Assembly: GCF_006540305.1 (NCBI RefSeq)
Contig: NZ_BJOR01000001.1
Span: forward strand, 5,270,001-5,334,000
Reading direction: 5' to 3'
Origin: Streptomyces sp. 6-11-2
Lineage (GTDB): Bacteria > Actinomycetota > Actinomycetes > Streptomycetales > Streptomycetaceae
Length of the DNA: 64,000 bases
Shown here: in pieces, positions 1-64,000 of the stretch
Layout of the letters: the number at the start of each line of letters is the position of its first letter
How positions within the stretch are numbered: position 1 is the first letter of the stretch
The notes under the pieces: model-generated
Databases searched by the model: none
Told to the model about the DNA's origin: nothing
What the model saw: the letters and a program-made list of their open reading frames with translations, nothing else
Made by a program: the position numbers and the translations under genes

Positions 1-726
1 TCAGCTCGCCGTAGCGCGCGGTGGACCGCCAGTGCACACGGCGCAGATCGTCGCCGTAGCGGTACCCGCGCGGGATGACGTCGTCCTCGCCGGCCAGTGC
101 CAGCGAGCGCTGCCGCCCGTCGCCGTACCCCTTGGCCTCCCCGCTCAGGCGCAGCGGCGACAGCGGCTCCACCCGCGGGATCACGGTCAGGGTGTCGTGG
201 GCCGAGAAGGAACGGGTCAGTTCGCACATCCCGAAGGGGTCGGTCAGCCGCAGTTGCAGCGGGCCCAGCGGATACCGCCCGCGCAGGTCGGAGCGGACCC
301 GGTAGGAGACCTCACGGCGGCCGCCCGGCTCGACCCGGTCGAGCACGAAACGCGGCCGTGGTCCGAGCACGTACGGCACCCGGTCCTGGAGCATCAGCAG
401 GCCGGTGGGCAGCCGTGAGACGTTGTCCATCCGCAGATGCACCCGGGCCTCACTGCCGGCGGGCACGCGCGCGGGGGAGAGCCGGCGGCTGCCGGCGACC
501 CGGTAGCGCGTGCGGAAGAGCACCGTGGCGCACACCAGCGGCAGCGCCGCCAGCAGTAGCCCGACCCGCAGCAGGTCGCTCTGGCCGAGGACGTAGGCGC
601 AGATCGCGGCGGCGATTCCGGCGGCCAGGAAGGAGCGCCCGCGGGTGGTCAGACCGGCCAGCGCGGTGCGGACGCCGCCCCGGTCCCTGCGGTCGTCGTC
701 CGCGTGCGCCGTCCCCGCGTCGGCCA

Positions 727-727
<1 letters not shown>
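1..727 (-). CDS. DUF58 domain protein (3' end beyond window)
   Basis: Partial gene; the first 242 codons are visible and the C-terminus lies off the left edge. ATG at 727 overlaps the moxR stop (ATGA), so the two are translationally coupled. Two hydrophobic stretches lie near residues 30-65, followed by a soluble region ending in the DUF58 signature RGYRYGDDLRRVHWRSTA. DUF58 proteins are vWA-like partners of MoxR AAA ATPases, and the operon order here (moxR then DUF58) is the usual one. The biological process is unknown; membrane-linked chaperone or assembly roles are proposed for the family. The partial length is imposed by the window, not a truncation of the gene. Confidence 0.85.
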
Positions 728-1800
<1,073 letters not shown>

Positions 1801-1821
1801 CCGGCGGCCCTCCTCGGCCCT

Positions 1822-1857
1822 TCCCCACGCTCTTCGGCGAGCGGGGGATACCCCAAC
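1822..1857. repeat. Second copy of hairpin repeat, upstream of moxR
   Basis: Stem CCCC-A-CGCTC / GAGCG-GGGG with a short loop, followed by ATACCCCA, matching the layout of the copy 50 bases away inside moxR. It sits in the moxR 5' untranslated region and could affect moxR mRNA folding. The rest of the 1801-2070 gap shows no gene; a small imperfect palindrome (CACGCG...CGCGTG) lies near 1910-1931. Confidence 0.5.
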
Positions 1858-2070
1858 TTTCCGGGCCGACGCTCTGCTGTGCGGACCGGCCCACCCCGAA
1901 TCAGGCACCACGCGTGAAACGTTCCGCGTGAGGCCACCCCCGCATTCTTGCCGCCGTTACCGATTCGTGTCACTCGCCTGTGGACAACTGGCCGCGATAT
2001 GTCGGGTCTTGCGGCTTTCGCTGGTGACGGAGGCATGCCGCGCACCGGACTTCCGGCGCGCGTGCGGCGG

Positions 2071-2619
2071 TCAGACGGGGTCGATCTCGCGCAACAGGCC
2101 CGTCCTGACGTCGAAGACGAAACCGCGCACGTCGTCGGTGTGCAGCAGGAACGGCGAGGTGCGTACGCGCTGCATCGACTGCCGCACGTCCTGGTCCACG
2201 TCACGGAAGGCCTCCACGGCCCAGGCCGGACGCTGCCCGACCTCCATCTCCAGGTCGTGCCGGAACTCCTCGGTGATGGACTGCATGCCGCAGTTGGTGT
2301 GGTGGATCAGCACGATGCTGCGCGTGCCCAGGGCCCGCTGGCTGATGGTGAGCGAGCGGATGACGTCGTCGGTGACCACACCGCCCGCGTTGCGGATGGT
2401 GTGGCAGTCACCGAGTTCCAGGCCGAGTGCGGCGTGCAGGTCGAGACGGGCGTCCATGCAGGCCACGACGGCGACCCTCAGCACGGGCCGGGCGTCCATC
2501 CCCGGATCGCTGAACGCGGCCGCGTACTGCTGGTTGGCCTCCGCGAGACGGTCGGTGACGGTGCCACGCCGGTCTATGGCGCCCTCGGACCCGGCGGGAA
2601 CTGATGCAGAAGTCGTCAT
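2071..2619 (-). CDS. Beta-class carbonic anhydrase
   Basis: 182 residues. It interconverts CO2 and bicarbonate using a zinc ion. Zinc ligands are visible: Cys54 in the CMDAR motif (with Asp56 and Arg58) and His107/Cys110 in HHTNCG. The length fits the short bacterial beta-CA group. Two starts are possible, ATG at 2619 or at 2625; neither has a strong ribosome-binding site, so the transcript may be leaderless. It stands alone on the minus strand, divergent from the dcw cluster, with the shared 2620-3041 region between. Confidence 0.88.
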   Translation of the reverse strand: MTTSASVPAGSEGAIDRRGTVTDRLAEANQQYAAAFSDPGMDARPVLRVAVVACMDARLDLHAALGLELGDCHTIRNAGGVVTDDVIRSLTISQRALGTRSIVLIHHTNCGMQSITEEFRHDLEMEVGQRPAWAVEAFRDVDQDVRQSMQRVRTSPFLLHTDDVRGFVFDVRTGLLREIDPV

Positions 2620-2794
2620 ACTCATGACGTTAGTGGGCGCCAGGGCCCGGGTCCTGTTGTGAGACGGTACAAAGAACCCCGTCATGGCTTGTTGTGAGGC
2701 ACCCCACACGCAGGGCCAACCCGCACCCGTACGAGTGAATTCTCGTCTTGGCGTGCGGGTCGCTGCTCCGTCGGGCGACGCGCAGGCCGGTTGA

Positions 2795-2822
2795 TTGACC
2801 GCGAGACAGGGTGCACTAAAGT
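2795..2822 (+). promoter_or_regulatory. Candidate promoter for the dcw cluster (rsmH)
   Basis: TTGACC at 2795-2800 and TAAAGT at 2817-2822 with a 16-bp spacer form a good housekeeping-type promoter. It would give a long leader of about 210 bases before the rsmH start at 3042. No mraZ-like gene occupies this leader; an 84-codon frame there starts inside the promoter and shows no recognisable protein. Confidence 0.55.
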
Positions 2823-3041
2823 GACGCGAAGCGGGAGGCGTGGCTCTTCCTGCTGGACTGCATTCCCGACAGACCCCGGCCTACGCGCCGGCGGTCTCCC
2901 CACGTGCGCGGCGCGTACGTACGGCTCGGCCTCCTCCCGCTTCCGGTCGGCTGACGCTTCCGGCGCCGGCAGGCCCTTTTCTTTCCTGAGCGGTCGGGGA
3001 TCCGGCGGTGCGTGCGGGACGCGCCGGACTGAGAGGGCTCC

Positions 3042-3998
3042 TTGAGCGACAGCCGACACGTCCCCGTGATGCTCCAGCGGTGCCTGGATCTGCTGGCGCC
3101 CGCCCTGGAGCGGCCGGGAGCGGTGGTCGTCGACTGCACCCTCGGCCTCGGCGGACACAGCGAGGCGCTGCTCACCCGCTTCCCCGAGGCGCGGCTGGTG
3201 GCCCTCGACCGCGACAAGGAGGCCCTGCGCCTGTCCGGCGAGCGCCTGGCCCCCTTCGGCGACCGGGCCACCCTGGTGCACGCCGTCTACGACGAGCTGC
3301 CCGACGTGCTCGACCGGCTGGGCGTCCCGCGCGTGCGGGGCGTCCTGTTCGACCTCGGGGTGTCCTCGATGCAGCTCGACGAGGCCGACCGCGGCTTCGC
3401 CTACGCCCAGGACGCCCCCCTGGACATGCGCATGGACCAGAGCACCGGGATGAGCGCCGCCGAGGTCCTCAACACCTACCCGCCCGGCGAGCTGGTCCGC
3501 ATCCTGCGGGCGTACGGCGAGGAGAAGCAGGCCAAGCGGATCGTGGCCGCCGTCGTGCGTGAACGCGAGAAGGAGCCGTTCACCAACAGCGCCCGGCTGG
3601 TGGAGCTGATCCGCGACGCGCTGCCCCAGGCCGCCAAGCGCACCGGGGGCAACCCGGCCAAGCGCACCTTCCAGGCGCTGCGGATCGAGGTCAACGGCGA
3701 GCTCGCCGTGCTGGAGCGGGCGATCCCGGCCGCGGTGAAGGCGCTGGAGGTCGGCGGGCGGATCGCCGTGCTGTCGTACCACTCCCTCGAGGACCGCCTG
3801 GTCAAGCAGGTGTTCGCGGCCGGCGCCGCGTCGAGTGCGCCCCCCGGGCTCCCGGTCGTGCCCGAGCGCTACCAGCCCCGGCTCAAGCTGCTCACCCGCG
3901 GTGCCGAACTTCCGACCGAGGAAGAGATCGCCGAGAACCGGCGGGCGGCGCCGGCCCGGCTGCGCGGCGCCGAGCGCGTCAGGGAGGACGTCGAGTGA
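3042..3998 (+). CDS. rsmH: 16S rRNA m4C1402 methyltransferase RsmH (MraW)
   Basis: 318 residues, normal for the family. It methylates N4 of C1402 in 16S rRNA with S-adenosylmethionine. The start [13 protein letters not shown] and the SAM-binding loop [14 protein letters not shown] (about residues 29-42) are family hallmarks, as are [20 protein letters not shown] and the C-terminal [11 protein letters not shown]. The start is TTG at 3042, preceded by GAGAGGG. It opens the dcw cluster as in most bacteria, with ftsL 13 bases downstream. Confidence 0.96.
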
Positions 3999-4011
3999 GC
4001 CAGGGGGACCA

Positions 4012-4599
4012 GTGAGCAGGAAACCCGAACTGAGGGGCCGTGCCGCCCGACTCGCCCGGCTCTTCCCGGCCGGCCGGGGCCAGGCCGCCCGCACCCCGTT
4101 CGTCCTCCTCGTCGTGCTCCTGCTCGGCGGCGGCCTCATCGGGCTGCTGATGCTGAACTCCGCCCTCAGCGAGGGCGCGTTCCAGCGGGAGGCGCTCCAG
4201 AGGGACACCAAGAACCTCACCGACGAGGAGCAGGCCCTCCAGCGGGACATCGACTCCTACTCCGCCCCGGACGCCCTCCAGCTCCGCGCCCGGCAACTGG
4301 GCATGGTGCCCGGCGGCGACCCGGCCTTCCTGGGCGCCGACGGGACCGTCAAGGGCGTCCCCTCGGCCGCCCCCGCGCAGGAGACGCCGCTGTCGCTCCT
4401 GCCGCCCGTGGCGCTCGCCCCCTCACCGTCCGCCACGGACGGCACCGCCCCGGCAACCGCGGGCCTGGCACCGCCACCCGCCCAGGGCCCCGCCCCGACC
4501 CCGGAGAACACCACCCCGGCCCTCCCGGCCGCACCTCCCCCCGCGCCGACCCTCCCGGCCGCACCTCCACCCGCCCCGACCCCGACCCCCGGCAGGTGA
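4012..4599 (+). CDS. ftsL: Cell division protein FtsL
   Basis: 195 residues, a bitopic septal protein that joins FtsQ/DivIC to activate FtsW-FtsI. The start GTG at 4012 has GGGGG upstream. A basic N-terminus is followed by one membrane segment (about 29-50), a short heptad-like extracytoplasmic helix (about 50-80), then a long Pro/Ala-rich tail. The tail ends in two copies of LPAAPPPAPT encoded by a 30-bp tandem repeat (4521-4550, 4551-4580). The TGA stop overlaps the GTG of a small downstream ORF rather than ftsI itself. Identification rests on position and topology, since FtsL sequences diverge strongly. Confidence 0.88.
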   Translation: MSRKPELRGRAARLARLFPAGRGQAARTPFVLLVVLLLGGGLIGLLMLNSALSEGAFQREALQRDTKNLTDEEQALQRDIDSYSAPDALQLRARQLGMVPGGDPAFLGADGTVKGVPSAAPAQETPLSLLPPVALAPSPSATDGTAPATAGLAPPPAQGPAPTPENTTPALPAAPPPAPTLPAAPPPAPTPTPGR

Positions 4600-5020
4600 C
4601 GGACGTGTCCGACCGCGAACCACCGCGCCGTCCGGTCCCCGGGCCGTCCGGGCCCGACGTGCTCGACAGGGAGCCGCCGCGTCGCCGGGTGGCTGGCCTG
4701 TCCGGGTCTGCTGGGCCGGGGGTGCCGTCGTGTCCGGGGGTCGTGGTCGGCGCGGCCGGCTTCGTTGTGTCCCGGTCCGATCCGACCTGGACTTTCGGCA
4801 GGTTGGCGGGCGTGTCAGGTGGGGAGTGGCCGCGCCGTCCGGTGCCCGGGCCGTCCACGCCCGACATGTCCGACAGGGAGCCGCCGCGTCGCCGGGTGGC
4901 TGGCCTGTCCGGGTCTGCTGGGCCGGGGGTCGGGTCATGTTCGGTTTCCGGGGGTGTCGTGGTCGGCGCCCCGGCCGGCGTCACTGTGTTCCGGTTCGCT
5001 TCGATCTCGACTTTCGGCAG
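4596..5020 (+). repeat. Imperfect tandem duplication of the ftsL/ftsI junction
   Basis: Two units, about 4596-4801 and 4802-5020, precede ftsI, whose own first bases (5021 on) form the third copy. The junction GGCAGGTGACGGACGTGTCC occurs at 4591 and again at 5016. The middle copy (near 4797) carries a base difference and an extra base, so the stop is lost there and the two units read as one ORF. Both units share the stretch coding DREPPRRRVAGLSGSAGPG. Confidence 0.85.
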
Positions 5021-5024
5021 GTGA
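4596..5024 (+). CDS. Repeat-derived small ORF between ftsL and ftsI
   Basis: 142 residues, not a recognised protein. The GTG start (4596-4598) overlaps the ftsL stop, and its TGA (5022-5024) overlaps the GTG of ftsI (5021-5023), so it could relay ribosomes between the two. Its N-terminus VTDVSDREPPRR copies the FtsI N-terminus; DREPPRRRV-type motifs recur along it and both halves end in TFGR. It has no membrane segment I can support. It appears to have arisen by tandem duplication of the ftsI 5' end (see 4596-5020). Expression is plausible from the coupling, but function is unknown and it may be passive. Confidence 0.5.
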   Translation: MTDVSDREPPRRPVPGPSGPDVLDREPPRRRVAGLSGSAGPGVPSCPGVVVGAAGFVVSRSDPTWTFGRLAGVSGGEWPRRPVPGPSTPDMSDREPPRRRVAGLSGSAGPGVGSCSVSGGVVVGAPAGVTVFRFASISTFGR

Positions 5025-6979
5025 CGGACGTGTCCGACAGGGAACCGCCGCGTCGCCGGGTGCCCGGACCCGCCAGGCAGGCGCGTCCGGCCGCGCGGCA
5101 GCGGCCCGGCCCCGGTGCCCGGCCGGCCCGCCGCCCGGCGTCGGCCCGGCCCCAGGCCGCGCGCATCCGGCTCGGCAGCCCCCGTCCCCGGTTGCGGCTG
5201 GTCGCCCTCGCGCTGACCCTGGTGCTGCTCGTGTTCGCCGTACGGCTGTTGCAGGTGCAGGCCGTCGACGCGAGCGCGTACGCCGCCAAGGCCGAGGAGA
5301 ACCGGTACGTGGTGCACACCCTGGCCGCCGAGCGGGGCCGCATCACGGACCGCAACGGCGTCGACCTGGCGACCAGCGTGGACGCCGACGACATCACCGC
5401 CGACCCCACCATGTTCAGCCGCGACCAGCTGCACATCGGCGACGGCCCCGAGCAGGCGGCCGCGCTCCTCGCCCCGATCCTCGGCCAGGACCAGGCGGCC
5501 CTCACCGCGAAGCTCCGCACGCCGAACACCCGCTACGTGCTGCTCGCCCGGCACGAGACCCCGCAGGTCTGGAGGCAGATCAAGGACCTGAAGACGGCCC
5601 TGGCGAAGAAGGCCCAGAAGGACAAGACCACCGTCAACGTGCTCGCCGGCGTCTTCTCCGACCCCAGCAGCAAGCGGGTCTATCCCAACAGCGGTCTCGC
5701 CGCCGGGATACTGGGCTGGGTCAACGCCGAGGGCAAGGGCGGCGGCGGTATCGAGCAGCTACTGAACGAGCAGCTGGCCGGCAAGCCCGGCAAGATCCGC
5801 TACGCCCAGTCCGGGGGCCGCGAGGTGCCCACCGCGGGCTCCACCGAGACGCGCGCGGTGCCCGGCTCCGACACCGAGCTCACCATCGACCGCGACATCC
5901 AGTGGGCCGCCCAGAAGGCCATCACCGAGCAGGTGGCGAAGTCCGGGGCGGACCGCGGCTACGTCATCGTGCAGGACACCCGCTCCGGCGAGATCCTCGC
6001 CATGGCCAACTCCCCGGGCTTCGACCCGGGCGACCTGTCCCACGCCGACCCGGCCGCGCTCGGCAACGCCGCCGTCCAGGACGCCTACGAGCCCGGCTCC
6101 ACCGCCAAGGTCATGTCCATGGCCGCCGTACTGGAGGAGAACGCGGCGACGCCGCTCACCCACGTCGTCGTGCCCAACCGGCTGCACCGCGGCGACCGCC
6201 TCTTCCAGGACGACGTCGACCACAACACCTGGTACCTCACGCTGAACGGCGTGCTCGCCAAGTCCAGCAACATCGGCACCATACTGGCCACCGGCCAGCT
6301 CGGCAGGACCCAGCCGGAGGCCAACAAGGTCCTCTACTCCTACCTGCGCAAGTTCGGCATCGGCGAGCCGACCGGACTCGGCTTCCCCGGCGAGACCCGG
6401 GGCATCCTCGCGCCCCCCGACAAGTGGTCCACCTCGCAGCAGTACACGATTCCTTTCGGCCAGGGCTTCTCCATCAACGCCGTGCAGGCGGCCTCCGTCT
6501 ACTCCACGATCGCCAACGGCGGAGTGCGCGTGCAGCCGACGCTGGTGCGCGGGACCAAGGGGGCCGACGGCCGCTTCGCACCGGCCGACAAGCCGGAGAA
6601 GACGCGGGTCGTGAGCGCCAGGACGGCGAAGACGCTCGCGCACATGCTGGAATCCGTGGTCGACGACGAGCAGGGCACCGGTGCCAAGGCGCGCATCCCC
6701 GGCTACCGGGTGGCGGGCAAGACCGGCACGGCCAACCGCGTGGACCCGGCCACCGGCCGGTACCGCGGCTACACCTCCTCCTTCGCCGGGTTCGCACCCG
6801 CCGACAACCCCCGCGTCACCGTCTACTGCGCCATCCAGAACGCCACCAAGGGCAGCTACTTCGGCGGCCAGATCTGCGGCCCGATCTACAAGGAGGTCAT
6901 GGAGTTCGCGTTGAAGACGCTCCAGGTGCCACCGACCGGTGCGCAGGCCGCGAGCCTGCCCGTCGACTTCAAGCCGTGA
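5021..6979 (+). CDS. ftsI: Septal penicillin-binding protein FtsI (class B PBP)
   Basis: 652 residues. A transpeptidase crosslinking septal peptidoglycan, partner of FtsW. After a basic Pro/Arg-rich cytoplasmic tail comes one membrane segment (about 59-77), the PBP dimerisation domain, then the transpeptidase domain with the three active-site motifs: S360-T-A-K363, S415-S-N417 and K567-T-G569. The GTG at 5021 is chosen because it gives the tail VTDVSDREPPRRRV and overlaps the upstream stop (GTGA). The frame is open further upstream to 4730, but only through duplicated sequence. Confidence 0.96.
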   Translation: MTDVSDREPPRRRVPGPARQARPAARQRPGPGARPARRPASARPQAARIRLGSPRPRLRLVALALTLVLLVFAVRLLQVQAVDASAYAAKAEENRYVVHTLAAERGRITDRNGVDLATSVDADDITADPTMFSRDQLHIGDGPEQAAALLAPILGQDQAALTAKLRTPNTRYVLLARHETPQVWRQIKDLKTALAKKAQKDKTTVNVLAGVFSDPSSKRVYPNSGLAAGILGWVNAEGKGGGGIEQLLNEQLAGKPGKIRYAQSGGREVPTAGSTETRAVPGSDTELTIDRDIQWAAQKAITEQVAKSGADRGYVIVQDTRSGEILAMANSPGFDPGDLSHADPAALGNAAVQDAYEPGSTAKVMSMAAVLEENAATPLTHVVVPNRLHRGDRLFQDDVDHNTWYLTLNGVLAKSSNIGTILATGQLGRTQPEANKVLYSYLRKFGIGEPTGLGFPGETRGILAPPDKWSTSQQYTIPFGQGFSINAVQAASVYSTIANGGVRVQPTLVRGTKGADGRFAPADKPEKTRVVSARTAKTLAHMLESVVDDEQGTGAKARIPGYRVAGKTGTANRVDPATGRYRGYTSSFAGFAPADNPRVTVYCAIQNATKGSYFGGQICGPIYKEVMEFALKTLQVPPTGAQAASLPVDFKP

Positions 6980-7117
6980 CCGGAACAGAACGACCAGGAA
7001 CCAGCCCGTGACAACGATCACTCCCGGCCCCGGGAACCGCCCGTCGCACCGGCCCTCGTCCGCGCCGGACGGCGCTGCGCGCGATCCCCTTTTTAGCTCC
7101 ACGGCGGGTACGCCCGG

Positions 7118-7131
7118 TACGCTCACCGCCG
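7118..7131 (+). promoter_or_regulatory. Candidate leaderless promoter inside the ftsI-murE gap
   Basis: TACGCT at 7118-7123 lies 7 bases before an in-frame GTG at 7131, the spacing expected for a leaderless murE transcript. It would give murE its own promoter within the cluster. Confidence 0.4.
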
Positions 7132-7175
7132 TGCCACACGCTGATCAGTCCCAAACCACCCAGAAGGGCGCTTCC

Positions 7176-8696
7176 GTGACATATCCGGGACCGCCGCGAC
7201 CGGTTCAGGCCTCCGCCGCACCCCTCGCGGAGCTCGCCGATCAGCTGGGGGTCACCGCTCCGGACGGCGCCGCCGTGGTCACCGGCATCACCCACGACTC
7301 GCGCGCCGTGCGCCCCGGCGACCTGTACGCGGCCCTGCCCGGCGCCCGCACGCACGGCGCCGACTTCGTCACCCAGGCGGCGAGCCTGGGCGCGGTCGCC
7401 GTGCTCACGGACCCGTCCGGCGCCGAGCGCGCCGCCGCCACCGGCCTGCCGGTGCTGGCCGTGGACGACCCGCGCGGTCGGATGGGCGAGCTGGCGGCCA
7501 CGATCTACGGCAGGCCCGGCCGCGACCTGCTCCAGATCGGCATCACCGGCACCTCCGGCAAGACCACCACCGCCTACCTCGTCGAGGGCGGCCTGAAGAC
7601 CGTGAAGTCCACCGGACTGATCGGCACCGTCGAGATGCGCATCGGCGAGGAGCGCATCAAGTCCGAGCGCACCACCCCCGAGGCCACCGACCTCCAGGCC
7701 CTGTTCGCGGTCATGCGCGAGCGCGGGGTCGAGGCGGTCGCCATGGAGGTCTCCAGCCACGCCCTCGTGCTCGGCCGTGTCGACGGCTGCGTCTTCGACA
7801 TCGGTGTCTTCACCAACCTCAGCCCGGAACACATGGAGTTCCACTCCGACATGGAGGACTACTTCCGGGCCAAGGCGCAGCTGTTCACGCCGGAACGCAG
7901 CAGGCTCGGCGTGGTCAACTTCGACGACGAGTACGGTCGCCGGCTGGCCGGGGAGGCCACGGTCCCGGTCGTCACCTTCTCCGCCGAGGGCCACCCCGAC
8001 GCCGACTGGCGCGCGGAGGACGTCCAGGTCGGCCCGGTCGACTCCACCTTCACCGTGGTCGGTCCCGAGGGCCGGCGGATCGCCGCCAGGTCGCCGCTGC
8101 CGGGCCCGTTCAACGTCGCCAACACGCTGGCCGCCGTGGTCGCCCTGGCCACCGCGGGCCTCGACCCGCAGTCCGCCGCCGACGGCATCGCCGCCGTTCC
8201 GGGCGTACCGGGCCGGCTGGAGCGTGTCGATGTCGGCCAGCCGTACCTCGCGGTCGTCGACTACGCGCACAAGACGGACGCCGTCGAGTCGGTTCTCAAG
8301 GCGCTGCGCAAGGTCACCAAGGGCCGGCTGCACATCGTGCTCGGCTGCGGCGGGGACCGCGACCGGACCAAACGCGCGCCGATGGGCGCCGCCGCGGCCC
8401 GGCTCGCCGACATCGCCGTGCTGACCTCCGACAACCCCCGCTCCGAGGATCCCCTGGCGATCCTCGCCACGATGCTCGAGGGCGCGGCCTCGGTGCCCGC
8501 GCACGAGCGCGGCGAGGTGCTCCTCTTCGAGGAGCGGGCCGCCGCGATCGCCGCCGCCGTCGACCGCGCGCAGCCCGGGGACACCGTGCTGGTCGCGGGC
8601 AAGGGCCACGAACAGGGCCAGGACATCGCCGGAGTGGTCCGTCCCTTCGACGACCGCCAGGTGCTTCGCGAAGCTATCCAGAAGACCCAGGGATGA
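7176..8696 (+). CDS. murE: UDP-MurNAc-L-Ala-D-Glu--diaminopimelate ligase MurE
   Basis: 506 residues from GTG 7176. It adds the third stem-peptide residue (LL-diaminopimelate in streptomycetes) in the cytoplasm with ATP. Visible are the Mur ligase ATP loop GITGTSGKTTTAYLVEG, the central motif EVSSHALVLGRV, and DNPRSEDP, the pattern that selects diaminopimelate over lysine. GTG 7176 has AGAAGGG upstream; an in-frame GTG at 7131 is possible from a leaderless transcript, and GTG 7008 is less likely. The 196-bp gap after ftsI is one of the longest in the 5' half of the cluster. Confidence 0.96.
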   Translation: MTYPGPPRPVQASAAPLAELADQLGVTAPDGAAVVTGITHDSRAVRPGDLYAALPGARTHGADFVTQAASLGAVAVLTDPSGAERAAATGLPVLAVDDPRGRMGELAATIYGRPGRDLLQIGITGTSGKTTTAYLVEGGLKTVKSTGLIGTVEMRIGEERIKSERTTPEATDLQALFAVMRERGVEAVAMEVSSHALVLGRVDGCVFDIGVFTNLSPEHMEFHSDMEDYFRAKAQLFTPERSRLGVVNFDDEYGRRLAGEATVPVVTFSAEGHPDADWRAEDVQVGPVDSTFTVVGPEGRRIAARSPLPGPFNVANTLAAVVALATAGLDPQSAADGIAAVPGVPGRLERVDVGQPYLAVVDYAHKTDAVESVLKALRKVTKGRLHIVLGCGGDRDRTKRAPMGAAAARLADIAVLTSDNPRSEDPLAILATMLEGAASVPAHERGEVLLFEERAAAIAAAVDRAQPGDTVLVAGKGHEQGQDIAGVVRPFDDRQVLREAIQKTQG

Positions 8697-8700
8697 ACTT

Positions 8701-10116
8701 GTGATCGCCCTCTCCCTCGCCGAGATCGCAGCAGTCGTCGGCGGGCAGACGTACGACATACCGGATCCGTCCGCGGAGGTCACCGGGCCCGTGGTCCGGG
8801 ACTCCCGCGAGGTGGTGCCCGGCAGCCTCTTCGTCGCCTTCGTCGGCGAGCGCGTGGACGGCCACGACTTCGCCGCGGCCGTCGTCGGGGCGGGCGCGGT
8901 CGCCGTGCTGGCGTCCCGCCCGGTCGGCGTGCCCGCGATCGTCGTCGAGGACGTGCAGGCCGCGCTCGGCGCCCTCGCCCGTCACGTCGTCGAACGGCTG
9001 GGCGCGACCCTCGTGGCCCTCACCGGCTCCGCGGGCAAGACCAGCACCAAGGACCTCATCGCGCAGGTGCTGCGGCGCAAGGCGCCGACCGTGTTCACGC
9101 CCGGCTCCCTCAACAACGAGATCGGGCTGCCGCTGACCGCGCTGAGCGCCACCGAGGAGACGAGGTTCCTCGTGCTGGAGATGGGTGCCCGCGGCATCGG
9201 CCACATCCGCTACCTGACCGGACTGACCCCGCCGAAGGTCGGCCTGGTGCTCAACGTCGGCACCGCCCACATCGGCGAGTTCGGCGGCCGTGAGCAGATC
9301 GCCCAGGCGAAGGGCGAGTTGGTGGAGAGCCTGCCGGCGGCCGAGGACGGCGGAACCGCGATCCTCAACGCCGACGACCCGTTGGTACGGGCCATGGCCT
9401 CCCGTACGAAGGCGAAGGTGATCCTTTTCGGAGAGTCCGGCGAAGCGGACGTACGCGCCGAGAACGTGAGACTCACGGACAGCGGGCAGCCCGCCTTCAG
9501 GCTTCACACACCCTCCGGTGCAAGCGATGTGACGATGCGCCTGTACGGTGAGCATCACGTGTCGAACGCGCTCGCCGCGGCCGCCGTCGCCCATGAGCTG
9601 GGCATGTCCGTAACTGAGATCGCCACCGCGCTCTCCGAGGCGGGCTCCCTCTCCCGCTGGCGGATGGAGGTCACCGAGCGCCCGGACGGCGTAACGGTCG
9701 TCAACGACGCCTACAACGCCAACCCCGAGTCCATGCGGGCCGCTCTGCGCGCGCTGGTGGCCATGGGCGGGGGACGGCGGACCTGGGCGGTGCTCGGCAA
9801 GATGGCCGAGCTCGGGGACGAGGCGCTAGCCGAGCACGACGCGGTCGGACGGCTCGCCGTCCGGCTCAACGTCAGCAAGCTCGTCGCGGTCGGGGGCAGG
9901 GAAGCGTCCTGGCTGCAACTGGGCGCATATAACGAGGGTTCGTGGGGTGAGGAGTCGGTGCACGTGTCCGACGCACAGGCGGCGATCGACCTGTTGCGCA
10001 GCGAGTTGCGCCCGGGGGACGTCGTCCTCGTGAAGGCGTCCCGTTCGGTCGGCCTGGAGAGTGTCGCCCAGGCGCTGCTCGAGACCGGTACCGAGGGCGA
10101 GGTCGCAGCCCGATGA
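8701..10116 (+). CDS. murF: UDP-MurNAc-tripeptide--D-Ala-D-Ala ligase MurF
   Basis: 471 residues. It attaches D-Ala-D-Ala to the UDP-MurNAc tripeptide. The ATP loop [18 protein letters not shown] and the motifs [23 protein letters not shown] and [17 protein letters not shown] are typical of MurF. GTG start 4 bases after the murE stop, with a weak upstream GGGA. Its last codons overlap mraY (ATGA). Confidence 0.96.
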
Positions 10117-11186
10117 TGAAGCAGATCCTGTTCGCGGGAGTCATTGGCCTCTTCCTGACGCTGGTCGGCACCCCGCTGCTGATCAAGCTCCTGGCCCGCA
10201 AGGGCTACGGCCAGTACATCCGCGACGACGGACCGCGTGAACACGCCAGCAAGCGCGGTACGCCGACCATGGGCGGCATCGCCTTCATCCTGGCCACGAT
10301 CGCCGCCTACTTCCTGGCCAAGGTGATCACCGGCTACACCCCGACCTACTCGGGTCTGCTGGTGCTGGGCCTGATGGTCGGCATGGGCCTGGTCGGCTTC
10401 CTCGACGACTACATCAAGATCGTCAAGCGCCGGTCGCTGGGTCTGCGCGCCAAGGCGAAGATGGCCGGCCAGCTGATCGTCGGCATCTCCTTCGCGGTGC
10501 TCGCGCTGCAGTTCTCCGACAACCGCGGCAACACCCCCGCCTCGACGAAGCTGTCGTTCATCACGGACTTCGGCTGGACGATCGGCCCGGTGCTGTTCGT
10601 CGTCTGGGCGCTGTTCATGATCCTCGCGATGTCGAACGGCGTGAACCTGACCGACGGCCTGGACGGTCTGGCCACCGGTGCCTCCGTGCTCGTCTTCGGC
10701 GCCTACACCTTCATCGGCGTCTGGCAGTTCCAGGAGTCCTGCGCCAACGCGATGACGCTGACCAACCCCAACGCCTGCTACGAGGTGCGCGACCCGCTCG
10801 ACCTCGCGGTCGTGGCCTCCGCGCTGATGGGCGCCTGCCTCGGCTTCCTGTGGTGGAACACCTCGCCGGCCAAGATCTTCATGGGCGACACCGGTTCGCT
10901 CGCGCTCGGCGGTGTGCTCGCGGGTCTGGCGATCTGCTCCCGCACCGAGCTGCTGCTCGCGCTGCTGGGCGGTCTGTTCGTGCTCATCACCATGTCGGTG
11001 GTCATCCAGGTCGGCTCCTTCCGGCTCACCGGGAAGCGGGTCTTCCGGATGGCACCGCTCCAGCACCACTTCGAACTCAAAGGCTGGTCCGAAGTGCTTG
11101 TCGTGGTCCGTTTCTGGATCATCCAAGGTATCTGTGTGATTGTCGGACTGGGCCTCTTCTATGCGGGATGGGCAGCGGACAAGTGA
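10113..11186 (+). CDS. mraY: Phospho-MurNAc-pentapeptide transferase MraY
   Basis: 357 residues, about ten membrane segments. It transfers phospho-MurNAc-pentapeptide to undecaprenyl phosphate, making lipid I. Catalytic Asp-rich loops are visible: [16 protein letters not shown] and [14 protein letters not shown], plus [14 protein letters not shown] 10113 overlaps the murF stop; a second ATG follows directly at 10116. Its 3' end overlaps murD. Confidence 0.97.
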
Positions 11187-12595
11187 TCGACTGGCAGGGT
11201 AAGAACGTCACCGTCGCGGGACTCGGCGTCTCCGGTGTCCCGGCGGCCAAGGTCCTGCACGGTCTCGGCGCGCACGTCACCGTCGTCAACGACGGCGACG
11301 ACGAGCGCGCCCGGACCCAGGCGGCCGAGCTGGAGGCGCTCGGTGTGACCGTGCGCCTCGGTGACGGGGACACCCTGCCGGAGGGCACCGAGCTGATCGT
11401 CACCGCACCGGGCTGGCGGCCGGACAAGCCGCTCTTCCGCGCCGCCGGGCAGGCCGGCGTACCCGTCTGGGGGGACGTCGAACTCGCCTGGCGGCTGCGC
11501 GGCCCGGACGCCGCTCCGTGGCTCGCCGTGACCGGCACCAACGGCAAGACCACCACCGTGCAGATGCTCGCCTCCATCCTCGAGGCGGCGGGCCTGCGCA
11601 CGGCGGCCGTCGGCAACATCGGCGTCTCCCTGCTGGACGCCGTCCTCGGCGAGGAGCGCTACAGCGATCTTGATGTACTGGCGGTGGAGCTGTCGAGCTA
11701 CCAGCTGCACTGGGCGCCCTCGCTGCGCGCCCACTCCGCCGCCGTCCTCAACCTCGCCCCCGACCACCTCGACTGGCACGGCTCCATGGAGGCCTACGCC
11801 GCCGACAAGGGCCGTATCTACGAGGGCAACCGCGTCGCCTGCGTATACAACGCCGCCGACAAGGCCACCGAGGACCTGGTGCGCGAGGCGGACGTCGAGG
11901 AGGGCTGCCGCGCCGTCGGCTTCACGCTCGGCACGCCCGGCCCCTCCCAACTCGGCGTCGTGGACGGCATCCTCGTCGACCGCGCCTTCGTCGAGAACCG
12001 GCACAAGAACGCCCAGGAGCTGGCCGAGGTCTCCGACGTCCACCCGCCCGCCCCCCACAACATCGCCAACGCCCTCGCCGCGGCGGCCCTGGCACGCGCC
12101 TTCGGCGTCCCGGCGCAGGCCGTCCGGGACGGTCTGCGGGCCTTCACCCCGGACGCCCACCGCATCGCGCACGTGGCCGACGTGGACGGCGTGGCCTACG
12201 TCGACGACTCCAAGGCCACCAACACCCACGCGGCTCAGGCCTCGTTGGCGGCGTACGAGTCGATCGTGTGGATCGCGGGCGGTCTGGCGAAGGGCGCGAC
12301 CTTCGACGAGCTCGTCGCGAACTCGGCGAAGCGGCTGCGCGGCGCCGTCCTCATCGGTGCCGATCGCGCGCTCATCCGTGACGCCCTCGCGCGACACGCC
12401 CCGGAGGTACCCGTCGTCGACCTCGACCGGACCGACACTGGGGCGATGCTCCAGGCCGTCCAGGAGGCGCGGCGGCTCGCACGGCCCGGCGACACGGTAC
12501 TGCTGGCCCCGGCCTGCGCCTCCATGGACATGTTCGCCAACTACAACAGGCGCGGCGAGGCGTTCGCGGAGGCCGTATCCGGACTCGGCGCCTGA
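11168..12595 (+). CDS. murD: UDP-MurNAc-L-Ala--D-Glu ligase MurD
   Basis: 475 residues. It adds D-glutamate to UDP-MurNAc-L-Ala. A Rossmann-like N-terminus ([17 protein letters not shown]), the ATP loop [23 protein letters not shown], and [21 protein letters not shown] are MurD features. ATG 11168 overlaps mraY by 19 bases; GTG 11183 (VIDWQGKN) is an equally coupled alternative. The gene order mraY-murD-ftsW-murG is classical. Confidence 0.95.
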
Positions 12596-12691
12596 TCCCG
12601 GCCGCCCCCGCTGCCGGGCGACCTCGGGAGGGAGGCGTGGGACCCGTGAGCCGAGCCGGACTTGCGCGGCCGACGTACAGCGGAGGACCCG

Positions 12692-14077
12692 ATGCCCGGT
12701 AGCCCCGGCAGCAGCCGTACCGGTCGCCCGCCCGTGCAGCGGACCGTCAAGCGCCCGATGGCCGGCCGGACCCCCGGCCGGCGCCCCTCGGGGAGCCTGA
12801 TCGATCGCGCGCGCCGGGCCTGGGACCGGCCGCTGACCGCCTACTACCTGATCCTCGGCGCCAGTCTGCTGCTCACCGTGCTGGGTCTGGTGATGGTCTA
12901 CTCGGCCTCCCAGATCACCGCGCTGCAGAAGGCACTGCCGGGCTCCTACTTCTTCCGCAAGCAGCTGCTCGCGGCCGCGATCGGCGCCGGGCTGCTGCTG
13001 CTCGCCGCCCGGATGCCGGTCAGGCTGCACCGGGCGCTGGCCTACCCGATCCTGGCGGGCGCGGTGACCCTGATGGCGCTGGTGCAGGTGCCGGGGATAG
13101 GGATGGCGGTCAACGGCAACCAGAACTGGATCTCGCTCGGAGGCTCCTTCCAGATCCAGCCCAGCGAGATCGGCAAGCTGGCGCTGGTGCTGTGGGGCGC
13201 CGACCTGATCGCGCGCAAACAGGACAAGCGGCTGCTGGCCCAGTGGAAGCACATGCTGGTGCCGCTCGTCCCGGTCGCCTTCATGCTGCTCGGGCTGATC
13301 ATGCTCGGCGGCGACATGGGGACCGCGATCATCCTCACCGCCATCCTGTTCGGGCTGCTGTGGCTGGCGGGGGCGCCCACCCGGCTCTTCGTGGGGGTGC
13401 TGTCGTTCGCCGGCGTGATCGGCTTCCTGCTGATCCAGACGAGCCCCAACCGCCTCGGCCGGTTCGCCTGCGTCGGCTCCAGCGACGCGGACAAGTGCTG
13501 GCAGGCGGTGCACGGCATCTACGCCCTGGCCTCCGGCGGACTGTTCGGTTCGGGACTCGGTGCAAGCGTGGAAAAATGGGGTCAACTACCAGAAGCTCAC
13601 ACCGACTTCATCTTCGCCGTCACCGGCGAGGAACTGGGCCTCGGGGGGACGCTGTCGGTGCTCGCCCTGTTCGCCGCTCTAGGCTATGCGGGCATCCGCG
13701 TGGCCGGACGCACGGAGGACCCCTTCGTGAGGTACGCCGCGGGAGGCGTGACCACCTGGATCACCGCGCAGGCAGTGATCAACATCGGTGCGGTGCTCGG
13801 TCTGCTGCCGATCGCCGGCGTCCCGCTCCCGCTGTTCTCCTACGGAGGATCCGCCCTGCTGCCGACCATGTTCGCCATCGGGCTGCTGATCGCCTTCGCG
13901 CGTGAAGAGCCCGCTGCGCGGGCGGCGCTTGCCATGCGGCAACCTCGCTTTGGTAGAAAGCGGGCAGGAGGCTCCGCGCCCGGCCGGAGATCCGACCGCG
14001 GATCCGGTCGCGAGCCTCGGAGATGGAACACGATGCGACGGCGTGCCTCGGCGGCGCGTCCGTCCGGAGAGCGGTGA
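12692..14077 (+). CDS. ftsW: Septal peptidoglycan glycosyltransferase FtsW (SEDS)
   Basis: 461 residues, about ten membrane segments. A SEDS-family polymerase of lipid II working with FtsI. SEDS motifs seen: NGNQNWISLGGSFQIQPSEI, EAHTDFIFAVTGEELG and PLPLFSYGGSALLPTMFAIG. The start ATG 12692 has GGAGGA 5 bases upstream. The N-terminal 40 residues and the C-terminal tail are basic and low in complexity. A 96-bp gap separates it from murD. Confidence 0.95.
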   Translation: MPGSPGSSRTGRPPVQRTVKRPMAGRTPGRRPSGSLIDRARRAWDRPLTAYYLILGASLLLTVLGLVMVYSASQITALQKALPGSYFFRKQLLAAAIGAGLLLLAARMPVRLHRALAYPILAGAVTLMALVQVPGIGMAVNGNQNWISLGGSFQIQPSEIGKLALVLWGADLIARKQDKRLLAQWKHMLVPLVPVAFMLLGLIMLGGDMGTAIILTAILFGLLWLAGAPTRLFVGVLSFAGVIGFLLIQTSPNRLGRFACVGSSDADKCWQAVHGIYALASGGLFGSGLGASVEKWGQLPEAHTDFIFAVTGEELGLGGTLSVLALFAALGYAGIRVAGRTEDPFVRYAAGGVTTWITAQAVINIGAVLGLLPIAGVPLPLFSYGGSALLPTMFAIGLLIAFAREEPAARAALAMRQPRFGRKRAGGSAPGRRSDRGSGREPRRWNTMRRRASAARPSGER

Positions 14078-14083
14078 ATTTCG

Positions 14084-15172
14084 GTGCATGTCGTACTCGC
14101 CGGCGGAGGTACCGCGGGCCACATCGAGCCCGCGCTCGCCCTCGCGGACGCCCTGCGCAGGCAGGACCCGACCGTGGGGATCACGGCCCTGGGCACGGAG
14201 CGCGGCCTGGAGACCCGGCTCGTCCCCGAGCGGGGCTACGAGCTCGCGCTCATCCCGGCGGTGCCGCTGCCGCGCAAGCCCACCCCCGAGCTGATCACCG
14301 TCCCGGGCCGGCTGCGCGGCACGATCAAGGCGGCCGAGCAGGTCCTGGAGCGCACCAAGGCGGACGCCGTGGTCGGATTCGGCGGCTACGTCGCCTTGCC
14401 CGGCTACCTGGCCGCCAAGCGGCTCGGTGTGCCCATCGTCATCCACGAGGCCAACGCCCGCCCGGGCCTGGCCAACAAGATCGGTTCGCGGTACGCCGCG
14501 CAGGTCGCCGTCTCCACGCCCGACAGCAAGCTGCGCGGCGCCCGCTACATCGGTATCCCGCTGCGCCGCGCCATCGCCACCCTGGACCGGGCGGCCGTGC
14601 GCCCCGAGGCCCGTGCGGCGTTCGGGCTCGACCCGAACCTGCCCACGCTGCTGGTCTCCGGCGGCTCCCAGGGCGCCCGCCGGCTCAACGAGGTGGTCCA
14701 GCAGGTCGCGCCCTGGATGCAGCAGGCGGGCATCCAGATCCTGCACGTGGTCGGCCCGAAGAACGAACTGCCCCAGGTGCAGCAGATGCCGGGAATGCCG
14801 CCCTACATCCCGGTAAGTTACCTTGACCGGATGGACCTCGCGTACGCCGCGGCCGACATGATGCTCTGCCGCGCCGGCGCGATGACCGTCGCCGAACTCT
14901 CCGCCGTCGGGCTCCCGGCCGCCTACGTTCCGCTGCCCATCGGCAACGGCGAACAGCGGCTGAACGCCCAGCCGGTGGTCAAGGCCGGCGGCGGACTGCT
15001 GGTCGACGACGCGGAACTCACCCCCGAGTGGGTGCAGCAGAACGTCCTGCCCGTGCTCGCCGATCCGCACCGGCTGTACCAGATGTCCCGTGCCGCCGGG
15101 GAGTTCGGCCGCCGGGACGCCGACGACCTGCTCGTCGGCATGGTGTACGAGGCCATCGCCTCGCACCGTTAG
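14084..15172 (+). CDS. murG: UDP-GlcNAc:lipid I GlcNAc transferase MurG
   Basis: 362 residues. A peripheral membrane GT28 enzyme converting lipid I to lipid II. N-terminal [47 protein letters not shown] and [14 protein letters not shown] are family motifs; the C-terminal acceptor/donor region contains [20 protein letters not shown] 14084 lies 6 bases after ftsW. Confidence 0.97.
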
Positions 15173-15200
15173 GACCGTATGCACGAAAGGGCTTGAGAGC

Positions 15201-15998
15201 GTGGCCGGACCGGCGACCGCGGAGCGCGGTGAACGTCAGCAGGAGTCGTCGTCCGGCCCGCCTCTGGTCCACCGGCTGAGACGGATGAGCCCTCGTACGA
15301 TCGTCATCCTTTCGCTGGCCCTGATCTGCCTGGGCGCCGGTTCCCTGTGGGTGCTGTACGGCTCGCAGTGGACGCGCGTGGAGCACGTATCCGTCTCCGG
15401 TACCACGGTTCTGACGCCCACCCAGGTGCGCGCGACCGCCGGCGTACGGCTCGGAACGCAGCTGATTTCCGTCGACACCGATGCGGTCGAGACCCGGCTG
15501 CGTCGTGAATTGCCCCGAATTGACTCGGTTGACGTGGTGCGTTCATGGCCGCACGGAATCGCGTTGAAAGTCGTCGAGCGCACTCCGGTCATGGTGGAGG
15601 AAAAGGGCGGAAAGTTCGTCGAAGTGGACGCGAAGGGTGTCCGGTTCGCCACGGTTTCACAGGCACCGAAAGGCGTGCCCCTGCTGGAATTGTCGCTTTC
15701 CCGCTCGAGTACGGCCGCCGCGAGCCTGCGGCGCTTCGGCGAGGCCCGGCTGGTGCGCGAGGCCGTCGTGGTCGCCGGGCGGATTCCCGCCGCGGTCGCC
15801 CGTGAGACCCGGGTCGTCAAGGTCCGCACCTACGACGACATCTCGCTGGAGTTGACGGGCGGCCGCACCGTCGCCTGGGGCAGTGGGGAGAACAGCCGGC
15901 TGAAGGCCCGCACCCTGACCGCGCTGATGAAAGCGGCGCCCGGCGCACGGCACTTCGACGTCAGGGTCCCCACCGCCCCGGCGTCATCGGGGAGTTGA
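15201..15998 (+). CDS. ftsQ: Cell division protein FtsQ (DivIB)
   Basis: 265 residues. A bitopic divisome protein: cytoplasmic N-terminus, one membrane segment (about 35-55, TIVILSLALICLGAGSLWVL), then the POTRA domain (VEHVSVSGTTVLTPTQVRATAG onward) and beta domain. GTG 15201 is chosen over upstream in-frame codons that fall inside murG. It closes the cell-wall half of the cluster and is followed by the ftsZ promoter region. Confidence 0.92.
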   Translation: MAGPATAERGERQQESSSGPPLVHRLRRMSPRTIVILSLALICLGAGSLWVLYGSQWTRVEHVSVSGTTVLTPTQVRATAGVRLGTQLISVDTDAVETRLRRELPRIDSVDVVRSWPHGIALKVVERTPVMVEEKGGKFVEVDAKGVRFATVSQAPKGVPLLELSLSRSSTAAASLRRFGEARLVREAVVVAGRIPAAVARETRVVKVRTYDDISLELTGGRTVAWGSGENSRLKARTLTALMKAAPGARHFDVRVPTAPASSGS

Positions 15999-16026
15999 CG
16001 CACATCAGCGCAGGCCAACACCCTGG

Positions 16027-16179
16027 TTGAGCGCCGCTATGGCTGATCACATAGGGTGAAAAGAAAAACGGGAGGTTCGGCGTGTTCGTTGAACGGGCGC
16101 CACTTGTCGACTTAGTGTCCTGTTCCGAAGACTTCAGGGAACAGACACACTGGTAACCCTAAACTTCAGGGTTAGGGTT
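16027..16179 (+). promoter_or_regulatory. ftsZ promoter region with nested inverted repeats
   Basis: The 278-bp ftsQ-ftsZ gap holds a well-spaced promoter, TTGAGC (16027) and CATAGG (16050) with a 17-bp spacer. Two palindromes follow: TGTTCC (16121) with GGAACA (16138), and AACCCT (16155) with AGGGTT (16168), the latter nested with AACCCTAA/TTAGGGTT (16155/16172). Streptomyces ftsZ is known to use several promoters, one induced in sporulating hyphae; the palindromes are candidate regulator sites. Confidence 0.6.
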
Positions 16180-16276
16180 CGGGTCGGCGTTCGGACCGTC
16201 CCATTCGGCATCAGTCGTCGGATCGCGGCAGGACCGCGAGGCGGCGACACGTAACTCGAGGCGAGAGGCCTTCGAC

Positions 16277-17488
16277 GTGGCAGCACCGCAGAACTACCTC
16301 GCAGTCATCAAAGTCATCGGTGTCGGCGGCGGTGGTGTCAATGCCATCAACCGGATGATCGAGGTCGGTCTCAAGGGCGTCGAGTTCATCGCCATCAACA
16401 CCGACGCGCAGGCGCTGTTGATGAGCGACGCCGACGTCAAGCTCGATGTCGGCCGCGAACTGACGCGCGGACTCGGCGCCGGGGCCAACCCGGCCGTCGG
16501 CCGCAAGGCCGCCGAGGACCACCGTGAGGAGATCGAGGAGGTCCTCAAGGGGGCCGACATGGTCTTCGTGACGGCCGGTGAGGGCGGCGGCACCGGTACC
16601 GGCGGCGCGCCCGTCGTGGCCAACATCGCTCGCTCGCTGGGTGCCCTCACCATCGGCGTGGTCACGCGCCCGTTCACCTTCGAGGGGCGGCGCCGGGCGA
16701 ACCAGGCCGAGGACGGTATCGCCGAGCTCCGCGAAGAGGTCGACACCCTCATCGTCATCCCCAACGACCGGCTGCTGTCCATCTCGGACCGCCAGGTCAG
16801 TGTGCTCGACGCGTTCAAGTCCGCGGACCAGGTGCTGCTGTCCGGTGTGCAGGGCATCACCGACCTGATCACCACCCCCGGCCTGATCAACCTCGACTTC
16901 GCCGACGTCAAGTCGGTCATGTCCGAGGCCGGCTCGGCGCTCATGGGCATCGGCTCGGCCCGCGGTGACGACCGCGCGGTGGCTGCGGCCGAGATGGCGA
17001 TCTCCTCCCCGCTCCTCGAGGCCTCCATCGACGGCGCCCGGGGCGTGCTCCTGTCCATCTCCGGCGGTTCGGACCTCGGTCTGTTCGAGATCAACGAGGC
17101 CGCCCAACTGGTCAGCGAGGCGGCGCACCCCGAGGCCAACATCATCTTCGGCGCGGTCATCGACGACGCCCTCGGCGACGAGGTCCGGGTCACCGTGATC
17201 GCGGCCGGCTTCGACGGCGGGCAGCCTCCGGCCCGGCGGGACAACGTCCTCGGCTCGTCCTCCACCCCGCCCCCGGCCCGCCGCGAGGAGACGGCCCCGG
17301 TGCGCCAGCCCGAGAGCCGCCCGACCTTCGGCTCGCTCGGCAGCGTGACGCCGAAGGAGGAGCCGGAGCCCGTGGTCCCCGAGCCGGTGCAGGACCTGCA
17401 GCCCGTGACCCCGCCCATCACGCCGTCGCCGCGCAGCTACTCCGACAGCGCGGCCGAGGAGCTGGACGTACCGGACTTCCTCAAGTGA
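16277..17488 (+). CDS. ftsZ: Cell division GTPase FtsZ
   Basis: 403 residues. The tubulin homologue forming the Z ring, needed in Streptomyces for sporulation septa. The GTP loop GGGTGTG is at residues 103-109, with the T7 synergy loop [12 protein letters not shown] Pro/Glu-rich linker ends in the conserved C-terminal peptide DVPDFLK, which binds partners such as SepF. GTG 16277, with GAGAGG upstream. Its stop overlaps the ylmD start (GTGA). Confidence 0.98.
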
Positions 17489-18213
17489 TAGGTCGGCACG
17501 ACACCGTGAGCGGCGCGCACTTCGCCTTCACCGACCGGTGGGGCGGGGTGAGCGCCGTTCCGTTCGAGGAGCTCAATCTCGGCGGCGCGGTCGGCGACGA
17601 CCCCGGCGCGGTACGCGCCAACCGTGAACTGGCCGCCAAGTCCCTCGGACTCGACCCGGACCGGGTCGTCTGGATGAACCAGGTGCACGGCAACGACGTC
17701 GCCGAGGTCGACGGGCCGTGGACCACGCGGCTCACCCCGCCGGTCGACGGCCTGGTGACCGCGACCCGCGGGCTCGCCCTCGCCGTGCTCACCGCCGACT
17801 GCGTTCCGGTACTGCTCGCCGACCCGGTCGCCGGTGTGGTCGCCGCGGTCCACGCCGGGCGGCCCGGCATGGTCAAGGGGGTCGTCCCGGCCGCGGTCGA
17901 CGCGATGGAGTCGCTCGGCGCCCGGCCCGACCGCATCACCGCCCGCACCGGACCCGCCGTGTGCGGCCGGTGCTACGAGGTGCCGGAGTCGATGCGCGCC
18001 GAGGTGGCCGCCGTCGAGCCGGCGGCGCACTCCGAGACGAGTTGGGGTACACCGGCCGTCGACGTGAGCGCCGGCGTGCACGCGCAACTCGAGCGCCTCG
18101 GGGTGCACGACCGGGAGCAGTCGCCGGTGTGCACGCGGGAATCGAGTGATCACTTCTCGTACCGCCGCGACCGCACCACCGGTCGGCTCGCGGGCTATGT
18201 CTGGCTGGACTGA
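17485..18213 (+). CDS. ylmD: YlmD: laccase-domain (DUF152) multicopper-like protein
   Basis: 242 residues. DUF152/YfiH family; homologues act as purine nucleoside phosphorylases or adenosine deaminases, older annotation being polyphenol oxidase. The metal-site pattern is present: [38 protein letters not shown] and CGRCYEVP. The GTG start overlaps the ftsZ stop. It is conserved next to ftsZ in Gram-positives; mutants in Streptomyces are reported to affect division, the mechanism being unclear. Confidence 0.9.
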
Positions 18214-18219
18214 TGGGGC

Positions 18220-18939
18220 ATGACGGACCGTAGGAACGAACTCGCCGCGAACCTGGCGAAGGTGGAGCGGCGTATCGCCGCCGCGTGCGCGGCCGCGGGC
18301 CGGGCGCGGGAAGAGGTGACCCTCATCGTGGTCACCAAGACGTACCCGGCCTCGGATGTGCGGATCCTGTCGGAACTCGGTGTGCGCCACACCGCCGAGA
18401 ACCGGGACCAGGAGGCGGCGCCCAAGGCCGCCGACTGTGCGGATTTGCCCCTGACGTGGCATTTTGTTGGTCAACTTCAGACCAATAAAGTGCGATCCGT
18501 GGTCGGTTACGCCGATGTCGTACAGTCGATCGACCGTTCCCGGCTCATCACCGCGCTCTCCAGGGAGGCCGTGCGGGCGGAGCGTGAGGTCGGCTGTCTC
18601 ATCCAGGTGGCGCTGGACGCGGGGGAGAGCGGACGCGGGGAGCGGGGAGGCGTCGGGCCCGGCGGAATCGAAGAGTTGGCCGACCTCGTCGCCCGCTCCG
18701 AAGCGCTCCGGCTCGACGGGCTGATGACCGTCGCCCCGCTGACCGGGGAGTACGCCGGCCGGCAACAGGCCGCGTTCGAGCGCCTCGTGGATTTGTCGAC
18801 CGACCTGCGCTCGGCCCATCCGGCTGCCACCATGGTCTCGGCAGGGATGAGTGGGGACCTCGAGCAGGCCGTGGCCGCCGGTGCGACACATGTGCGCGTC
18901 GGAAGCGCGGTACTCGGAGTCCGCCCCAGGCTCGGGTAA
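18220..18939 (+). CDS. ylmE: YlmE: PLP-binding YggS/PROSC family protein
   Basis: 239 residues. A single-domain pyridoxal-phosphate protein that keeps PLP and amino-acid pools in balance. The PLP-lysine strand [14 protein letters not shown] and [19 protein letters not shown] and [12 protein letters not shown] motifs are seen. In most YggS members the segment before NREQE-like residues reads GENR; here it reads [11 protein letters not shown] 18220, 6 bases after ylmD. Confidence 0.92.
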
Positions 18940-19066
18940 CGTCGCCAAGAAGTCGGACCACAGCAGAAAATATGGTCAATATCGCCCAACGGGGCGCAAC
19001 GACCTCGTGGATCGCGGGCACTTGGCGGTCGTCAGCGGATCCACCACAGAGCGGAGGACTCAGAGC

Positions 19067-19708
19067 ATGGCCGGCGCGATGCGCAAGATGGCGGTCTACC
19101 TCGGCCTCGTGGAGGACGATGGGTACGACGGCCGGGGATTCGACCCCGATGACGACTTCGAACCCGAGCTGGACCCGGAACCCGAGCGGGACCGCCGACG
19201 GCACGACCCACCGCACCAGTCGCATGGGGTGCATCAGCCCCAAAGGGATGAACCGGTGCGAGTGGTGCAGCCTCCGACGCCCCGCGAACCGGTGTCGCAT
19301 TCCGCTTCGCTCCCGGCGGAATCCGGGCGTCCGGCGCGCATCGCGCCCGTGGCGTCCATCACACAAGACCGCGCAAGCCTGGAGAAGAACGCACCGGTGA
19401 TCATGCCCAAGGTCGTGTCGGAACGAGAGCCGTACCGGATCACCACACTTCACCCCCGGACCTACAACGAGGCCCGTACCATCGGGGAACACTTCCGTGA
19501 GGGCACCCCGGTGATCATGAATCTGACTGAGATGGATGACACAGACGCGAAGCGACTTGTCGACTTTGCCGCCGGTTTGGTGTTTGGTCTTCACGGCAGT
19601 ATCGAGCGGGTGACGCAGAAGGTGTTCCTGTTGTCGCCTGCTAACGTCGATGTCACGGCGGAGGACAAGGCCCGCATCGCAGAGGGCGGGTTCTTCAACC
19701 AGAGCTGA
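19067..19708 (+). CDS. sepF: SepF, FtsZ membrane anchor
   Basis: 213 residues. N-terminal amphipathic helix ([14 protein letters not shown]) binds membrane; a long acidic/proline linker follows; the C-terminal domain (from about 120, [29 protein letters not shown]) polymerises and binds the FtsZ tail. ATG 19067 with GGAGGA upstream. The 127-bp gap before it contains an AT-rich stretch near 18967-18985 that may be a promoter. Main FtsZ anchor in actinobacteria, which lack FtsA. Confidence 0.95.
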
Positions 19709-19759
19709 GACGCACCACCGTAGAACTGGCACGGAACAGGGGAGAGGGAAGCACCGATC

Positions 19760-20050
19760 ATGCGTGTGGCCATGGAGGTTCTTTACATCGCGCTGATGGT
19801 GTTCCTCATCGTGCTGATCTTTCGGCTGGTCATGGACTATGTGTTCCAGTTCGCCCGCTCATGGCAACCCGGCAAGGCGATGGTGGTCGTTCTGGAGGCC
19901 ACCTACACTGTCACCGATCCACCGCTGAAGCTTCTGCGGCGGTTCATCCCGCCGCTGCGTCTCGGGGGCGTGGCGCTCGACCTGTCCTTCTTCGTACTGA
20001 TGATCATCGTCTACATCCTGATCTCCGTCGTGGGGAACCTCGCGAGGTGA
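19760..20050 (+). CDS. ylmG: YlmG (YggT family) membrane protein
   Basis: 96 residues with two membrane segments (about 8-28 and 70-92), YggT family. Preceded by GGGGAGAGGG. Its position between sepF and divIVA is conserved in Gram-positives; it is thought to assist septal or membrane organisation. The stop overlaps a GTG that opens a 21-codon frame running into divIVA. Confidence 0.9.
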   Translation: MRVAMEVLYIALMVFLIVLIFRLVMDYVFQFARSWQPGKAMVVVLEATYTVTDPPLKLLRRFIPPLRLGGVALDLSFFVLMIIVYILISVVGNLAR

Positions 20051-20102
20051 CTGTGGACGATACGGTCTTGCCGACTGCCGATGACTACGTTGAGGTGAAG
20101 AG

Positions 20103-21323
20103 ATGCCGTTGACCCCCGAGGACGTGCGGAACAAGCAGTTCACGACCGTCCGCCTCCGAGAAGGCTATGACGAGGACGAGGTCGATGCCTTCCTCGACGA
20201 GGTCGAAGCCGAGCTGACCCGACTGCTCCGTGAGAACGAGGACCTGCGCGCCAAACTGGCCGCGGCCACGCGCGCTGCTGCCCAGAATCAGCAGAACATG
20301 CGCAAGCCTCCGGAGGACCAGCAACCACCGCATCCTCAGCAGCAGGGCATGCGAGGGCCGGGCGCTCCGGTGCCCGCCGGGATATCGGGCCCGCCGCAGC
20401 AGCAGATGGGCGGCCCCATGGGTGGTCCGCCCCAGCTGCCCAGCGGCGCCCCGCAGCTGCCCGCCGGCCCGGGCGGCCAGGGCCCTCAGGGTCCCGGCCC
20501 CGGCCAGATGGGTCCTGGACCGATGGGCCAGGGCCCGATGGGCCAGGGACCGATGCAGGGTCAGATGCCGGGTCAGATGCAGGGTCAGATGCCGGGTCAG
20601 ATGCAGGGCCAGATGGGTCCCGGCCCGATGGGCGGCGGCCCCGGTCCGATGGGTCAGGGTCCCGGTCCGATGGGTCAGGGTCCCGGTCCCATGGGCGGCC
20701 CCGGCCCGATGGGTCAGGGTCCCGGTGGCGACAGCGCCGCGCGCGTCCTGTCGCTGGCCCAGCAGACCGCCGACCAGGCGATCGCCGAGGCCCGGTCCGA
20801 GGCCAACAAGATCGTCGGCGAGGCGCGTTCGCGTGCCGAGGGTCTGGAGCGTGACGCCCGTGCCAAGGCCGACGCCCTGGAGCGGGACGCGCAGGAGAAG
20901 CACCGCGTCGCGATGGGCTCCCTGGAGTCCGCCCGCGCCACGCTGGAGCGCAAGGTCGAGGACCTGCGCGGCTTCGAGCGCGAGTACCGCACGCGCCTGA
21001 AGTCGTACCTGGAGTCGCAGCTGCGTCAGCTGGAGACCCAGGCCGACGACTCCCTCGCCCCGCCGCGCACGCCTGCGGCCCCGTCCCTCCCGCCGTCCCC
21101 GGCGCCCTCCATGGCCCCGGCCGGCGCGAGCGCCCCGTCGTATGGCGGCGGCCAGCCGATGGGCGGTGCGCCCGGCCCGTCCGGTCCGTCCTACGGCGGT
21201 CAGCAGCAGATGGCCCCGGCGATGACCCAGCCGATGGCCCCGGTGCGTCCGCAGGGCCCGGCCCCGATGGGTCAGGCGCCCTCGCCCATGCGCGGCTTCC
21301 TGATCGACGAGGACGACAACTGA
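20103..21323 (+). CDS. divIVA: Polar growth protein DivIVA
   Basis: 406 residues. Coiled-coil scaffold that marks hyphal tips and drives apical growth in Streptomyces. The N-terminal membrane-curvature domain ([27 protein letters not shown]) and first coiled coil (about 25-60) are followed by a Gly/Pro/Met/Gln-rich linker (about 75-215) made of GPGPMGQ- and [12 protein letters not shown] repeats, a second long coiled coil (about 215-305) and a Pro/Gly-rich tail ending [14 protein letters not shown] 20103 with GAGGTGAAGAG upstream. The linker DNA is a degenerate tandem repeat likely to vary in length between strains. Confidence 0.96.
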
Positions 21324-21367
21324 GGGAACCCTGAAGGGTTTCTGGTGACTAGGCGTCGGCAGCCTGA

Positions 21368-21407
21368 GAGAACGGCCCCGGAGGGACATCCCTCCGGGGC
21401 CGTTCTC
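21368..21407 (+). terminator. Terminator after divIVA
   Basis: Perfect 18-bp stem GAGAACGGCCCCGGAGGG with a 4-base ACAT loop. It closes the dcw cluster. Confidence 0.85.
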
Positions 21408-21464
21408 GTGTGCCGGGGCCGCGCGCCCGCTGTCCCACCCAGGGGCTGCGCCCCGTCAAGCCGT

Positions 21465-21504
21465 GCGGGGAGCCCGCCGGTTCGTGGCCGGGCGGGCTCC
21501 CCGC
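21465..21504. terminator. Hairpin between divIVA and ileS
   Basis: 14-bp stem GCGGGGAGCCCGCC with a 12-base loop in the gap between the converging divIVA and ileS genes. It could serve either strand. Confidence 0.55.
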
Positions 21505-21510
21505 CGGGAC

Positions 21511-21541
21511 GGGGGACGGGCGCCCTCGGGCGTCGTCCCCC
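21511..21541 (-). terminator. Hairpin just after ileS
   Basis: GGGGGAC / GTCCCCC arms with an inner GCGCCC/GGGCGT pair, starting 7 bases beyond the ileS stop on the minus strand. No U-tract, which is common in streptomycetes. Confidence 0.55.
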
Positions 21542-21547
21542 GGTGGG

Positions 21548-24500
21548 TCATGCCTTGCGGAGGCGGAAGACCAGGGACAGGCCCTCGTCGGTGAAGGCGT
21601 CGCCGTAGGCGGTGTCCGCCTCGCCCTGGGCGAAGTCCGTCGCCAGGACCTCCTCGGCGATCAGCGACGCGTGCTCGCTCAGGGCGGCGATGGTCGCCGG
21701 GTCCGTCGCGGTCCAGCGCAGCGCGATCCGGTCGGCCACGTCGAGGCCGCTGTTCTTGCGGGCCTCCTGGATCAGCCGGATCGCGTCCCGGGCCAGGCCC
21801 GCACGGCGCAGTTCCTCCGTGATCTCCAGGTCCAGGGCGACCGTGGCGCCGGAGTCGGACGCCACCGACCAGCCCTCGCGCGGGGTCTCGGTGATGATGA
21901 CCTCGTCCGGCGCGAGCGTCACCGTCTCGCCGTCGACCTCCACCGACGCCGTGCCCTCGCGCAGCGCCAGCGACAGCGCCGCCGCGTCCGCGCCCGCGAT
22001 GGCCTTGGCGACGTCCTGCACCCGCTTGCCGAACCGCTTGCCCAGCGCACGGAAGTTGGCCTTGGCGGTGGTGTCCACCAGGGACCCGCCGACCTCGCTC
22101 AGCGACGCCAGGGAGGAGACGTTGAGCTCCTCCGTGATCTGCGTGTGCAGCTCCCGGTCCAGGGACTCGAAGCCGGCCGCCGCGACCAGCGCCCGGGACA
22201 GCGGCTGGCGGGTCTTGACGCCCGACTCCGCGCGCGTGGCACGGCCCAGCTCCACCAGGCGGCGCACCAGCACCATCTGCTTCGACAGCTCCGGGTCGAT
22301 CGCCGGCAGGTCCGCCTCCGGCCAGGTGGCCAGGTGCACCGACTCCGGGGCGCCCGGGGTCACCGGCACGACCAGGTCCTGCCAGACCCGCTCGGTGATG
22401 AACGGGGTGATCGGCGCCATCAGCCTGGTCACCGTCTCCAGCACCTCGTGCAGCGTGCGCAGCGCGGCCTTGTCGCCCTGCCAGAACCGGCGGCGCGAGC
22501 GGCGGACGTACCAGTTCGACAGGTCGTCGACGAACGCCGACAGCAGCTTGCCGGCGCGCTGGGTGTCGTACGCCTCCAGGGCCTGCGTGACCTGGTCGGT
22601 CAGCGCGTGCAGCTCACTGAGCAGCCAGCGGTCGAGCAGCGGGCGGTCGGCCGGGGCCGGGTCGGCCCCGGTGGGCGCCCAGGCGGACGTACGGGCGTAC
22701 AGGGCCTGGAAGGCGACCGTGTTCCAGTAGGTCAGCAGCGTCTTGCGGACGACCTCCTGGATGGTGCCGTGGCCCACCCGGCGGGCCGCCCACGGCGAGC
22801 CGCCGGCCGCCATGAACCAGCGCACCGCGTCCGCGCCGTGCTGGTCCATGAGCGGGATCGGCTGGAGGATGTTGCCCAGGTGCTTGGACATCTTCCGGCC
22901 GTCCTCGGCGAGGATGTGACCGAGGCACACGACGTTCTCGTACGACGACTTGTCGAAGACCAGGGTGCCGACCGCCATCAGCGTGTAGAACCAGCCGCGG
23001 GTCTGGTCGATCGCCTCGGAGATGAACTGCGCCGGGTACCGGCTCTCGAACAGCTCCTTGTTCTTGTACGGGTAGCCCCACTGCGCGAACGGCATCGAAC
23101 CCGAGTCGTACCAGGCGTCGATGACCTCGGGCACGCGCGTGGCCGTCTTCTCGCACTGCGGGCACGGGAAGGTGACGTCGTCGATGAACGGGCGATGCGG
23201 GTCGAGTTCCGACTGGTCGGTGCCGGTCAGTCCGGTCAGCTCCGCGCGGGAGCCGACACAGGTGAGGTGGCCGTCCTCGCAGCGCCAGATGGGCAGCGGG
23301 GTGCCCCAGTAGCGGTTGCGGGACAGCGCCCAGTCGATGTTGTTGTTCAGCCAGTCGCCGTACCGGCCGTGCTTGACGCTCGAAGGGAACCAGTTGGTCT
23401 TCTCGTTCTCCTCGAGCAGCCGGTCCTTGATCGCGGTGGTGCGGATGTACCAGGACGGCTGCGCGTAGTACAGCAGCGCGGTGTGGCAGCGCCAGCAGTG
23501 CGGGTAGCTGTGCTCGTACGGCACGTGCCTGAACAGCAGGCCGCGGTCGCCGAGGTCCTCGGTGAGCTTCTCGTCCGCCTTCTTGAAGAAGACGCCGCCG
23601 ACCAGCGGGACGTCCTCCTCGAACGTGCCGTCCGGGCGGACGGGGTTGACCACCGGCAGGCCGTAGGACCGGCAGACCTTCAGGTCGTCCTCACCGAAGG
23701 CGGGGGACTGGTGGACCAGGCCCGTGCCGTCCTCGGTGGTGACGTACTCGGCGTTGACCACGTAGTGCGCCGGCTCCGTGAACTCCACGAGCTCGAAGGG
23801 GCGTTGGTACGTCCAGCGCTCCATCTCGGCGCCGGTGAAGGTCTCGCCCGTGGTCTCCCAGCCCTCTCCGAGCGCCTTGCCGACGAGCGGTTCGGCGACG
23901 ACGAGCTTCTCCTCGCCGTTCGTCGCGACCACATACGTCACGTCGGGGTGCGCGGCGACCGCCGTGTTGGACACCAGCGTCCACGGGGTCGTCGTCCACA
24001 CCAGGAGCGAGGCCTGGCCGGCGAGCGGACCGGAGGTGAGCGGGAAGCGGACGTAGACGGAGGGGTCGACGACCGTCTCGTAGCCCTGGGCCAGCTCGTG
24101 GTCCGACAGGCCCGTGCCGCAGCGCGGGCACCAGGGGGCGACCCGGTGGTCCTGGACCAGCAGGCCCTTGTTGAAGATCTCCTTCAGCGACCACCAGACG
24201 GACTCGATGTACTCGGGCTCCATGGTGACGTACGCCTCGTCGAGGTCGACCCAGTAGCCCATGCGGGTGGTCAGCTCGGAGAACGCGTCGGTGTGGCGGA
24301 GCACGGACTCGCGGCACTTGTCGTTGAACTCGGCGATGCCGTACGCCTCGATGTCCTTCTTGCCGCTGAAGCCGAGCTCCTTCTCGACCGCCAGCTCCAC
24401 CGGGAGGCCGTGGCAGTCCCAGCCGGCCTTGCGGGCCACGTGGTAGCCGCGCATGGTGCGGAAGCGGGGGAAGACGTCCTTGAAGACGCGTGCCTCGATG

Positions 24501-24688
24501 TGGTGGGCGCCCGGCATGCCGTTGGCGGTCGGCGGGCCTTCATAGAACACCCATTCGGGGCGCCCCTCGGACTGCTCCAGGCTCTTGGCGAAGATCTTCT
24601 GCTCGCGCCAGAAGTCGAGCACGGTGTGCTCGAGGGCGGGCAGGTCGACCTGCGCGGGCACCTGGCGGTACTGCGGCTGCGTATTCAA
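21548..24688 (-). CDS. ileS: Isoleucyl-tRNA synthetase, GAHH-motif type
   Basis: 1046 residues. Charges tRNA-Ile. The first class I signature reads PPTANGMPGAHH, i.e. GAHH where HIGH-type is usual; the second is KMSKHLGN. Editing-domain (LVWTTTPWTL) and anticodon-binding regions are complete. The length and this motif fit the type-2 (eukaryote-like) IleRS that resists mupirocin. The TTG start at 24688 is chosen for its GGAGGAAG ribosome-binding site, which the upstream T-box is built to sequester; upstream in-frame codons lie inside the riboswitch. Confidence 0.95.
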   Translation of the reverse strand: MNTQPQYRQVPAQVDLPALEHTVLDFWREQKIFAKSLEQSEGRPEWVFYEGPPTANGMPGAHHIEARVFKDVFPRFRTMRGYHVARKAGWDCHGLPVELAVEKELGFSGKKDIEAYGIAEFNDKCRESVLRHTDAFSELTTRMGYWVDLDEAYVTMEPEYIESVWWSLKEIFNKGLLVQDHRVAPWCPRCGTGLSDHELAQGYETVVDPSVYVRFPLTSGPLAGQASLLVWTTTPWTLVSNTAVAAHPDVTYVVATNGEEKLVVAEPLVGKALGEGWETTGETFTGAEMERWTYQRPFELVEFTEPAHYVVNAEYVTTEDGTGLVHQSPAFGEDDLKVCRSYGLPVVNPVRPDGTFEEDVPLVGGVFFKKADEKLTEDLGDRGLLFRHVPYEHSYPHCWRCHTALLYYAQPSWYIRTTAIKDRLLEENEKTNWFPSSVKHGRYGDWLNNNIDWALSRNRYWGTPLPIWRCEDGHLTCVGSRAELTGLTGTDQSELDPHRPFIDDVTFPCPQCEKTATRVPEVIDAWYDSGSMPFAQWGYPYKNKELFESRYPAQFISEAIDQTRGWFYTLMAVGTLVFDKSSYENVVCLGHILAEDGRKMSKHLGNILQPIPLMDQHGADAVRWFMAAGGSPWAARRVGHGTIQEVVRKTLLTYWNTVAFQALYARTSAWAPTGADPAPADRPLLDRWLLSELHALTDQVTQALEAYDTQRAGKLLSAFVDDLSNWYVRRSRRRFWQGDKAALRTLHEVLETVTRLMAPITPFITERVWQDLVVPVTPGAPESVHLATWPEADLPAIDPELSKQMVLVRRLVELGRATRAESGVKTRQPLSRALVAAAGFESLDRELHTQITEELNVSSLASLSEVGGSLVDTTAKANFRALGKRFGKRVQDVAKAIAGADAAALSLALREGTASVEVDGETVTLAPDEVIITETPREGWSVASDSGATVALDLEITEELRRAGLARDAIRLIQEARKNSGLDVADRIALRWTATDPATIAALSEHASLIAEEVLATDFAQGEADTAYGDAFTDEGLSLVFRLRKA

Positions 24689-24995
24689 CGAGCTTCCTCC
24701 GGCGGATGTGCTGCCTTCCGTCGGAGGGACGAGAGCCTTTGAGCTGTCCACGCCGTGTGCGGCGCGCTCCCGCGGTACCACCCTCCTTGGCTCCCCGGTG
24801 CGCCGTACGCTCCGACGAGCCCCCTCATTGGGGTCGCGATGCCGGTTCTACCGGCCCCTGGCTCCGTGCTGGGGCGTTCTTCCGGCGGCTCCGGGGTGAT
24901 CTTCACGTCGCGCTCGCCCCCGGGCTCACACCGTCCCCGGGTCGCTCTGGGCTGCTTACGCCGCTACTCGTCCCCATCCACGCTTTTCGCTCCGC
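24689..24995 (-). promoter_or_regulatory. Translational T-box riboswitch of ileS
   Basis: Reading the minus strand: GGACGAGTAGCGG (24973-24961) with the stem I AGTA element; a candidate Ile specifier ATC at 24900-24898; the T-box AGGGTGGTACCGCG at 24784-24771, whose UGGU would pair with the ACCA end of uncharged tRNA-Ile; and CCTCCG (24727-24722), able to pair with CGGAGG (24701-24696) and so hide the ileS ribosome-binding site. This is the translation-controlled type known for actinobacterial ileS. Specifier placement is my reading. Confidence 0.88.
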
Positions 24996-24997
24996 CC

Positions 24998-25003
24998 AGT
25001 GTA
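24998..25003 (-). promoter_or_regulatory. Candidate -10 of the ileS leader
   Basis: TACACT on the minus strand lies just upstream of the T-box stem I, placing transcription start near 24991. I see no convincing -35. Confidence 0.45.
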
Positions 25004-25263
25004 CGGCGCCCCGGCGACCGGGGCCGACCCGATTTCCGCGCCGGGGGTGACCCGGATGGCGCGGCGGTGCCGATCGGATCGTAGGACGTGCGGCTGGTCG
25101 GATTACGTGGCGGCGAGCTGGGCACAACGCATGCATGCCGGCCGCGCGATCCGCGCGAGGCGGGCGAATCGGGCGGCGTGCCCCGTTGCCGCGGGACTCC
25201 AGTCGATTTATCGTCCCAGCACGATTCGCGAGCAAGATCACAATATGTGAAGGGGCCGCGGCC

Positions 25264-27021
25264 ATGGTGGCGAAGAAGACCGCCGAGCAGTCGGCGTCCG
25301 GCAGGTCCCGGGGCACCGTCCCCGATTCCGCCGCCGGCGCGGCCAGGAAGACCACCCGAGCGGCGGCCAGGGCGTCAGGCACGGCCGCGAAGGAGGTGGT
25401 GGCCATGAAGGACAGGGTCACGCCGAAGCAGACGGCCAAGGCCGGACCGGTGACGGGACGCGGGCGCAGGGGCCCGACGACCAGGGCGAACACGGCCAAG
25501 CCGGGCCGGTCCCGGCCGGCCGGGACCGGCCCGGCGGGGGACGAACCGGCTGCCGCGAGGTCGGGCGAGGAGCGGAAGGCCACCGCGTCGGAGGCCGTGG
25601 GGGAGAGGCCGGCGGCCCTTCCGGAATCCGCGGAGGCGGCTCCCGCGAAGAGCGCGCGGAAGACGACGGCGAAGAGGGCGGCCGCGAAGAAGCCCGTGGC
25701 GGGCGAGGCCCCGCCGGAGGCGGCGTCGGAGAAGCGGCCCGCCGCCAAGGGCGCCGCGGCGAAGAAGTCCCTGAACAAGCAGGCCACGGCGAAGAAGTCC
25801 ACCGCCGAAGCCCCGGACGTGGAGGAGAAGGCCGCCGAGGGCCTCGGGACGGCGGAGGCCGCCGACAGGGGCGCCCGTACCGGTCGGACGGCCGCGAAGA
25901 AGGCGTCCGCCGAGCGGCCGGGTGCCGGGGTGGGCGCCGAGGGGACGATTGCTGGGCGCGCCGGGGGCGGGTACCCCGGCGGCGGGAGCGGGGGTGCCCA
26001 CGACACCGCCGCCGAGAAGGCGGCTGCCGGGAAGAAGGCGGGTGGAAAGGGCTCTCACGGGAAGGGGGGCGCCGCCGGCCGGGACGCGACTGCCGGGGAG
26101 GTGGACGCGCGGGAGCAGTCCGTCCGTGATGGGACAGGTGCCTACGAGGCCTCGGTGCGGGAGGCGGCCGGGGCGGGGGCGGGTGATCGGAGCGCTGCTG
26201 CCGCCGAGAAGACGGGTGGGAAGGGTGCTCGCGGGAGGGTGGTCGCCGCCGGTGGGGGTGTGGCTGCCGGGGAGGTGGACGCGCGGGAGCGGGGCGTTGG
26301 TGGCGGGGCGGGTGCCGGCGCGGGCTCGGCGGGGGCGGGCGAACGGAGGAAGGCCGCCAGGAGGGCGACCGCGGGGACGGTCCCCGACCGGGGCGGCGGT
26401 GCGGATGCGGCGGCGCAGGGGGATGCGGACGGTGCGGGTCGCGTGGCGGCTCCTGGTGTCTCCGGAGCGGGTGGGGGCAGGAAGAGGACGGCCAAGAAGG
26501 TGGGCGCGGCGCGGGCCGCGAAGCAGACGGGAGCCACGACGGTGGTTGCGAAGAAGACTCCTGGCACGGCCGCGGCGGCGAAGACCGCCGTGCCCAAGGC
26601 GCGCATCGCCGCGGCGGTGGAACCGGGAGACCTCCCGGTCCGCCCGGGCGAGGATCCCTGGACCCCGGAGGAGGTCTCGGAGGCCCGCGCGGAGCTGGAG
26701 TCCGAGATGGAGCGGCTGAGCAAGGAGATCACCTCGTCCGAGGAGTCCCTCGCGGGCCTGATGCGGGACTCCGGCGACGGCGCGGGCGACGACGAGGCGG
26801 ACACCGGCAGCAAGAACATCACGCGCGAGCACGAGATGGCGCTGGCCGCCAACGCGCGCGAGATGCTCACCCAGACCGAGCGCGCCCTGCAACGGCTCGA
26901 CGCGGGCACCTACGGCCTGTGCGAGAACTGTGGCGACCCCATCGGCAAGGCCCGCATGCAGGCCTTCCCGCGCGCCACCCTGTGCGTGGCGTGCAAGCAG
27001 AAGCAGGAACGCCGGTACTGA
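25264..27021 (+). CDS. TraR/DksA-type zinc finger protein with long histone-like N-terminus
   Basis: 585 residues. Only the last 110 or so resemble a DksA/TraR domain: a helical hairpin ([17 protein letters not shown]...[20 protein letters not shown]) and a four-cysteine finger, C553-E-N-C556 and C574-V-A-C577. DksA proteins bind in the RNA polymerase secondary channel. The first 450 residues are low-complexity Ala/Lys/Gly with AKK/KKTA/KKS motifs like histone H1 or HU tails, plus two copies of an AAGEVDARE segment (near 26095 and 26269). ATG 25264 with GAAGGGG upstream. DNA binding by the tail is an inference. Confidence 0.85.
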
Positions 27022-27047
27022 ACCGGGTGCGAGGCGTGCCGTAGTCT
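27019..27047 (+). promoter_or_regulatory. Candidate lspA promoter
   Basis: TGAACC (27019) and TAGTCT (27042) with a 17-bp spacer, beginning at the upstream gene's stop codon, 36 bases before the lspA start. Confidence 0.4.
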
Positions 27048-27082
27048 CGTCCTCAGTCAGGTACCTAGGTCAAGGGACTCAC

Positions 27083-27766
27083 GTGGCAGAGGCGGAGCGC
27101 ATCATCGGTACGCCGGACACTCCGGACGCGGCGGGAGCGGGGCGGCAGCGCCCCGGAGGGAACGCCGGGCGGGGCGGCCCGTCCGGCGCCGAAGGGGCAC
27201 AGGACCCGGCCGGCCGGCCCGGCACCGACGGCACGGCGGCGGGCGTGGACGGACGGGCAACCGCCGCCGAGCGGCCGCGCGGCCGGCGCCGGATCGCCGT
27301 GCTGTTCACGGTCGCGGTCATCGCCTACGCCCTCGATCTGGCCAGCAAGATGCTCGTGGTGGCCAAGCTGGAGCACCGCCCGCCGATCCAGCTCATCGGC
27401 GACTGGCTGCAACTGGAGGCGATCCGCAACGCGGGCGCCGCCTTCGGCTTCGGCGAGGCCTTCACCGTGATCTTCACGGTCATCGCGGCCGCCGTGATCG
27501 TGGTGATCGCCCGCCTCGCGCGCAAGCTCTACAGCCTGCCCTGGGCCATCGCGCTCGGCCTGCTGCTCGGCGGTGCGCTGGGCAACCTCACCGACCGGCT
27601 CTTCCGCGCGCCGGGCGTCTTCGAGGGCGCGGTCGTCGACTTCATCTCGCCCAAGCACTTCGCCGTGTTCAACCTCGCCGACTCGGCGATCGTGTGCGGC
27701 GGAATCCTGATCGTGCTGCTCTCCTTCCGCGGCCTGGACCCGGACGGGACCGTCCACAAGGACTGA
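27083..27766 (+). CDS. lspA: Lipoprotein signal peptidase LspA
   Basis: 227 residues. Inner-membrane aspartyl protease that cleaves prolipoprotein signal peptides. Four membrane segments; conserved NAGAAFGFG, then catalytic aspartates in VVDFI and FNLADSAIV. An unusual 65-residue hydrophilic N-terminal extension rich in Gly/Pro/Arg precedes the first membrane segment. GTG 27083 with AAGGGA upstream. Confidence 0.95.
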
Positions 27767-27808
27767 GCCCGGGACGGGACCGCCGGACCGGTCCGGCATA
27801 CTCGACGG

Positions 27809-28753
27809 GTGAGCACGCTTCCCGAGATCCGTACCCTGCCCGTGCCCGAAGGCCTGGAGGGCGAGCGCGTCGACGCCGCCATCTCCCGGATGTTCGGCTT
27901 CTCCCGTACGAAGGCGGCGGAGCTGGCCGCCGCGGGCAAGGTGCTGGTCGACGGCACGGTGGCCGGCAAGTCCGAGCGGGTGCACGGCGGTGCCTGGCTG
28001 GAGGTCGAGATGCCGCAGGCACCCGCACCCGTGCAGGTGGTCGCCGAGCCGGTCGAGGGCATGGAGATCGTGCACGACGACGATGACGTGGTCGTGATCG
28101 TCAAGCCGGTCGGCGTCGCCGCGCACCCCAGCCCCGGCTGGTCCGGCCCGACCGTGATCGGCGGCCTCGCGGCGGCCGGCTACCGCATCTCCACCTCCGG
28201 CGCCGCCGAGCGCCAGGGCATCGTGCACCGCCTCGACGTCGGCACCTCGGGCCTGATGGTGGTCGCCAAGTCCGAGTACGCGTACACGTCGCTCAAGCGC
28301 CAGTTCAAGGAGCGCACGGTCGACAAGCGGTACCACACCCTGGTCCAGGGCCACCCCGACCCGACCAGCGGCACCATCGACGCGCCCATCGGCCGGCACC
28401 CGAACCACGACTACAAGTGGGCGGTCACCGCCGACGGCAAGCCCTCCGTCACGCACTACGACCTGATCGAGGCGTTCCGCGCCGCCTCCCTGCTCGACGT
28501 CAAGCTGGAGACCGGGCGCACCCACCAGATCCGCGTCCACATGGCCGCCCACCGCCACCCCTGCGTCGGCGACCTGACCTACGGCGCCGACCCCACCCTC
28601 GCCAAGCGGCTGAGGCTGACCCGCCAGTGGCTGCACGCGGTGCGGCTCGGCTTCGAGCATCCCGGCGACGGCCAGTGGGTGGAGTTCGCCAGCGACTACC
28701 CCGAGGACCTTCGGAAGGCCCTGGACCAGGTCCGCGAGGAGACGTACGCATGA
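27809..28753 (+). CDS. RluD-type 23S rRNA pseudouridine synthase
   Basis: 314 residues. N-terminal S4 RNA-binding domain ([31 protein letters not shown]) and RluA-family catalytic domain with [19 protein letters not shown], whose Asp attacks the uracil ring. GTG 27809 lies 6 bases after CATACT (27797-27802), suggesting a leaderless transcript. Follows lspA as in many bacteria; the stop overlaps the GNAT gene. Confidence 0.92.
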
Positions 28754-29217
28754 GCCTGCCGTACGAGGTGCGTGTCGCCGAGGACCCCGCCGACCGCGAG
28801 GCCTGCTTCGCGGTGCGCAAGGAGGTCTTCGTCGTGGAGCAGGGCGTTCCGCAGGACATCGAGTACGACGCGTACGACGCCCTCGCGGTGCACGTGCTCG
28901 CGGTCCGCGACGACGGCGTGCCGCTCGGCACCGGGCGGCTGCTGTACGGCGCGGAGGCCGCCGCGAAGACGGGCGGCGACCCGGCGGTCGGCTCCCTGGG
29001 GCGGCTCGCCGTCACCGGGGACACGCGCGGGCTGGGTGTCGGCGCGGCCCTGGTGCGCGCCATCGAGGACGCGGCACGCGCGCGCGGCCTCTCGGCGGTG
29101 GACCTGCACGCGCAGAGCCACGCGCTCGGCTTCTACGAGCGGCTGGGATACGAGGCGTACGGACCTGAGTTCCCCGACGCGGGCATCCCGCACCGGGCGA
29201 TGCGGCGCGCCTTGTAG
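28750..29217 (+). CDS. GNAT-family N-acetyltransferase
   Basis: 155 residues. ElaA/GNAT-like: [24 protein letters not shown] at the N-terminus, acetyl-CoA loop [18 protein letters not shown], and the C-terminal [26 protein letters not shown]. Substrate unknown. ATG overlaps the pseudouridine synthase stop (ATGA), so the two are coupled. Confidence 0.9.
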
Positions 29218-29275
29218 TCCACGGGCGCGAAGCGGCCGGTGAGCGGGGTGGCGTGGCAGGCTGGAAGCCTGTCGT

Positions 29276-30892
29276 GTGAACGTCCGACGTCCCGGAGCGC
29301 TGAGCGTGGATCAGTTGGCCCTGCTGTTCGTCGTGTTGCTGGGGGCCGTGATCAGCGTCCCGGTCGGCGACCGGTTCGGGCTGCCCGCGCCGGTCCTGAT
29401 GACGCTGCTCGGGATCGTCCTCGCGGTGCTCGGCTTCGTGCCGAACGTCGACATCCCGCCCGCTCTGATCCTGCCCACCCTGCTGCCGCCGCTGCTCTAC
29501 GCCGCCGTACGGCGTACCTCCTGGCGGCAGTTCACGGCGCACAAACGGCCGATCTTCCTGCTGGCCGTGGCGCTGGTGTTCGTCACCACCTTCTGTGTCG
29601 CCCTCGTCTCGCACGCCATCGTGCCGGGGCTGTCCGTCGCCGCGGCCGTGGCCCTGGGCGCGCTGGTCGCGCCGCCCGACCCGGTCGCGGCGACCGCGGT
29701 GGCCGGGCAGCTCGGGCTGCCGCGCCGCCTGGTGTCGATCCTGGAGGGCGAGGGGCTGTTCAACGACGTCACCGCCATCGTCCTCTACCACGTGGCGATC
29801 GCCGCCGCCGTCAGCGGGGAGTTCTCGGCCTGGCGGGCCGGGCTGGACCTGGTGCTGTCCGCGGTGGTGGCGGTGGCCGTGGGCATGGCGCTCGGCTGGG
29901 GCACGAACAAGGTGCTGGACCTGCTGGGGGACCCGACCCTGCAGATCGGGCTGACGCTGCTCGTGCCGTACGCCTCCTACGTGCTGGCCGAGGAGCTCCA
30001 CGGCTCCGGCGTCCTCGCCGTGCTCACCACCGCGCTGTTCCTCGCCGAGTACGCCGCCGACGCCGACGACGTGCTGACCCGGCTGGCCGGGCACACCGTC
30101 TGGGACGTCGTGGACACGCTCGTCACCGGGGTCGCGTTCGGGCTGATCGGCCTCGAACTGCACAACGCGCTGCGCACCGCCTCGGGCCGGTGGGGCGAGC
30201 TGCTGGGCTGGGCGGGCGCGGTCGTGGCCGTGGTGGTGCTCGTACGGCTGGTGTGGCTGCTTCCGGCCTCCTGGCTCACCAGACGGCTGCACGCGCTGCG
30301 GGACTACGAGGAGGACATCCCGATGACCTGGCGGGAGAGCGTCGTCATGTGGTGGTCCGGAATGCGCGGTGTGGCCTCGGTGGCGCTCGCCCTGGCCATT
30401 CCGCTGAAGACGGACAGCGGCGCGCCCTTCCCCGACCGGGACGAGATCGTGTTCATCGCCTTCGGGGTGATCATGGCGACGCTGGTGCTCCAGGGGCTCA
30501 CACTGCCGTGGCTGGTCAAACGGCTGGGGGTGCGGGCGGACACCGAACGGGAGAAGGCGTTCGAGGAGGAGCTGGCGGCGCGGGCGGCGCGGGCGGCCAG
30601 GCGGCGGCTGCGGGAGATCGAGGCGGTCGAGGAACTGCCGGAGGAGCTGTCCGAGCAGATGCTGCGGCGGGCCTTCGACATCGGGCTGCGGATCAGCCCG
30701 CAGTGGGGCGAGGAGGAGCGCCGGGAGGGCCACGACAAGCGCGTACGGCGGCTGAAGCGGTTGCGGCGGATCCAGAGCGAGATGCTCAGCGCGGCGCGGC
30801 ACGAGGTGCTGGCGGCGCGCCGGGAACCGGGGGCCGACCCGGAGATCGTGGACCGGGTACTGCGCCACCTGGATGTACGCAGTCTGCGGTGA
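29276..30892 (+). CDS. Na+/H+ antiporter (CPA1 family)
   Basis: 538 residues with about 12 membrane segments and a 120-residue charged cytoplasmic tail. GEGLFNDVTAIVLYHVAIAAA carries the Asp of the ion site; PPDPVAATAVAGQLGLP is also typical. Exchanges sodium for protons for pH and ion balance. GTG 29276 or GTG 29306 (VDQLALLFVVLLGAV) are both possible starts; neither ribosome-binding site decides. Confidence 0.9.
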   Translation: MNVRRPGALSVDQLALLFVVLLGAVISVPVGDRFGLPAPVLMTLLGIVLAVLGFVPNVDIPPALILPTLLPPLLYAAVRRTSWRQFTAHKRPIFLLAVALVFVTTFCVALVSHAIVPGLSVAAAVALGALVAPPDPVAATAVAGQLGLPRRLVSILEGEGLFNDVTAIVLYHVAIAAAVSGEFSAWRAGLDLVLSAVVAVAVGMALGWGTNKVLDLLGDPTLQIGLTLLVPYASYVLAEELHGSGVLAVLTTALFLAEYAADADDVLTRLAGHTVWDVVDTLVTGVAFGLIGLELHNALRTASGRWGELLGWAGAVVAVVVLVRLVWLLPASWLTRRLHALRDYEEDIPMTWRESVVMWWSGMRGVASVALALAIPLKTDSGAPFPDRDEIVFIAFGVIMATLVLQGLTLPWLVKRLGVRADTEREKAFEEELAARAARAARRRLREIEAVEELPEELSEQMLRRAFDIGLRISPQWGEEERREGHDKRVRRLKRLRRIQSEMLSAARHEVLAARREPGADPEIVDRVLRHLDVRSLR

Positions 30893-30944
30893 GCCCCGCT
30901 CGGCGTACGGGACCGGCCGGTGCCGTCTCGGTACGCTCGCGACC

Positions 30945-31685
30945 ATGAGTCGCAACGTCGTCATCAGCGGGGGCGGAACGGGGATCGGACTCGCCGCGGC
31001 GCGGACCTTCGCGGCCGACGGGGACCGGGTGCTGCTGCTCGGGCGGCGGGGCGAGGTGCTGCACCGGGCCGGGGTGCCGGGTGCGCTGACGTTCGCCGCG
31101 GACGTGGGTGACGTGGCCGGGGTGCGGTCGGTCGCCCGGTTCGTGGCCGACGAGCTCGGGGCGGTGGACGTGCTGATCCACAGCGCCGGAGGGTCGGGGC
31201 GGCTGGAGCCCGGGGTGGAGCGGGAGGATCCGCTCGACCTCGTCGCCGACAACTGGTCGGTCAACTTCCGGATCAACACCCTGACCGCCGTGCTGCTCAC
31301 GGAGGCCCTCAAGGAGCGGCTCGCCGAGCCGGGCGGCCGGGTGCTGTTCCTCAGTTCCATCGCCGCCTACCGCGGTTCGGGCAGCGGCGCCTACGCCGCC
31401 TCCAAGGCCGCCCTGCATCCCTACGCCCACGATCTGGCCCGCCAGTTGGGCCCGCGCGGGATCACGGTGAACCTGGTTGCGCCCGGGTACGTCGAGGACA
31501 CCGACTTCTTCGGCGACGCGATGGACGACGCCCGCCGCGAACGGCTCATCGCCGAGACCTCCACCGGCCGCCCCGGTACCCCGGGCGACATCGCGGCCAC
31601 CCTCCACTGGCTCGCCTCCCCGTCCGCCGGCCACATCACCTCCCAGATCATCCAGGTGAACGGCGGCGCGGAACGCGGCCACTGA
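30945..31685 (+). CDS. Short-chain dehydrogenase/reductase
   Basis: 246 residues. NAD(P) motif SGGGTGIGLAAA, Asn of NFRINTL, Ser in FLSSIAAYRGSGSG and the YAASK catalytic pair are seen. Substrate not predictable. ATG 30945 lies 7 bases after TACGCT (30932-30937), a leaderless-type promoter. Not obviously linked to its neighbours. Confidence 0.92.
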   Translation: MSRNVVISGGGTGIGLAAARTFAADGDRVLLLGRRGEVLHRAGVPGALTFAADVGDVAGVRSVARFVADELGAVDVLIHSAGGSGRLEPGVEREDPLDLVADNWSVNFRINTLTAVLLTEALKERLAEPGGRVLFLSSIAAYRGSGSGAYAASKAALHPYAHDLARQLGPRGITVNLVAPGYVEDTDFFGDAMDDARRERLIAETSTGRPGTPGDIAATLHWLASPSAGHITSQIIQVNGGAERGH

Positions 31686-32086
31686 GCCCGCAGCGCGCCC
31701 ACGGCCACCGAACACGCGCCGCTGGGCGGCCGACGATCACCGCGGACGGTACGCGGCGACCGGACCGACGACGGTGGGCCCGGCCCCGGTGGTGCGCGCC
31801 TGCCTGTCGGGAGAGCGTGGGGCCCGTGCGCCTGACGTGCCCCGACCGGTCTGCGTGGCCGGGGCGGTCCTGGCGCCTGGCGGCCCGCTCCCAGTCGGCG
31901 TTGGCTGGGTGGTTCGCTCAGGCTGAGCCTGCTGTGCGGGCGCGGGCGCTCTGCTGGCATGCGTGCCGCTGGGCGGCCGACGAGCGTCCCCGGCCGCCCA
32001 GCGGCGTCGATGCGTGGTCCTGAGGACGGACGTGCGCCTGCCGGTCGGGGGAGCGCGGGGCTCGGGTACCGGTGGTGGGTGGGTGG
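31686..32086. other. Gene-free stretch with degenerate duplicated segment
   Basis: No supported gene between converging SDR and MscS genes. Two related segments of about 100 bp recur 245 bp apart: GCCGCTGGGCGGCCGACGA at 31718 and 31965, followed 60-70 bases later by TGCGCGCCTGCC (31793) or TGCGCCTGCC (32033). Short frames here look like noise. Confidence 0.5.
31965..32005. terminator. Hairpin between SDR and MscS genes
   Basis: 12-bp perfect stem GCCGCTGGGCGG / CCGCCCAGCGGC with a 17-base loop, between convergent genes; likely a terminator for one or both. Confidence 0.55.
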
Positions 32087-33178
32087 TCAGCCGGAGGCCG
32101 GCTGGGAGTTGTCGAAGGTGGGGTGGGGCGTGCCGTCGTGGGGTGCGGTGGCGTTGGCTGTGGTGACGCGGGGGAGGGCGTAGGGGTGGTGTTCGGAGAG
32201 CCAGCGGAGCATCTGCTCGCGGACCACGACCCGTACCGTCCAGATGTCGTCGGCGTCCTTCGCCGTCACCAGCGCCCGTACCTGCATCGTGGTCGGCGTC
32301 GTGTCCGTGACCACCAGGTTGTAGGCGCGGCCGTCCCAGGCCGGGCACTCGCGCAGGATGTCGCGCAGCTTCTCGCGCATCGCGTCCATCGGCGCCCGGT
32401 GGTCGAGGTGGAAGAAGACGGTGCCGGTCATCTGCGGGGTGCCGCGCGACCAGTTCTCGAACGGGTTGGACGTGAAGTACGACACCGGCATGGTGATCCG
32501 GCGCTCGTCCCAGGTCCGTACCGTCAGGAAGGTCAGCGTGATCTCCTCGACCGTGCCCCACTCGCCGTTGACGACCACGGTGTCGCCGATCCGCACCATG
32601 TCGCCGAAGGCGATCTGCAGCCCCGCGAACATGTTGCTCAGCGTGGACTGCGCGGCGACACCGGCGACGATGCCGAGGAGGCCGGCCGAGGCCAGCAGTG
32701 AGGCACCGGCCGCGCGCATCGCCGGGAAGGTCAGCAGCATCGAGGCCGCCGCCACCACGATGACCACCGCCGAGACCACGCGCATGATCAGCTCGACCTG
32801 GGTGCGCACCCGCCGCACCCGGGCCGGATCCCGGTGCGCCCGGGCGTTGGCGTAGCGCGTGTACGTGGTCTCGACGACGGCCCCCGCGATCCGGATCACC
32901 AGCCAGGCCGCCGACCCGATCAGCACCAGGGTCAGCGTCCGGCCGATGCCGACCCGGTGCTGCTCCAGCAACTGGGCCTGGTCGTAGGAGCCGCGCAGCA
33001 GGGCGGCGCACAACACGAGCTGGTAGGGGACGCGGGCACGACGCAGCAGGCCCCACAACGGCTTGTCGTGGTGCCGTTCGTCGGCCTTGCGCAGCAGCAG
33101 GTCGGTGGCCCAGTCGATGACCAGTGTGAGGACGACCGAGCCGCCGACGACGATCAGAGGGCGGAGTACGTTCTCCAT
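32087..33178 (-). CDS. MscS-family mechanosensitive channel
   Basis: 363 residues. Four N-terminal membrane segments then the pore helix and beta domain: LLASAGLLGIVAGVAAQSTLSNMFAGLQIAFGDMVRIGDTVVV, the MscS core. It would release osmolytes on hypo-osmotic shock. ATG 33178 lies 7 bases downstream of TAGGTT (33191-33186, minus strand), a leaderless-type promoter. The long C-terminal domain (VFFHLDHRAPMDAMREKL...) is typical of the larger MscS-like channels. Confidence 0.92.
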   Translation of the reverse strand: MENVLRPLIVVGGSVVLTLVIDWATDLLLRKADERHHDKPLWGLLRRARVPYQLVLCAALLRGSYDQAQLLEQHRVGIGRTLTLVLIGSAAWLVIRIAGAVVETTYTRYANARAHRDPARVRRVRTQVELIMRVVSAVVIVVAAASMLLTFPAMRAAGASLLASAGLLGIVAGVAAQSTLSNMFAGLQIAFGDMVRIGDTVVVNGEWGTVEEITLTFLTVRTWDERRITMPVSYFTSNPFENWSRGTPQMTGTVFFHLDHRAPMDAMREKLRDILRECPAWDGRAYNLVVTDTTPTTMQVRALVTAKDADDIWTVRVVVREQMLRWLSEHHPYALPRVTTANATAPHDGTPHPTFDNSQPASG

Positions 33179-33326
33179 GCCTGCGAACCTAACCCGCGAC
33201 GCGCGGTGTGAACATGTGTGGATGTGGAGATCGCGGGTAGGGCGGGGCGGTGTGACGAGGCTCTCTTCGGGCGGAGGCGTACCGCGGTGGGCCGACGCCG
33301 TCGTACCCGGCTGGCACCATGGGCCC

Positions 33327-33905
33327 ATGAACATCGTGCTCTTCCACTCGACCTATGGCCTCGGACCCGCGGTGCGTCAGGCCGCGAACCGGCTGCGTGC
33401 CGCCGGGCATGAGGTGTGGACGCCGGATCTCTTCGAGGGCCGTACGTTCGACACCGTCGAGGAGGGCAGGGCCTGCCAGGAATCGATCGGCAAGGACGAA
33501 CTGCTCAAGCGGGCCGTGCTGGCCGCGGCGCCCTACTCGGAGCGGGGCCTGGTCTACGCCGGGTTCTCGTTCGGGGCCGCCACCGCGCAGACGCTCGCCC
33601 TCGGCGACGAGAAGGCCCGCGGACTGCTCCTGCTGCACGGCACCTCGGACGTCGCGCCGAACGCGAGCGCCGACGGCCTGCCCGTCCAGCTGCACGTGGC
33701 CGAGCCCGACCCGTTCGAGCCGGACGACTGGTTGAGCGCCTGGTACCTCCAGATGGGCCGGACCGGCGCCGACGTGGAGGTCTACCGCTACGCCGGGGCC
33801 GGCCACCTCTACACCGACCCCGACCTGCCGGACTACGACGAGGAGGCCGCCGAGGCCACCTGGCGGGTGGCGCTCGGCTTCCTCGCGGAGCTCGAAACCG
33901 ACTAG
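33327..33905 (+). CDS. Dienelactone hydrolase-like alpha/beta hydrolase
   Basis: 192 residues. DLH fold: HSTYGLGPAVRQAANRLRAAGHEVWTPDLFEG, nucleophile elbow GFSFGAATAQ and catalytic His in GAGHLYTD. The nucleophile is Ser rather than the Cys of true dienelactone hydrolases, so the substrate is uncertain. ATG 33327 lies 6 bases after CACCAT (33315-33320). The TAG stop coincides with the tip of the adjacent repeat element. Confidence 0.85.
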   Translation: MNIVLFHSTYGLGPAVRQAANRLRAAGHEVWTPDLFEGRTFDTVEEGRACQESIGKDELLKRAVLAAAPYSERGLVYAGFSFGAATAQTLALGDEKARGLLLLHGTSDVAPNASADGLPVQLHVAEPDPFEPDDWLSAWYLQMGRTGADVEVYRYAGAGHLYTDPDLPDYDEEAAEATWRVALGFLAELETD

Positions 33906-34095
33906 GGCCTCTCGTTTGGATCATGCCGGGCTCGCGGGCCCTGGCACCGCTCCCCCAAGCTCTTCGAGCAGGGGGTACCCCCAGCCGCGTTGTCGTCGGT
34001 CGGCAGGGCTCCGCCCTGCCGCCCTCCTCCGCCGTGCGACGCACGGCACCGGACCCCGCTCTCCCTGATCCGGCCTGATCCAAACGAAAGACCCT
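33904..34095. mobile_element. MITE-like element, 192 bp
   Basis: Terminal inverted repeats of 20 bp match at 18 positions: AGGGCCTCTCGTTTGGATCA at 33904-33923 and the complement of 34076-34095 (AGGGTCTTTCGTTTGGATCA). No coding capacity. A CCCCCA...GGGGGTACCCCCA hairpin (33952-33983) lies inside. Outer bases read CTAG at the left and CTGG at the right. The structure suggests a non-autonomous transposon related to an IS with these ends. Confidence 0.75.
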
Positions 34096-34113
34096 GGGGC
34101 CGCCGGCCAGGGC

Positions 34114-35775
34114 TCAGACCGGGTCGTAGGCGCGTTCGATCTTCTGCGTGCCGCTGCGTGTGCGGTACGAACGGGTCCAGGCCGAGGTCGCGTTCGGGCT
34201 CGTGCGGTCGGACAGCACGTAGTAGTCCATCTGCGCGCGGTCGGCGGTCAGGTCCAGCACGCCGTAGCCGTGGCGGTCGGTGTCGACCCAGTGGACGTGC
34301 CGGTTGGCGGCGCGGATCACCGGCGCGGCGATCGCCGAGACCGTGCCCTCGGGAACCTTGACGAAGTCGTCGAGGTTGTCGGAGGTCACCGAGGTGACCA
34401 CGAACTCTGTGGCGGCGGACGCCGACAGCGGGTACGTGCCGGCGTCCACCGGGACGTCGTTGGCCCACGCCATGTGGATGTCGCCGGTCAGGAAGACGGT
34501 GTTGCGGATGGCGTTCGCGCGCAGATGGGACAGCAGTTCGCGGCGGTCGTCGGTGTAGCCGTCCCACTGGTCGGTGTTGATGGCCAGGCCCTCCCGCGGC
34601 AGCCCGAGCAGCTCGGCGAGCGGCCTCAGCAGGTCGGCGGAGAGCGAGCCGATGACGAACGGCGCGATCATCACCGAGTTGCCGACCAGTCGCCAGGTGG
34701 TGTTCGACGCCTTCAACCCGGCCTTCAGCCAGTCGAGTTGGGCGCGTCCGGTGATCGTTCGGTCCGGATCGTCGACCGAGCCGCTGCCCGTGGCGGCCTG
34801 CTGCGAGCGGAAGGAACGCAGATCCAGCAGGGACAGATCGGCCAGCTTGCCGAAGCGCAGCCGCCGGTAGGTGGTGCCCTCGACCGCCGTGCGCACCGGC
34901 ATCCACTCGAAGTAGGCCTGCCGGGCGGCCGCCACGCGGGCGGTCCAGGTCCCCTCGGCGCCCTCGGTGTGGTTGACCGCGCCGCCCGACCAGGCGTTGT
35001 CCGCGAACTCGTGGTCGTCCCAGATGGCGATGACCGGCGCGCTGTGGTGCAGCGCCCGCAGATCGGGGTCGGTCTTGTACGTCGCGTGCCGGGTGCGGTA
35101 GTCGGCGAGGCCGAGGATCTCGTGCGCGGGAACGTGCGGCCGCACCACCTTGCCGCGGGCCGCGAACTCCCCCGACTCGTACTCGTAGATGTAGTCGCCG
35201 AGGTGAAGCCAGGCGTCGAGGTCGCCGCGGGCCGCGAGGTGGCGGTAGGCCGCGAAGTGGCCGGCCTCCCAGTTGGCGCAGGAGACCACGCCGAAGCGCA
35301 GGTTGGCGACGGCGGCGTCGGCGGCGGGCGCGGTGCGGGTGCGGGCGATGGGGGAGTCGGTGCCCCCGGCCGAGAAGCGGAACCAGTAGTCGGTGGCCGG
35401 GCGCAGCCCCCGGACGTCGGCCTTGACGGTGTGGTCGGAGGCGGCCGTCGCGGTGGTCGAGCCCTCGGCGACGACGTCGGTGAACCCCTTGTCCCCGGCC
35501 ACCGCCCAGCGCACCTCGGTGTCCGGGCCCAGCCCGGAGCCGGGCACCGCCTCGGGGACGGGGGTCACGCGGGTCCACAGCAGGACGCCGTCCGGCAGAG
35601 GATCGCCGGAGGCGACGCCGTGCAGGAAGGCGGGCGCACCGGTGGCGGCGCGTGCGGGCAGCGCGGCGGCGAGCGGGCCCGCCAGTACGGCGCCCGCCGC
35701 CGCGGCCTTGACGAACGTACGGCGGCGCGCGACGGGTGAGTCGGCGCTCTCGAGGTGGCACTGTCGACTGGTCAC
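34114..35775 (-). CDS. phoD: PhoD-type alkaline phosphatase/phosphodiesterase, Tat-secreted
   Basis: 553 residues. A Tat signal ([18 protein letters not shown], cleavage after ARA near 43) leads to a fibronectin-like N-terminal domain and the PhoD metallophosphatase domain: [43 protein letters not shown]. Scavenges phosphate from esters outside the cell, needing Ca/Fe in characterised members. GTG 35775 lies 8 bases after TAATCT (35789-35784, minus strand). I found no GTTCACC-type PHO box repeats in the gap. Confidence 0.93.
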
Positions 35776-35802
35776 GGGCGATCAGATTACTGACCGGTAA
35801 GT

Positions 35803-35844
35803 GCGAAGAGCGGGCGAACCGGAAAAGGTTCGCCCGCTCTTCGC
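35803..35844 (-). terminator. Terminator after the DsbA-like gene
   Basis: Perfect 18-bp stem GCGAAGAGCGGGCGAACC with a 6-base GGAAAA loop, between the DsbA-like gene and phoD, both on the minus strand. It separates phoD from the upstream operon. Confidence 0.85.
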
Positions 35845-35880
35845 GCGGGATTCACGGCAGGCGGCGGCGCCGCCCGGGGA

Positions 35881-36699
35881 TCAGCCCTTGAGGGCCGCGT
35901 CCAACGCCGCGTTGAACTCGTCCGCCGTCATCGGCGGGTTCTGGGTGCCGGGGGTGGTCACCTTCTTGCCGTCCATGACCAGGCTCGGGGTGCCGTCCAC
36001 ACCGTCCTTGTTGTTGTCGAAGGTCTTCGACATGGCGACCGCCCAGGCGTCGTACTTGCCGCTCTTGACGTCGTCGCGGAACGACGCGTTGTTCTTCAGG
36101 GCCGGCACGGTGTCCGCCACCTTGATGAGGTAGTCGTCGCTCTTGAACTTGTCGTCGGTCTCCTCCGGGTGCCACTTCTTCGAGTACAGCGCGGACTTGT
36201 ACTCGAGGAACGCCTCGGGGCTGACGTTGAGCGCGGCGCCCATGGCGCTCATCGAGTTCTTGGAGCCCTCGCCGTTGTCGTGGTTGTCGATGAAGGTGCC
36301 GCCGATGTACTGGAGCTTGAACTTGCCGTCGTCGACATCCTTCTTGACGGTCGCGCCGACCGCTTCCTCGAACTGGCCGCAGATCGGGCAGCGCGGGTCC
36401 TCGTAGATCTTGAGGGTCTTCTGGGCCGAGCTCTTGCCGATGACCACGGTCGTGCCGTCGGTGCCGGTGGTGTTGGCCGGGGCGACGACCTTCTCGTCCT
36501 TCACGGCCTCCCAGTGGCTGGGCTTGTTGGCCTGGACGACGGCGTAGCCGATGCCGCCGGCCGCCGCCAGCACGGCCACGACCGCGCACGCCACGGTTAT
36601 CTGCCGCTTGGCCTTGGCCCGCTTGGCGTCGCGCTCGCGCTCGGCGCGCAGCCGCTCCCGGGCCGCCGTCTTCGCCGTCTGGCTGTTCCGCTTGCTCAT
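35881..36699 (-). CDS. Membrane-anchored DsbA-like thiol oxidoreductase
   Basis: 272 residues. Basic cytoplasmic tail, one membrane anchor (about 34-55), then an extracytoplasmic thioredoxin fold with active site C104-P-I-C107 (DPRCPICGQF) and cis-Pro segment GTPSLVMDGK. Likely forms or shuffles disulfides in secreted proteins, similar to mycobacterial DsbA-like proteins. ATG 36699 with AGGAGA upstream. It follows a multi-spanning membrane protein by 86 bases and may receive electrons from or pass them to it. Confidence 0.9.
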   Translation of the reverse strand: MSKRNSQTAKTAARERLRAERERDAKRAKAKRQITVACAVVAVLAAAGGIGYAVVQANKPSHWEAVKDEKVVAPANTTGTDGTTVVIGKSSAQKTLKIYEDPRCPICGQFEEAVGATVKKDVDDGKFKLQYIGGTFIDNHDNGEGSKNSMSAMGAALNVSPEAFLEYKSALYSKKWHPEETDDKFKSDDYLIKVADTVPALKNNASFRDDVKSGKYDAWAVAMSKTFDNNKDGVDGTPSLVMDGKKVTTPGTQNPPMTADEFNAALDAALKG

Positions 36700-36785
36700 G
36701 GTGGTGTTCTCCTGTGGGACGCGCAGCTTCGTGCGCGGGACTACGAATGGGGACTGGTCGTGCTCGGGGCGCCCGGGGTCGTCGC

Positions 36786-37505
36786 TCAGACGAGTGCGAG
36801 GGCGTCCGGGCACGGCGGTCCGCGCCGTCCCAGGGAGTGCACGAGGATGCGGGCGCGCAGCGCGGCGATCCGCGGCGCGGGACGCGCCGGCCGGCCCACC
36901 GAGCGGGTGCTGCGCACCGTGACCGCCGCCACCGCGAGCAGCAGCGGCCGGAAGGTCGTGGCGGCCACCGCGCACAGCAGCTGGGCGAGCGCCCGCTCGC
37001 CGCGGCGCAGCCAGCCGGCCGCGACCAGGCCGACGGCGACGTGCGCGGCCAGCAGCAGCCAGGCCGTGGCCGGGTCGGCGTGCGCGAGCAGTGCGGTCAG
37101 CCGGCCGGTGTCGGTGCCGGTCATCTGGGCCAGCGGGGTGCCGACGTCGGTGTGCCCGCCGCACAGCACGTCGAAGCCGACCGAGCGCAGGGGACCGGCG
37201 ACCGGGCCGCCCGCGGGGCCGTAGCAGAGGTGCTGGCCGGTGGTGAAGACGGTGTCGGCCGCCAGTTCCAACGGGACCAGCAGGGCGGCGATCCGCCCGA
37301 AGCCGCGCTCACGGCCGGCCAGGGCGTAGGAGAGCAGGAACACGGCGACCGCGACCGCGGCCACCGTGTTCAGCGGCAGCGGGACCCGTGACAGCAGCAC
37401 GTGCGACGCGGTGCTGAGCGTCACGACCACGGCCGTGAACAGCGCCGCGCGCACGGCTCTGAGTTTGGTCCCGGATATGTCCATAGCGAGACACGAGTCT
37501 GTCAT
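36786..37505 (-). CDS. Uncharacterised multi-spanning membrane protein
   Basis: 239 residues, not recognised. About five hydrophobic segments (roughly 15-35, 40-58, 65-85, 135-160 and 170-195) and a basic C-terminus. Cysteines occur in a predicted extracytoplasmic loop (QHLCYGP, VLCGGHTDVGTP). The neighbour downstream is a DsbA-like oxidase, so a redox partner role is conceivable but there is no VKOR or DsbB CxxC signature. Starts at ATG 37505 or 37484; neither has a clear ribosome-binding site. Confidence 0.7.
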   Translation of the reverse strand: MTDSCLAMDISGTKLRAVRAALFTAVVVTLSTASHVLLSRVPLPLNTVAAVAVAVFLLSYALAGRERGFGRIAALLVPLELAADTVFTTGQHLCYGPAGGPVAGPLRSVGFDVLCGGHTDVGTPLAQMTGTDTGRLTALLAHADPATAWLLLAAHVAVGLVAAGWLRRGERALAQLLCAVAATTFRPLLLAVAAVTVRSTRSVGRPARPAPRIAALRARILVHSLGRRGPPCPDALALV

Positions 37506-37553
37506 GCGGGCCGGTAAGAGACCCCTAAAGGGTTCCTGTGTGCGGCCCATCCG

Positions 37554-38870
37554 TCACAGACCCGGGATCCCTCCGTTGCGCAGCAGGTCCACGAAGATGC
37601 GGTGGTCGGCACGCGCGCGTGCGCCGTAGGCGTGCGCGAAGTCGGCGAGCAGCGGCGCGAAGCCCTCCTCGTCGCCCGCGATCGCCGCGTCGATGGCCCG
37701 CTCGGTGGAGAACGGCACCAGGGACTCGCCCGACGTGTCGTCCGCCGCCGCGTGCATGGCGGCCGTGGCCCGGCCCAGGTCGGCGACCACCTGCGCGATC
37801 TCCTCCGGGTCGTCGACGTGGTCCCAGTCCAGGTCCACGGTGTACGGCGAGACCTCGGTGACCAGCCGGCCGGCGCCGTCCAGCTCGGTCCAGCCCAGCC
37901 ACGGGTCGGTGTGCGCCTGGAGGGCACGCCGGCAGACCACCGTGCGGTGGCCCTCGTGCTGGAAGTGGTCGTGGATCGCCTGGTCCGTGATGTGCCGGGA
38001 GGCCGCCGCGGTCCGGGCCCGCTGGATGGAGATCACCACGTCGTGCTCCAGGGCGTCGCTGTGGCCCTCCAGGAGGATGTCGTACGACAGACCGGCCGGG
38101 CCGATCCCGTGGCGGCCGACGACGTCCTTGACGCGGTAGGACTCCGGGCGGGCCAGCGAGGCCTCCGGCAGGGTCTCCAGATAGCCGTCGAACGCCGCGA
38201 GGACCTTGTAGCGGGTGGCGGCGTCCAGCTCGACCGCGCCGCCGCCGGGCGCGAAGCGGCGCTCGAAGTCGCGGATCTCGGTCATCGACTCCAGCAGCCC
38301 GGCACGGGTCAGCGAACGGGCGTCACGCAGCGTGTCCAGGAGGGGGCCGTCGGCCGTGTCCAGCGTGAAGGGCGGCACCTCGTCGCTCTTGGCGCCGGTG
38401 GCCAGGGCGTGGATCCGGTCGCGGTAGGCGGTCGCGTAGAGCGTCACCAGCTCGGTGATCCGGTCGTCACTGAGCGCCTTGGCGTACCCGACGAGGGCGA
38501 GAGAGGCGGCGAACCGCTTGAGGTCCCAGGTGAAGGGGCCGACGTAGGCCTCGTCGAAGCCGGTGGCGCTGAAGACCAGCCGGCCGTCGGCGTCCATGTA
38601 GGTGCCGAAGCTCTCCGCGTGCAGGTCGCCGTGGATCCACACGCGCGAGGTGCGGTCGTCGAGGTAGGGTCCGCCGCGCCGGTCGGCGCCCAGGTCGTGG
38701 TGGAAGAGACAGGCCGTGCCCCGGTGGAACGCGAGGGCCGAGGCGGCCATCCTCCGCAGCCTCATGCCGAACGCGGCCGGATCGTCGGCCAGGAGCTCGC
38801 CGAAGACGGTGTCGAGGACGGCGATGATCTCCTTGCCGCGCTGCTCGTCGCTGAGCTGGGGGACCGACAT
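37554..38870 (-). CDS. DUF2252 protein (kinase-like fold)
   Basis: 438 residues. DUF2252 with WIHGDLHAESFGTY (HGD catalytic-loop-like) and FDEAYVGPFTWDLKRFAASL, reminiscent of aminoglycoside/choline kinase-like folds. Substrate unknown. ATG 38870 with AGGAGG upstream. First gene of the minus-strand group, divergent from dnaE. Confidence 0.88.
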   Translation of the reverse strand: MSVPQLSDEQRGKEIIAVLDTVFGELLADDPAAFGMRLRRMAASALAFHRGTACLFHHDLGADRRGGPYLDDRTSRVWIHGDLHAESFGTYMDADGRLVFSATGFDEAYVGPFTWDLKRFAASLALVGYAKALSDDRITELVTLYATAYRDRIHALATGAKSDEVPPFTLDTADGPLLDTLRDARSLTRAGLLESMTEIRDFERRFAPGGGAVELDAATRYKVLAAFDGYLETLPEASLARPESYRVKDVVGRHGIGPAGLSYDILLEGHSDALEHDVVISIQRARTAAASRHITDQAIHDHFQHEGHRTVVCRRALQAHTDPWLGWTELDGAGRLVTEVSPYTVDLDWDHVDDPEEIAQVVADLGRATAAMHAAADDTSGESLVPFSTERAIDAAIAGDEEGFAPLLADFAHAYGARARADHRIFVDLLRNGGIPGL

Positions 38871-39091
38871 CGCGGAGTGCCTCCTGGTGCAGGTGGTGCA
38901 TGACGTGTGGAGTGGGTCCGGCTTGGGCGTTCCACCACACCAACGTCCGGCGGTGCGGCGGAGTGCCCGCGCTGTCCCGCCTGAAGGTACGGCGCGAACG
39001 CGGCCGCGTGTCAGTGCCGGGGCATAGACTTCGACGCTGTCCCCCGGACTGTCCGCAGCACGTCGTCTATGTTGTCCATGGAGGCCGAACC

Positions 39092-42000
39092 GTGTCGAAG
39101 CCGCCGTTCACGCACCTGCACGTCCACACCCAGTACTCGCTGCTGGACGGTGCCGCGCGGCTGAAGGACATGTTCAACGCCTGCAACGAGATGGGCATGA
39201 CGCACATCGCCATGTCCGACCACGGAAACCTCCACGGGGCGTACGACTTCTTCCACTCCGCGAAGAAGGCCGGAGTCACCCCGATCATCGGGATCGAGGC
39301 GTATGTCGCCCCTGAGTCCCGGCGCAACAAGCGCAAGATCCTATGGGGTCAGCCGCACCAGAAGCGGGACGACATCTCCGGTTCCGGCGGTTACACCCAC
39401 AAGACGATGTGGGCGGTGAACAGGACCGGCCTGCACAACATCTTCCGCCTCTCCTCCGACGCCTACGCCGAGGGCTGGCTGCAGAAGTGGCCCCGGATGG
39501 ACAAGGAGACGATCTCCCAGTGGTCCGAGGGCATCGTCGCCTCCACCGGCTGCCCCTCCGGCGAGGTCCAGACCCGGCTGCGCCTCGGCCACTTCGACGA
39601 GGCCCTGAAGGCCGCCGCCGACTACCAGGACATCTTCGGCAAGGACCGCTACTTCCTGGAGCTGATGGACCACGGCATCGACATCGAGCGCAAGGTCCGC
39701 GACGGCCTGCTGGAGATCGGCAAGAAGCTCGGCATCCCGCCCCTGGTCACCAACGACTCGCACTACACCTACGCGCACGAGGCCGGCGCCCACGACGCCC
39801 TGCTGTGCATCCAGACCGGCAAGAACCTCTCCGACCCCGACCGCTTCAAGTTCGACGGCACCGGCTACTACCTGAAGTCCACCGAGGAGATGTACGCCAT
39901 CGACTCCTCGGACGCCTGGCAGGAGGGCTGCGCCAACACCCTCCTGGTCGCCGAGATGGTCGACACCACCGGCATGTTCGAGAAGCGCGACCTCATGCCC
40001 AAGTTCGACATCCCCGAGGGCTACACCGAGGTCACCTGGTTCAAGGAGGAGGTCCACCGCGGCATGGAGCGCCGCTTCCCCGGCGGCATCCCCGAGGACC
40101 GCCAGAAGCAGGTCGCGTACGAGATGGACGTCATCATCCAGATGGGGTTCCCGGGCTACTTCCTCGTGGTCGCCGACTTCATCATGTGGGCCAAGAACAA
40201 CGGCATCGCGGTCGGCCCCGGCCGTGGCTCCGCGGCCGGCTCGATCGTCGCCTACGCCCTCGGCATCACCGACCTCGACCCGATCCCGCACGGCCTGATC
40301 TTCGAGCGGTTCCTCAACCCCGAGCGCATCTCCATGCCCGACGTCGACATCGACTTCGACGAGCGCAGGCGCGTCGAGGTGATCAGGTACGTGACGGAGA
40401 AGTACGGCGCCGACAAGGTCGCCATGATCGGCACCTACGGCACCATCAAGGCCAAGAACGCGATCAAGGACTCCGCGCGCGTGCTGGGCTACCCGTACGC
40501 GATGGGCGACCGCATCACCAAGGCCATGCCCGCCGACGTCCTCGGCAAGGGCATCCCGCTGTCCGGCATCACCGACCCCGAGCACCCCCGCTACTCGGAG
40601 GCGGGCGAGGTCCGGGGGATGTACGAGAACGAGCCGGACGTGAAGAAGGTCATCGACACCGCACGCGGTGTGGAGGGCCTGGTGCGGCAGATGGGCGTGC
40701 ACGCGGCCGGCGTGATCATGTCCAGCGAGACCATCACCGAGCACGTCCCGGTCTGGGTGAGGCACACCGACGGCGTGACCATCACGCAGTGGGACTACCC
40801 GAGCTGCGAGTCGCTCGGCCTGCTGAAGATGGACTTCCTCGGCCTGCGCAACCTGACGATCATGGACGACGCCGTGAAGATGGTGAAGTCCAACAAGGGG
40901 ATCGACATCGATCTCCTGGGCCTGGAGCTGGACGACCCCAAGACCTTCGAACTGCTCCAGCGCGGCGACACCCTCGGCGTCTTCCAGTTCGACGGCGGCC
41001 CCATGCGCTCCCTGCTGCGCCTGATGAAGCCGGACAACTTCGAGGACATCTCCGCCGTCTCGGCCCTGTACCGGCCGGGCCCGATGGGCATGAACTCCCA
41101 CACCAACTACGCCCTGCGCAAGAACGGCCAGCAGGAGATCACGCCCATCCACCCGGAGCTGGAGGAGCCGCTCAAGGAGGTCCTGGACGTCACCTACGGC
41201 CTGATCGTCTACCAGGAGCAGGTGCAGAAGGCCGCCCAGATCGTCGCCGGCTACTCGCTCGGCGAGGCCGACGTGCTGCGGCGTGTGATGGGCAAGAAGA
41301 AGCCCGAGGAACTGGCGAAGAACTTCACCATCTTCCAGGAGGGCGCCCGCAAGAAGGACTTCAGCGACGAGGCCATCCAAGCCCTGTGGGACGTGCTGGT
41401 CCCCTTCGCCGGCTACGCGTTCAACAAGGCACACTCGGCCGCGTACGGCCTGGTGTCGTACTGGACCGCCTATCTGAAGGCCAACCACCCCGCCGAGTAC
41501 ATGGCCGGCCTGCTGACCTCCGTCAAGGACGACAAGGACAAGTCGGCGGTCTACCTCAACGAGTGCCGCCGCATGGGCATCCGGGTGCTCCCGCCCAACG
41601 TCAACGAGTCCCAGTCGAACTTCGCCGCGCAGGGCGACGACGTGATCCTCTTCGGCCTGTCCGCCGTGCGCAACGTCGGCACCAACGTGGTCGAGTCCAT
41701 CATCAAGTCCCGCAAGGCCAAGGGGAAGTACGCCTCGTTCCCCGACTACCTCGACAAGGTCGAGGCGGTGGTCTGCAACAAGCGCACCACGGAGTCGCTG
41801 ATCAAGGCGGGCGCCTTCGACGAGATGGGGCACACCCGCAAGGGCCTCACCGCGCAGTACGAGCCGATGATCGACAACGTGGTCGCGGTCAAGCGCAAGG
41901 AGGCCGAGGGGCAGTTCGACCTCTTCGGCGGGATGGGCGAGGAGACCAGCGGCGAGCCCGGCTTCGGGCTGGACGTGGAGTTCTCCGTCGAGGAGTGGGA

Positions 42001-42631
42001 CAAGACGTACCTGCTCGCCCAGGAGCGGGAGATGCTCGGCCTCTACGTCTCCGACCACCCGCTGTTCGGCCTGGAGCACGTGCTCGCGGACAAGGCCGAC
42101 GCGGGCATCTCCCAGCTCACCGGCGGCGAGCACGCCGACGGCGCGGTCGTCACCATCGGCGGCATCATCTCCGGCCTCCAGCGCAAGATGACCAAGCAGG
42201 GCAACGCGTGGGCGATCGCCACCGTCGAGGACCTGGCGGGCTCCATCGAGTGCATGTTCTTCCCGGCGACCTACCAGCTGGTGTCGACCCAACTCGTCGA
42301 GGACGCCGTGGTGTTCGTCAAGGGCCGCCTCGACAAGCGCGAGGACGTGCCGCGCCTGGTCGCGATGGAGCTGATGATCCCCGACCTGTCGAACGCGGGG
42401 AGCAACGCACCGGTGATCCTCACCATCCCGGCACTGAAGGTGACCCCGCCCATGGTGAGCCGCCTCGGTGAGATCCTCAGCCACCACAAGGGCGACAGCG
42501 AGGTCCGCATCAAGCTCCAGGGGCCGAGCAGGACGACGGTGCTGCGTCTGGACCGGCACCGGGTCAAGCCGGATCCGGCGTTGTTCGGCGATCTGAAGGT
42601 CCTGCTCGGCCCGTCCTGCCTGGCCGGCTGA
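39092..42631 (+). CDS. dnaE: Replicative DNA polymerase III alpha subunit
   Basis: 1179 residues. N-terminal PHP domain (HLHVHTQYSLLDGAARLKD), palm with catalytic aspartates D419 and D421 in PDVDIDFDERR, AVGPGRGSAAGS, fingers, tandem HhH and a C-terminal OB fold. This is the DnaE1 replicase of actinobacteria. GTG 39092 with GGAGG 7 bases upstream. A TAGACT at 39025 may be its -10. Confidence 0.97.
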   Translation: MSKPPFTHLHVHTQYSLLDGAARLKDMFNACNEMGMTHIAMSDHGNLHGAYDFFHSAKKAGVTPIIGIEAYVAPESRRNKRKILWGQPHQKRDDISGSGGYTHKTMWAVNRTGLHNIFRLSSDAYAEGWLQKWPRMDKETISQWSEGIVASTGCPSGEVQTRLRLGHFDEALKAAADYQDIFGKDRYFLELMDHGIDIERKVRDGLLEIGKKLGIPPLVTNDSHYTYAHEAGAHDALLCIQTGKNLSDPDRFKFDGTGYYLKSTEEMYAIDSSDAWQEGCANTLLVAEMVDTTGMFEKRDLMPKFDIPEGYTEVTWFKEEVHRGMERRFPGGIPEDRQKQVAYEMDVIIQMGFPGYFLVVADFIMWAKNNGIAVGPGRGSAAGSIVAYALGITDLDPIPHGLIFERFLNPERISMPDVDIDFDERRRVEVIRYVTEKYGADKVAMIGTYGTIKAKNAIKDSARVLGYPYAMGDRITKAMPADVLGKGIPLSGITDPEHPRYSEAGEVRGMYENEPDVKKVIDTARGVEGLVRQMGVHAAGVIMSSETITEHVPVWVRHTDGVTITQWDYPSCESLGLLKMDFLGLRNLTIMDDAVKMVKSNKGIDIDLLGLELDDPKTFELLQRGDTLGVFQFDGGPMRSLLRLMKPDNFEDISAVSALYRPGPMGMNSHTNYALRKNGQQEITPIHPELEEPLKEVLDVTYGLIVYQEQVQKAAQIVAGYSLGEADVLRRVMGKKKPEELAKNFTIFQEGARKKDFSDEAIQALWDVLVPFAGYAFNKAHSAAYGLVSYWTAYLKANHPAEYMAGLLTSVKDDKDKSAVYLNECRRMGIRVLPPNVNESQSNFAAQGDDVILFGLSAVRNVGTNVVESIIKSRKAKGKYASFPDYLDKVEAVVCNKRTTESLIKAGAFDEMGHTRKGLTAQYEPMIDNVVAVKRKEAEGQFDLFGGMGEETSGEPGFGLDVEFSVEEWDKTYLLAQEREMLGLYVSDHPLFGLEHVLADKADAGISQLTGGEHADGAVVTIGGIISGLQRKMTKQGNAWAIATVEDLAGSIECMFFPATYQLVSTQLVEDAVVFVKGRLDKREDVPRLVAMELMIPDLSNAGSNAPVILTIPALKVTPPMVSRLGEILSHHKGDSEVRIKLQGPSRTTVLRLDRHRVKPDPALFGDLKVLLGPSCLAG

Positions 42632-42636
42632 CATGA

Positions 42637-42676
42637 ACGAGGGGCGTACCCGTGCGCATCGGGTACGCCCTCTCGT
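42637..42676. terminator. Terminator between dnaE and a convergent small gene
   Basis: Stem GGGCGTACCCG / CGGGTACGCCC (11 bp) extended by ACGAG/CTCGT with one bulge; 7-base loop. Serves dnaE and the convergent 59-codon gene. Confidence 0.8.
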
Positions 42677-42714
42677 CGATTACCGCGCTTTGTTCAACAG
42701 TCCATGGACCGGAC

Positions 42715-42894
42715 TCAGTTGTGGCCGAAGCGCTTCTGACGTCCCTTGCGGGCCATGGCAGTCGGACTCGTCTGCGGACTCTGGGCGTGATGCTCGGGCT
42801 GCGACTCCGACGTGGAGTGCTCCGTCTCCTGCGGGCCGTTCGCGGCCACGGACGCCTTCTGCCGGCTGCGGTCCTGCTTGCGGTTCTTGGCCAT
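42715..42894 (-). CDS. Small basic protein, 59 residues
   Basis: Starts MAKNRKQDRSRQK and ends ARKGRQKRFGHN, with a polar Gln/Ser/Glu-rich middle and no cysteines or membrane segment. A strong AGGAGG lies 9 bases before ATG 42894, and the frame shows GC-rich third positions. From memory, similar short proteins with the RKGRQKRFGHN tail occur widely in streptomycetes with no known function. It is convergent with dnaE across a shared terminator. Confidence 0.8.
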   Translation of the reverse strand: MAKNRKQDRSRQKASVAANGPQETEHSTSESQPEHHAQSPQTSPTAMARKGRQKRFGHN

Positions 42895-43130
42895 GGTGAT
42901 CAGCCTCCTGTGGGGGATCTAGGGGCCAGGGCCGGGACCAGATTCACATAGGCCGACAATGAACGCATGTTGGATAATTACCGTATGTAACGCGGGGCGT
43001 CGGGGCGCGGGCGCCGGAAACGCCACGCCGAAGATCGAGTTCGGGCCGTTAACCCCGGCCGGGTCGGGCAGACTCGAAGCACATCCCGAAGCACATGCCG
43101 AAGCAACCTCCCGGAAAGAGGGTGGATCGC

Positions 43131-44348
43131 GTGGACCGCTGCATCGTCCTGGTGGACGCCGGGTATCTGCTGGGCGCCGCGGCCAGTCTTCTCGCCGGGG
43201 AGCCGTCGCGGTCCCGGATCACCGTCGACCACACCGCCCTTGTGCAGGGGCTGCGTGAACAGGCCGAGTCCGACACGGAGCGGCCTCTGCTGCGCATCTA
43301 CTGGTTCGACGGCGCGCCCGACCGCGTACCGCAGCCCGAGCACCGCCGGCTGCGCGTGATGCCCCGGGTCACCGTCCGGCTCGGCGCGCTCACCCGAAGC
43401 GACGGACGCTGGGCACAGAAGGGCGTGGACGCCGCGATGCACGCCGAACTGACCGAGCTGGCCCGCAACCGCGCCTGCTCCGACGTCGTCCTCGTCACCG
43501 GCGACGGCGATCTGCTGCCCGGCTTGATGGCCGCCAAGGAGCATGGCGTCGCCGTCCATCTGTGGGCGGTGCAGGCCGCCGACGGCGACTACAACCAGTC
43601 CGAGGACCTGGTCGCCGAGGCCGACGAGCGGCGCGTGCTGGACCGCACGTGGATCACGAAGGCCGTGCGCGCCAAGGAACTCGGCGGCATCTGCGCGCCA
43701 CCGCCCGCGCCCCGCCCCGAGATCGCCGCGATCCTCTCCGCGCCGCTGCCGGAGTCCACGCTCACCCAGGCCGCCGAAGGCCCCGCCGAACAGCGGCAGC
43801 ACCCGGCCGCCGCCGCGGGGCGCGGCGGCACCGAGGAGCGGGTGCCCGCCGTCAAAGGCGTGCCCACCCCCAAGGACCTCGCCGCCCTGCGCGCCCCCGG
43901 CACCCCGCCAGCGCAGCACCCTTCCACGGCGACCCTGCGCTGGTCCTCGGACCGGGGCTGGGTGGACCGGCCGGGCCTGCCCGCCGAGCCCCCCGAGGCC
44001 GCCTCCATGCCGACGCTCGCCCAGCTGACGACGGCCGAGCAGCGGTGGGCGGACCGGGAGGAGGACATCACGACCGTCGGCGGCGACCCGTACGAGGTGG
44101 GACAGGTCTTCGCCCGGCGCTGGGTGGACCGGCTGGGCGACCAGGGGCACCTTCAGAAACTGTCGTCGATGTACCCCCGGATCCCGCACCGCGTCGACGG
44201 CGAGCTGCTGCGCTACGCCGCCCGCTTCGGTCTGCTCGCGCACAAGGACGACCAGATCGATGAGCACGACCGGTACGCCATCCGGGCGGGGTTCTGGCGG
44301 GAGATCGACGTACGGACGTCCACCGAGCGCGCTCCCGTCGCCGACTGA
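43131..44348 (+). CDS. NYN-domain ribonuclease-like protein with C-terminal OST-HTH-like domain
   Basis: 405 residues. N-terminal NYN/PIN-like fold: CIVLVDAGYLLG, KGVDAAMHAEL and VVLVTGDGDLLPGLMAAKE carry the conserved acidic residues. A Pro/Ala-rich linker (about 190-280) leads to a winged-helix-like C-terminal region (GQVFARRWVDRLGDQGHLQKLSSMYPRIP) resembling OST-HTH/LOTUS RNA-binding domains. Likely an RNA-processing nuclease. GTG 43131 with GAGGG 8 bases upstream; GTG 43122 and ATG 43095 are alternatives. Confidence 0.85.
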   Translation: MDRCIVLVDAGYLLGAAASLLAGEPSRSRITVDHTALVQGLREQAESDTERPLLRIYWFDGAPDRVPQPEHRRLRVMPRVTVRLGALTRSDGRWAQKGVDAAMHAELTELARNRACSDVVLVTGDGDLLPGLMAAKEHGVAVHLWAVQAADGDYNQSEDLVAEADERRVLDRTWITKAVRAKELGGICAPPPAPRPEIAAILSAPLPESTLTQAAEGPAEQRQHPAAAAGRGGTEERVPAVKGVPTPKDLAALRAPGTPPAQHPSTATLRWSSDRGWVDRPGLPAEPPEAASMPTLAQLTTAEQRWADREEDITTVGGDPYEVGQVFARRWVDRLGDQGHLQKLSSMYPRIPHRVDGELLRYAARFGLLAHKDDQIDEHDRYAIRAGFWREIDVRTSTERAPVAD

Positions 44349-44419
44349 ACCGCGGACCGGACCGGTTCGGGGCGCCCCGAGGGCGAGTGAGGCTCCGCGA
44401 CCCCGTACCCTCGTCCCTT

Positions 44420-45439
44420 GTGAGTACGCGCACGGCACAGGCATTTCGGCCCGGGGACGGCGTCGTGTGCGCGGTGCGCGGACTGACCCGGACCTACCCC
44501 GCGGTACGCGGCCGGCGCGGCGCCCCCGGGACACCCGCGGTGCTGGCCACCGACGCGGTCGAACTCGACGTCCGGCGCGGCGAGATCTTCGGACTGCTCG
44601 GACCGAACGGCGCCGGCAAGTCCACCCTCGTACGCCAGCTCACCGGACTGCTGCGCCCCGACAGCGGCACGGTCGAGATCCTCGGCCACGACATCGTGGC
44701 GCACCCCGAGCGGGCCGCGCGGATCCTCGCCTACCTCGGGCAGGAGTCCACCGCCCTGGACGAGCTGACCGTCTCGCTCGCCGCCGAGACCACCGGGCGG
44801 CTGCGCGGCCTGGACCTCAGGCGGGCGCGGGCCGAGCGGGACGCCGTCCTCGACGAGCTGGGTCTCGCGCCGATCGCCGGGCGCCCGCTGAAGAAGCTCT
44901 CCGGCGGCCAGCGGCGGCTCGCCTGCTTCGCGGCCGCGCTGGTCGGCGAACGCCCGCTGCTGGTGCTCGACGAGCCGACCACCGGGATGGATCCGGTGGC
45001 CCGGCGGGCGGTGTGGTCCGCCGTCGACCGGCGGCGCGCCGAACGCGGCACGACCGTCGTCCTGGTCACCCACAACGTCATCGAGGCCGAGACGGTCCTG
45101 GACCGGGTCGCCGTCCTCGACCAGGGCCGGGTCATCGCCTGCGACACCCCGGCCCGGCTCAAGGAGCGGGTCTCCGGCGAGGTGCGGGTCGAGCTGGTGT
45201 GGCGGGAGCGGGCGCCCCTGGAGGTGGCGGAGGTCGCCGTGCTCAGGGAGCGGGCCGTGGAGTCGGGTCGCCGCTGGACGCTGCGGCTGGCGCCCGAGGA
45301 CGCCCGCGCCGCCGTCGCCACGGTCACCGGCGGGGCCGCCTTCGCCGCCCTGGACGACTTCACCCTGACCACGCCCAGTCTGGAGGACGTGTACCTGGCC
45401 CTGGGCGGCGCCGCCCGGCAGGGGCTGGTGAAGTCATGA
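44420..45439 (+). CDS. ABC transporter ATP-binding protein (DrrA-like)
   Basis: 339 residues. Walker A LLGPNGAGKSTL, signature LSGGQRR, Walker B LLVLDEPTTGMDP, H-loop VTHNVIE, and a C-terminal DrrA-type extension. Pairs with the downstream permease as an ABC-2 exporter; substrate unknown. GTG 44420 lies 8 bases after TACCCT (44406-44411), a leaderless-type promoter. The stop overlaps a small ORF, not the permease. Confidence 0.92.
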   Translation: MSTRTAQAFRPGDGVVCAVRGLTRTYPAVRGRRGAPGTPAVLATDAVELDVRRGEIFGLLGPNGAGKSTLVRQLTGLLRPDSGTVEILGHDIVAHPERAARILAYLGQESTALDELTVSLAAETTGRLRGLDLRRARAERDAVLDELGLAPIAGRPLKKLSGGQRRLACFAAALVGERPLLVLDEPTTGMDPVARRAVWSAVDRRRAERGTTVVLVTHNVIEAETVLDRVAVLDQGRVIACDTPARLKERVSGEVRVELVWRERAPLEVAEVAVLRERAVESGRRWTLRLAPEDARAAVATVTGGAAFAALDDFTLTTPSLEDVYLALGGAARQGLVKS

Positions 45440-45699
45440 GCCGTGTGGGCGCCATGAGTGGCATGAGCGCGGGGAGCGGCGGATCCGTGCAGGACTACGC
45501 GGGCGCCGGCAGGAACCCGTCCGGTGCGGGAGACGCTGCCGCGCCCGCCGCGTGCGCCGCCGCGGACAAGCCGGCGGCGTCGTTCGCTGCCGCAGGTGAG
45601 CCGGCTGCGTGCGCCGCCGGCGGTAACCCGGTGGCGTTCGCTGCCGGAGGTGAGCCGGCCGCGTGCGCTGCCGCAGGGAAAGGGAGCAGTTCGACGTGA
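45436..45699 (+). CDS. Low-complexity small ORF between ABC ATPase and permease
   Basis: 87 residues, Ala/Gly-rich, no recognised domain. ATG 45436 overlaps the ATPase stop (ATGA); its TGA (45697-45699) overlaps the permease GTG (GTGA). The second half is a degenerate tandem repeat: ACAAADKPAASFAAAGEPA, ACAAGGNPVAFAAGGEPA, then ACAAAGKG, in units of 57 and 54 bp (45550-45606, 45607-45660, 45661 on). It may be a translated spacer that keeps the operon coupled rather than a functional protein. Confidence 0.45.
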   Translation: MSRVGAMSGMSAGSGGSVQDYAGAGRNPSGAGDAAAPAACAAADKPAASFAAAGEPAACAAGGNPVAFAAGGEPAACAAAGKGSSST

Positions 45700-46517
45700 G
45701 TGTCGTACCCGCCGGTGTGCTGCCGGGCGCGACGGCCGTACAGGACGGCGGCGCCGGTGAGGCGGCCGCGCTCGGGCCGCGGGCGCGGCTGTGGCCGTCG
45801 CTGGCCGCCGTGTACCGGGCCCAGCTGTCCCGGGCGCGGGTGGCGCGGATCCCGCTGCTGTTCGTGGCGACCTTCCAGTCCGTCGGCATCATGATCATGA
45901 TGCGGGGCGTGGTCAGCGGTGGCGGCGAGGCCCGGTTCGTGGTGTCCGGTGCCTCGGTCGTCGTCGTCGCCTACGTCGCCCTGAACCTGCTCGCCCAGTA
46001 CTTCGGGCAGCTGCGGGCCAGTGGCGGGCTCGACCACTACGCGACGCTGCCGGTGCCGCCCGCGGCCGTGGTGCTGGGCGCGGCGGCCGCGTACGCCTCG
46101 TTCACGGTGCCGGGCACGCTGGTGACCGCCGTGTTCGGGTGCGTGCTGTTCGGGCTGCCGCTCGGCAACCTGTGGGTGCTGGTGGCGGTGATCCCGCTCG
46201 CCGGTGCCGCGCTCTCCGGGCTCGGCGCGGCCTGCGGCCTGCTCGCCCCGCGCCCGGAACTGGCCACCCTGCTGGGCCAGTTGGGCATGTCGGCGGCGCT
46301 GCTGCTGGGCGTGCTGCCGCCCGACCGCATGCCCGGGGCCGTACGGCTGCTGCGCGACCTGCTGCCGTCCACGTACGGCGTGGAGGCCTACGCGCACACC
46401 TTCGCGGCCCGTCCCGACTGGGCTCTGGTGGCCGGTGACATGGCCGTCTGCGCCGGGGTCGGGGTGGTCTCGCTGGCCGTCGCCACCTGGGCCTATCGCC
46501 GGGCCGCCGTCCGGTGA
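45696..46517 (+). CDS. ABC-2 type transporter permease
   Basis: 273 residues with six membrane segments (first near 55-75; motifs FVATFQSVGIMIMMRGVV, LDHYATLPVPPAAVVLG). ABC-2 permease partner of the preceding ATPase. GTG 45696 with AAGGGAG upstream and coupling to the small ORF stop. N-terminal 30 residues are soluble. Confidence 0.88.
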   Translation: MSVVPAGVLPGATAVQDGGAGEAAALGPRARLWPSLAAVYRAQLSRARVARIPLLFVATFQSVGIMIMMRGVVSGGGEARFVVSGASVVVVAYVALNLLAQYFGQLRASGGLDHYATLPVPPAAVVLGAAAAYASFTVPGTLVTAVFGCVLFGLPLGNLWVLVAVIPLAGAALSGLGAACGLLAPRPELATLLGQLGMSAALLLGVLPPDRMPGAVRLLRDLLPSTYGVEAYAHTFAARPDWALVAGDMAVCAGVGVVSLAVATWAYRRAAVR

Positions 46518-46551
46518 CGCGGCCGTCCCCCGCAACTGGCACGATGACAAG

Positions 46552-47280
46552 GTGACCGCTCCGTTGACTCCGCCACCACCGCCGCGCCGGCGCTCCTCAC
46601 AGCATTCCGGGTCCTCAGAGTCCTCGGGATCGGGATCCGGGCAGGCCCCGCAGCCGGGGCCGGTCTCGCCCTGGCAGTCCTGGCAGGTGCCGCCCGCCGG
46701 AGCCCGGCCGGTGACCGCGTACGAACAGGACGGGCCGGGATGGGCGGCCGAGGTCCGGGAGGCCGTCGTCGTCATGGTCGCCGTGGCGCTCTGCGGGGTG
46801 CCGCTGGGACTGCTCTGGCTGCGGCTGGCGCCCCGGGTGCCGCTGATCGCCGATGTGTCCGGGAGCAACTGGGTCGTCTACCTCAAGGACACCGAGGGGG
46901 AGCAGGCGATCGGCGTCGACGGCACGTTCACTCTGCTGGCTCTGGCCTTCGGTGTGCTGAGCGCCGTGGTCGTCTTCCTGGTGCGGCGGCGCGGGGGCGT
47001 GCCGCTGGTGGTGGCCCTGTGCGTCGGAGGACTGCTCGGGTCGCTGCTGGCGTGGCGGCTCGGGGTGTGGCTCGGGCCCGAGCAGGACGTGGTCGCCCAC
47101 GCCAAGGCCGTGGGCAAAGGGGTGACGTTCCCGGCACCGCTGAAGCTCGAAGCCCTGGGGGCGCTGCTGGCCTGGTCGCTGGCCGCGCTGATCGTCCACC
47201 TGGGGTTGACGGCCCTGTTCGGGCCGCGGGACCCGGAGCCGGACACGACAGTGTTCGGACCCACCTTGCCGCCGGAGTGA
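46552..47280 (+). CDS. DUF2567-like membrane protein
   Basis: 242 residues. Pro/Ser-rich cytoplasmic N-terminus (about 1-55), then four membrane segments with a loop containing NWVVYLKDTEGEQAIGVDGTF. Layout and the loop resemble DUF2567 proteins of actinobacteria; function unknown. GTG 46552 lies 6 bases after CACGAT (46540-46545), a leaderless-type promoter, so it may be transcribed apart from the exporter. Confidence 0.75.
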   Translation: MTAPLTPPPPPRRRSSQHSGSSESSGSGSGQAPQPGPVSPWQSWQVPPAGARPVTAYEQDGPGWAAEVREAVVVMVAVALCGVPLGLLWLRLAPRVPLIADVSGSNWVVYLKDTEGEQAIGVDGTFTLLALAFGVLSAVVVFLVRRRGGVPLVVALCVGGLLGSLLAWRLGVWLGPEQDVVAHAKAVGKGVTFPAPLKLEALGALLAWSLAALIVHLGLTALFGPRDPEPDTTVFGPTLPPE

Positions 47281-47715
47281 GCCGTACGCGGTGAGCCGCA
47301 CGCGCGGGGCGGACGGCCCGGTTCCTCGGTTGTGCCGCCCGTGCGCGTCCCGGCCGCTCTCGGTGGGCCGGCCGCCGGACGGGACCGCCATCGGGTTCGT
47401 GCCGCCCGCGCGGCCGCCGCGAGTACCGGTCCGCGAGACGTCACACGGTTTCGAACTCCCGCCTCGGGCCGCGACCGCAGGGCGCGACCCGTCGCCGTGC
47501 GCCCGTCCGGTCACGCCGGGCGGTGGCTGATTCGCATGACCCTTCGGCATGCGCCCCGTTGCGCTTGCGTGTCCTCTTCGAGAGCCCAGCCCAGCCGAGC
47601 CCGGGCCGTTCACTTAGTGGGCGGTACCACGCCGCCGGGCCGGGGCCGCCCGGCCCGTTGCCCTCCGGCCGCGCCTTCCGCGTTCCGTTCGGCCTGGTCC
47701 GGGGGTTCGGGCCGG
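47281..47715. other. Gene-free stretch
   Basis: I see no supported gene, RNA or strong hairpin in these 435 bases; frames are short and show no consistent third-position bias. It leads into the decayed genes at 47716-48210. Confidence 0.5.
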
Positions 47716-48030
47716 TCACGTCAGGGTGTCGAGGAAGGCGGCCAGAACCCGTTCGAACGCCTGGTCGTCGACGGTCGCCGGGTCGACGGCGGCCAGTGCC
47801 GCGCCGAGGCGCGGATGGTCGTCCTCGCCGCCCGTCGTGCCGGTGAGATGGCCGAAGCCGGCGGCGAAGGGGGCCAGCGCGGCGCCGAGCGCCAGGTAGT
47901 CGATGGCGAGCAGGATCCGCATCGCGTCGTCGGCCGGCCGGCCCGCAGCAGCGCCGCCACCATGTCGTCGTAGTGGTTCAGGGCCATGGTGGTGCGCACC
48001 GAGCGTCCGCCGATCAGGCCGACCGCGTTC
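47716..48030 (-). pseudogene. TetR-family regulator, 3' remnant with frameshift
   Basis: On the minus strand one frame reads NAVGLIGGRSVRTTMALN then HYDDMVAALLRAG (to about 47945), and a second reads DAMRILLAIDYLALGAALAP and onward to a TGA at 47716. Joined, they look like a TetR C-terminal ligand-binding domain. The switch lies near 47930-47945. No helix-turn-helix half can be found upstream, so the gene is both shifted and 5'-truncated. Confidence 0.6.
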
Positions 48031-48097
48031 GGGGGGCGGTGAAGGCGCGGCGGTAGGAGCGGGCGACGGTGGCGATCCCGGTGTGCGGGGCGGGGGC

Positions 48098-48210
48098 CAG
48101 GCGTGGCGCTACGCCGACATCCTGGCCGCCGGCGGCCGGGTCGCCCTCGCCTCGGACTGGCCGATCGCGCCCTACGACCCGCGCGGGGTCATGGACGCGG
48201 CCGTGCGGCT
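48098..48210 (+). pseudogene. Amidohydrolase (YtcJ-like) C-terminal fragment
   Basis: A short reading frame gives QAWRYADILAAGGRVALASD followed by WPIAPYDPRGVMDAAVR, the SDWP...PYDPR pattern of amidohydrolase family 3 (YtcJ-like) C-termini. No upstream catalytic portion is visible. Together with the TetR remnant it marks a decayed regulator-enzyme locus. Confidence 0.5.
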
Positions 48211-48328
48211 CTGCGGTGTCAGGGTCTCGAAGACGACGGCCTTCGTCGTCGAGACCCGGACGCGGCCGGGTGTGAACGCTCGTGCTCGGTTTCACCGGCG
48301 CCGGGCAGGCCCTGGGAGGGCCGGCCGG

Positions 48329-48880
48329 TCAGGCGCGTCCGATCGGGGCGAGGGTCGCGTTCGTGAGACCCACCAGGTCGCCGGGGGACAGTTCCACCTC
48401 CAGGCCGCGGCGGCCCGCCGAGACGCAGATGGTGCCGTGGGCGGGGGCCGAGTCGTCCAGGACCGTGGGGAGCCTCTTGCGCTGGCCGAGGGGGGAGATG
48501 CCGCCGCGGACATAGCCGGTGGTGCGCTCCGCGAGGGCCGGGTCGGCCATCGCCGCGCGCTTGCCGCCGACCGCCGCCGCCAGGGCCTTGAGGTCCAGGG
48601 AGCCCGCGACCGGCACCACGGCCACCGTCAGGGCGCCGTCGACGTCGGCCACCAGCGTCTTGAAGACGCGGTCCGGGGACACGCCCATCGCCTCGGCCGC
48701 CTCCTCGCCGTAGGAGGGGTGGGAGGGGTCGTGGTCGTAGGAGTGGACCGTGAACGGCACCCCGGCCGCGGTGAGCGCCACCGTCGCGGGTGTACCGCCC
48801 GACTGCCGCCCGCCGCCCTTGTTCGGACGCGCTCCGCGCGCCCCTTCTTCCCCTTGGTGCTTCTTCGACTTCTTCGCCAC
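48329..48880 (-). CDS. ybaK: YbaK/EbsC-type Cys-tRNA(Pro) deacylase
   Basis: 183 residues. YbaK family editing domain: VADVDGALTVAVVPVAGSLD, LKALAAAVGGKRAAMADPAL and TGYVRGGISPLGQRKRLPTV. It hydrolyses Cys mischarged on tRNA-Pro. A lysine-rich N-terminus (VAKKSKKHQG) precedes the domain. GTG 48880 is preferred over ATG 48889 because GGAGG lies 9 bases upstream of the former and directly abuts the latter. Confidence 0.9.
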   Translation of the reverse strand: MAKKSKKHQGEEGARGARPNKGGGRQSGGTPATVALTAAGVPFTVHSYDHDPSHPSYGEEAAEAMGVSPDRVFKTLVADVDGALTVAVVPVAGSLDLKALAAAVGGKRAAMADPALAERTTGYVRGGISPLGQRKRLPTVLDDSAPAHGTICVSAGRRGLEVELSPGDLVGLTNATLAPIGRA

Positions 48881-49050
48881 CCGCCGCATCCTCCCAGACG
48901 GGCCGGAACGAGAGGAACGTCCCCTGTCCGGAGACGTTGATCGGGCCAGGTCCGCCTGACCGCCGAGCCGTCCTTCTCCGTCTGGAGGATGTGGAAGATC
49001 TCGATACGGCCGGGGCCGGTGTTCAGGGAGACGCAGAGCGGGCCGTCGCG

Positions 49051-49791
49051 TCAATTCTGGCTGGTTGGAGCCTTTGTCAGGTCGGCCGCGGGCAAGGACG
49101 GCAGGCTGCGGATGATGGCCGTCTCCGAGCGCAGGAGCCGCAGCTCGTCGCGCAGCCGTGAGGCCGTGTCCGGGGCCTGGAGCAGACGCTGCCGCGTCGG
49201 TGTGTCCAGCATCATCGCGGCGGCGACCAGATAGGAGACGACGTCCGGCTCGTCCGGCAGGTCCGCACCGGTCGCCAGCGACCGCTCCCGGGCTCCCGCC
49301 AGCCGCTTCTGGTACTGGCGGAAGGACCGCAGCACCCCCTCGGCCAGCGCGCCCGCCTCGTCGCCGGGCTCCTCGGTCAGCTCCTGCAGTTCCGCCACGA
49401 GGTACGGACCGGAAGCGTCCACCGACAGCAGCCGGACCCGGGTCGTGCCCGTGGCCAGCACCTCGAAGGTGCCGTCGGCCCGCTCCCGTATCGTCGCCGC
49501 GTCCGCCACGCAGCCCACGGAGTGGAAGGCCTTGGCCGGATCGGGGCCGAAGCCGGCGGCGGGGCCACGTTCGGGCAGTGCGGTCGGATCGGGCATGCCC
49601 GGGGCGCTCACGGCCACTTCGTGGCCGTCGCGGATCGCCACGACGGCGAACCGGCGCGGTTCGTCCTCGGGCGTCTTCAGCAGCGCGCGCATCATGGCGC
49701 GGTAGCGCTCCTCGAAGACGTTCAGGGGCAGCACCAGTCCCGGGAACAGCACCGTGTTCAGGGGGAAGAGCGGAAGACGGACGGTGGTCAC
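49051..49791 (-). CDS. Stand-alone LON N-terminal (substrate-binding) domain protein
   Basis: 246 residues. Lon-substrate-binding/PUA-like domain: RLPLFPLNTVLFPGLVLPLNVFEERYR, GPYLVAELQEL, then a helical C-terminus. No ATPase or protease domain. Cereblon-like role unknown. GTG 49791 lies 8 bases after TAGGCT (49805-49800, minus strand), a leaderless-type promoter. Confidence 0.9.
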   Translation of the reverse strand: MTTVRLPLFPLNTVLFPGLVLPLNVFEERYRAMMRALLKTPEDEPRRFAVVAIRDGHEVAVSAPGMPDPTALPERGPAAGFGPDPAKAFHSVGCVADAATIRERADGTFEVLATGTTRVRLLSVDASGPYLVAELQELTEEPGDEAGALAEGVLRSFRQYQKRLAGARERSLATGADLPDEPDVVSYLVAAAMMLDTPTRQRLLQAPDTASRLRDELRLLRSETAIIRSLPSLPAADLTKAPTSQN

Positions 49792-49802
49792 GGCGCAAAA
49801 GC

Positions 49803-50786
49803 CTAATGCTCGCCGCGACGGGCGCGTCCGCCGAGCCCGTATCGCGGGCGCCGGGACGGCTGCGCGGGCGGTACCGGCCCCAGGTTGACGCGCAGTTTCA
49901 GGAAGAGGCCGAGGGGGTCGTCCGACAGCCGGTCCCAGGGGAAGGAGGTGGCGTACGGGCCGACCAGGCGCAGCTGCGCGAGGGCGTCCTCGTGGCGTTC
50001 GAGCCGCAGCAGGACGCAGGTCAGCAGGTTACGGATCTCCGCGGGCCAGGTCACGGCCGCCGGGAAGCGGGCGGAGAAGGCGATCGCCCGGTCGGCCGCC
50101 GCGTGCAGCCGGGCCCGCGGCACCCGCGGCCCGCAACCGTCCGTCAGATAGGCGAAGGCGGCCCGCACCGGCAGCGCCTGGACGAGCGAGTCGGCCGGGG
50201 CGTCCTGGGCGGCCAGGTCGGCGAAGTCGAAGCACTCGCGGTGCGATCCGTGCCAGGAGGCCGCCAGATAGCGCAGGGCGGCCACATGGCAGCCGTAGTG
50301 GTGCGGGGCCCGGCGGACCGCGGCCTCCCACAGCTCCTCGAAGTACCGGTGCCCGGCGCGGCTGCCGCGCGCGTGGTCCAGGGCGACCCGCCACGGCACC
50401 GGGTCACGGCCGTCGGCGCGTGCGGCGGCCGTGATCAGCGGGCTGACCGCGCGCAGCAGCTCCGCCCGCGCGGGCGAGGCCCAGGCGCGGTCGACCGCGA
50501 GCTGGGCGGCGACCAGCAGCGCGTCCGGGTCGTGCGGGGCGGCGGCCCGCCAGGTGTCCAGCCACTCCGGGCGGGAACGGGCGATGGCCGCCAGCCGCGT
50601 CGCGTACCGGTCGCGTTCCTCCCACCGGGCCCCCTCCCGGGTGCCGGCGAGCAGCGACGCGGCGGGCCCGTACGCGCCCTGGGCGGCGGCGACCAGCGCC
50701 GGGCCGAGGGGTTCGTCCGGCGCGTCGAGGAGCACCTCGTCGTCGGCGGTGAGCCCGGCGGCGGGGCTGGAGGCGGTTCTTGTCAT
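49803..50786 (-). CDS. Uncharacterised helical protein
   Basis: 327 residues from ATG 50786; not recognised. Almost entirely alpha-helical with Trp/Arg/Ala-rich, TPR-like spacing (e.g. WRVALDHARGSRAGHRYFEEL, HHYGCHVAALRYLAASW). No signal peptide or membrane segment. In-frame ATGs at 50834, 50822 and 50813 are alternatives; none has a clear ribosome-binding site. A perfect palindrome GTTGTACAAC lies just upstream (50885-50894). Close to the LON-domain gene downstream but with its own promoter between. Confidence 0.65.
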   Translation of the reverse strand: MTRTASSPAAGLTADDEVLLDAPDEPLGPALVAAAQGAYGPAASLLAGTREGARWEERDRYATRLAAIARSRPEWLDTWRAAAPHDPDALLVAAQLAVDRAWASPARAELLRAVSPLITAAARADGRDPVPWRVALDHARGSRAGHRYFEELWEAAVRRAPHHYGCHVAALRYLAASWHGSHRECFDFADLAAQDAPADSLVQALPVRAAFAYLTDGCGPRVPRARLHAAADRAIAFSARFPAAVTWPAEIRNLLTCVLLRLERHEDALAQLRLVGPYATSFPWDRLSDDPLGLFLKLRVNLGPVPPAQPSRRPRYGLGGRARRGEH

Positions 50787-50994
50787 CCGGGTGGGGCGGA
50801 TGAACGCGGGCATCGATGCCATGGTGCCGACCATTGAAAGACGCAGGTCGCGGACGCGCCAGGGGGTTCGGGCAAGGCGAGGAAAGTTGTACAACGGATG
50901 GTCAAGGTCAAGTAAAAGGTGACGATTTCAACAACTGTCGGCGGGCTCTGCGGGAGCGGCTGTCTCGCCGCGCTCCCCGGCACTTCCGGGGTCC

Positions 50995-51150
50995 GACGAC
51001 ACCGAGCTGTGGAGGTTCCTCCAGGAGCGCGTTCGCCCCCTCGACGGCGTGATCGAGACCGAGTGCATGCTCGAGGTCGCCGTGCACAAGCTGTGGTTCG
51101 ACAAGAACGGCTCCGCCGGAGGCGCCGCACGACCCCGGTCCCGTCCCTAG
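50995..51150 (+). pseudogene. Lrp/AsnC-like C-terminal remnant
   Basis: Frame reads DDTELWRFLQERVRPLDGVI then ETECMLEVAVHKLWF, the RAM-domain end of Lrp/AsnC regulators, ending at the TAG inside the left tip of the 51147-51205 palindrome. Upstream in this frame is unrelated Ala/Pro sequence, so the helix-turn-helix half is missing. Identity is from pattern recall. Confidence 0.45.
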
Positions 51151-51205
51151 TGCTGTGGCCGGACGCCGCGAGCTTCCCGGCAAACCCTTCCGGCCACAGC
51201 ACTAG
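51147..51205. mobile_element. 59-bp palindromic element with perfect 17-bp ends
   Basis: CTAGTGCTGTGGCCGGA at 51147-51163 is the exact complement of 51189-51205; 25-bp centre. Both ends carry CTAG, which could be a target-site duplication or part of the repeat. The left TAG ends the Lrp remnant and the right tip supplies the stop of the minus-strand gene at 51202. It looks like a very short MITE or IS remnant. Confidence 0.7.
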
Positions 51206-52776
51206 CTCCGCCGCAGCAGCCGCGTCGCGCCCGCCGCCACCGTCGTGGCCAGGGTCCAGCCGAGCAGGATCAGTGCCGCGGCGAGCCACTGCCAGCCGCC
51301 GCGCAGCTGCCACTTGCCCGCCTGGCCCAGGTCGACGACCGGCAGCAGCAGGTCCAGGGCGAACAGGGCGGGGTTCCACTCCGGGTGGCCGCCGGGGTCG
51401 GCCGGGGGCGGGCCCGCGCGCGCGAAGGCGAGTGAGCCGGCCGCCCACAGCACCGCCATCCACACCGCGGCGCGGCCCGGCCGGTACCCGTAGGCCACCG
51501 TCCAGTCCTGGAGGTAGCCCACGAGCTTGGCGGCGAGCGGCAGGGTCTCGCGGCGGCGGCGCTGCTTGGCGAGCAGCACCTCGCGCGCGTCCACGTCCTC
51601 GCCCGCCTCCCGCAGTACGGCGGCCAGGCGCTCGTACGGCTCCGGGTTGTACTCGGCGGTCGCCGCCGCCACCCAGTTCAGCCGCTCGGTCAGCGGGAAC
51701 GGGCCCCGCGGCACCAGGTTCTCGTAGGCGAAGCCGCCCATGTGCAGGCTGCCCGGCGCGGGCCAGCTGCTCGCCCGGTCGACGAGGGTGACGACCCGTG
51801 CCCCGGACAACAGCACCTGCCCGCGCGGCGGCCGCTCCCCGAGGAAGCGCAGCTCCGGCGTCTGCACCCGGCGCAGCGACAGCACCTGCTCGTCGGTGAG
51901 GGTGAAACGGGCCCGCTCCAGATCGACCGCGTCACCGAACCGCCCGTCGTCCAGACGCACCCCGCCCCGGCACTCGAAGGGCTGAATCCGCGTCCCGTGC
52001 GCGGGCGTCACCCCGCTCAACGGTCCGCCGACGCCCGCCGGGGTGAGGTACAGCGTGCGCTCCACCGTGAGCTGCGGCGCGTTCAGCGCGAACCGCTCCC
52101 GCGGATTGGTGAGCCGCGCCCCGCGCAGGCTCAGCGACACGCCGATCTTCGCGCTGCGCAGGCTGAACTCGCCGTACGACTCCAGCAGCTCAGCCTGGAG
52201 GTCCTGGCCCACCGTCATCCCGTCGCCGGCGATCGAGCGGCCGGCGCGGTCCCGGTGCACGACCGCCTGGTTGAGCAGCAGGTCCGTGCCGATGTGCGCG
52301 TCGGTCAGCCGTATCCCGCCGGTGAACCGGCAGCGCGGCAGATGCAGGTCGCCCTCGGTGCGCACGCGGGCCGCCTCCAGCCTCGGCACCGAGCAGTCCA
52401 CCAGCCGCACGGTGGTGAAGCGCGCCTCCGGCAGCAGGACCTCCTGGTCGAACCGGCAGCCGTTCAGCTCCATGTACGGCAGTACCGCGCCCCCGGCGAG
52501 GTCCAGGGCGCCCGTGATCCGCAGGCCGCGGAGCTTCAGGGACGACACGCGCCCGGCGAGCGCGGGCGGCCCGTCCAGGAGCAGCCAGCAGACGACGCGC
52601 GCCCGTACGGTCCGCTCGGGCCCCCACGGCTGCCCGCCGTGCGGATCGTCCACCACGGCGTCGCCGCTGCGCAGGTCGTACACGCTGCCGTTGCGGAAGG
52701 CCTGCCACATCCCCGCCTCGGTGGCGGTCAGGTCGTCGGACAGGTCACCGGAGTGTAAGCCGGCCCCCTCGGCCAC
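51202..52776 (-). CDS. Predicted beta-helix membrane protein
   Basis: 524 residues, no named family recognised. Residues about 70-330 show repeated short strands of the pentapeptide-like type (LKLRGLRITGALDLAGGAVL, CRFTGGIRLTDAHIGTDLLL), suggesting a right-handed beta helix; a helical segment (about 370-430) and two membrane segments (about 437-455 and 495-515) follow. GTG 52776 with GGAGGACC upstream. The TAG stop lies in the CTAG tip of the adjacent palindromic element, so the C-terminus may have been reset by insertion. Confidence 0.8.
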   Translation of the reverse strand: MAEGAGLHSGDLSDDLTATEAGMWQAFRNGSVYDLRSGDAVVDDPHGGQPWGPERTVRARVVCWLLLDGPPALAGRVSSLKLRGLRITGALDLAGGAVLPYMELNGCRFDQEVLLPEARFTTVRLVDCSVPRLEAARVRTEGDLHLPRCRFTGGIRLTDAHIGTDLLLNQAVVHRDRAGRSIAGDGMTVGQDLQAELLESYGEFSLRSAKIGVSLSLRGARLTNPRERFALNAPQLTVERTLYLTPAGVGGPLSGVTPAHGTRIQPFECRGGVRLDDGRFGDAVDLERARFTLTDEQVLSLRRVQTPELRFLGERPPRGQVLLSGARVVTLVDRASSWPAPGSLHMGGFAYENLVPRGPFPLTERLNWVAAATAEYNPEPYERLAAVLREAGEDVDAREVLLAKQRRRRETLPLAAKLVGYLQDWTVAYGYRPGRAAVWMAVLWAAGSLAFARAGPPPADPGGHPEWNPALFALDLLLPVVDLGQAGKWQLRGGWQWLAAALILLGWTLATTVAAGATRLLRRS

Positions 52777-52891
52777 GGTCCTCCCTCCCTCCCCGGCTAC
52801 TCGCTGGTTGGCTACGCTTCGTACAACCGGTCATGCCCGATCGGTGACGCTCTGAACACGAAATGTGAAGGGGGCCTTCCGTGTTCCGTGC

Positions 52892-52931
52892 CAGCCACTG
52901 ATACGGCGTTCTGTATCAGCCACTGATACGG
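52892..52931 (+). promoter_or_regulatory. Repeat operator upstream of hisD
   Basis: CAGCCACTGATACGG occurs at 52892-52906 and 52917-52931; between them CTGATAC (52898) and GTATCAG (52913) form an inverted pair. Three copies of the CTGATAC half-site in 32 bases look like a regulator binding site controlling the his operon. The regulator is unknown. Confidence 0.6.
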
Positions 52932-52957
52932 ACGGACGGTGCCCGCGCGCGGTCTGA

Positions 52958-52963
52958 GAGAAT
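52958..52963 (+). promoter_or_regulatory. Candidate -10 of hisD (leaderless)
   Basis: GAGAAT lies 7 bases before GTG 52971 and 26 bases after the CTGATAC repeats, which would then sit near the -35 position. Confidence 0.45.
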
Positions 52964-52970
52964 TGACACC

Positions 52971-54296
52971 GTGATCTCCCGAATCGATCTGCGCGGCGAC
53001 GCCCTCCCCGAGGGGCCCGCCCTGCGCGACCTGCTGCCCCGAGCCGACTTCGACGTCTCGGCCGCCCTGGAGAAGGTGCGCCCGATCTGCGAGGCCGTGC
53101 ATCATCGCGGCGACGCGGCGCTGATCGACTTCGCCGAGAAGTTCGACGGCGTACGTCTGGAGTCGGTGCGGGTCCCGGTCCAGGCGATCGAGGACGCGCT
53201 GGAGAAGCTCGACCCGGACGTGCGCGCGGCCCTGGAGGAGTCCGTCCGGCGCGCCCGGCTCGTCCACCGCGAGCAGCGCCGCGCCACGCACACCACCCAG
53301 GTGGTGCCCGGCGGCTCGGTGACCGAGAAGTGGGTGCCCGTCGAGCGCGTCGGGCTGTACGCGCCGGGCGGCCGGTCGGTCTACCCGTCCTCCGTGGTCA
53401 TGAACGTCGTGCCCGCCCAGGAGGCCGGCGTCGAGTCGATCGCGCTCGCCTCGCCGCCCCAGGCCGAGTTCGGCGGGCTGCCGCACCCGACGATCCTCGC
53501 CGCCTGCGCCCTGCTCGGCGTCGACGAGGTGTACGCGGCGGGCGGCGCCACCGCCGTGGCGATGTTCGCCCACGGCACCGAGTCCTGCCCGCCCGCCAAC
53601 ATGGTCACCGGCCCCGGCAACATCTGGGTCGCCGCCGCCAAGCGGTACTTCACCGGCAAGATCGGCATCGACACCGAGGCCGGCCCCACCGAGATCGCGA
53701 TCCTCGCGGACGCCGGCGCCGACCCGGTGCACGTGGCCTCCGACCTGATCAGCCAGGCCGAGCACGACCCGCTGGCCGCCGCCGTCCTGGTCACCGACTC
53801 AGTGGAGCTCGCGGACGCGGTCGAGAAGGAGCTGGAGCCTCAGGTCGCGGCGACGAAGCACATCGAGGACCGGATCCGCCCGGCGCTGTCCGGCAAGCAG
53901 TCCGCGATCGTCCTGGTCGACGGCCTCGACGAGGGCCTGAAGGTGGTCGACGCCTACGGCGCCGAGCACCTGGAGATCCAGACGGCCGACGCGGCGGCGG
54001 TCGCCGACCGGGTGCGCAACGCCGGAGCGGTCTTCGTCGGCCCCTGGGCGCCGGTCTCGCTCGGCGACTACGCGGCCGGTTCCAACCACGTGCTTCCCAC
54101 CGGCGGCTGCGCCTGCCACTCCTCGGGTCTGTCCGTCCAGTCCTTCCTGCGCGGCATCCACATCGTGGACTACACCCGGGACGCCCTCGGCGAGGTCGCC
54201 CACCACGTGGTGACGCTGGCGGAGGCGGAGGACCTCCCGGCGCACGGCGCGGCGATCAAGGCGAGGTTCGGCTGGAAGGTACCGACGAGCAAGTGA
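52971..54296 (+). CDS. hisD: Histidinol dehydrogenase
   Basis: 441 residues. Last two steps of histidine synthesis, L-histidinol to histidine, zinc dependent. Motifs: [45 protein letters not shown], and [20 protein letters not shown]. First gene of the his operon. GTG 52971; followed by a duplicated junction before hisC. Confidence 0.97.
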
Positions 54297-54309
54297 GCAG
54301 CAAGTGAGC
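54288..54309 (+). repeat. 11-bp tandem duplication at the hisD/hisC junction
   Basis: AGCAAGTGAGC occurs twice in tandem (54288-54298, 54299-54309). Each copy holds a GTGA; the first gives the hisD stop and the second the hisC start, so a former overlap appears to have been split. Confidence 0.8.
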
Positions 54310-55419
54310 TTCGGAATCGACGATCTTCCCGTACGGGACGAGCTGCGCGGCAAGACCCCTTATGGCGCGCCCCAGTTGGACGTCCCCGTACGGCTGAACA
54401 CGAACGAGAACCCCTACCCGCTGCCCGAGCCGCTGGTCGAGCGGATCGCCGAGCGGGTGCGCGAGGCCGCCCGCAGCCTCAACCGCTATCCCGACCGGGA
54501 CGCGGTGGAGCTGCGCACCGAACTCGCCAGATACCTGACGAGGACGGGCGGCCACCGGGTCGGCGTCGAGAACGTCTGGGCGGCCAACGGCTCCAACGAG
54601 GTCATCCAGCAGCTGCTCCAGACCTTCGGCGGTCCGGGCCGCACCGCGATCGGATTCGAGCCCTCGTACTCCATGCACGCGCTCATCGCGCGCGGCACGG
54701 GCACGGGCTGGATCTCCGGGCCGCGCCGCGAGGACTTCACGATCGACCTCGCCGCCGCCGAGCGGGCGATCGCGGAGCACCGCCCGGACGTCGTCTTCGT
54801 CACCACCCCCAACAACCCCACCGGCAACGCGGTGTCGCCGGAGACGGTCCTCGCGCTGTACGAGGCGGCGCAGGCGGCGCAGCCGTCCATGGTGATCGTG
54901 GACGAGGCGTACATCGAGTTCAGCCACGGCGCCTCGCTGCTGCCGCTGCTCGAGGGCCGGCCGCACCTGGTCGTCTCCCGCACCATGTCCAAGGCGTTCG
55001 GCGCCGCCGGTCTGCGCCTGGGCTACCTCGCGGCGCACCCGGCGGTCGTGGACGCCGTGCAGCTGGTCCGGCTGCCGTACCACCTCTCGGCGGTCACGCA
55101 GGCGACGGCACTGGCCGCCCTGGAACACACCGACACGCTGCTGGGCTATGTCGAGCAGCTGAAGACCGAGCGGGACCGGCTGGTCGGCGAACTGCGCGCG
55201 ATCGGCTACGACGTGACCGAGTCGGACGCCAACTTCATCCAGTTCGGGCGGTTCGAGGACGCCCACACCGCCTGGCGGCGGATCCTGGACCGGGGCGTCC
55301 TGGTCCGGGACAACGGCGTACCCGGATGGCTGCGGGTCACCGCGGGAACGCCGAAGGAGAACGACGCGTTCCTCGACGCGGTACGGGAACTGAAGAAGGA
55401 ACAGGAGCAGAGCGGATGA
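54304..55419 (+). CDS. hisC: Histidinol-phosphate aminotransferase
   Basis: 371 residues. PLP aminotransferase of histidine synthesis. [48 protein letters not shown] and the PLP lysine in [17 protein letters not shown] are seen. GTG 54304, 7 bases after the hisD stop; the stop overlaps hisB. Confidence 0.96.
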
Positions 55420-56018
55420 CTCGCGAGGGACGCATCGGAAGGGTCGAGCGCACCACCAAGGAGACCTCGGTCCTGGTCGAGATCGACCTCGACGGCACCG
55501 GCAGGACCGACATCGCCACCGGCGTCGGCTTCTACGACCACATGCTCGACCAGCTCGGCCGGCACGGTCTGTTCGACCTGACCGTGAAGACGGACGGCGA
55601 CCTGCACATCGACTCCCACCACACCATCGAGGACACCGCCCTCGCGCTGGGCGCCGCCTTCAAGCAGGCGCTCGGCGACAAGGTGGGCATCTACCGCTTC
55701 GGCAACTGCACGGTCCCGCTGGACGAGTCCCTCGCCCAGGTCACCGTCGACCTGTCCGGCCGCCCGTACCTCGTGCACACCGAGCCCGAGAACATGGCGC
55801 CGATGATCGGCGAGTACGACACCACGATGACCCGCCACATCCTGGAGTCCTTCGTCGCCCAGGCGCAGATCGCGCTGCACGTGCACGTGCCCTACGGGCG
55901 CAACGCGCACCACATCGTGGAGTGCCAGTTCAAGGCCCTGGCCCGGGCGCTGCGGTACGCGTCCGAGCGCGACCCGCGCGCGGCCGGCATCATCCCCTCC
56001 ACGAAGGGCGCGCTGTGA
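55416..56018 (+). CDS. hisB: Imidazoleglycerol-phosphate dehydratase (monofunctional)
   Basis: 200 residues. Removes water from imidazoleglycerol phosphate; no phosphatase domain, as in other actinobacteria. [45 protein letters not shown], and [18 protein letters not shown] give the two manganese sites. ATG overlaps hisC (ATGA); the stop overlaps the next small gene (GTGA). Confidence 0.96.
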
Positions 56019-56179
56019 CCGGTCTGTCCACCTTGCTGATCGTCGTCGGCCTGTTCCTGCTCGGCGGCATCATCTCCTTCGTCAAGCAGCAGATGCCGAA
56101 GAGCCTCATCGTGCTGCTGTCCATCGGCGCGGCGATGTGCCTCGTCGCGGGCGTGATGCGGCTGGAGGTGTGGAATTGA
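56015..56179 (+). CDS. Small membrane protein in the his operon
   Basis: 54 residues, two membrane segments (about 3-20 and 30-48) joined by [12 protein letters not shown] overlaps the hisB stop, and its TGA overlaps the hisH TTG, so it is firmly locked into the operon. No family recognised; from memory such a gene sits at this place in other streptomycetes. It is not a known enzyme of the pathway. Confidence 0.8.
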
Positions 56180-56820
56180 GCACCGGCGCGAAAAGGGTGG
56201 TGGTCTTCGACTACGGCTTCGGCAACGTCCGCTCCGCCGAGCGGGCCCTCGCCCGCGCGGGAGCCGACGTCGAGATCACCCGCGACTACGACGCGGCGAT
56301 GAACGCCGACGGTCTGCTGGTGCCGGGTGTGGGTGCGTTCGCCGCCTGCATGCGGGGCCTGAAGGACGTGCGCGGCGACTGGATCATCGACCGCCGGCTG
56401 TCCGGCGGGCGCCCGGTGATGGGCATCTGCGTCGGTATGCAGGTCCTCTTCGCGCGCGGCATCGAGCACGGGGTGGAGGCCGAGGGCCTGGACGAGTGGC
56501 CCGGCACGGTCGAGCCGCTCCAGGCGGACATCGTGCCCCACATGGGCTGGAACACCGTTCAGGCGCCGGCCGGCTCGGAGCTGTTCGCCGGCCTGGACGC
56601 GGACGCCCGCTTCTACTTCGTGCACTCCTACGCCGTCCACGACTGGCGGCTGGAAACCCACAACCCGGTGCTGAACGCCCCCAAGGTGACCTGGGCGACG
56701 CACGGCAAGCCCTTCGTGGCCGCCGTGGAGAACGACGCCCTGTGGGCCACCCAGTTCCACCCCGAGAAGTCCGGCGACGCCGGAGCGCAGCTGCTCACCA
56801 ACTGGATCGGAACCCTGTAG
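56176..56820 (+). CDS. hisH: Imidazole glycerol phosphate synthase, glutaminase subunit
   Basis: 214 residues. Class I glutamine amidotransferase giving ammonia to His[16 protein letters not shown], nucleophile Cys85 in [10 protein letters not shown], and His/Glu in [11 protein letters not shown] start 56176 overlaps the preceding stop (TTGA). Confidence 0.96.
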
Positions 56821-56824
56821 AGAC

Positions 56825-57550
56825 ATGGCCAAGCTCGAACTCCTCCCCGCCGTCGACGTCCGCGACGGCCAGGCCGTGCGCCTCGTGCACGGCGAGTCCG
56901 GCACGGAGACCTCGTACGGCTCTCCACTGGAGGCCGCCCTGGCCTGGCAGCGCGCGGGCGCCGAGTGGTTGCACCTGGTGGACCTGGACGCCGCGTTCGG
57001 CACCGGCGACAACCGCGAGCTGATCTCCGAGGTCGCCAAGGCCATGGACATCAAGGTGGAGCTGTCCGGCGGCATCCGCGACGACGACACCCTCGCCGCC
57101 GCCCTGGCCACCGGCTGCACCCGCGTGAACCTCGGCACCGCCGCCCTGGAGTCCCCCGAGTGGGTCGCCGAGGTCATCGCCCGGCACGGCGACAGGATCG
57201 CGGTCGGCCTGGACGTACGGGGCACCACACTGCGCGGCCGCGGCTGGACCCGCGACGGCGGCGACCTGTACGAGACGCTGGAGCGCCTCGACAAGGAGGG
57301 CTGCGCGCGCTACGTCGTCACCGACATCGCCAAGGACGGCACCCTTCAGGGCCCCAACCTGGAGCTGCTGAAGAACGTCTGCGCGGCGACCGCCCGCCCG
57401 GTGGTGGCGTCGGGCGGTGTCTCCTCGCTCGACGACCTGCGGGCGCTCGCCGGCCTCGTGCCGCTCGGTGTCGAGGGCGCCATCGTCGGGAAGGCCCTGT
57501 ATGCGAAGGCGTTCACCCTGGAAGAGGCCTTGGAGGCAGTGGCGTCATGA
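56825..57550 (+). CDS. priA: PriA: bifunctional HisA/TrpF isomerase
   Basis: 241 residues, (beta/alpha)8. In Streptomyces one enzyme isomerises both ProFAR (histidine) and PRA (tryptophan). [19 protein letters not shown] gives catalytic Asp11; [17 protein letters not shown] gives the second Asp near 167; phosphate loops [10 protein letters not shown] and [11 protein letters not shown]. No separate trpF is visible in the window. ATG 56825; the stop overlaps the RidA-like gene. Confidence 0.95.
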
Positions 57551-57951
57551 CGTCGGAAGCCGTACGGCGCGTGCAGAGCGGAAGTCCTTGGGAAGAGACA
57601 TTCGGTTACGCGGGCGCCGTAGCGGCGGGCGACCGGGTCCTGGTGGCCGGCATGACGGCCTTCAAGGGCCTTGTGCTGTACGGGGAGGGCGATCCGTACG
57701 AGCAGGCGAAGGTCGCGCTCACCAGCGCGCTGGAAGCGCTCGCCGAGTTCGGGCTGGGCCCCGGGGCGGTGGTCCGGACCCGGATGTACCTGACGCATCT
57801 GCGGGACGTGGACGAGGTGGGCAGGGCCCACAAGGAACTGTTCGACCTGGTGCGTCCGGTCTCGACCCTGCTGGTGGTCGAGGGCTTCGTGGATCCGCGC
57901 ATCCTGGTCGAGATCGAGCTAGAGGCATACAGAGGAGCCGTGGATTCATGA
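57547..57951 (+). CDS. RidA/YjgF-family protein
   Basis: 134 residues. RidA fold: [52 protein letters not shown], and [16 protein letters not shown] with the Arg that binds the carboxylate in enamine/imine deaminases. Overlaps both priA (ATGA) and hisF (ATGA). RidA proteins clear reactive 2-aminoacrylate; its role within a his operon is not established. Confidence 0.88.
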
Positions 57952-58703
57952 CCCTGGCGGTCCGAGTCATCCCCTGCCTGGACGTGGACGGCGGCCGGGT
58001 GGTCAAGGGCGTCAACTTCCAGAACCTGCGTGACGCCGGCGACCCCGTCGAGATGGCCAAGGTGTACGACTCCGAGGGCGCCGACGAGTTGACGTTCCTG
58101 GACATCACCGCGTCCTCGGGCGACCGGGAGACGACGTACGACGTGGTGCGCCGTACCGCCGAGCAGGTGTTCATCCCGCTGACGGTGGGCGGCGGCGTCC
58201 GCACCACCGAGGACGTGGACAAGCTGCTGCGGGCGGGCGCGGACAAGGTGGGCGTCAACACAGCCGCGATCGCCCGCCCGGACCTGATCCGGGAGATCGC
58301 CGAGCGTTTCGGCCGCCAGGTGCTGGTCCTGTCGGTGGACGCCCGCCGCACTCCCTCCGGGAGCTTCGAGGTGACCACCCACGGCGGCCGCCGGGGCACC
58401 GGCATCGACGCGGTGGAGTGGGCGCACCGGGCGGCGGAGCTGGGCGCGGGCGAGATCCTGCTCAACTCGATGGACGCGGACGGCACGAAAGACGGCTACG
58501 ACCTGGAGATGATCGCGGCCGTCCGCAGGCACGTGACGGTACCGGTGATCGCCTCGGGCGGCGCCGGCAAGCTCGCCGACTTCCCTCCGGCCGTCACAGC
58601 GGGCGCGGACGCGGTCCTGGCCGCCTCGGTCTTCCACTTCGGCGATCTGCGCATCGGCCAGGTCAAGGAGGCACTGCGCGGGGCGGGACACCCCGTTCGG
58701 TAG
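57948..58703 (+). CDS. hisF: Imidazole glycerol phosphate synthase, cyclase subunit
   Basis: 251 residues, (beta/alpha)8. [19 protein letters not shown] with Asp11-like residue, [42 protein letters not shown] and IASGGAGKL. Forms the HisHF complex making IGP and AICAR. ATG 57948 with AGAGGAG upstream. Confidence 0.96.
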
Positions 58704-58718
58704 CCCGAGGCAGCGCAT

Positions 58719-58752
58719 GGCCCCGGTCGCCCCGAAGCGGCCGGGGCCTTTT
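58719..58752 (+). terminator. Terminator of the his operon
   Basis: GGCCCCGG / CCGGGGCC stem, extended by an inner TCGC/GCGG pairing, followed by TTTT. Confidence 0.85.
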
Positions 58753-58765
58753 CGTGCCGATACGC

Positions 58766-58807
58766 GAAAGAGAAGTTGCGCAATTCTTGTTGTGCAACTT
58801 TCCTTTC
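58766..58807 (+). promoter_or_regulatory. Large palindromic operator of the arsR-type gene
   Basis: 18-base arms match at 15 positions around a 6-base centre: GAAAGAGAAGTTGCGCAA (58766-58783) and the complement of 58790-58807. The core TTGCGCAA/TTGTGCAA is typical of ArsR sites. It overlaps the -35 (TTGTGC, 58790), so autorepression is likely. Confidence 0.7.
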
Positions 58808-58818
58808 GTATCTAGGGT
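58790..58818 (+). promoter_or_regulatory. Promoter of the arsR-MFS pair
   Basis: TTGTGC (58790-58795) and TAGGGT (58813-58818) with a 17-bp spacer; six bases later is ATG 58825, so the transcript is probably leaderless. Confidence 0.65.
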
Positions 58819-58824
58819 GGGTGC

Positions 58825-59412
58825 ATGCCACGCGAGGAGAACCGGAAAGTCACTGATCTGGGCACGCTCAAGGCGCTCGCCCATCCGTTGCGCATGAAGC
58901 TCTACCGGCTGCTGTTCGTGGCCGAGGCGGCGACCGCCTCACACCTGGCCGAGCAGGTGGACGAAGCCGTGTCCCTGGTCAGCTACCACCTGCGCAAGCT
59001 CGCCGAGCACGGTCTGATCGAGGCGGCCGAGCCGCGCAGCGGGGACGCGCGGGAACGCTGGTGGCAGCCGGCCTCGGACGGCGTCTCCATCCGTGACGAG
59101 GACTTCCGGGACGCGCCGGAGAAGGTGACGGCGCACCTCGCGGCCTCCCGGCTCTTCCTGGAGCAGCGCGTCGAGATGTACCGCACCTACCTCGACGAGC
59201 GCCTCCACTGGGGGCGGGAGTGGAACGACGCCGCGTTCGACTCGGAGTCGCTGCTGCGGCTGACGGCCGCCGAACTGGCCGAGCTCAAGAAGGACGTGCA
59301 CGACCTGCTGACGAAGTACGACGAGCAGGGCCGGGCCCGCGAGGCGGCCGGCGACACCGAAGGGCGCGAACACGTCGCGCTGCACACGTACGCCTTCCCG
59401 TTCCGCGTCTGA
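58825..59412 (+). CDS. ArsR-family transcriptional regulator
   Basis: 195 residues. Winged helix: LKALAHPLRMKLYRLLFVAEAATASHLAEQVDEAVSLVSYHLRKL. No metal-binding CxC; a long helical C-terminal region suggests another type of ligand. Upstream palindrome indicates autoregulation. The MFS gene starts 14 bases downstream and is its likely target. Confidence 0.9.
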   Translation: MPREENRKVTDLGTLKALAHPLRMKLYRLLFVAEAATASHLAEQVDEAVSLVSYHLRKLAEHGLIEAAEPRSGDARERWWQPASDGVSIRDEDFRDAPEKVTAHLAASRLFLEQRVEMYRTYLDERLHWGREWNDAAFDSESLLRLTAAELAELKKDVHDLLTKYDEQGRAREAAGDTEGREHVALHTYAFPFRV

Positions 59413-59426
59413 GAGAGGTCACTGCC

Positions 59427-60683
59427 TTGACCACCGCGTCTGCGATATCCGCCGGCGAACGTGCCGCCGAGCGCCCCGCCCACCGCGACGGCAACGTCCT
59501 GCGCTGGCTCGCCGCCTACACCGCCTCGATGATGGGCGACAACGTCTACTACCTCGCCCTGTCCTGGGCGGCCATCCGTGCCGGGTCGCCCGCGCAGGCC
59601 GGGGTGGTGATGGCGGTCGGCGCGCTGCCCAGGGCGCTGCTGATGCTGGGCGGGGGAGTGATCGCCGACCGGCTCGGGCCGCGGAGGGTGGTGATCGGCA
59701 GCGACGCCGTACGCTGCGTCGCCGTCCTGGCGGTGGCCGCCCTGCTGTGGCTCGCCAGCCCCGGCCTGTGGCTGCTGGCCCTGCTCGCCCTGGTCTTCGG
59801 CACCGTGGATGCCGTGTTCATGCCCGCGGTGGGCGCCCTGCCCGCGCGGGTGACGAGCCGGGACCAGCTCGCGCGCGTGCAGGGCATGCGGGGGCTGGCG
59901 ATCCGGTTCGCGAGCGTCGTCGGCGCGCCGCTCGGCGGCCTCGGCGTCGCACTCGGCGGCGCCGCGGCGGCGTTCGGGTGCGCCGGACTGCTGATCGCCG
60001 TGTCCCTGCCACTGCTGCTCTCCGTACGGATCCGGGACCTGCCGCAGGACGACACCGCCGACGCCGCCGACAGGACCCCCTGGCGCGACCTGGTGGCGGG
60101 CCTGCGCTACATCCGCCGCCACCGTGTCCTCGGCCCGCTGATGCTGGCCATCGCCTTCGGCGACCTCGGCTTCGTCGCCCCGCTCAACGTGGGCCTGGCC
60201 CTGCTGGCCGACCAGCGCGGCTGGGGCGCCTCCGGGATGGGCTGGGTACTGGCGGGATTCGGCACCGGGGCGGGTGCGGCCTCCCTGCTGCTGGCGGTGC
60301 GCGGCCGGCTGCCGCACGCCGGACACGTGGCCGCGTACATGATCCTGGCCGGCTCCGTGGCCATCGGCGCCCTCGCCTTCGTCCCGAGCGTCGTCGCCGC
60401 CGCCTCGGTGGCCGTACTGATCGGCCTCCTCGTCGGACTCAGCGGCGCCCTGTGCGGCGCACTGCTGCAGACCCAGACCGATCCGGCCTACCTCGGGCGG
60501 GTCACCGCCGTGGGCGGCCTGATCAGCCTCGGCTTCGCCCCGCTCAGCATGCCGCTGTCGGCCGCCGCGATCGGGGCCTGGGGGACCGGCCCGGTGTTCG
60601 TCGTCAGCGCGGCGGTGTGCGGTCTGGGCGGGGTCGTGGCCCTGGCCGCCCCCCGCCTGCGCCGCGCCGAACTGCCCCACTGA
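59427..60683 (+). CDS. MFS transporter
   Basis: 418 residues, about 12 membrane segments; motif GGGVIADRLGPRRVVIGSD between segments 2 and 3. Resembles MFS efflux pumps of the enterobactin-exporter type; substrate unknown. TTG 59427 with GAGAGAGG upstream. Probably co-transcribed with and repressed by the ArsR-type regulator. Confidence 0.9.
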   Translation: MTTASAISAGERAAERPAHRDGNVLRWLAAYTASMMGDNVYYLALSWAAIRAGSPAQAGVVMAVGALPRALLMLGGGVIADRLGPRRVVIGSDAVRCVAVLAVAALLWLASPGLWLLALLALVFGTVDAVFMPAVGALPARVTSRDQLARVQGMRGLAIRFASVVGAPLGGLGVALGGAAAAFGCAGLLIAVSLPLLLSVRIRDLPQDDTADAADRTPWRDLVAGLRYIRRHRVLGPLMLAIAFGDLGFVAPLNVGLALLADQRGWGASGMGWVLAGFGTGAGAASLLLAVRGRLPHAGHVAAYMILAGSVAIGALAFVPSVVAAASVAVLIGLLVGLSGALCGALLQTQTDPAYLGRVTAVGGLISLGFAPLSMPLSAAAIGAWGTGPVFVVSAAVCGLGGVVALAAPRLRRAELPH

Positions 60684-60708
60684 CCCCGCCGAAGCGGCGC
60701 GGCGGGGT

Positions 60709-61344
60709 TCAGAGCCCCAACTGCTTGGTCTCCGACAGCTTCGTGATCGCGTCCTGGTCGCCGACCGTCTCGACCCGGGCCGTGCCCTGCCGGCCGAACG
60801 CGAACAGCAGCAGCTCCGACGGCTCGCCCGTCACCGTCACCACCGGCGTGCCCCGGTGCGCCACGGCCGTCCGGCCGTCCGGGCGGCGCAGGACCAGGCC
60901 GGTGGGGATGCCCCGGCCCAGCAGCCGGGCGGTGCGCTCCAGCCGGGACCACAGGGTCTCCTGGAAGACCGGGTCGAGCTCGCGCGGCGTCCAGTCGGGC
61001 TGGGCGCGGCGCACGTCCTCGGTGTGGACGTAGAACTCGACGGTGTTGGCCGCCTCGTCGATCTGCTTGAGCTGGAAGGGTGAGAAACGGGGCGGGCCGG
61101 TACGGATCAGCTGGATCAGCTCCTCGTACGGCTTCGCCGCGTACTCCTCCATCACTTTCTGGAGGCGGGGCGCCAGCGGCTTGATCAGCACGCCCCCGGC
61201 CGCGTCGGGACGCCGCTCGCGCACCACCACGTGCGCCGCCAGATCCCGGGTGAGCCACCCCTCGCAGAGGGTGGGCGCCTCAGGGCCGGCGGTCTCCAAG
61301 AGATCGGCGAGAAGGAGCCGTTCACGCTTGGCAAAGGTCGACAT
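60709..61344 (-). CDS. TIGR03085-type maleylpyruvate isomerase-like protein
   Basis: 211 residues. DinB/MDMPI fold: [37 protein letters not shown] with the helix-bundle His ligands, and [17 protein letters not shown]. Related proteins use mycothiol. ATG 61344 lies 6 bases after TAGGCT (61356-61351, minus strand), leaderless-type. Convergent with the MFS gene; 25 bases separate the stops. Confidence 0.88.
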
Positions 61345-61508
61345 GTGGTCAGCCTACGACCACGCAGCGAGTCCGCCCACCCGTCGACCGGCCACCCCAG
61401 GCGCCGAGCCGACCGAGGGACCGGCGCCCGAAAAGCCCCGTCGCGCCGGGGCGCTCAGCCAGTGGAACGCCGCCCCGGACGCCGGTCCCGCGCGGCACAA
61501 TGGCACCC

Positions 61509-61910
61509 ATGACCAGCACGCCCGGTACGCCCACGCCCAGCAGCCTCGACCAGGAGATCGCGCGCCGCCTCAAGCGCAGCGCCGACGGGCTCCTGCCCGC
61601 CATCGCCCAGCAGTACGACACCGGCGAGGTACTGATGCTCGGCTGGATGGACGACGAGGCGCTGCACCGCACGCTGACCACCGGCCGCTGCACCTACTGG
61701 TCGCGCAGCCGCCGGGAGTACTGGGTCAAGGGCGACACCTCCGGGCACGTGCAGCACGTCAAGTCCGTCGCCCTGGACTGCGACGCCGACACCGTGCTGG
61801 TCAAGGTCGACCAGGTGGGCGCCGCCTGCCACACCGGCGACCGCACCTGCTTCGACGCCGACGTCCTGCTGAAGGACGCAGGTTCCGGCGCGCCGGCCGA
61901 AGGTCAGTAA
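61509..61910 (+). CDS. hisI: Phosphoribosyl-AMP cyclohydrolase
   Basis: 133 residues. [36 protein letters not shown], and zinc Cys residues in [16 protein letters not shown]. No fused HisE domain. ATG 61509 lies 7 bases after CACAAT (61496-61501), leaderless-type; ATG 61500 would overlap that promoter. Apart from the main his operon but 12 bases before trpE. Confidence 0.95.
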
Positions 61911-61921
61911 GGTCAGCCGCC

Positions 61922-63436
61922 ATGGATCTCGAGACGTTCCGCAAGCTCGCCACCGACCGCCGCGTCATCCCGGTCACCCGCAAGCTCCTCGCCGACGGCG
62001 ACACCCCGGTCGGGCTCTACCGCAAGCTCGCCGCCGAGCGCCCCGGCACCTTCCTGCTGGAGTCCGCGGAGAACGGCAGTACGGCGTACACCTGGTCCCG
62101 GTACTCCTTCGTGGGCGTCCGCAGCGACGCCACCCTCACCGAGCGCGGCGGCCAGGCCCACTGGCTCGGCGCCCCGCCCGTCGGCGTCCCCGCCGAGGGC
62201 GACCCGCTCGCGGCCCTGCGCACCACCGTCGAGACCCTGCACACCCCCCGCGACCTGGCCCACGACCTGGGCCTGCCGCCCTTCACCGGAGGCATGGTCG
62301 GTTACCTCGGCTACGACATCGTGCGCCGCCTGGAGAAGATCGGCCCCGGCGAGCGCGACGACCTGCGGCTGCCCGAGCTGACCATGCTGCTCACCTCCGA
62401 TCTCGCGGTCCTCGACCACTGGGACGGCACGGTCCTGCTGATCGCCAACGCGATCAACCACAACGACCTGGACACCGGCGTCGACGAGGCGTACGCCGAC
62501 GCCGTGGCACGCCTGGACGCCATGGAGGCGGACCTGTCCCGCCCGGTCGTCCAGCCGCCCGCCGCGCTGCCGCCCTCCGAACTGCCCGAGTACACCGCGC
62601 TGTGGGGCGGCGAGGACTTCCAGGCGGCCGTGGAGGACGTCAAGGAGCGCATCCGCGCGGGCGAGGCCTTCCAGGTCGTCCCCTCCCAGCGCTTCGAAAC
62701 GCCGTGCACGGCGAGCGCACTGGACGTCTACCGGGTGCTCAGGGCCACCAACCCCTCGCCGTACATGTACCTGTTCCGGTTCCCCTGCGGGGATGGAGAC
62801 GCCTTCGACGTCGTCGGGTCCAGCCCGGAAGCCCTGGTGAAGGTCGAGGACGGGCGGGCCATGGTCCACCCCATCGCCGGCACCCGGCCGCGCGGCGCCA
62901 CCCCGCAGCAGGACCAGGCCCTCGCCGAGGAACTGCTCGCCGACCCCAAGGAACGCGCCGAGCACCTGATGCTCGTCGACCTCGGGCGCAACGACCTGGG
63001 CCGGGTCTGCGAGCCGGGCTCCGTCGAGGTCGTCGACTTCATGTCCGTCGAGCGGTACTCGCACGTCATGCACATCGTCTCCACCGTGACCGGACGGGTC
63101 GCGGCGGGCCGCACCGCCTTCGACGTGCTGACCGCCTGCTTCCCGGCCGGCACCCTCTCGGGCGCGCCGAAGCCGCGGGCCATGCAGATCATCGACGAAC
63201 TCGAGCCGTCCCGGCGGGGGTTGTACGGCGGCTGCGTGGGCTACCTGGACTTCGCCGGCGACTCCGACACCGCCATCGCCATCCGCACCGCACTGCTGCG
63301 CGACGGCACCGCCTACGTCCAGGCGGGCGCCGGCATCGTCGCCGACTCCGACCCGGTGGCCGAGGACACCGAGTGCCGCAACAAGGCGGCGGCCGTGCTG
63401 CGGGCGGTGCACACCGCGAACCGGCTGGGACGGTAG
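61922..63436 (+). CDS. trpE: Anthranilate synthase component I
   Basis: 504 residues. First step of tryptophan synthesis with a separate glutaminase. N-terminal LLES feedback motif, then FQVVPSQRF, SPEALV, PIAGTRPRGATPQQD, MLVDLGRNDLGRV, and GTLSGAPKPRAMQIIDELEP. ATG 61922 lies 8 bases after TAAGGT (61908-61913); it could be leaderless, starting within the hisI end. I see no trp attenuator. Confidence 0.95.
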   Translation: MDLETFRKLATDRRVIPVTRKLLADGDTPVGLYRKLAAERPGTFLLESAENGSTAYTWSRYSFVGVRSDATLTERGGQAHWLGAPPVGVPAEGDPLAALRTTVETLHTPRDLAHDLGLPPFTGGMVGYLGYDIVRRLEKIGPGERDDLRLPELTMLLTSDLAVLDHWDGTVLLIANAINHNDLDTGVDEAYADAVARLDAMEADLSRPVVQPPAALPPSELPEYTALWGGEDFQAAVEDVKERIRAGEAFQVVPSQRFETPCTASALDVYRVLRATNPSPYMYLFRFPCGDGDAFDVVGSSPEALVKVEDGRAMVHPIAGTRPRGATPQQDQALAEELLADPKERAEHLMLVDLGRNDLGRVCEPGSVEVVDFMSVERYSHVMHIVSTVTGRVAAGRTAFDVLTACFPAGTLSGAPKPRAMQIIDELEPSRRGLYGGCVGYLDFAGDSDTAIAIRTALLRDGTAYVQAGAGIVADSDPVAEDTECRNKAAAVLRAVHTANRLGR

Positions 63437-63506
63437 GGCGTTTCTCACGTCCGGCACATGAACCCCGGATGACACGGCGCCCGCGGTCCGAGCGATAGTG
63501 GAGTAC

Positions 63507-64000
63507 GTGACTGCCCTACCTCACCCCCGTTCCGAAGCCGCCGCACCCGCCCGGTCCGGCCGCCGCAGCCTCGCCGTCGCCCTGCTGTGCGGCGCGCTCG
63601 GCGCGGCCGTGGCGCTGCTCGCCACCCGGCAGCGATGGGCGGAGGGCACCGCGACGGTGGCCGGCGGCGCCTTCCCGCTGACCGCCAGGGGCAGCGAGGT
63701 CACGGGCGTGCCCGCGGCGCTGGCCATAGTGGGCCTGGCCGCGCTCGTCGCCGTCTTCGCCGTCCGCCGCTCCGGCCGCGTCCTGGTCGCCGTGCTGCTC
63801 GCGCTCTCCGGCGCGGGCACGGTCGCCGCCGCCCTGCTCGGCGCCGACGACGGCGGCGCCCTCGACGAGAAGGCCGCCCAGGTCTCCGGCGACACCGCCG
63901 CGACCGCCGCCGCGCTCAGCCACACCGGCTGGCCCTACGTCGCGGCCGTCGGCGGGGCGCTGCTGCTCCTGGCCGGCCTGCTCGCTCTGCGCTACGGCCG
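63507..64000 (+). CDS. Trp-associated membrane protein (TIGR02234), partial
   Basis: First 164 codons visible; runs off the right edge. Membrane segments near 22-40, 72-90, 95-112 and 140-160 with an acidic loop (GADDGGALDEKAAQVSG). Position directly after trpE fits the Trp-region conserved membrane family TIGR02234. GTG 63507 lies 7 bases after GATAGT (63494-63499). Confidence 0.85.
   Translation, partial: MTALPHPRSEAAAPARSGRRSLAVALLCGALGAAVALLATRQRWAEGTATVAGGAFPLTARGSEVTGVPAALAIVGLAALVAVFAVRRSGRVLVAVLLALSGAGTVAAALLGADDGGALDEKAAQVSGDTAATAAALSHTGWPYVAAVGGALLLLAGLLALRYG

Follow-up and report, generated by a model that had tools for sequence, protein, structure and literature searches.

The junction between ftsL and ftsI is duplicated in tandem in the window, the whole stretch of 64,000 nucleotides of Streptomyces sp. 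6-11-2 that was analysed, and in seven further species. The duplication is confirmed as a real and recurrent feature; most relatives do not have it. In all eight species an ORF that opens with an ftsI-like start ends at the stop of the next junction. We consider it likely, from the arrangement of frames, stops and starts, that these spacer ORFs are kept open so that ribosomes can reach the next start by translational coupling. The features at the window junction are as follows.

3042-3998, plus strand: gene upstream of ftsL, which we take to be rsmH
4012-4599, plus strand: ftsL, GTG start, 195 codons; its stop TGA (4597-4599) lies within a Shine-Dalgarno-like AGGTGA
4591-4607, plus strand: first junction cassette, GGCAGGTGACGGACGTG, with the ftsL stop, AGGTGA, GTG 4596 and a second GTG at 4605
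4596-5024, plus strand: relay ORF, with a head that resembles ftsI and a tail that resembles ftsL
4596-4801, plus strand: repeat unit 1, 206 bp, delimited by sequence comparison
4797-4814, plus strand: degenerate middle junction, GGCAGGTTGGCGGGCGTG; the stop is lost and one extra base joins the frames
4802-5020, plus strand: repeat unit 2, 219 bp, equal to 206 plus 12 in the interior and 1 at the degenerate junction
5016-5032, plus strand: last junction cassette, with the relay stop TGA (5022-5024) in AGGTGA, GTG 5021 and the probable ftsI start GTG 5030
5030-6979, plus strand: ftsI (PBP, transpeptidase) from its probable start, or from 5021 should the GTGA overlap serve as start

Exact copies of the 20-bp junction GGCAGGTGACGGACGTGTCC stand at 4591 and 5016, and the DNA from the ftsL stop to the last ftsI start holds two diverged tandem units of 206 and 219 bp, which agree at 80% over 164 nt when aligned without gaps and at 81% over 239 columns with gaps. 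The middle copy of the junction reads GGCAGGTTGGCGG; an extra T and a change of A to G have removed the stop, and both units form a single ORF of 142 codons (139 if read from GTG 4605). Its first four bases overlap the ftsL stop and its last four overlap GTG 5021. The repeated junction, the two units and the erased stop had all been described in an earlier sequence-only reading of this DNA, and all are confirmed. Pairing of the degenerate middle junction with the anti-Shine-Dalgarno sequence is weaker than that of the intact cassette (−7.0 versus −11.4 kcal/mol). The GC content of the relay ORF at codon positions 1, 2 and 3 is 0.73, 0.70 and 0.82. The ftsL product gives a match of 26.2 bits to the DivIC/septum formation initiator family of Pfam, slightly under the cut-off of 28.9, and is up to 86% identical to FtsL of relatives, and the ftsI product matches Transpeptidase with 243 bits and PBP_dimer with 48 bits.

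An assembly error, the alternative that the sequence-only reading had left room for, is ruled out. The copies have diverged by about 20%, they lie inside a contig of 7.98 Mb, and similar cases occur elsewhere, in contigs of 9.4-10 Mb in G009, G007 and G342 and in draft genomes in the other four expanded species. A mobile repeat was considered and rejected as well: compared with the whole 8.73 Mb genome at E≤1e-3, the repeat region matched only itself, with no second copy. Tandem repeats of 12-24 nt are also present at 20517-20726 of the window. No sigma-70-type promoter was found in the region 4000-5300; two terminator-like stems were seen there, one of them on the plus strand at 4744-4758 (0.2 in shuffles). 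The relay region has no special RNA fold (z −0.82). AGGTGA was not less accessible in its own context than between shuffled flanking sequences (n=59, p=0.08), and on this comparison a hidden Shine-Dalgarno sequence was rejected.

The consensus of the junction cassette is GGCAGGTGACGGA(A/C)GTG. Its AGGTGA pairs with the 3′ end of 16S rRNA, a tail that the genome has in six copies, with a duplex energy of −11.4 kcal/mol. At both intact junctions of the window the stop lies within AGGTGA, one GTG overlaps it by 4 nt and another GTG follows 5 nt past the stop. The TGA of AGGTGA serves as ftsL stop in 205 of the 214 unique junctions; the nine exceptions are two loci from other genera, the divergent L022, two loci that contain N and four in which the ftsL frame is shifted. 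In 162 of 185 unique junctions the GTGA start and the GTG at +9 are both in the FtsI frame, four have no cassette, and the other 19 have a GTGA start that does not match the FtsI frame. Because 17 of these 19 have an in-frame start nearby, at +8, +10 or +11, the ftsI start is probably GTG 5030 and not the GTG in GTGA at 5021. The AGGTGA that holds the ftsL stop is then probably the Shine-Dalgarno sequence of GTG 5030. The GTGA overlaps reported earlier for both ends of the relay ORF are thus present, but by the classes among the 185 junctions the one at 5021 is probably not where ftsI begins.

The survey of other species drew its loci from 40 relatives, 80 named contigs, 120 regions located by their junction in a draw of 392 genomes, and further loci. 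The 80 named contigs were the best named FtsI matches, all from Streptomyces except one titled Kitasatospora. In total 274 loci encode FtsI; FtsL is also visible in 247 and out of view in 27, and 214 junctions are unique. Since the genomes were drawn largely by junction pattern, the frequency of duplication in this set is biased. The distance from the ftsL stop to FtsI residue 51 is 125-200 nt in 197 of the 214. Comparison with the junctions of other Streptomyces, in line with the alignment that the sequence-only reading had proposed as a check, yielded the seven further species with a duplicated junction. The expanded loci are the window, L003 (G009), L009 (G007), L064 (G311, S. griseus subsp. 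griseus NRRL WC-3645), L143 (G342), L096 (S. barringtoniae), L142 (G042) and G276, the contig of which ends within ftsI. At this junction L064 does not differ from L144, a named Streptomyces contig.

In L003 two relays stand in series, and the eight species together have nine units between intact junctions, with lengths of 113, 176, 203, 218, 239, 239, 248, 368 and 425 bp (113-368 bp in the seven further species), so that the duplications set 113-616 nt between ftsL and ftsI. All nine units are 2 mod 3 in length and none is 0 mod 3. All nine are also open from the upstream GTG through to the TGA of the next cassette, and the last AGGTGA-GTG is intact in each of the eight species. The L143 and L142 units contain stops in the FtsI frame.

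Among the 17 unique junctions that fall outside 125-200 nt, no duplicated junction in a wrong frame was found. Ten non-expanded junctions among these 17 are explained or were dropped, and L279 is merely short (106 nt). Not counted as expanded were L035, which has a longer FtsI tail; L204, which has N inside and a repeated stretch; L054 and L098, with N; L070, L169, L181 and L264, in which the ftsL frame is broken, in the assembly or really; and L026 and L030, from other genera. In L204 (G308) the stretch at the 5′ end of ftsI is repeated around the N, probably as a local assembly artefact. The pattern CCGGCAGGTGACGCAGTGCC, with one mismatch allowed, matched in 70 of the 392 genomes, not all matches being ftsL/ftsI junctions, and gave no close double. 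A further draw from the genus, centred on G342, brought up the same genomes again.

For 21 of the 80 named loci, fewer than 400 nt of contig remain upstream of the FtsI match. The junction often breaks draft assemblies, and duplications may therefore be undercounted; its extreme GC content (about 80% in the window) may be the cause of the breaks. Hidden repeats at these contig breaks are unsupported, as 11 of the 21 broken ends were examined and hold at most one junction each. In the one-contig assembly of L021 (G012), at about 1417-1500, a run of N and a sequence that resembles a transposon-end primer stand in place of ftsL, following what by eye is an apparent acyl-CoA dehydrogenase gene; this is probably mis-scaffolding.

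The chance expectation for an open relay was obtained from head-to-tail duplications made in silico at 174 unexpanded junctions. With random breakpoints 16636 of 52200 trials (31.9%) gave an open relay, and with breakpoints at 8-nt microhomology 290 of 1494 (19.4%). On a FastTree tree of 187 ftsI rows, from which G276 is absent as it has no ftsI, parsimony requires seven changes of the expanded state. L096 is a near neighbour of L143, as is L142 of L003, and unexpanded rows are equally or almost equally near; G276 was placed with L142 by DNA (84% over 368 nt). Judged by distance alone on the ftsI tree, the eight expanded species make up about five groups. If the five groups are five events, the chance of open relays in all is 0.319^5 = 0.003 or 0.194^5 = 0.0003. 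The relays of L096 and L143 can be aligned over 255 columns at 72%, therefore at least some duplications are old, with losses, or were exchanged, and what appear as several duplications may be a single old event with losses or exchange. By eye, a degenerate middle junction like that of the window is also found in the relays of L003 and G276. That of L003 agrees with the window over 64 nt at 75%, although a long tree distance separates L003 from the window; the shared form may reflect common origin, exchange or convergence.

The likeness between junction copies is confined mainly to 30-60 nt around the stop, Shine-Dalgarno sequence and start. In nine pairs of a junction and the next one downstream, identity is 90% at −15 to 0, 96% at 0 to 15, 80% at 15 to 30 and 75% at 30 to 45, and it falls to 35-47% beyond −30 and beyond +60, or 35-44% when the upstream limit is set at −45. 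This pattern may reflect selection on the cassette or merely the reach of the copied piece. The interiors of the relay units are largely unlike between species groups, and when unit interiors were compared with the ftsI and ftsL flanks, 2 of 28 comparisons gave p values of 0.015-0.02 and the others at least 0.10. At E≤0.01 the window relay ORF has no Pfam family and no homologue in the protein collection; thus neither the conserved sequence nor the homologues that mark a functional small protein were found for it.

The two window units differ at 12 first, 12 second and 10 third codon positions (dN 0.189, dS 0.176, dN/dS 1.07), and their length difference of 12 beyond the frame-joining base was placed as 9 + 3 by a protein-guided alignment, a method in which gaps of another kind cannot appear. 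The relays of G042 and G276 differ at 13, 15 and 13 sites without a gap (dN 0.195, dS 0.191, dN/dS 1.02). Lower ratios were found for L096/L143 (0.55), L003/G276 (0.47), window/L003 (0.54) and the two L003 units (0.62, on just five differences), and third-position changes are in excess in three of the six comparisons. Gaps in nucleotide alignments are 3 + 18 nt for L096/L143 and 120 nt for the L003 units; those of the poorly alignable pairs window/L003 and L003/G276 are not multiples of three. Because dN/dS is 0.47-1.07 in the relays versus 0.13-0.39 in the ftsI body of four pairs, amino-acid constraint on the relay ORF appears weak or absent; frame and ends are kept. Under neutral change the probability of meeting no stop is 0.60 and 0.69 for two relay pairs; stops are rare in such sequence, therefore openness by itself says little and the weight rests on the frame.

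A second relay ORF was found in the same window.

45436-45699, plus strand: relay ORF of 87 codons with tandem repeats, between the genes of an ABC ATPase and an ABC-2 permease

It overlaps the ATPase stop (45437-45439) by ATGA and the permease start (45696) by GTGA. The pair was followed in 80 loci, taken from the own genome, 23 relatives and 50 chosen genomes (mostly large contigs, plus the expanded species); after two incomplete loci and six repeats were dropped, 72 unique junctions with both genes were left. A single relay ORF with 4-nt overlaps to both genes is present in 57 of these, the window included, with 28 distinct lengths between 6 and 246 codons, and in 12 the two genes overlap directly by 4 nt. 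The remaining three comprise two relays of two links and one junction where the permease may start 3 nt past the ATPase stop. The longest relay, of 246 codons, is in L370 (G056) and keeps the relay frame with a repeat spacing of 81 nt. The two-link relays, in L335 (G396) and L369 (G330), have 20 + 7 and 3 + 29 codons, as if a change of frame had been bridged by an extra stop/start hand-over. In G330 the ftsL stop lies 16 nt past the junction (L181), therefore assembly indels may be present in that genome.

On a tree of all 72 junctions, with the direct ones pooled, there are 50 changes of spacer state and 11 changes of frame class versus about 33 expected (binomial 1e-10); the expected value is two thirds of 50, and in-frame repeat slippage and kinship beyond parsimony are still in the figure. 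Without the 12 direct junctions, which are one whole frame class, 44 length changes stand against 3 class changes (P 1e-16 at an expectation of two thirds, 8e-10 at one half); the test on all 72 is the fairer one. A caveat on this count is that repeats whose unit is a multiple of three gain and lose length in frame even when no selection acts. A strict path survives a random deletion of 1-2 nt in 2535 of 4200 ABC copies (60%), because every TGA that follows A, G or T creates an overlapping start and because one of the wrong frames runs on into the permease; the frame-class count is therefore the better test.

In view of the above, the likely mechanism is one in which the ftsL-stop/ftsI-start junction was duplicated in tandem and retained only in forms that do not interrupt translation. 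Ribosomes would end ftsL inside AGGTGA, which is the putative Shine-Dalgarno sequence of the next start, then start the relay ORF, translate it as far as its TGA, which likewise sits in an AGGTGA, and pass on to ftsI. Selection would act on the frame, on freedom from stops and on both junction cassettes, and the peptide would be a by-product. The mechanism could be reinitiation, the unfolding of RNA around the start, or shielding of the mRNA against Rho. Selection for uninterrupted translation is suggested because only forms that ribosomes can cross were seen over distances of 113-616 nt. The earlier proposal that the insertion is kept for coupling stands as far as the uninterrupted path goes, with nine of nine units in eight species versus a chance of 32% and with the frame rule at the ABC pair; from these patterns we infer the coupling, namely that ribosomes reinitiate, that ftsI needs this reinitiation, and that selection removed the duplications that broke the frame.

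Four other explanations have to be weighed against translational coupling. Under neutrality the duplications would be junk, ftsI would use its own Shine-Dalgarno sequence, and frame and openness would be chance in GC-rich DNA. That few single changes create a stop here, that ftsI retains its own AGGTGA and GTG, and that the duplication is absent in most relatives, including close kin of the expanded species, would fit this, but the finding of all nine units in the sole relay-giving frame against 32% by chance, and of 11 class changes in 50 spacer changes against 33 expected at the ABC operon, make it unlikely. Somewhat less probable still is that the open ORF acts on the transcript, keeping ribosomes on the RNA and so blocking Rho-dependent termination or decay before ftsI, with reinitiation unimportant. 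The same frame rule is predicted, and Rho loads on untranslated RNA in bacteria, as stated in a review (PMC12548453). For protection alone, however, alike stop-in-Shine-Dalgarno cassettes at both ends would be needless, as would the 4-nt overlaps kept at the ABC pair. Rho loading sites are typically G-poor, and all eight units measured have 35-43% G and are not G-poor, yet C exceeds G in three of the eight.

The two remaining explanations assign the region a protein product. A functional small protein, for example a mimic of the cytoplasmic tail of FtsI as the sequence-only reading had suggested, could account for the repeated DREPPRRRV-like heads and for the four dN/dS values of 0.47, 0.54, 0.55 and 0.62. 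The resemblance to the tail does exist, but it arises because the start of ftsI was copied. The values of 1.07 and 1.02 in two comparisons, the lack of a homologue or Pfam family, and interiors that are largely unlike between groups and change faster than ftsI (31% of sites differ in the L096/L143 relay versus 7% in the ftsI body) make such a function very improbable, and the suggested competition of the peptide with the FtsI tail finds no support in the same observations. The least probable explanation makes the region an N-terminal extension of FtsI, read in frame with FtsI from a start further upstream. In the window this frame is indeed open upstream to about 4157, with candidate starts at 4730, 4826 and 4937, but an extension would favour units of 0 mod 3, none of which occur, and the FtsI-frame stops in L143 and L142 and the intact last AGGTGA-GTG in all eight species speak against it.

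Translational coupling of this kind resembles termination-reinitiation at overlapping or nearly overlapping genes, as described in PMC6728339, PMC10666635 and PMC12548453: the genes are on the same strand, stop and start are a few bases apart, a Shine-Dalgarno sequence lies at the junction and a dependence on short distance is expected. For three E. coli pairs, PMC10666635 gives a loss of coupling or reinitiation of 80-100% with a gap of 38 nt. Unlike in such pairs, an extra ORF of variable length that derives from a copy of the junction stands here between two conserved genes, and it is kept in frame with an unconserved interior. There is also a likeness to small upstream ORFs with a proposed role in ribosome delivery, such as that of iraD in E. 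coli (PMC5574718); short ORFs that serve solely to deliver ribosomes are mentioned as a proposal in a 2025 review (PMC12548453). In contrast to the iraD type, the relays sit inside an operon between two genes, arose by junction duplication or, at the ABC pair, contain in-frame repeats, and occur at two unrelated gene pairs. Among the listed titles and abstract beginnings of open-licence PMC literature, no such junction duplication or relay ORF in Streptomyces was described.

In Streptomyces, ftsL and ftsI are reported as necessary for sporulation and dispensable for growth (PMC8092295). If the coupling reading is true, the persistence of accidents of length only in the coupling frame is comparative evidence that ftsI needs ribosomes from ftsL. 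The ABC ATPase/permease pair is an unexpected second example in the window, which strengthens the reading of ftsL/ftsI and suggests a general test for coupling, namely spacers that vary in length mostly within one frame class. We see even odds that relay ORFs form a general class in Streptomyces operons, with free sequence and length and with fixed frame, openness and stop/start cassettes, and we give the same even weight to the corollary that DNA inserted between coupled genes persists as a ribosome bridge of one link or two. Small ORFs inside operons that appear in ribosome profiling may then be bridges without a peptide function, and relay ORFs would document, as experiments made by nature, how strict the dependence of each gene on coupling is.
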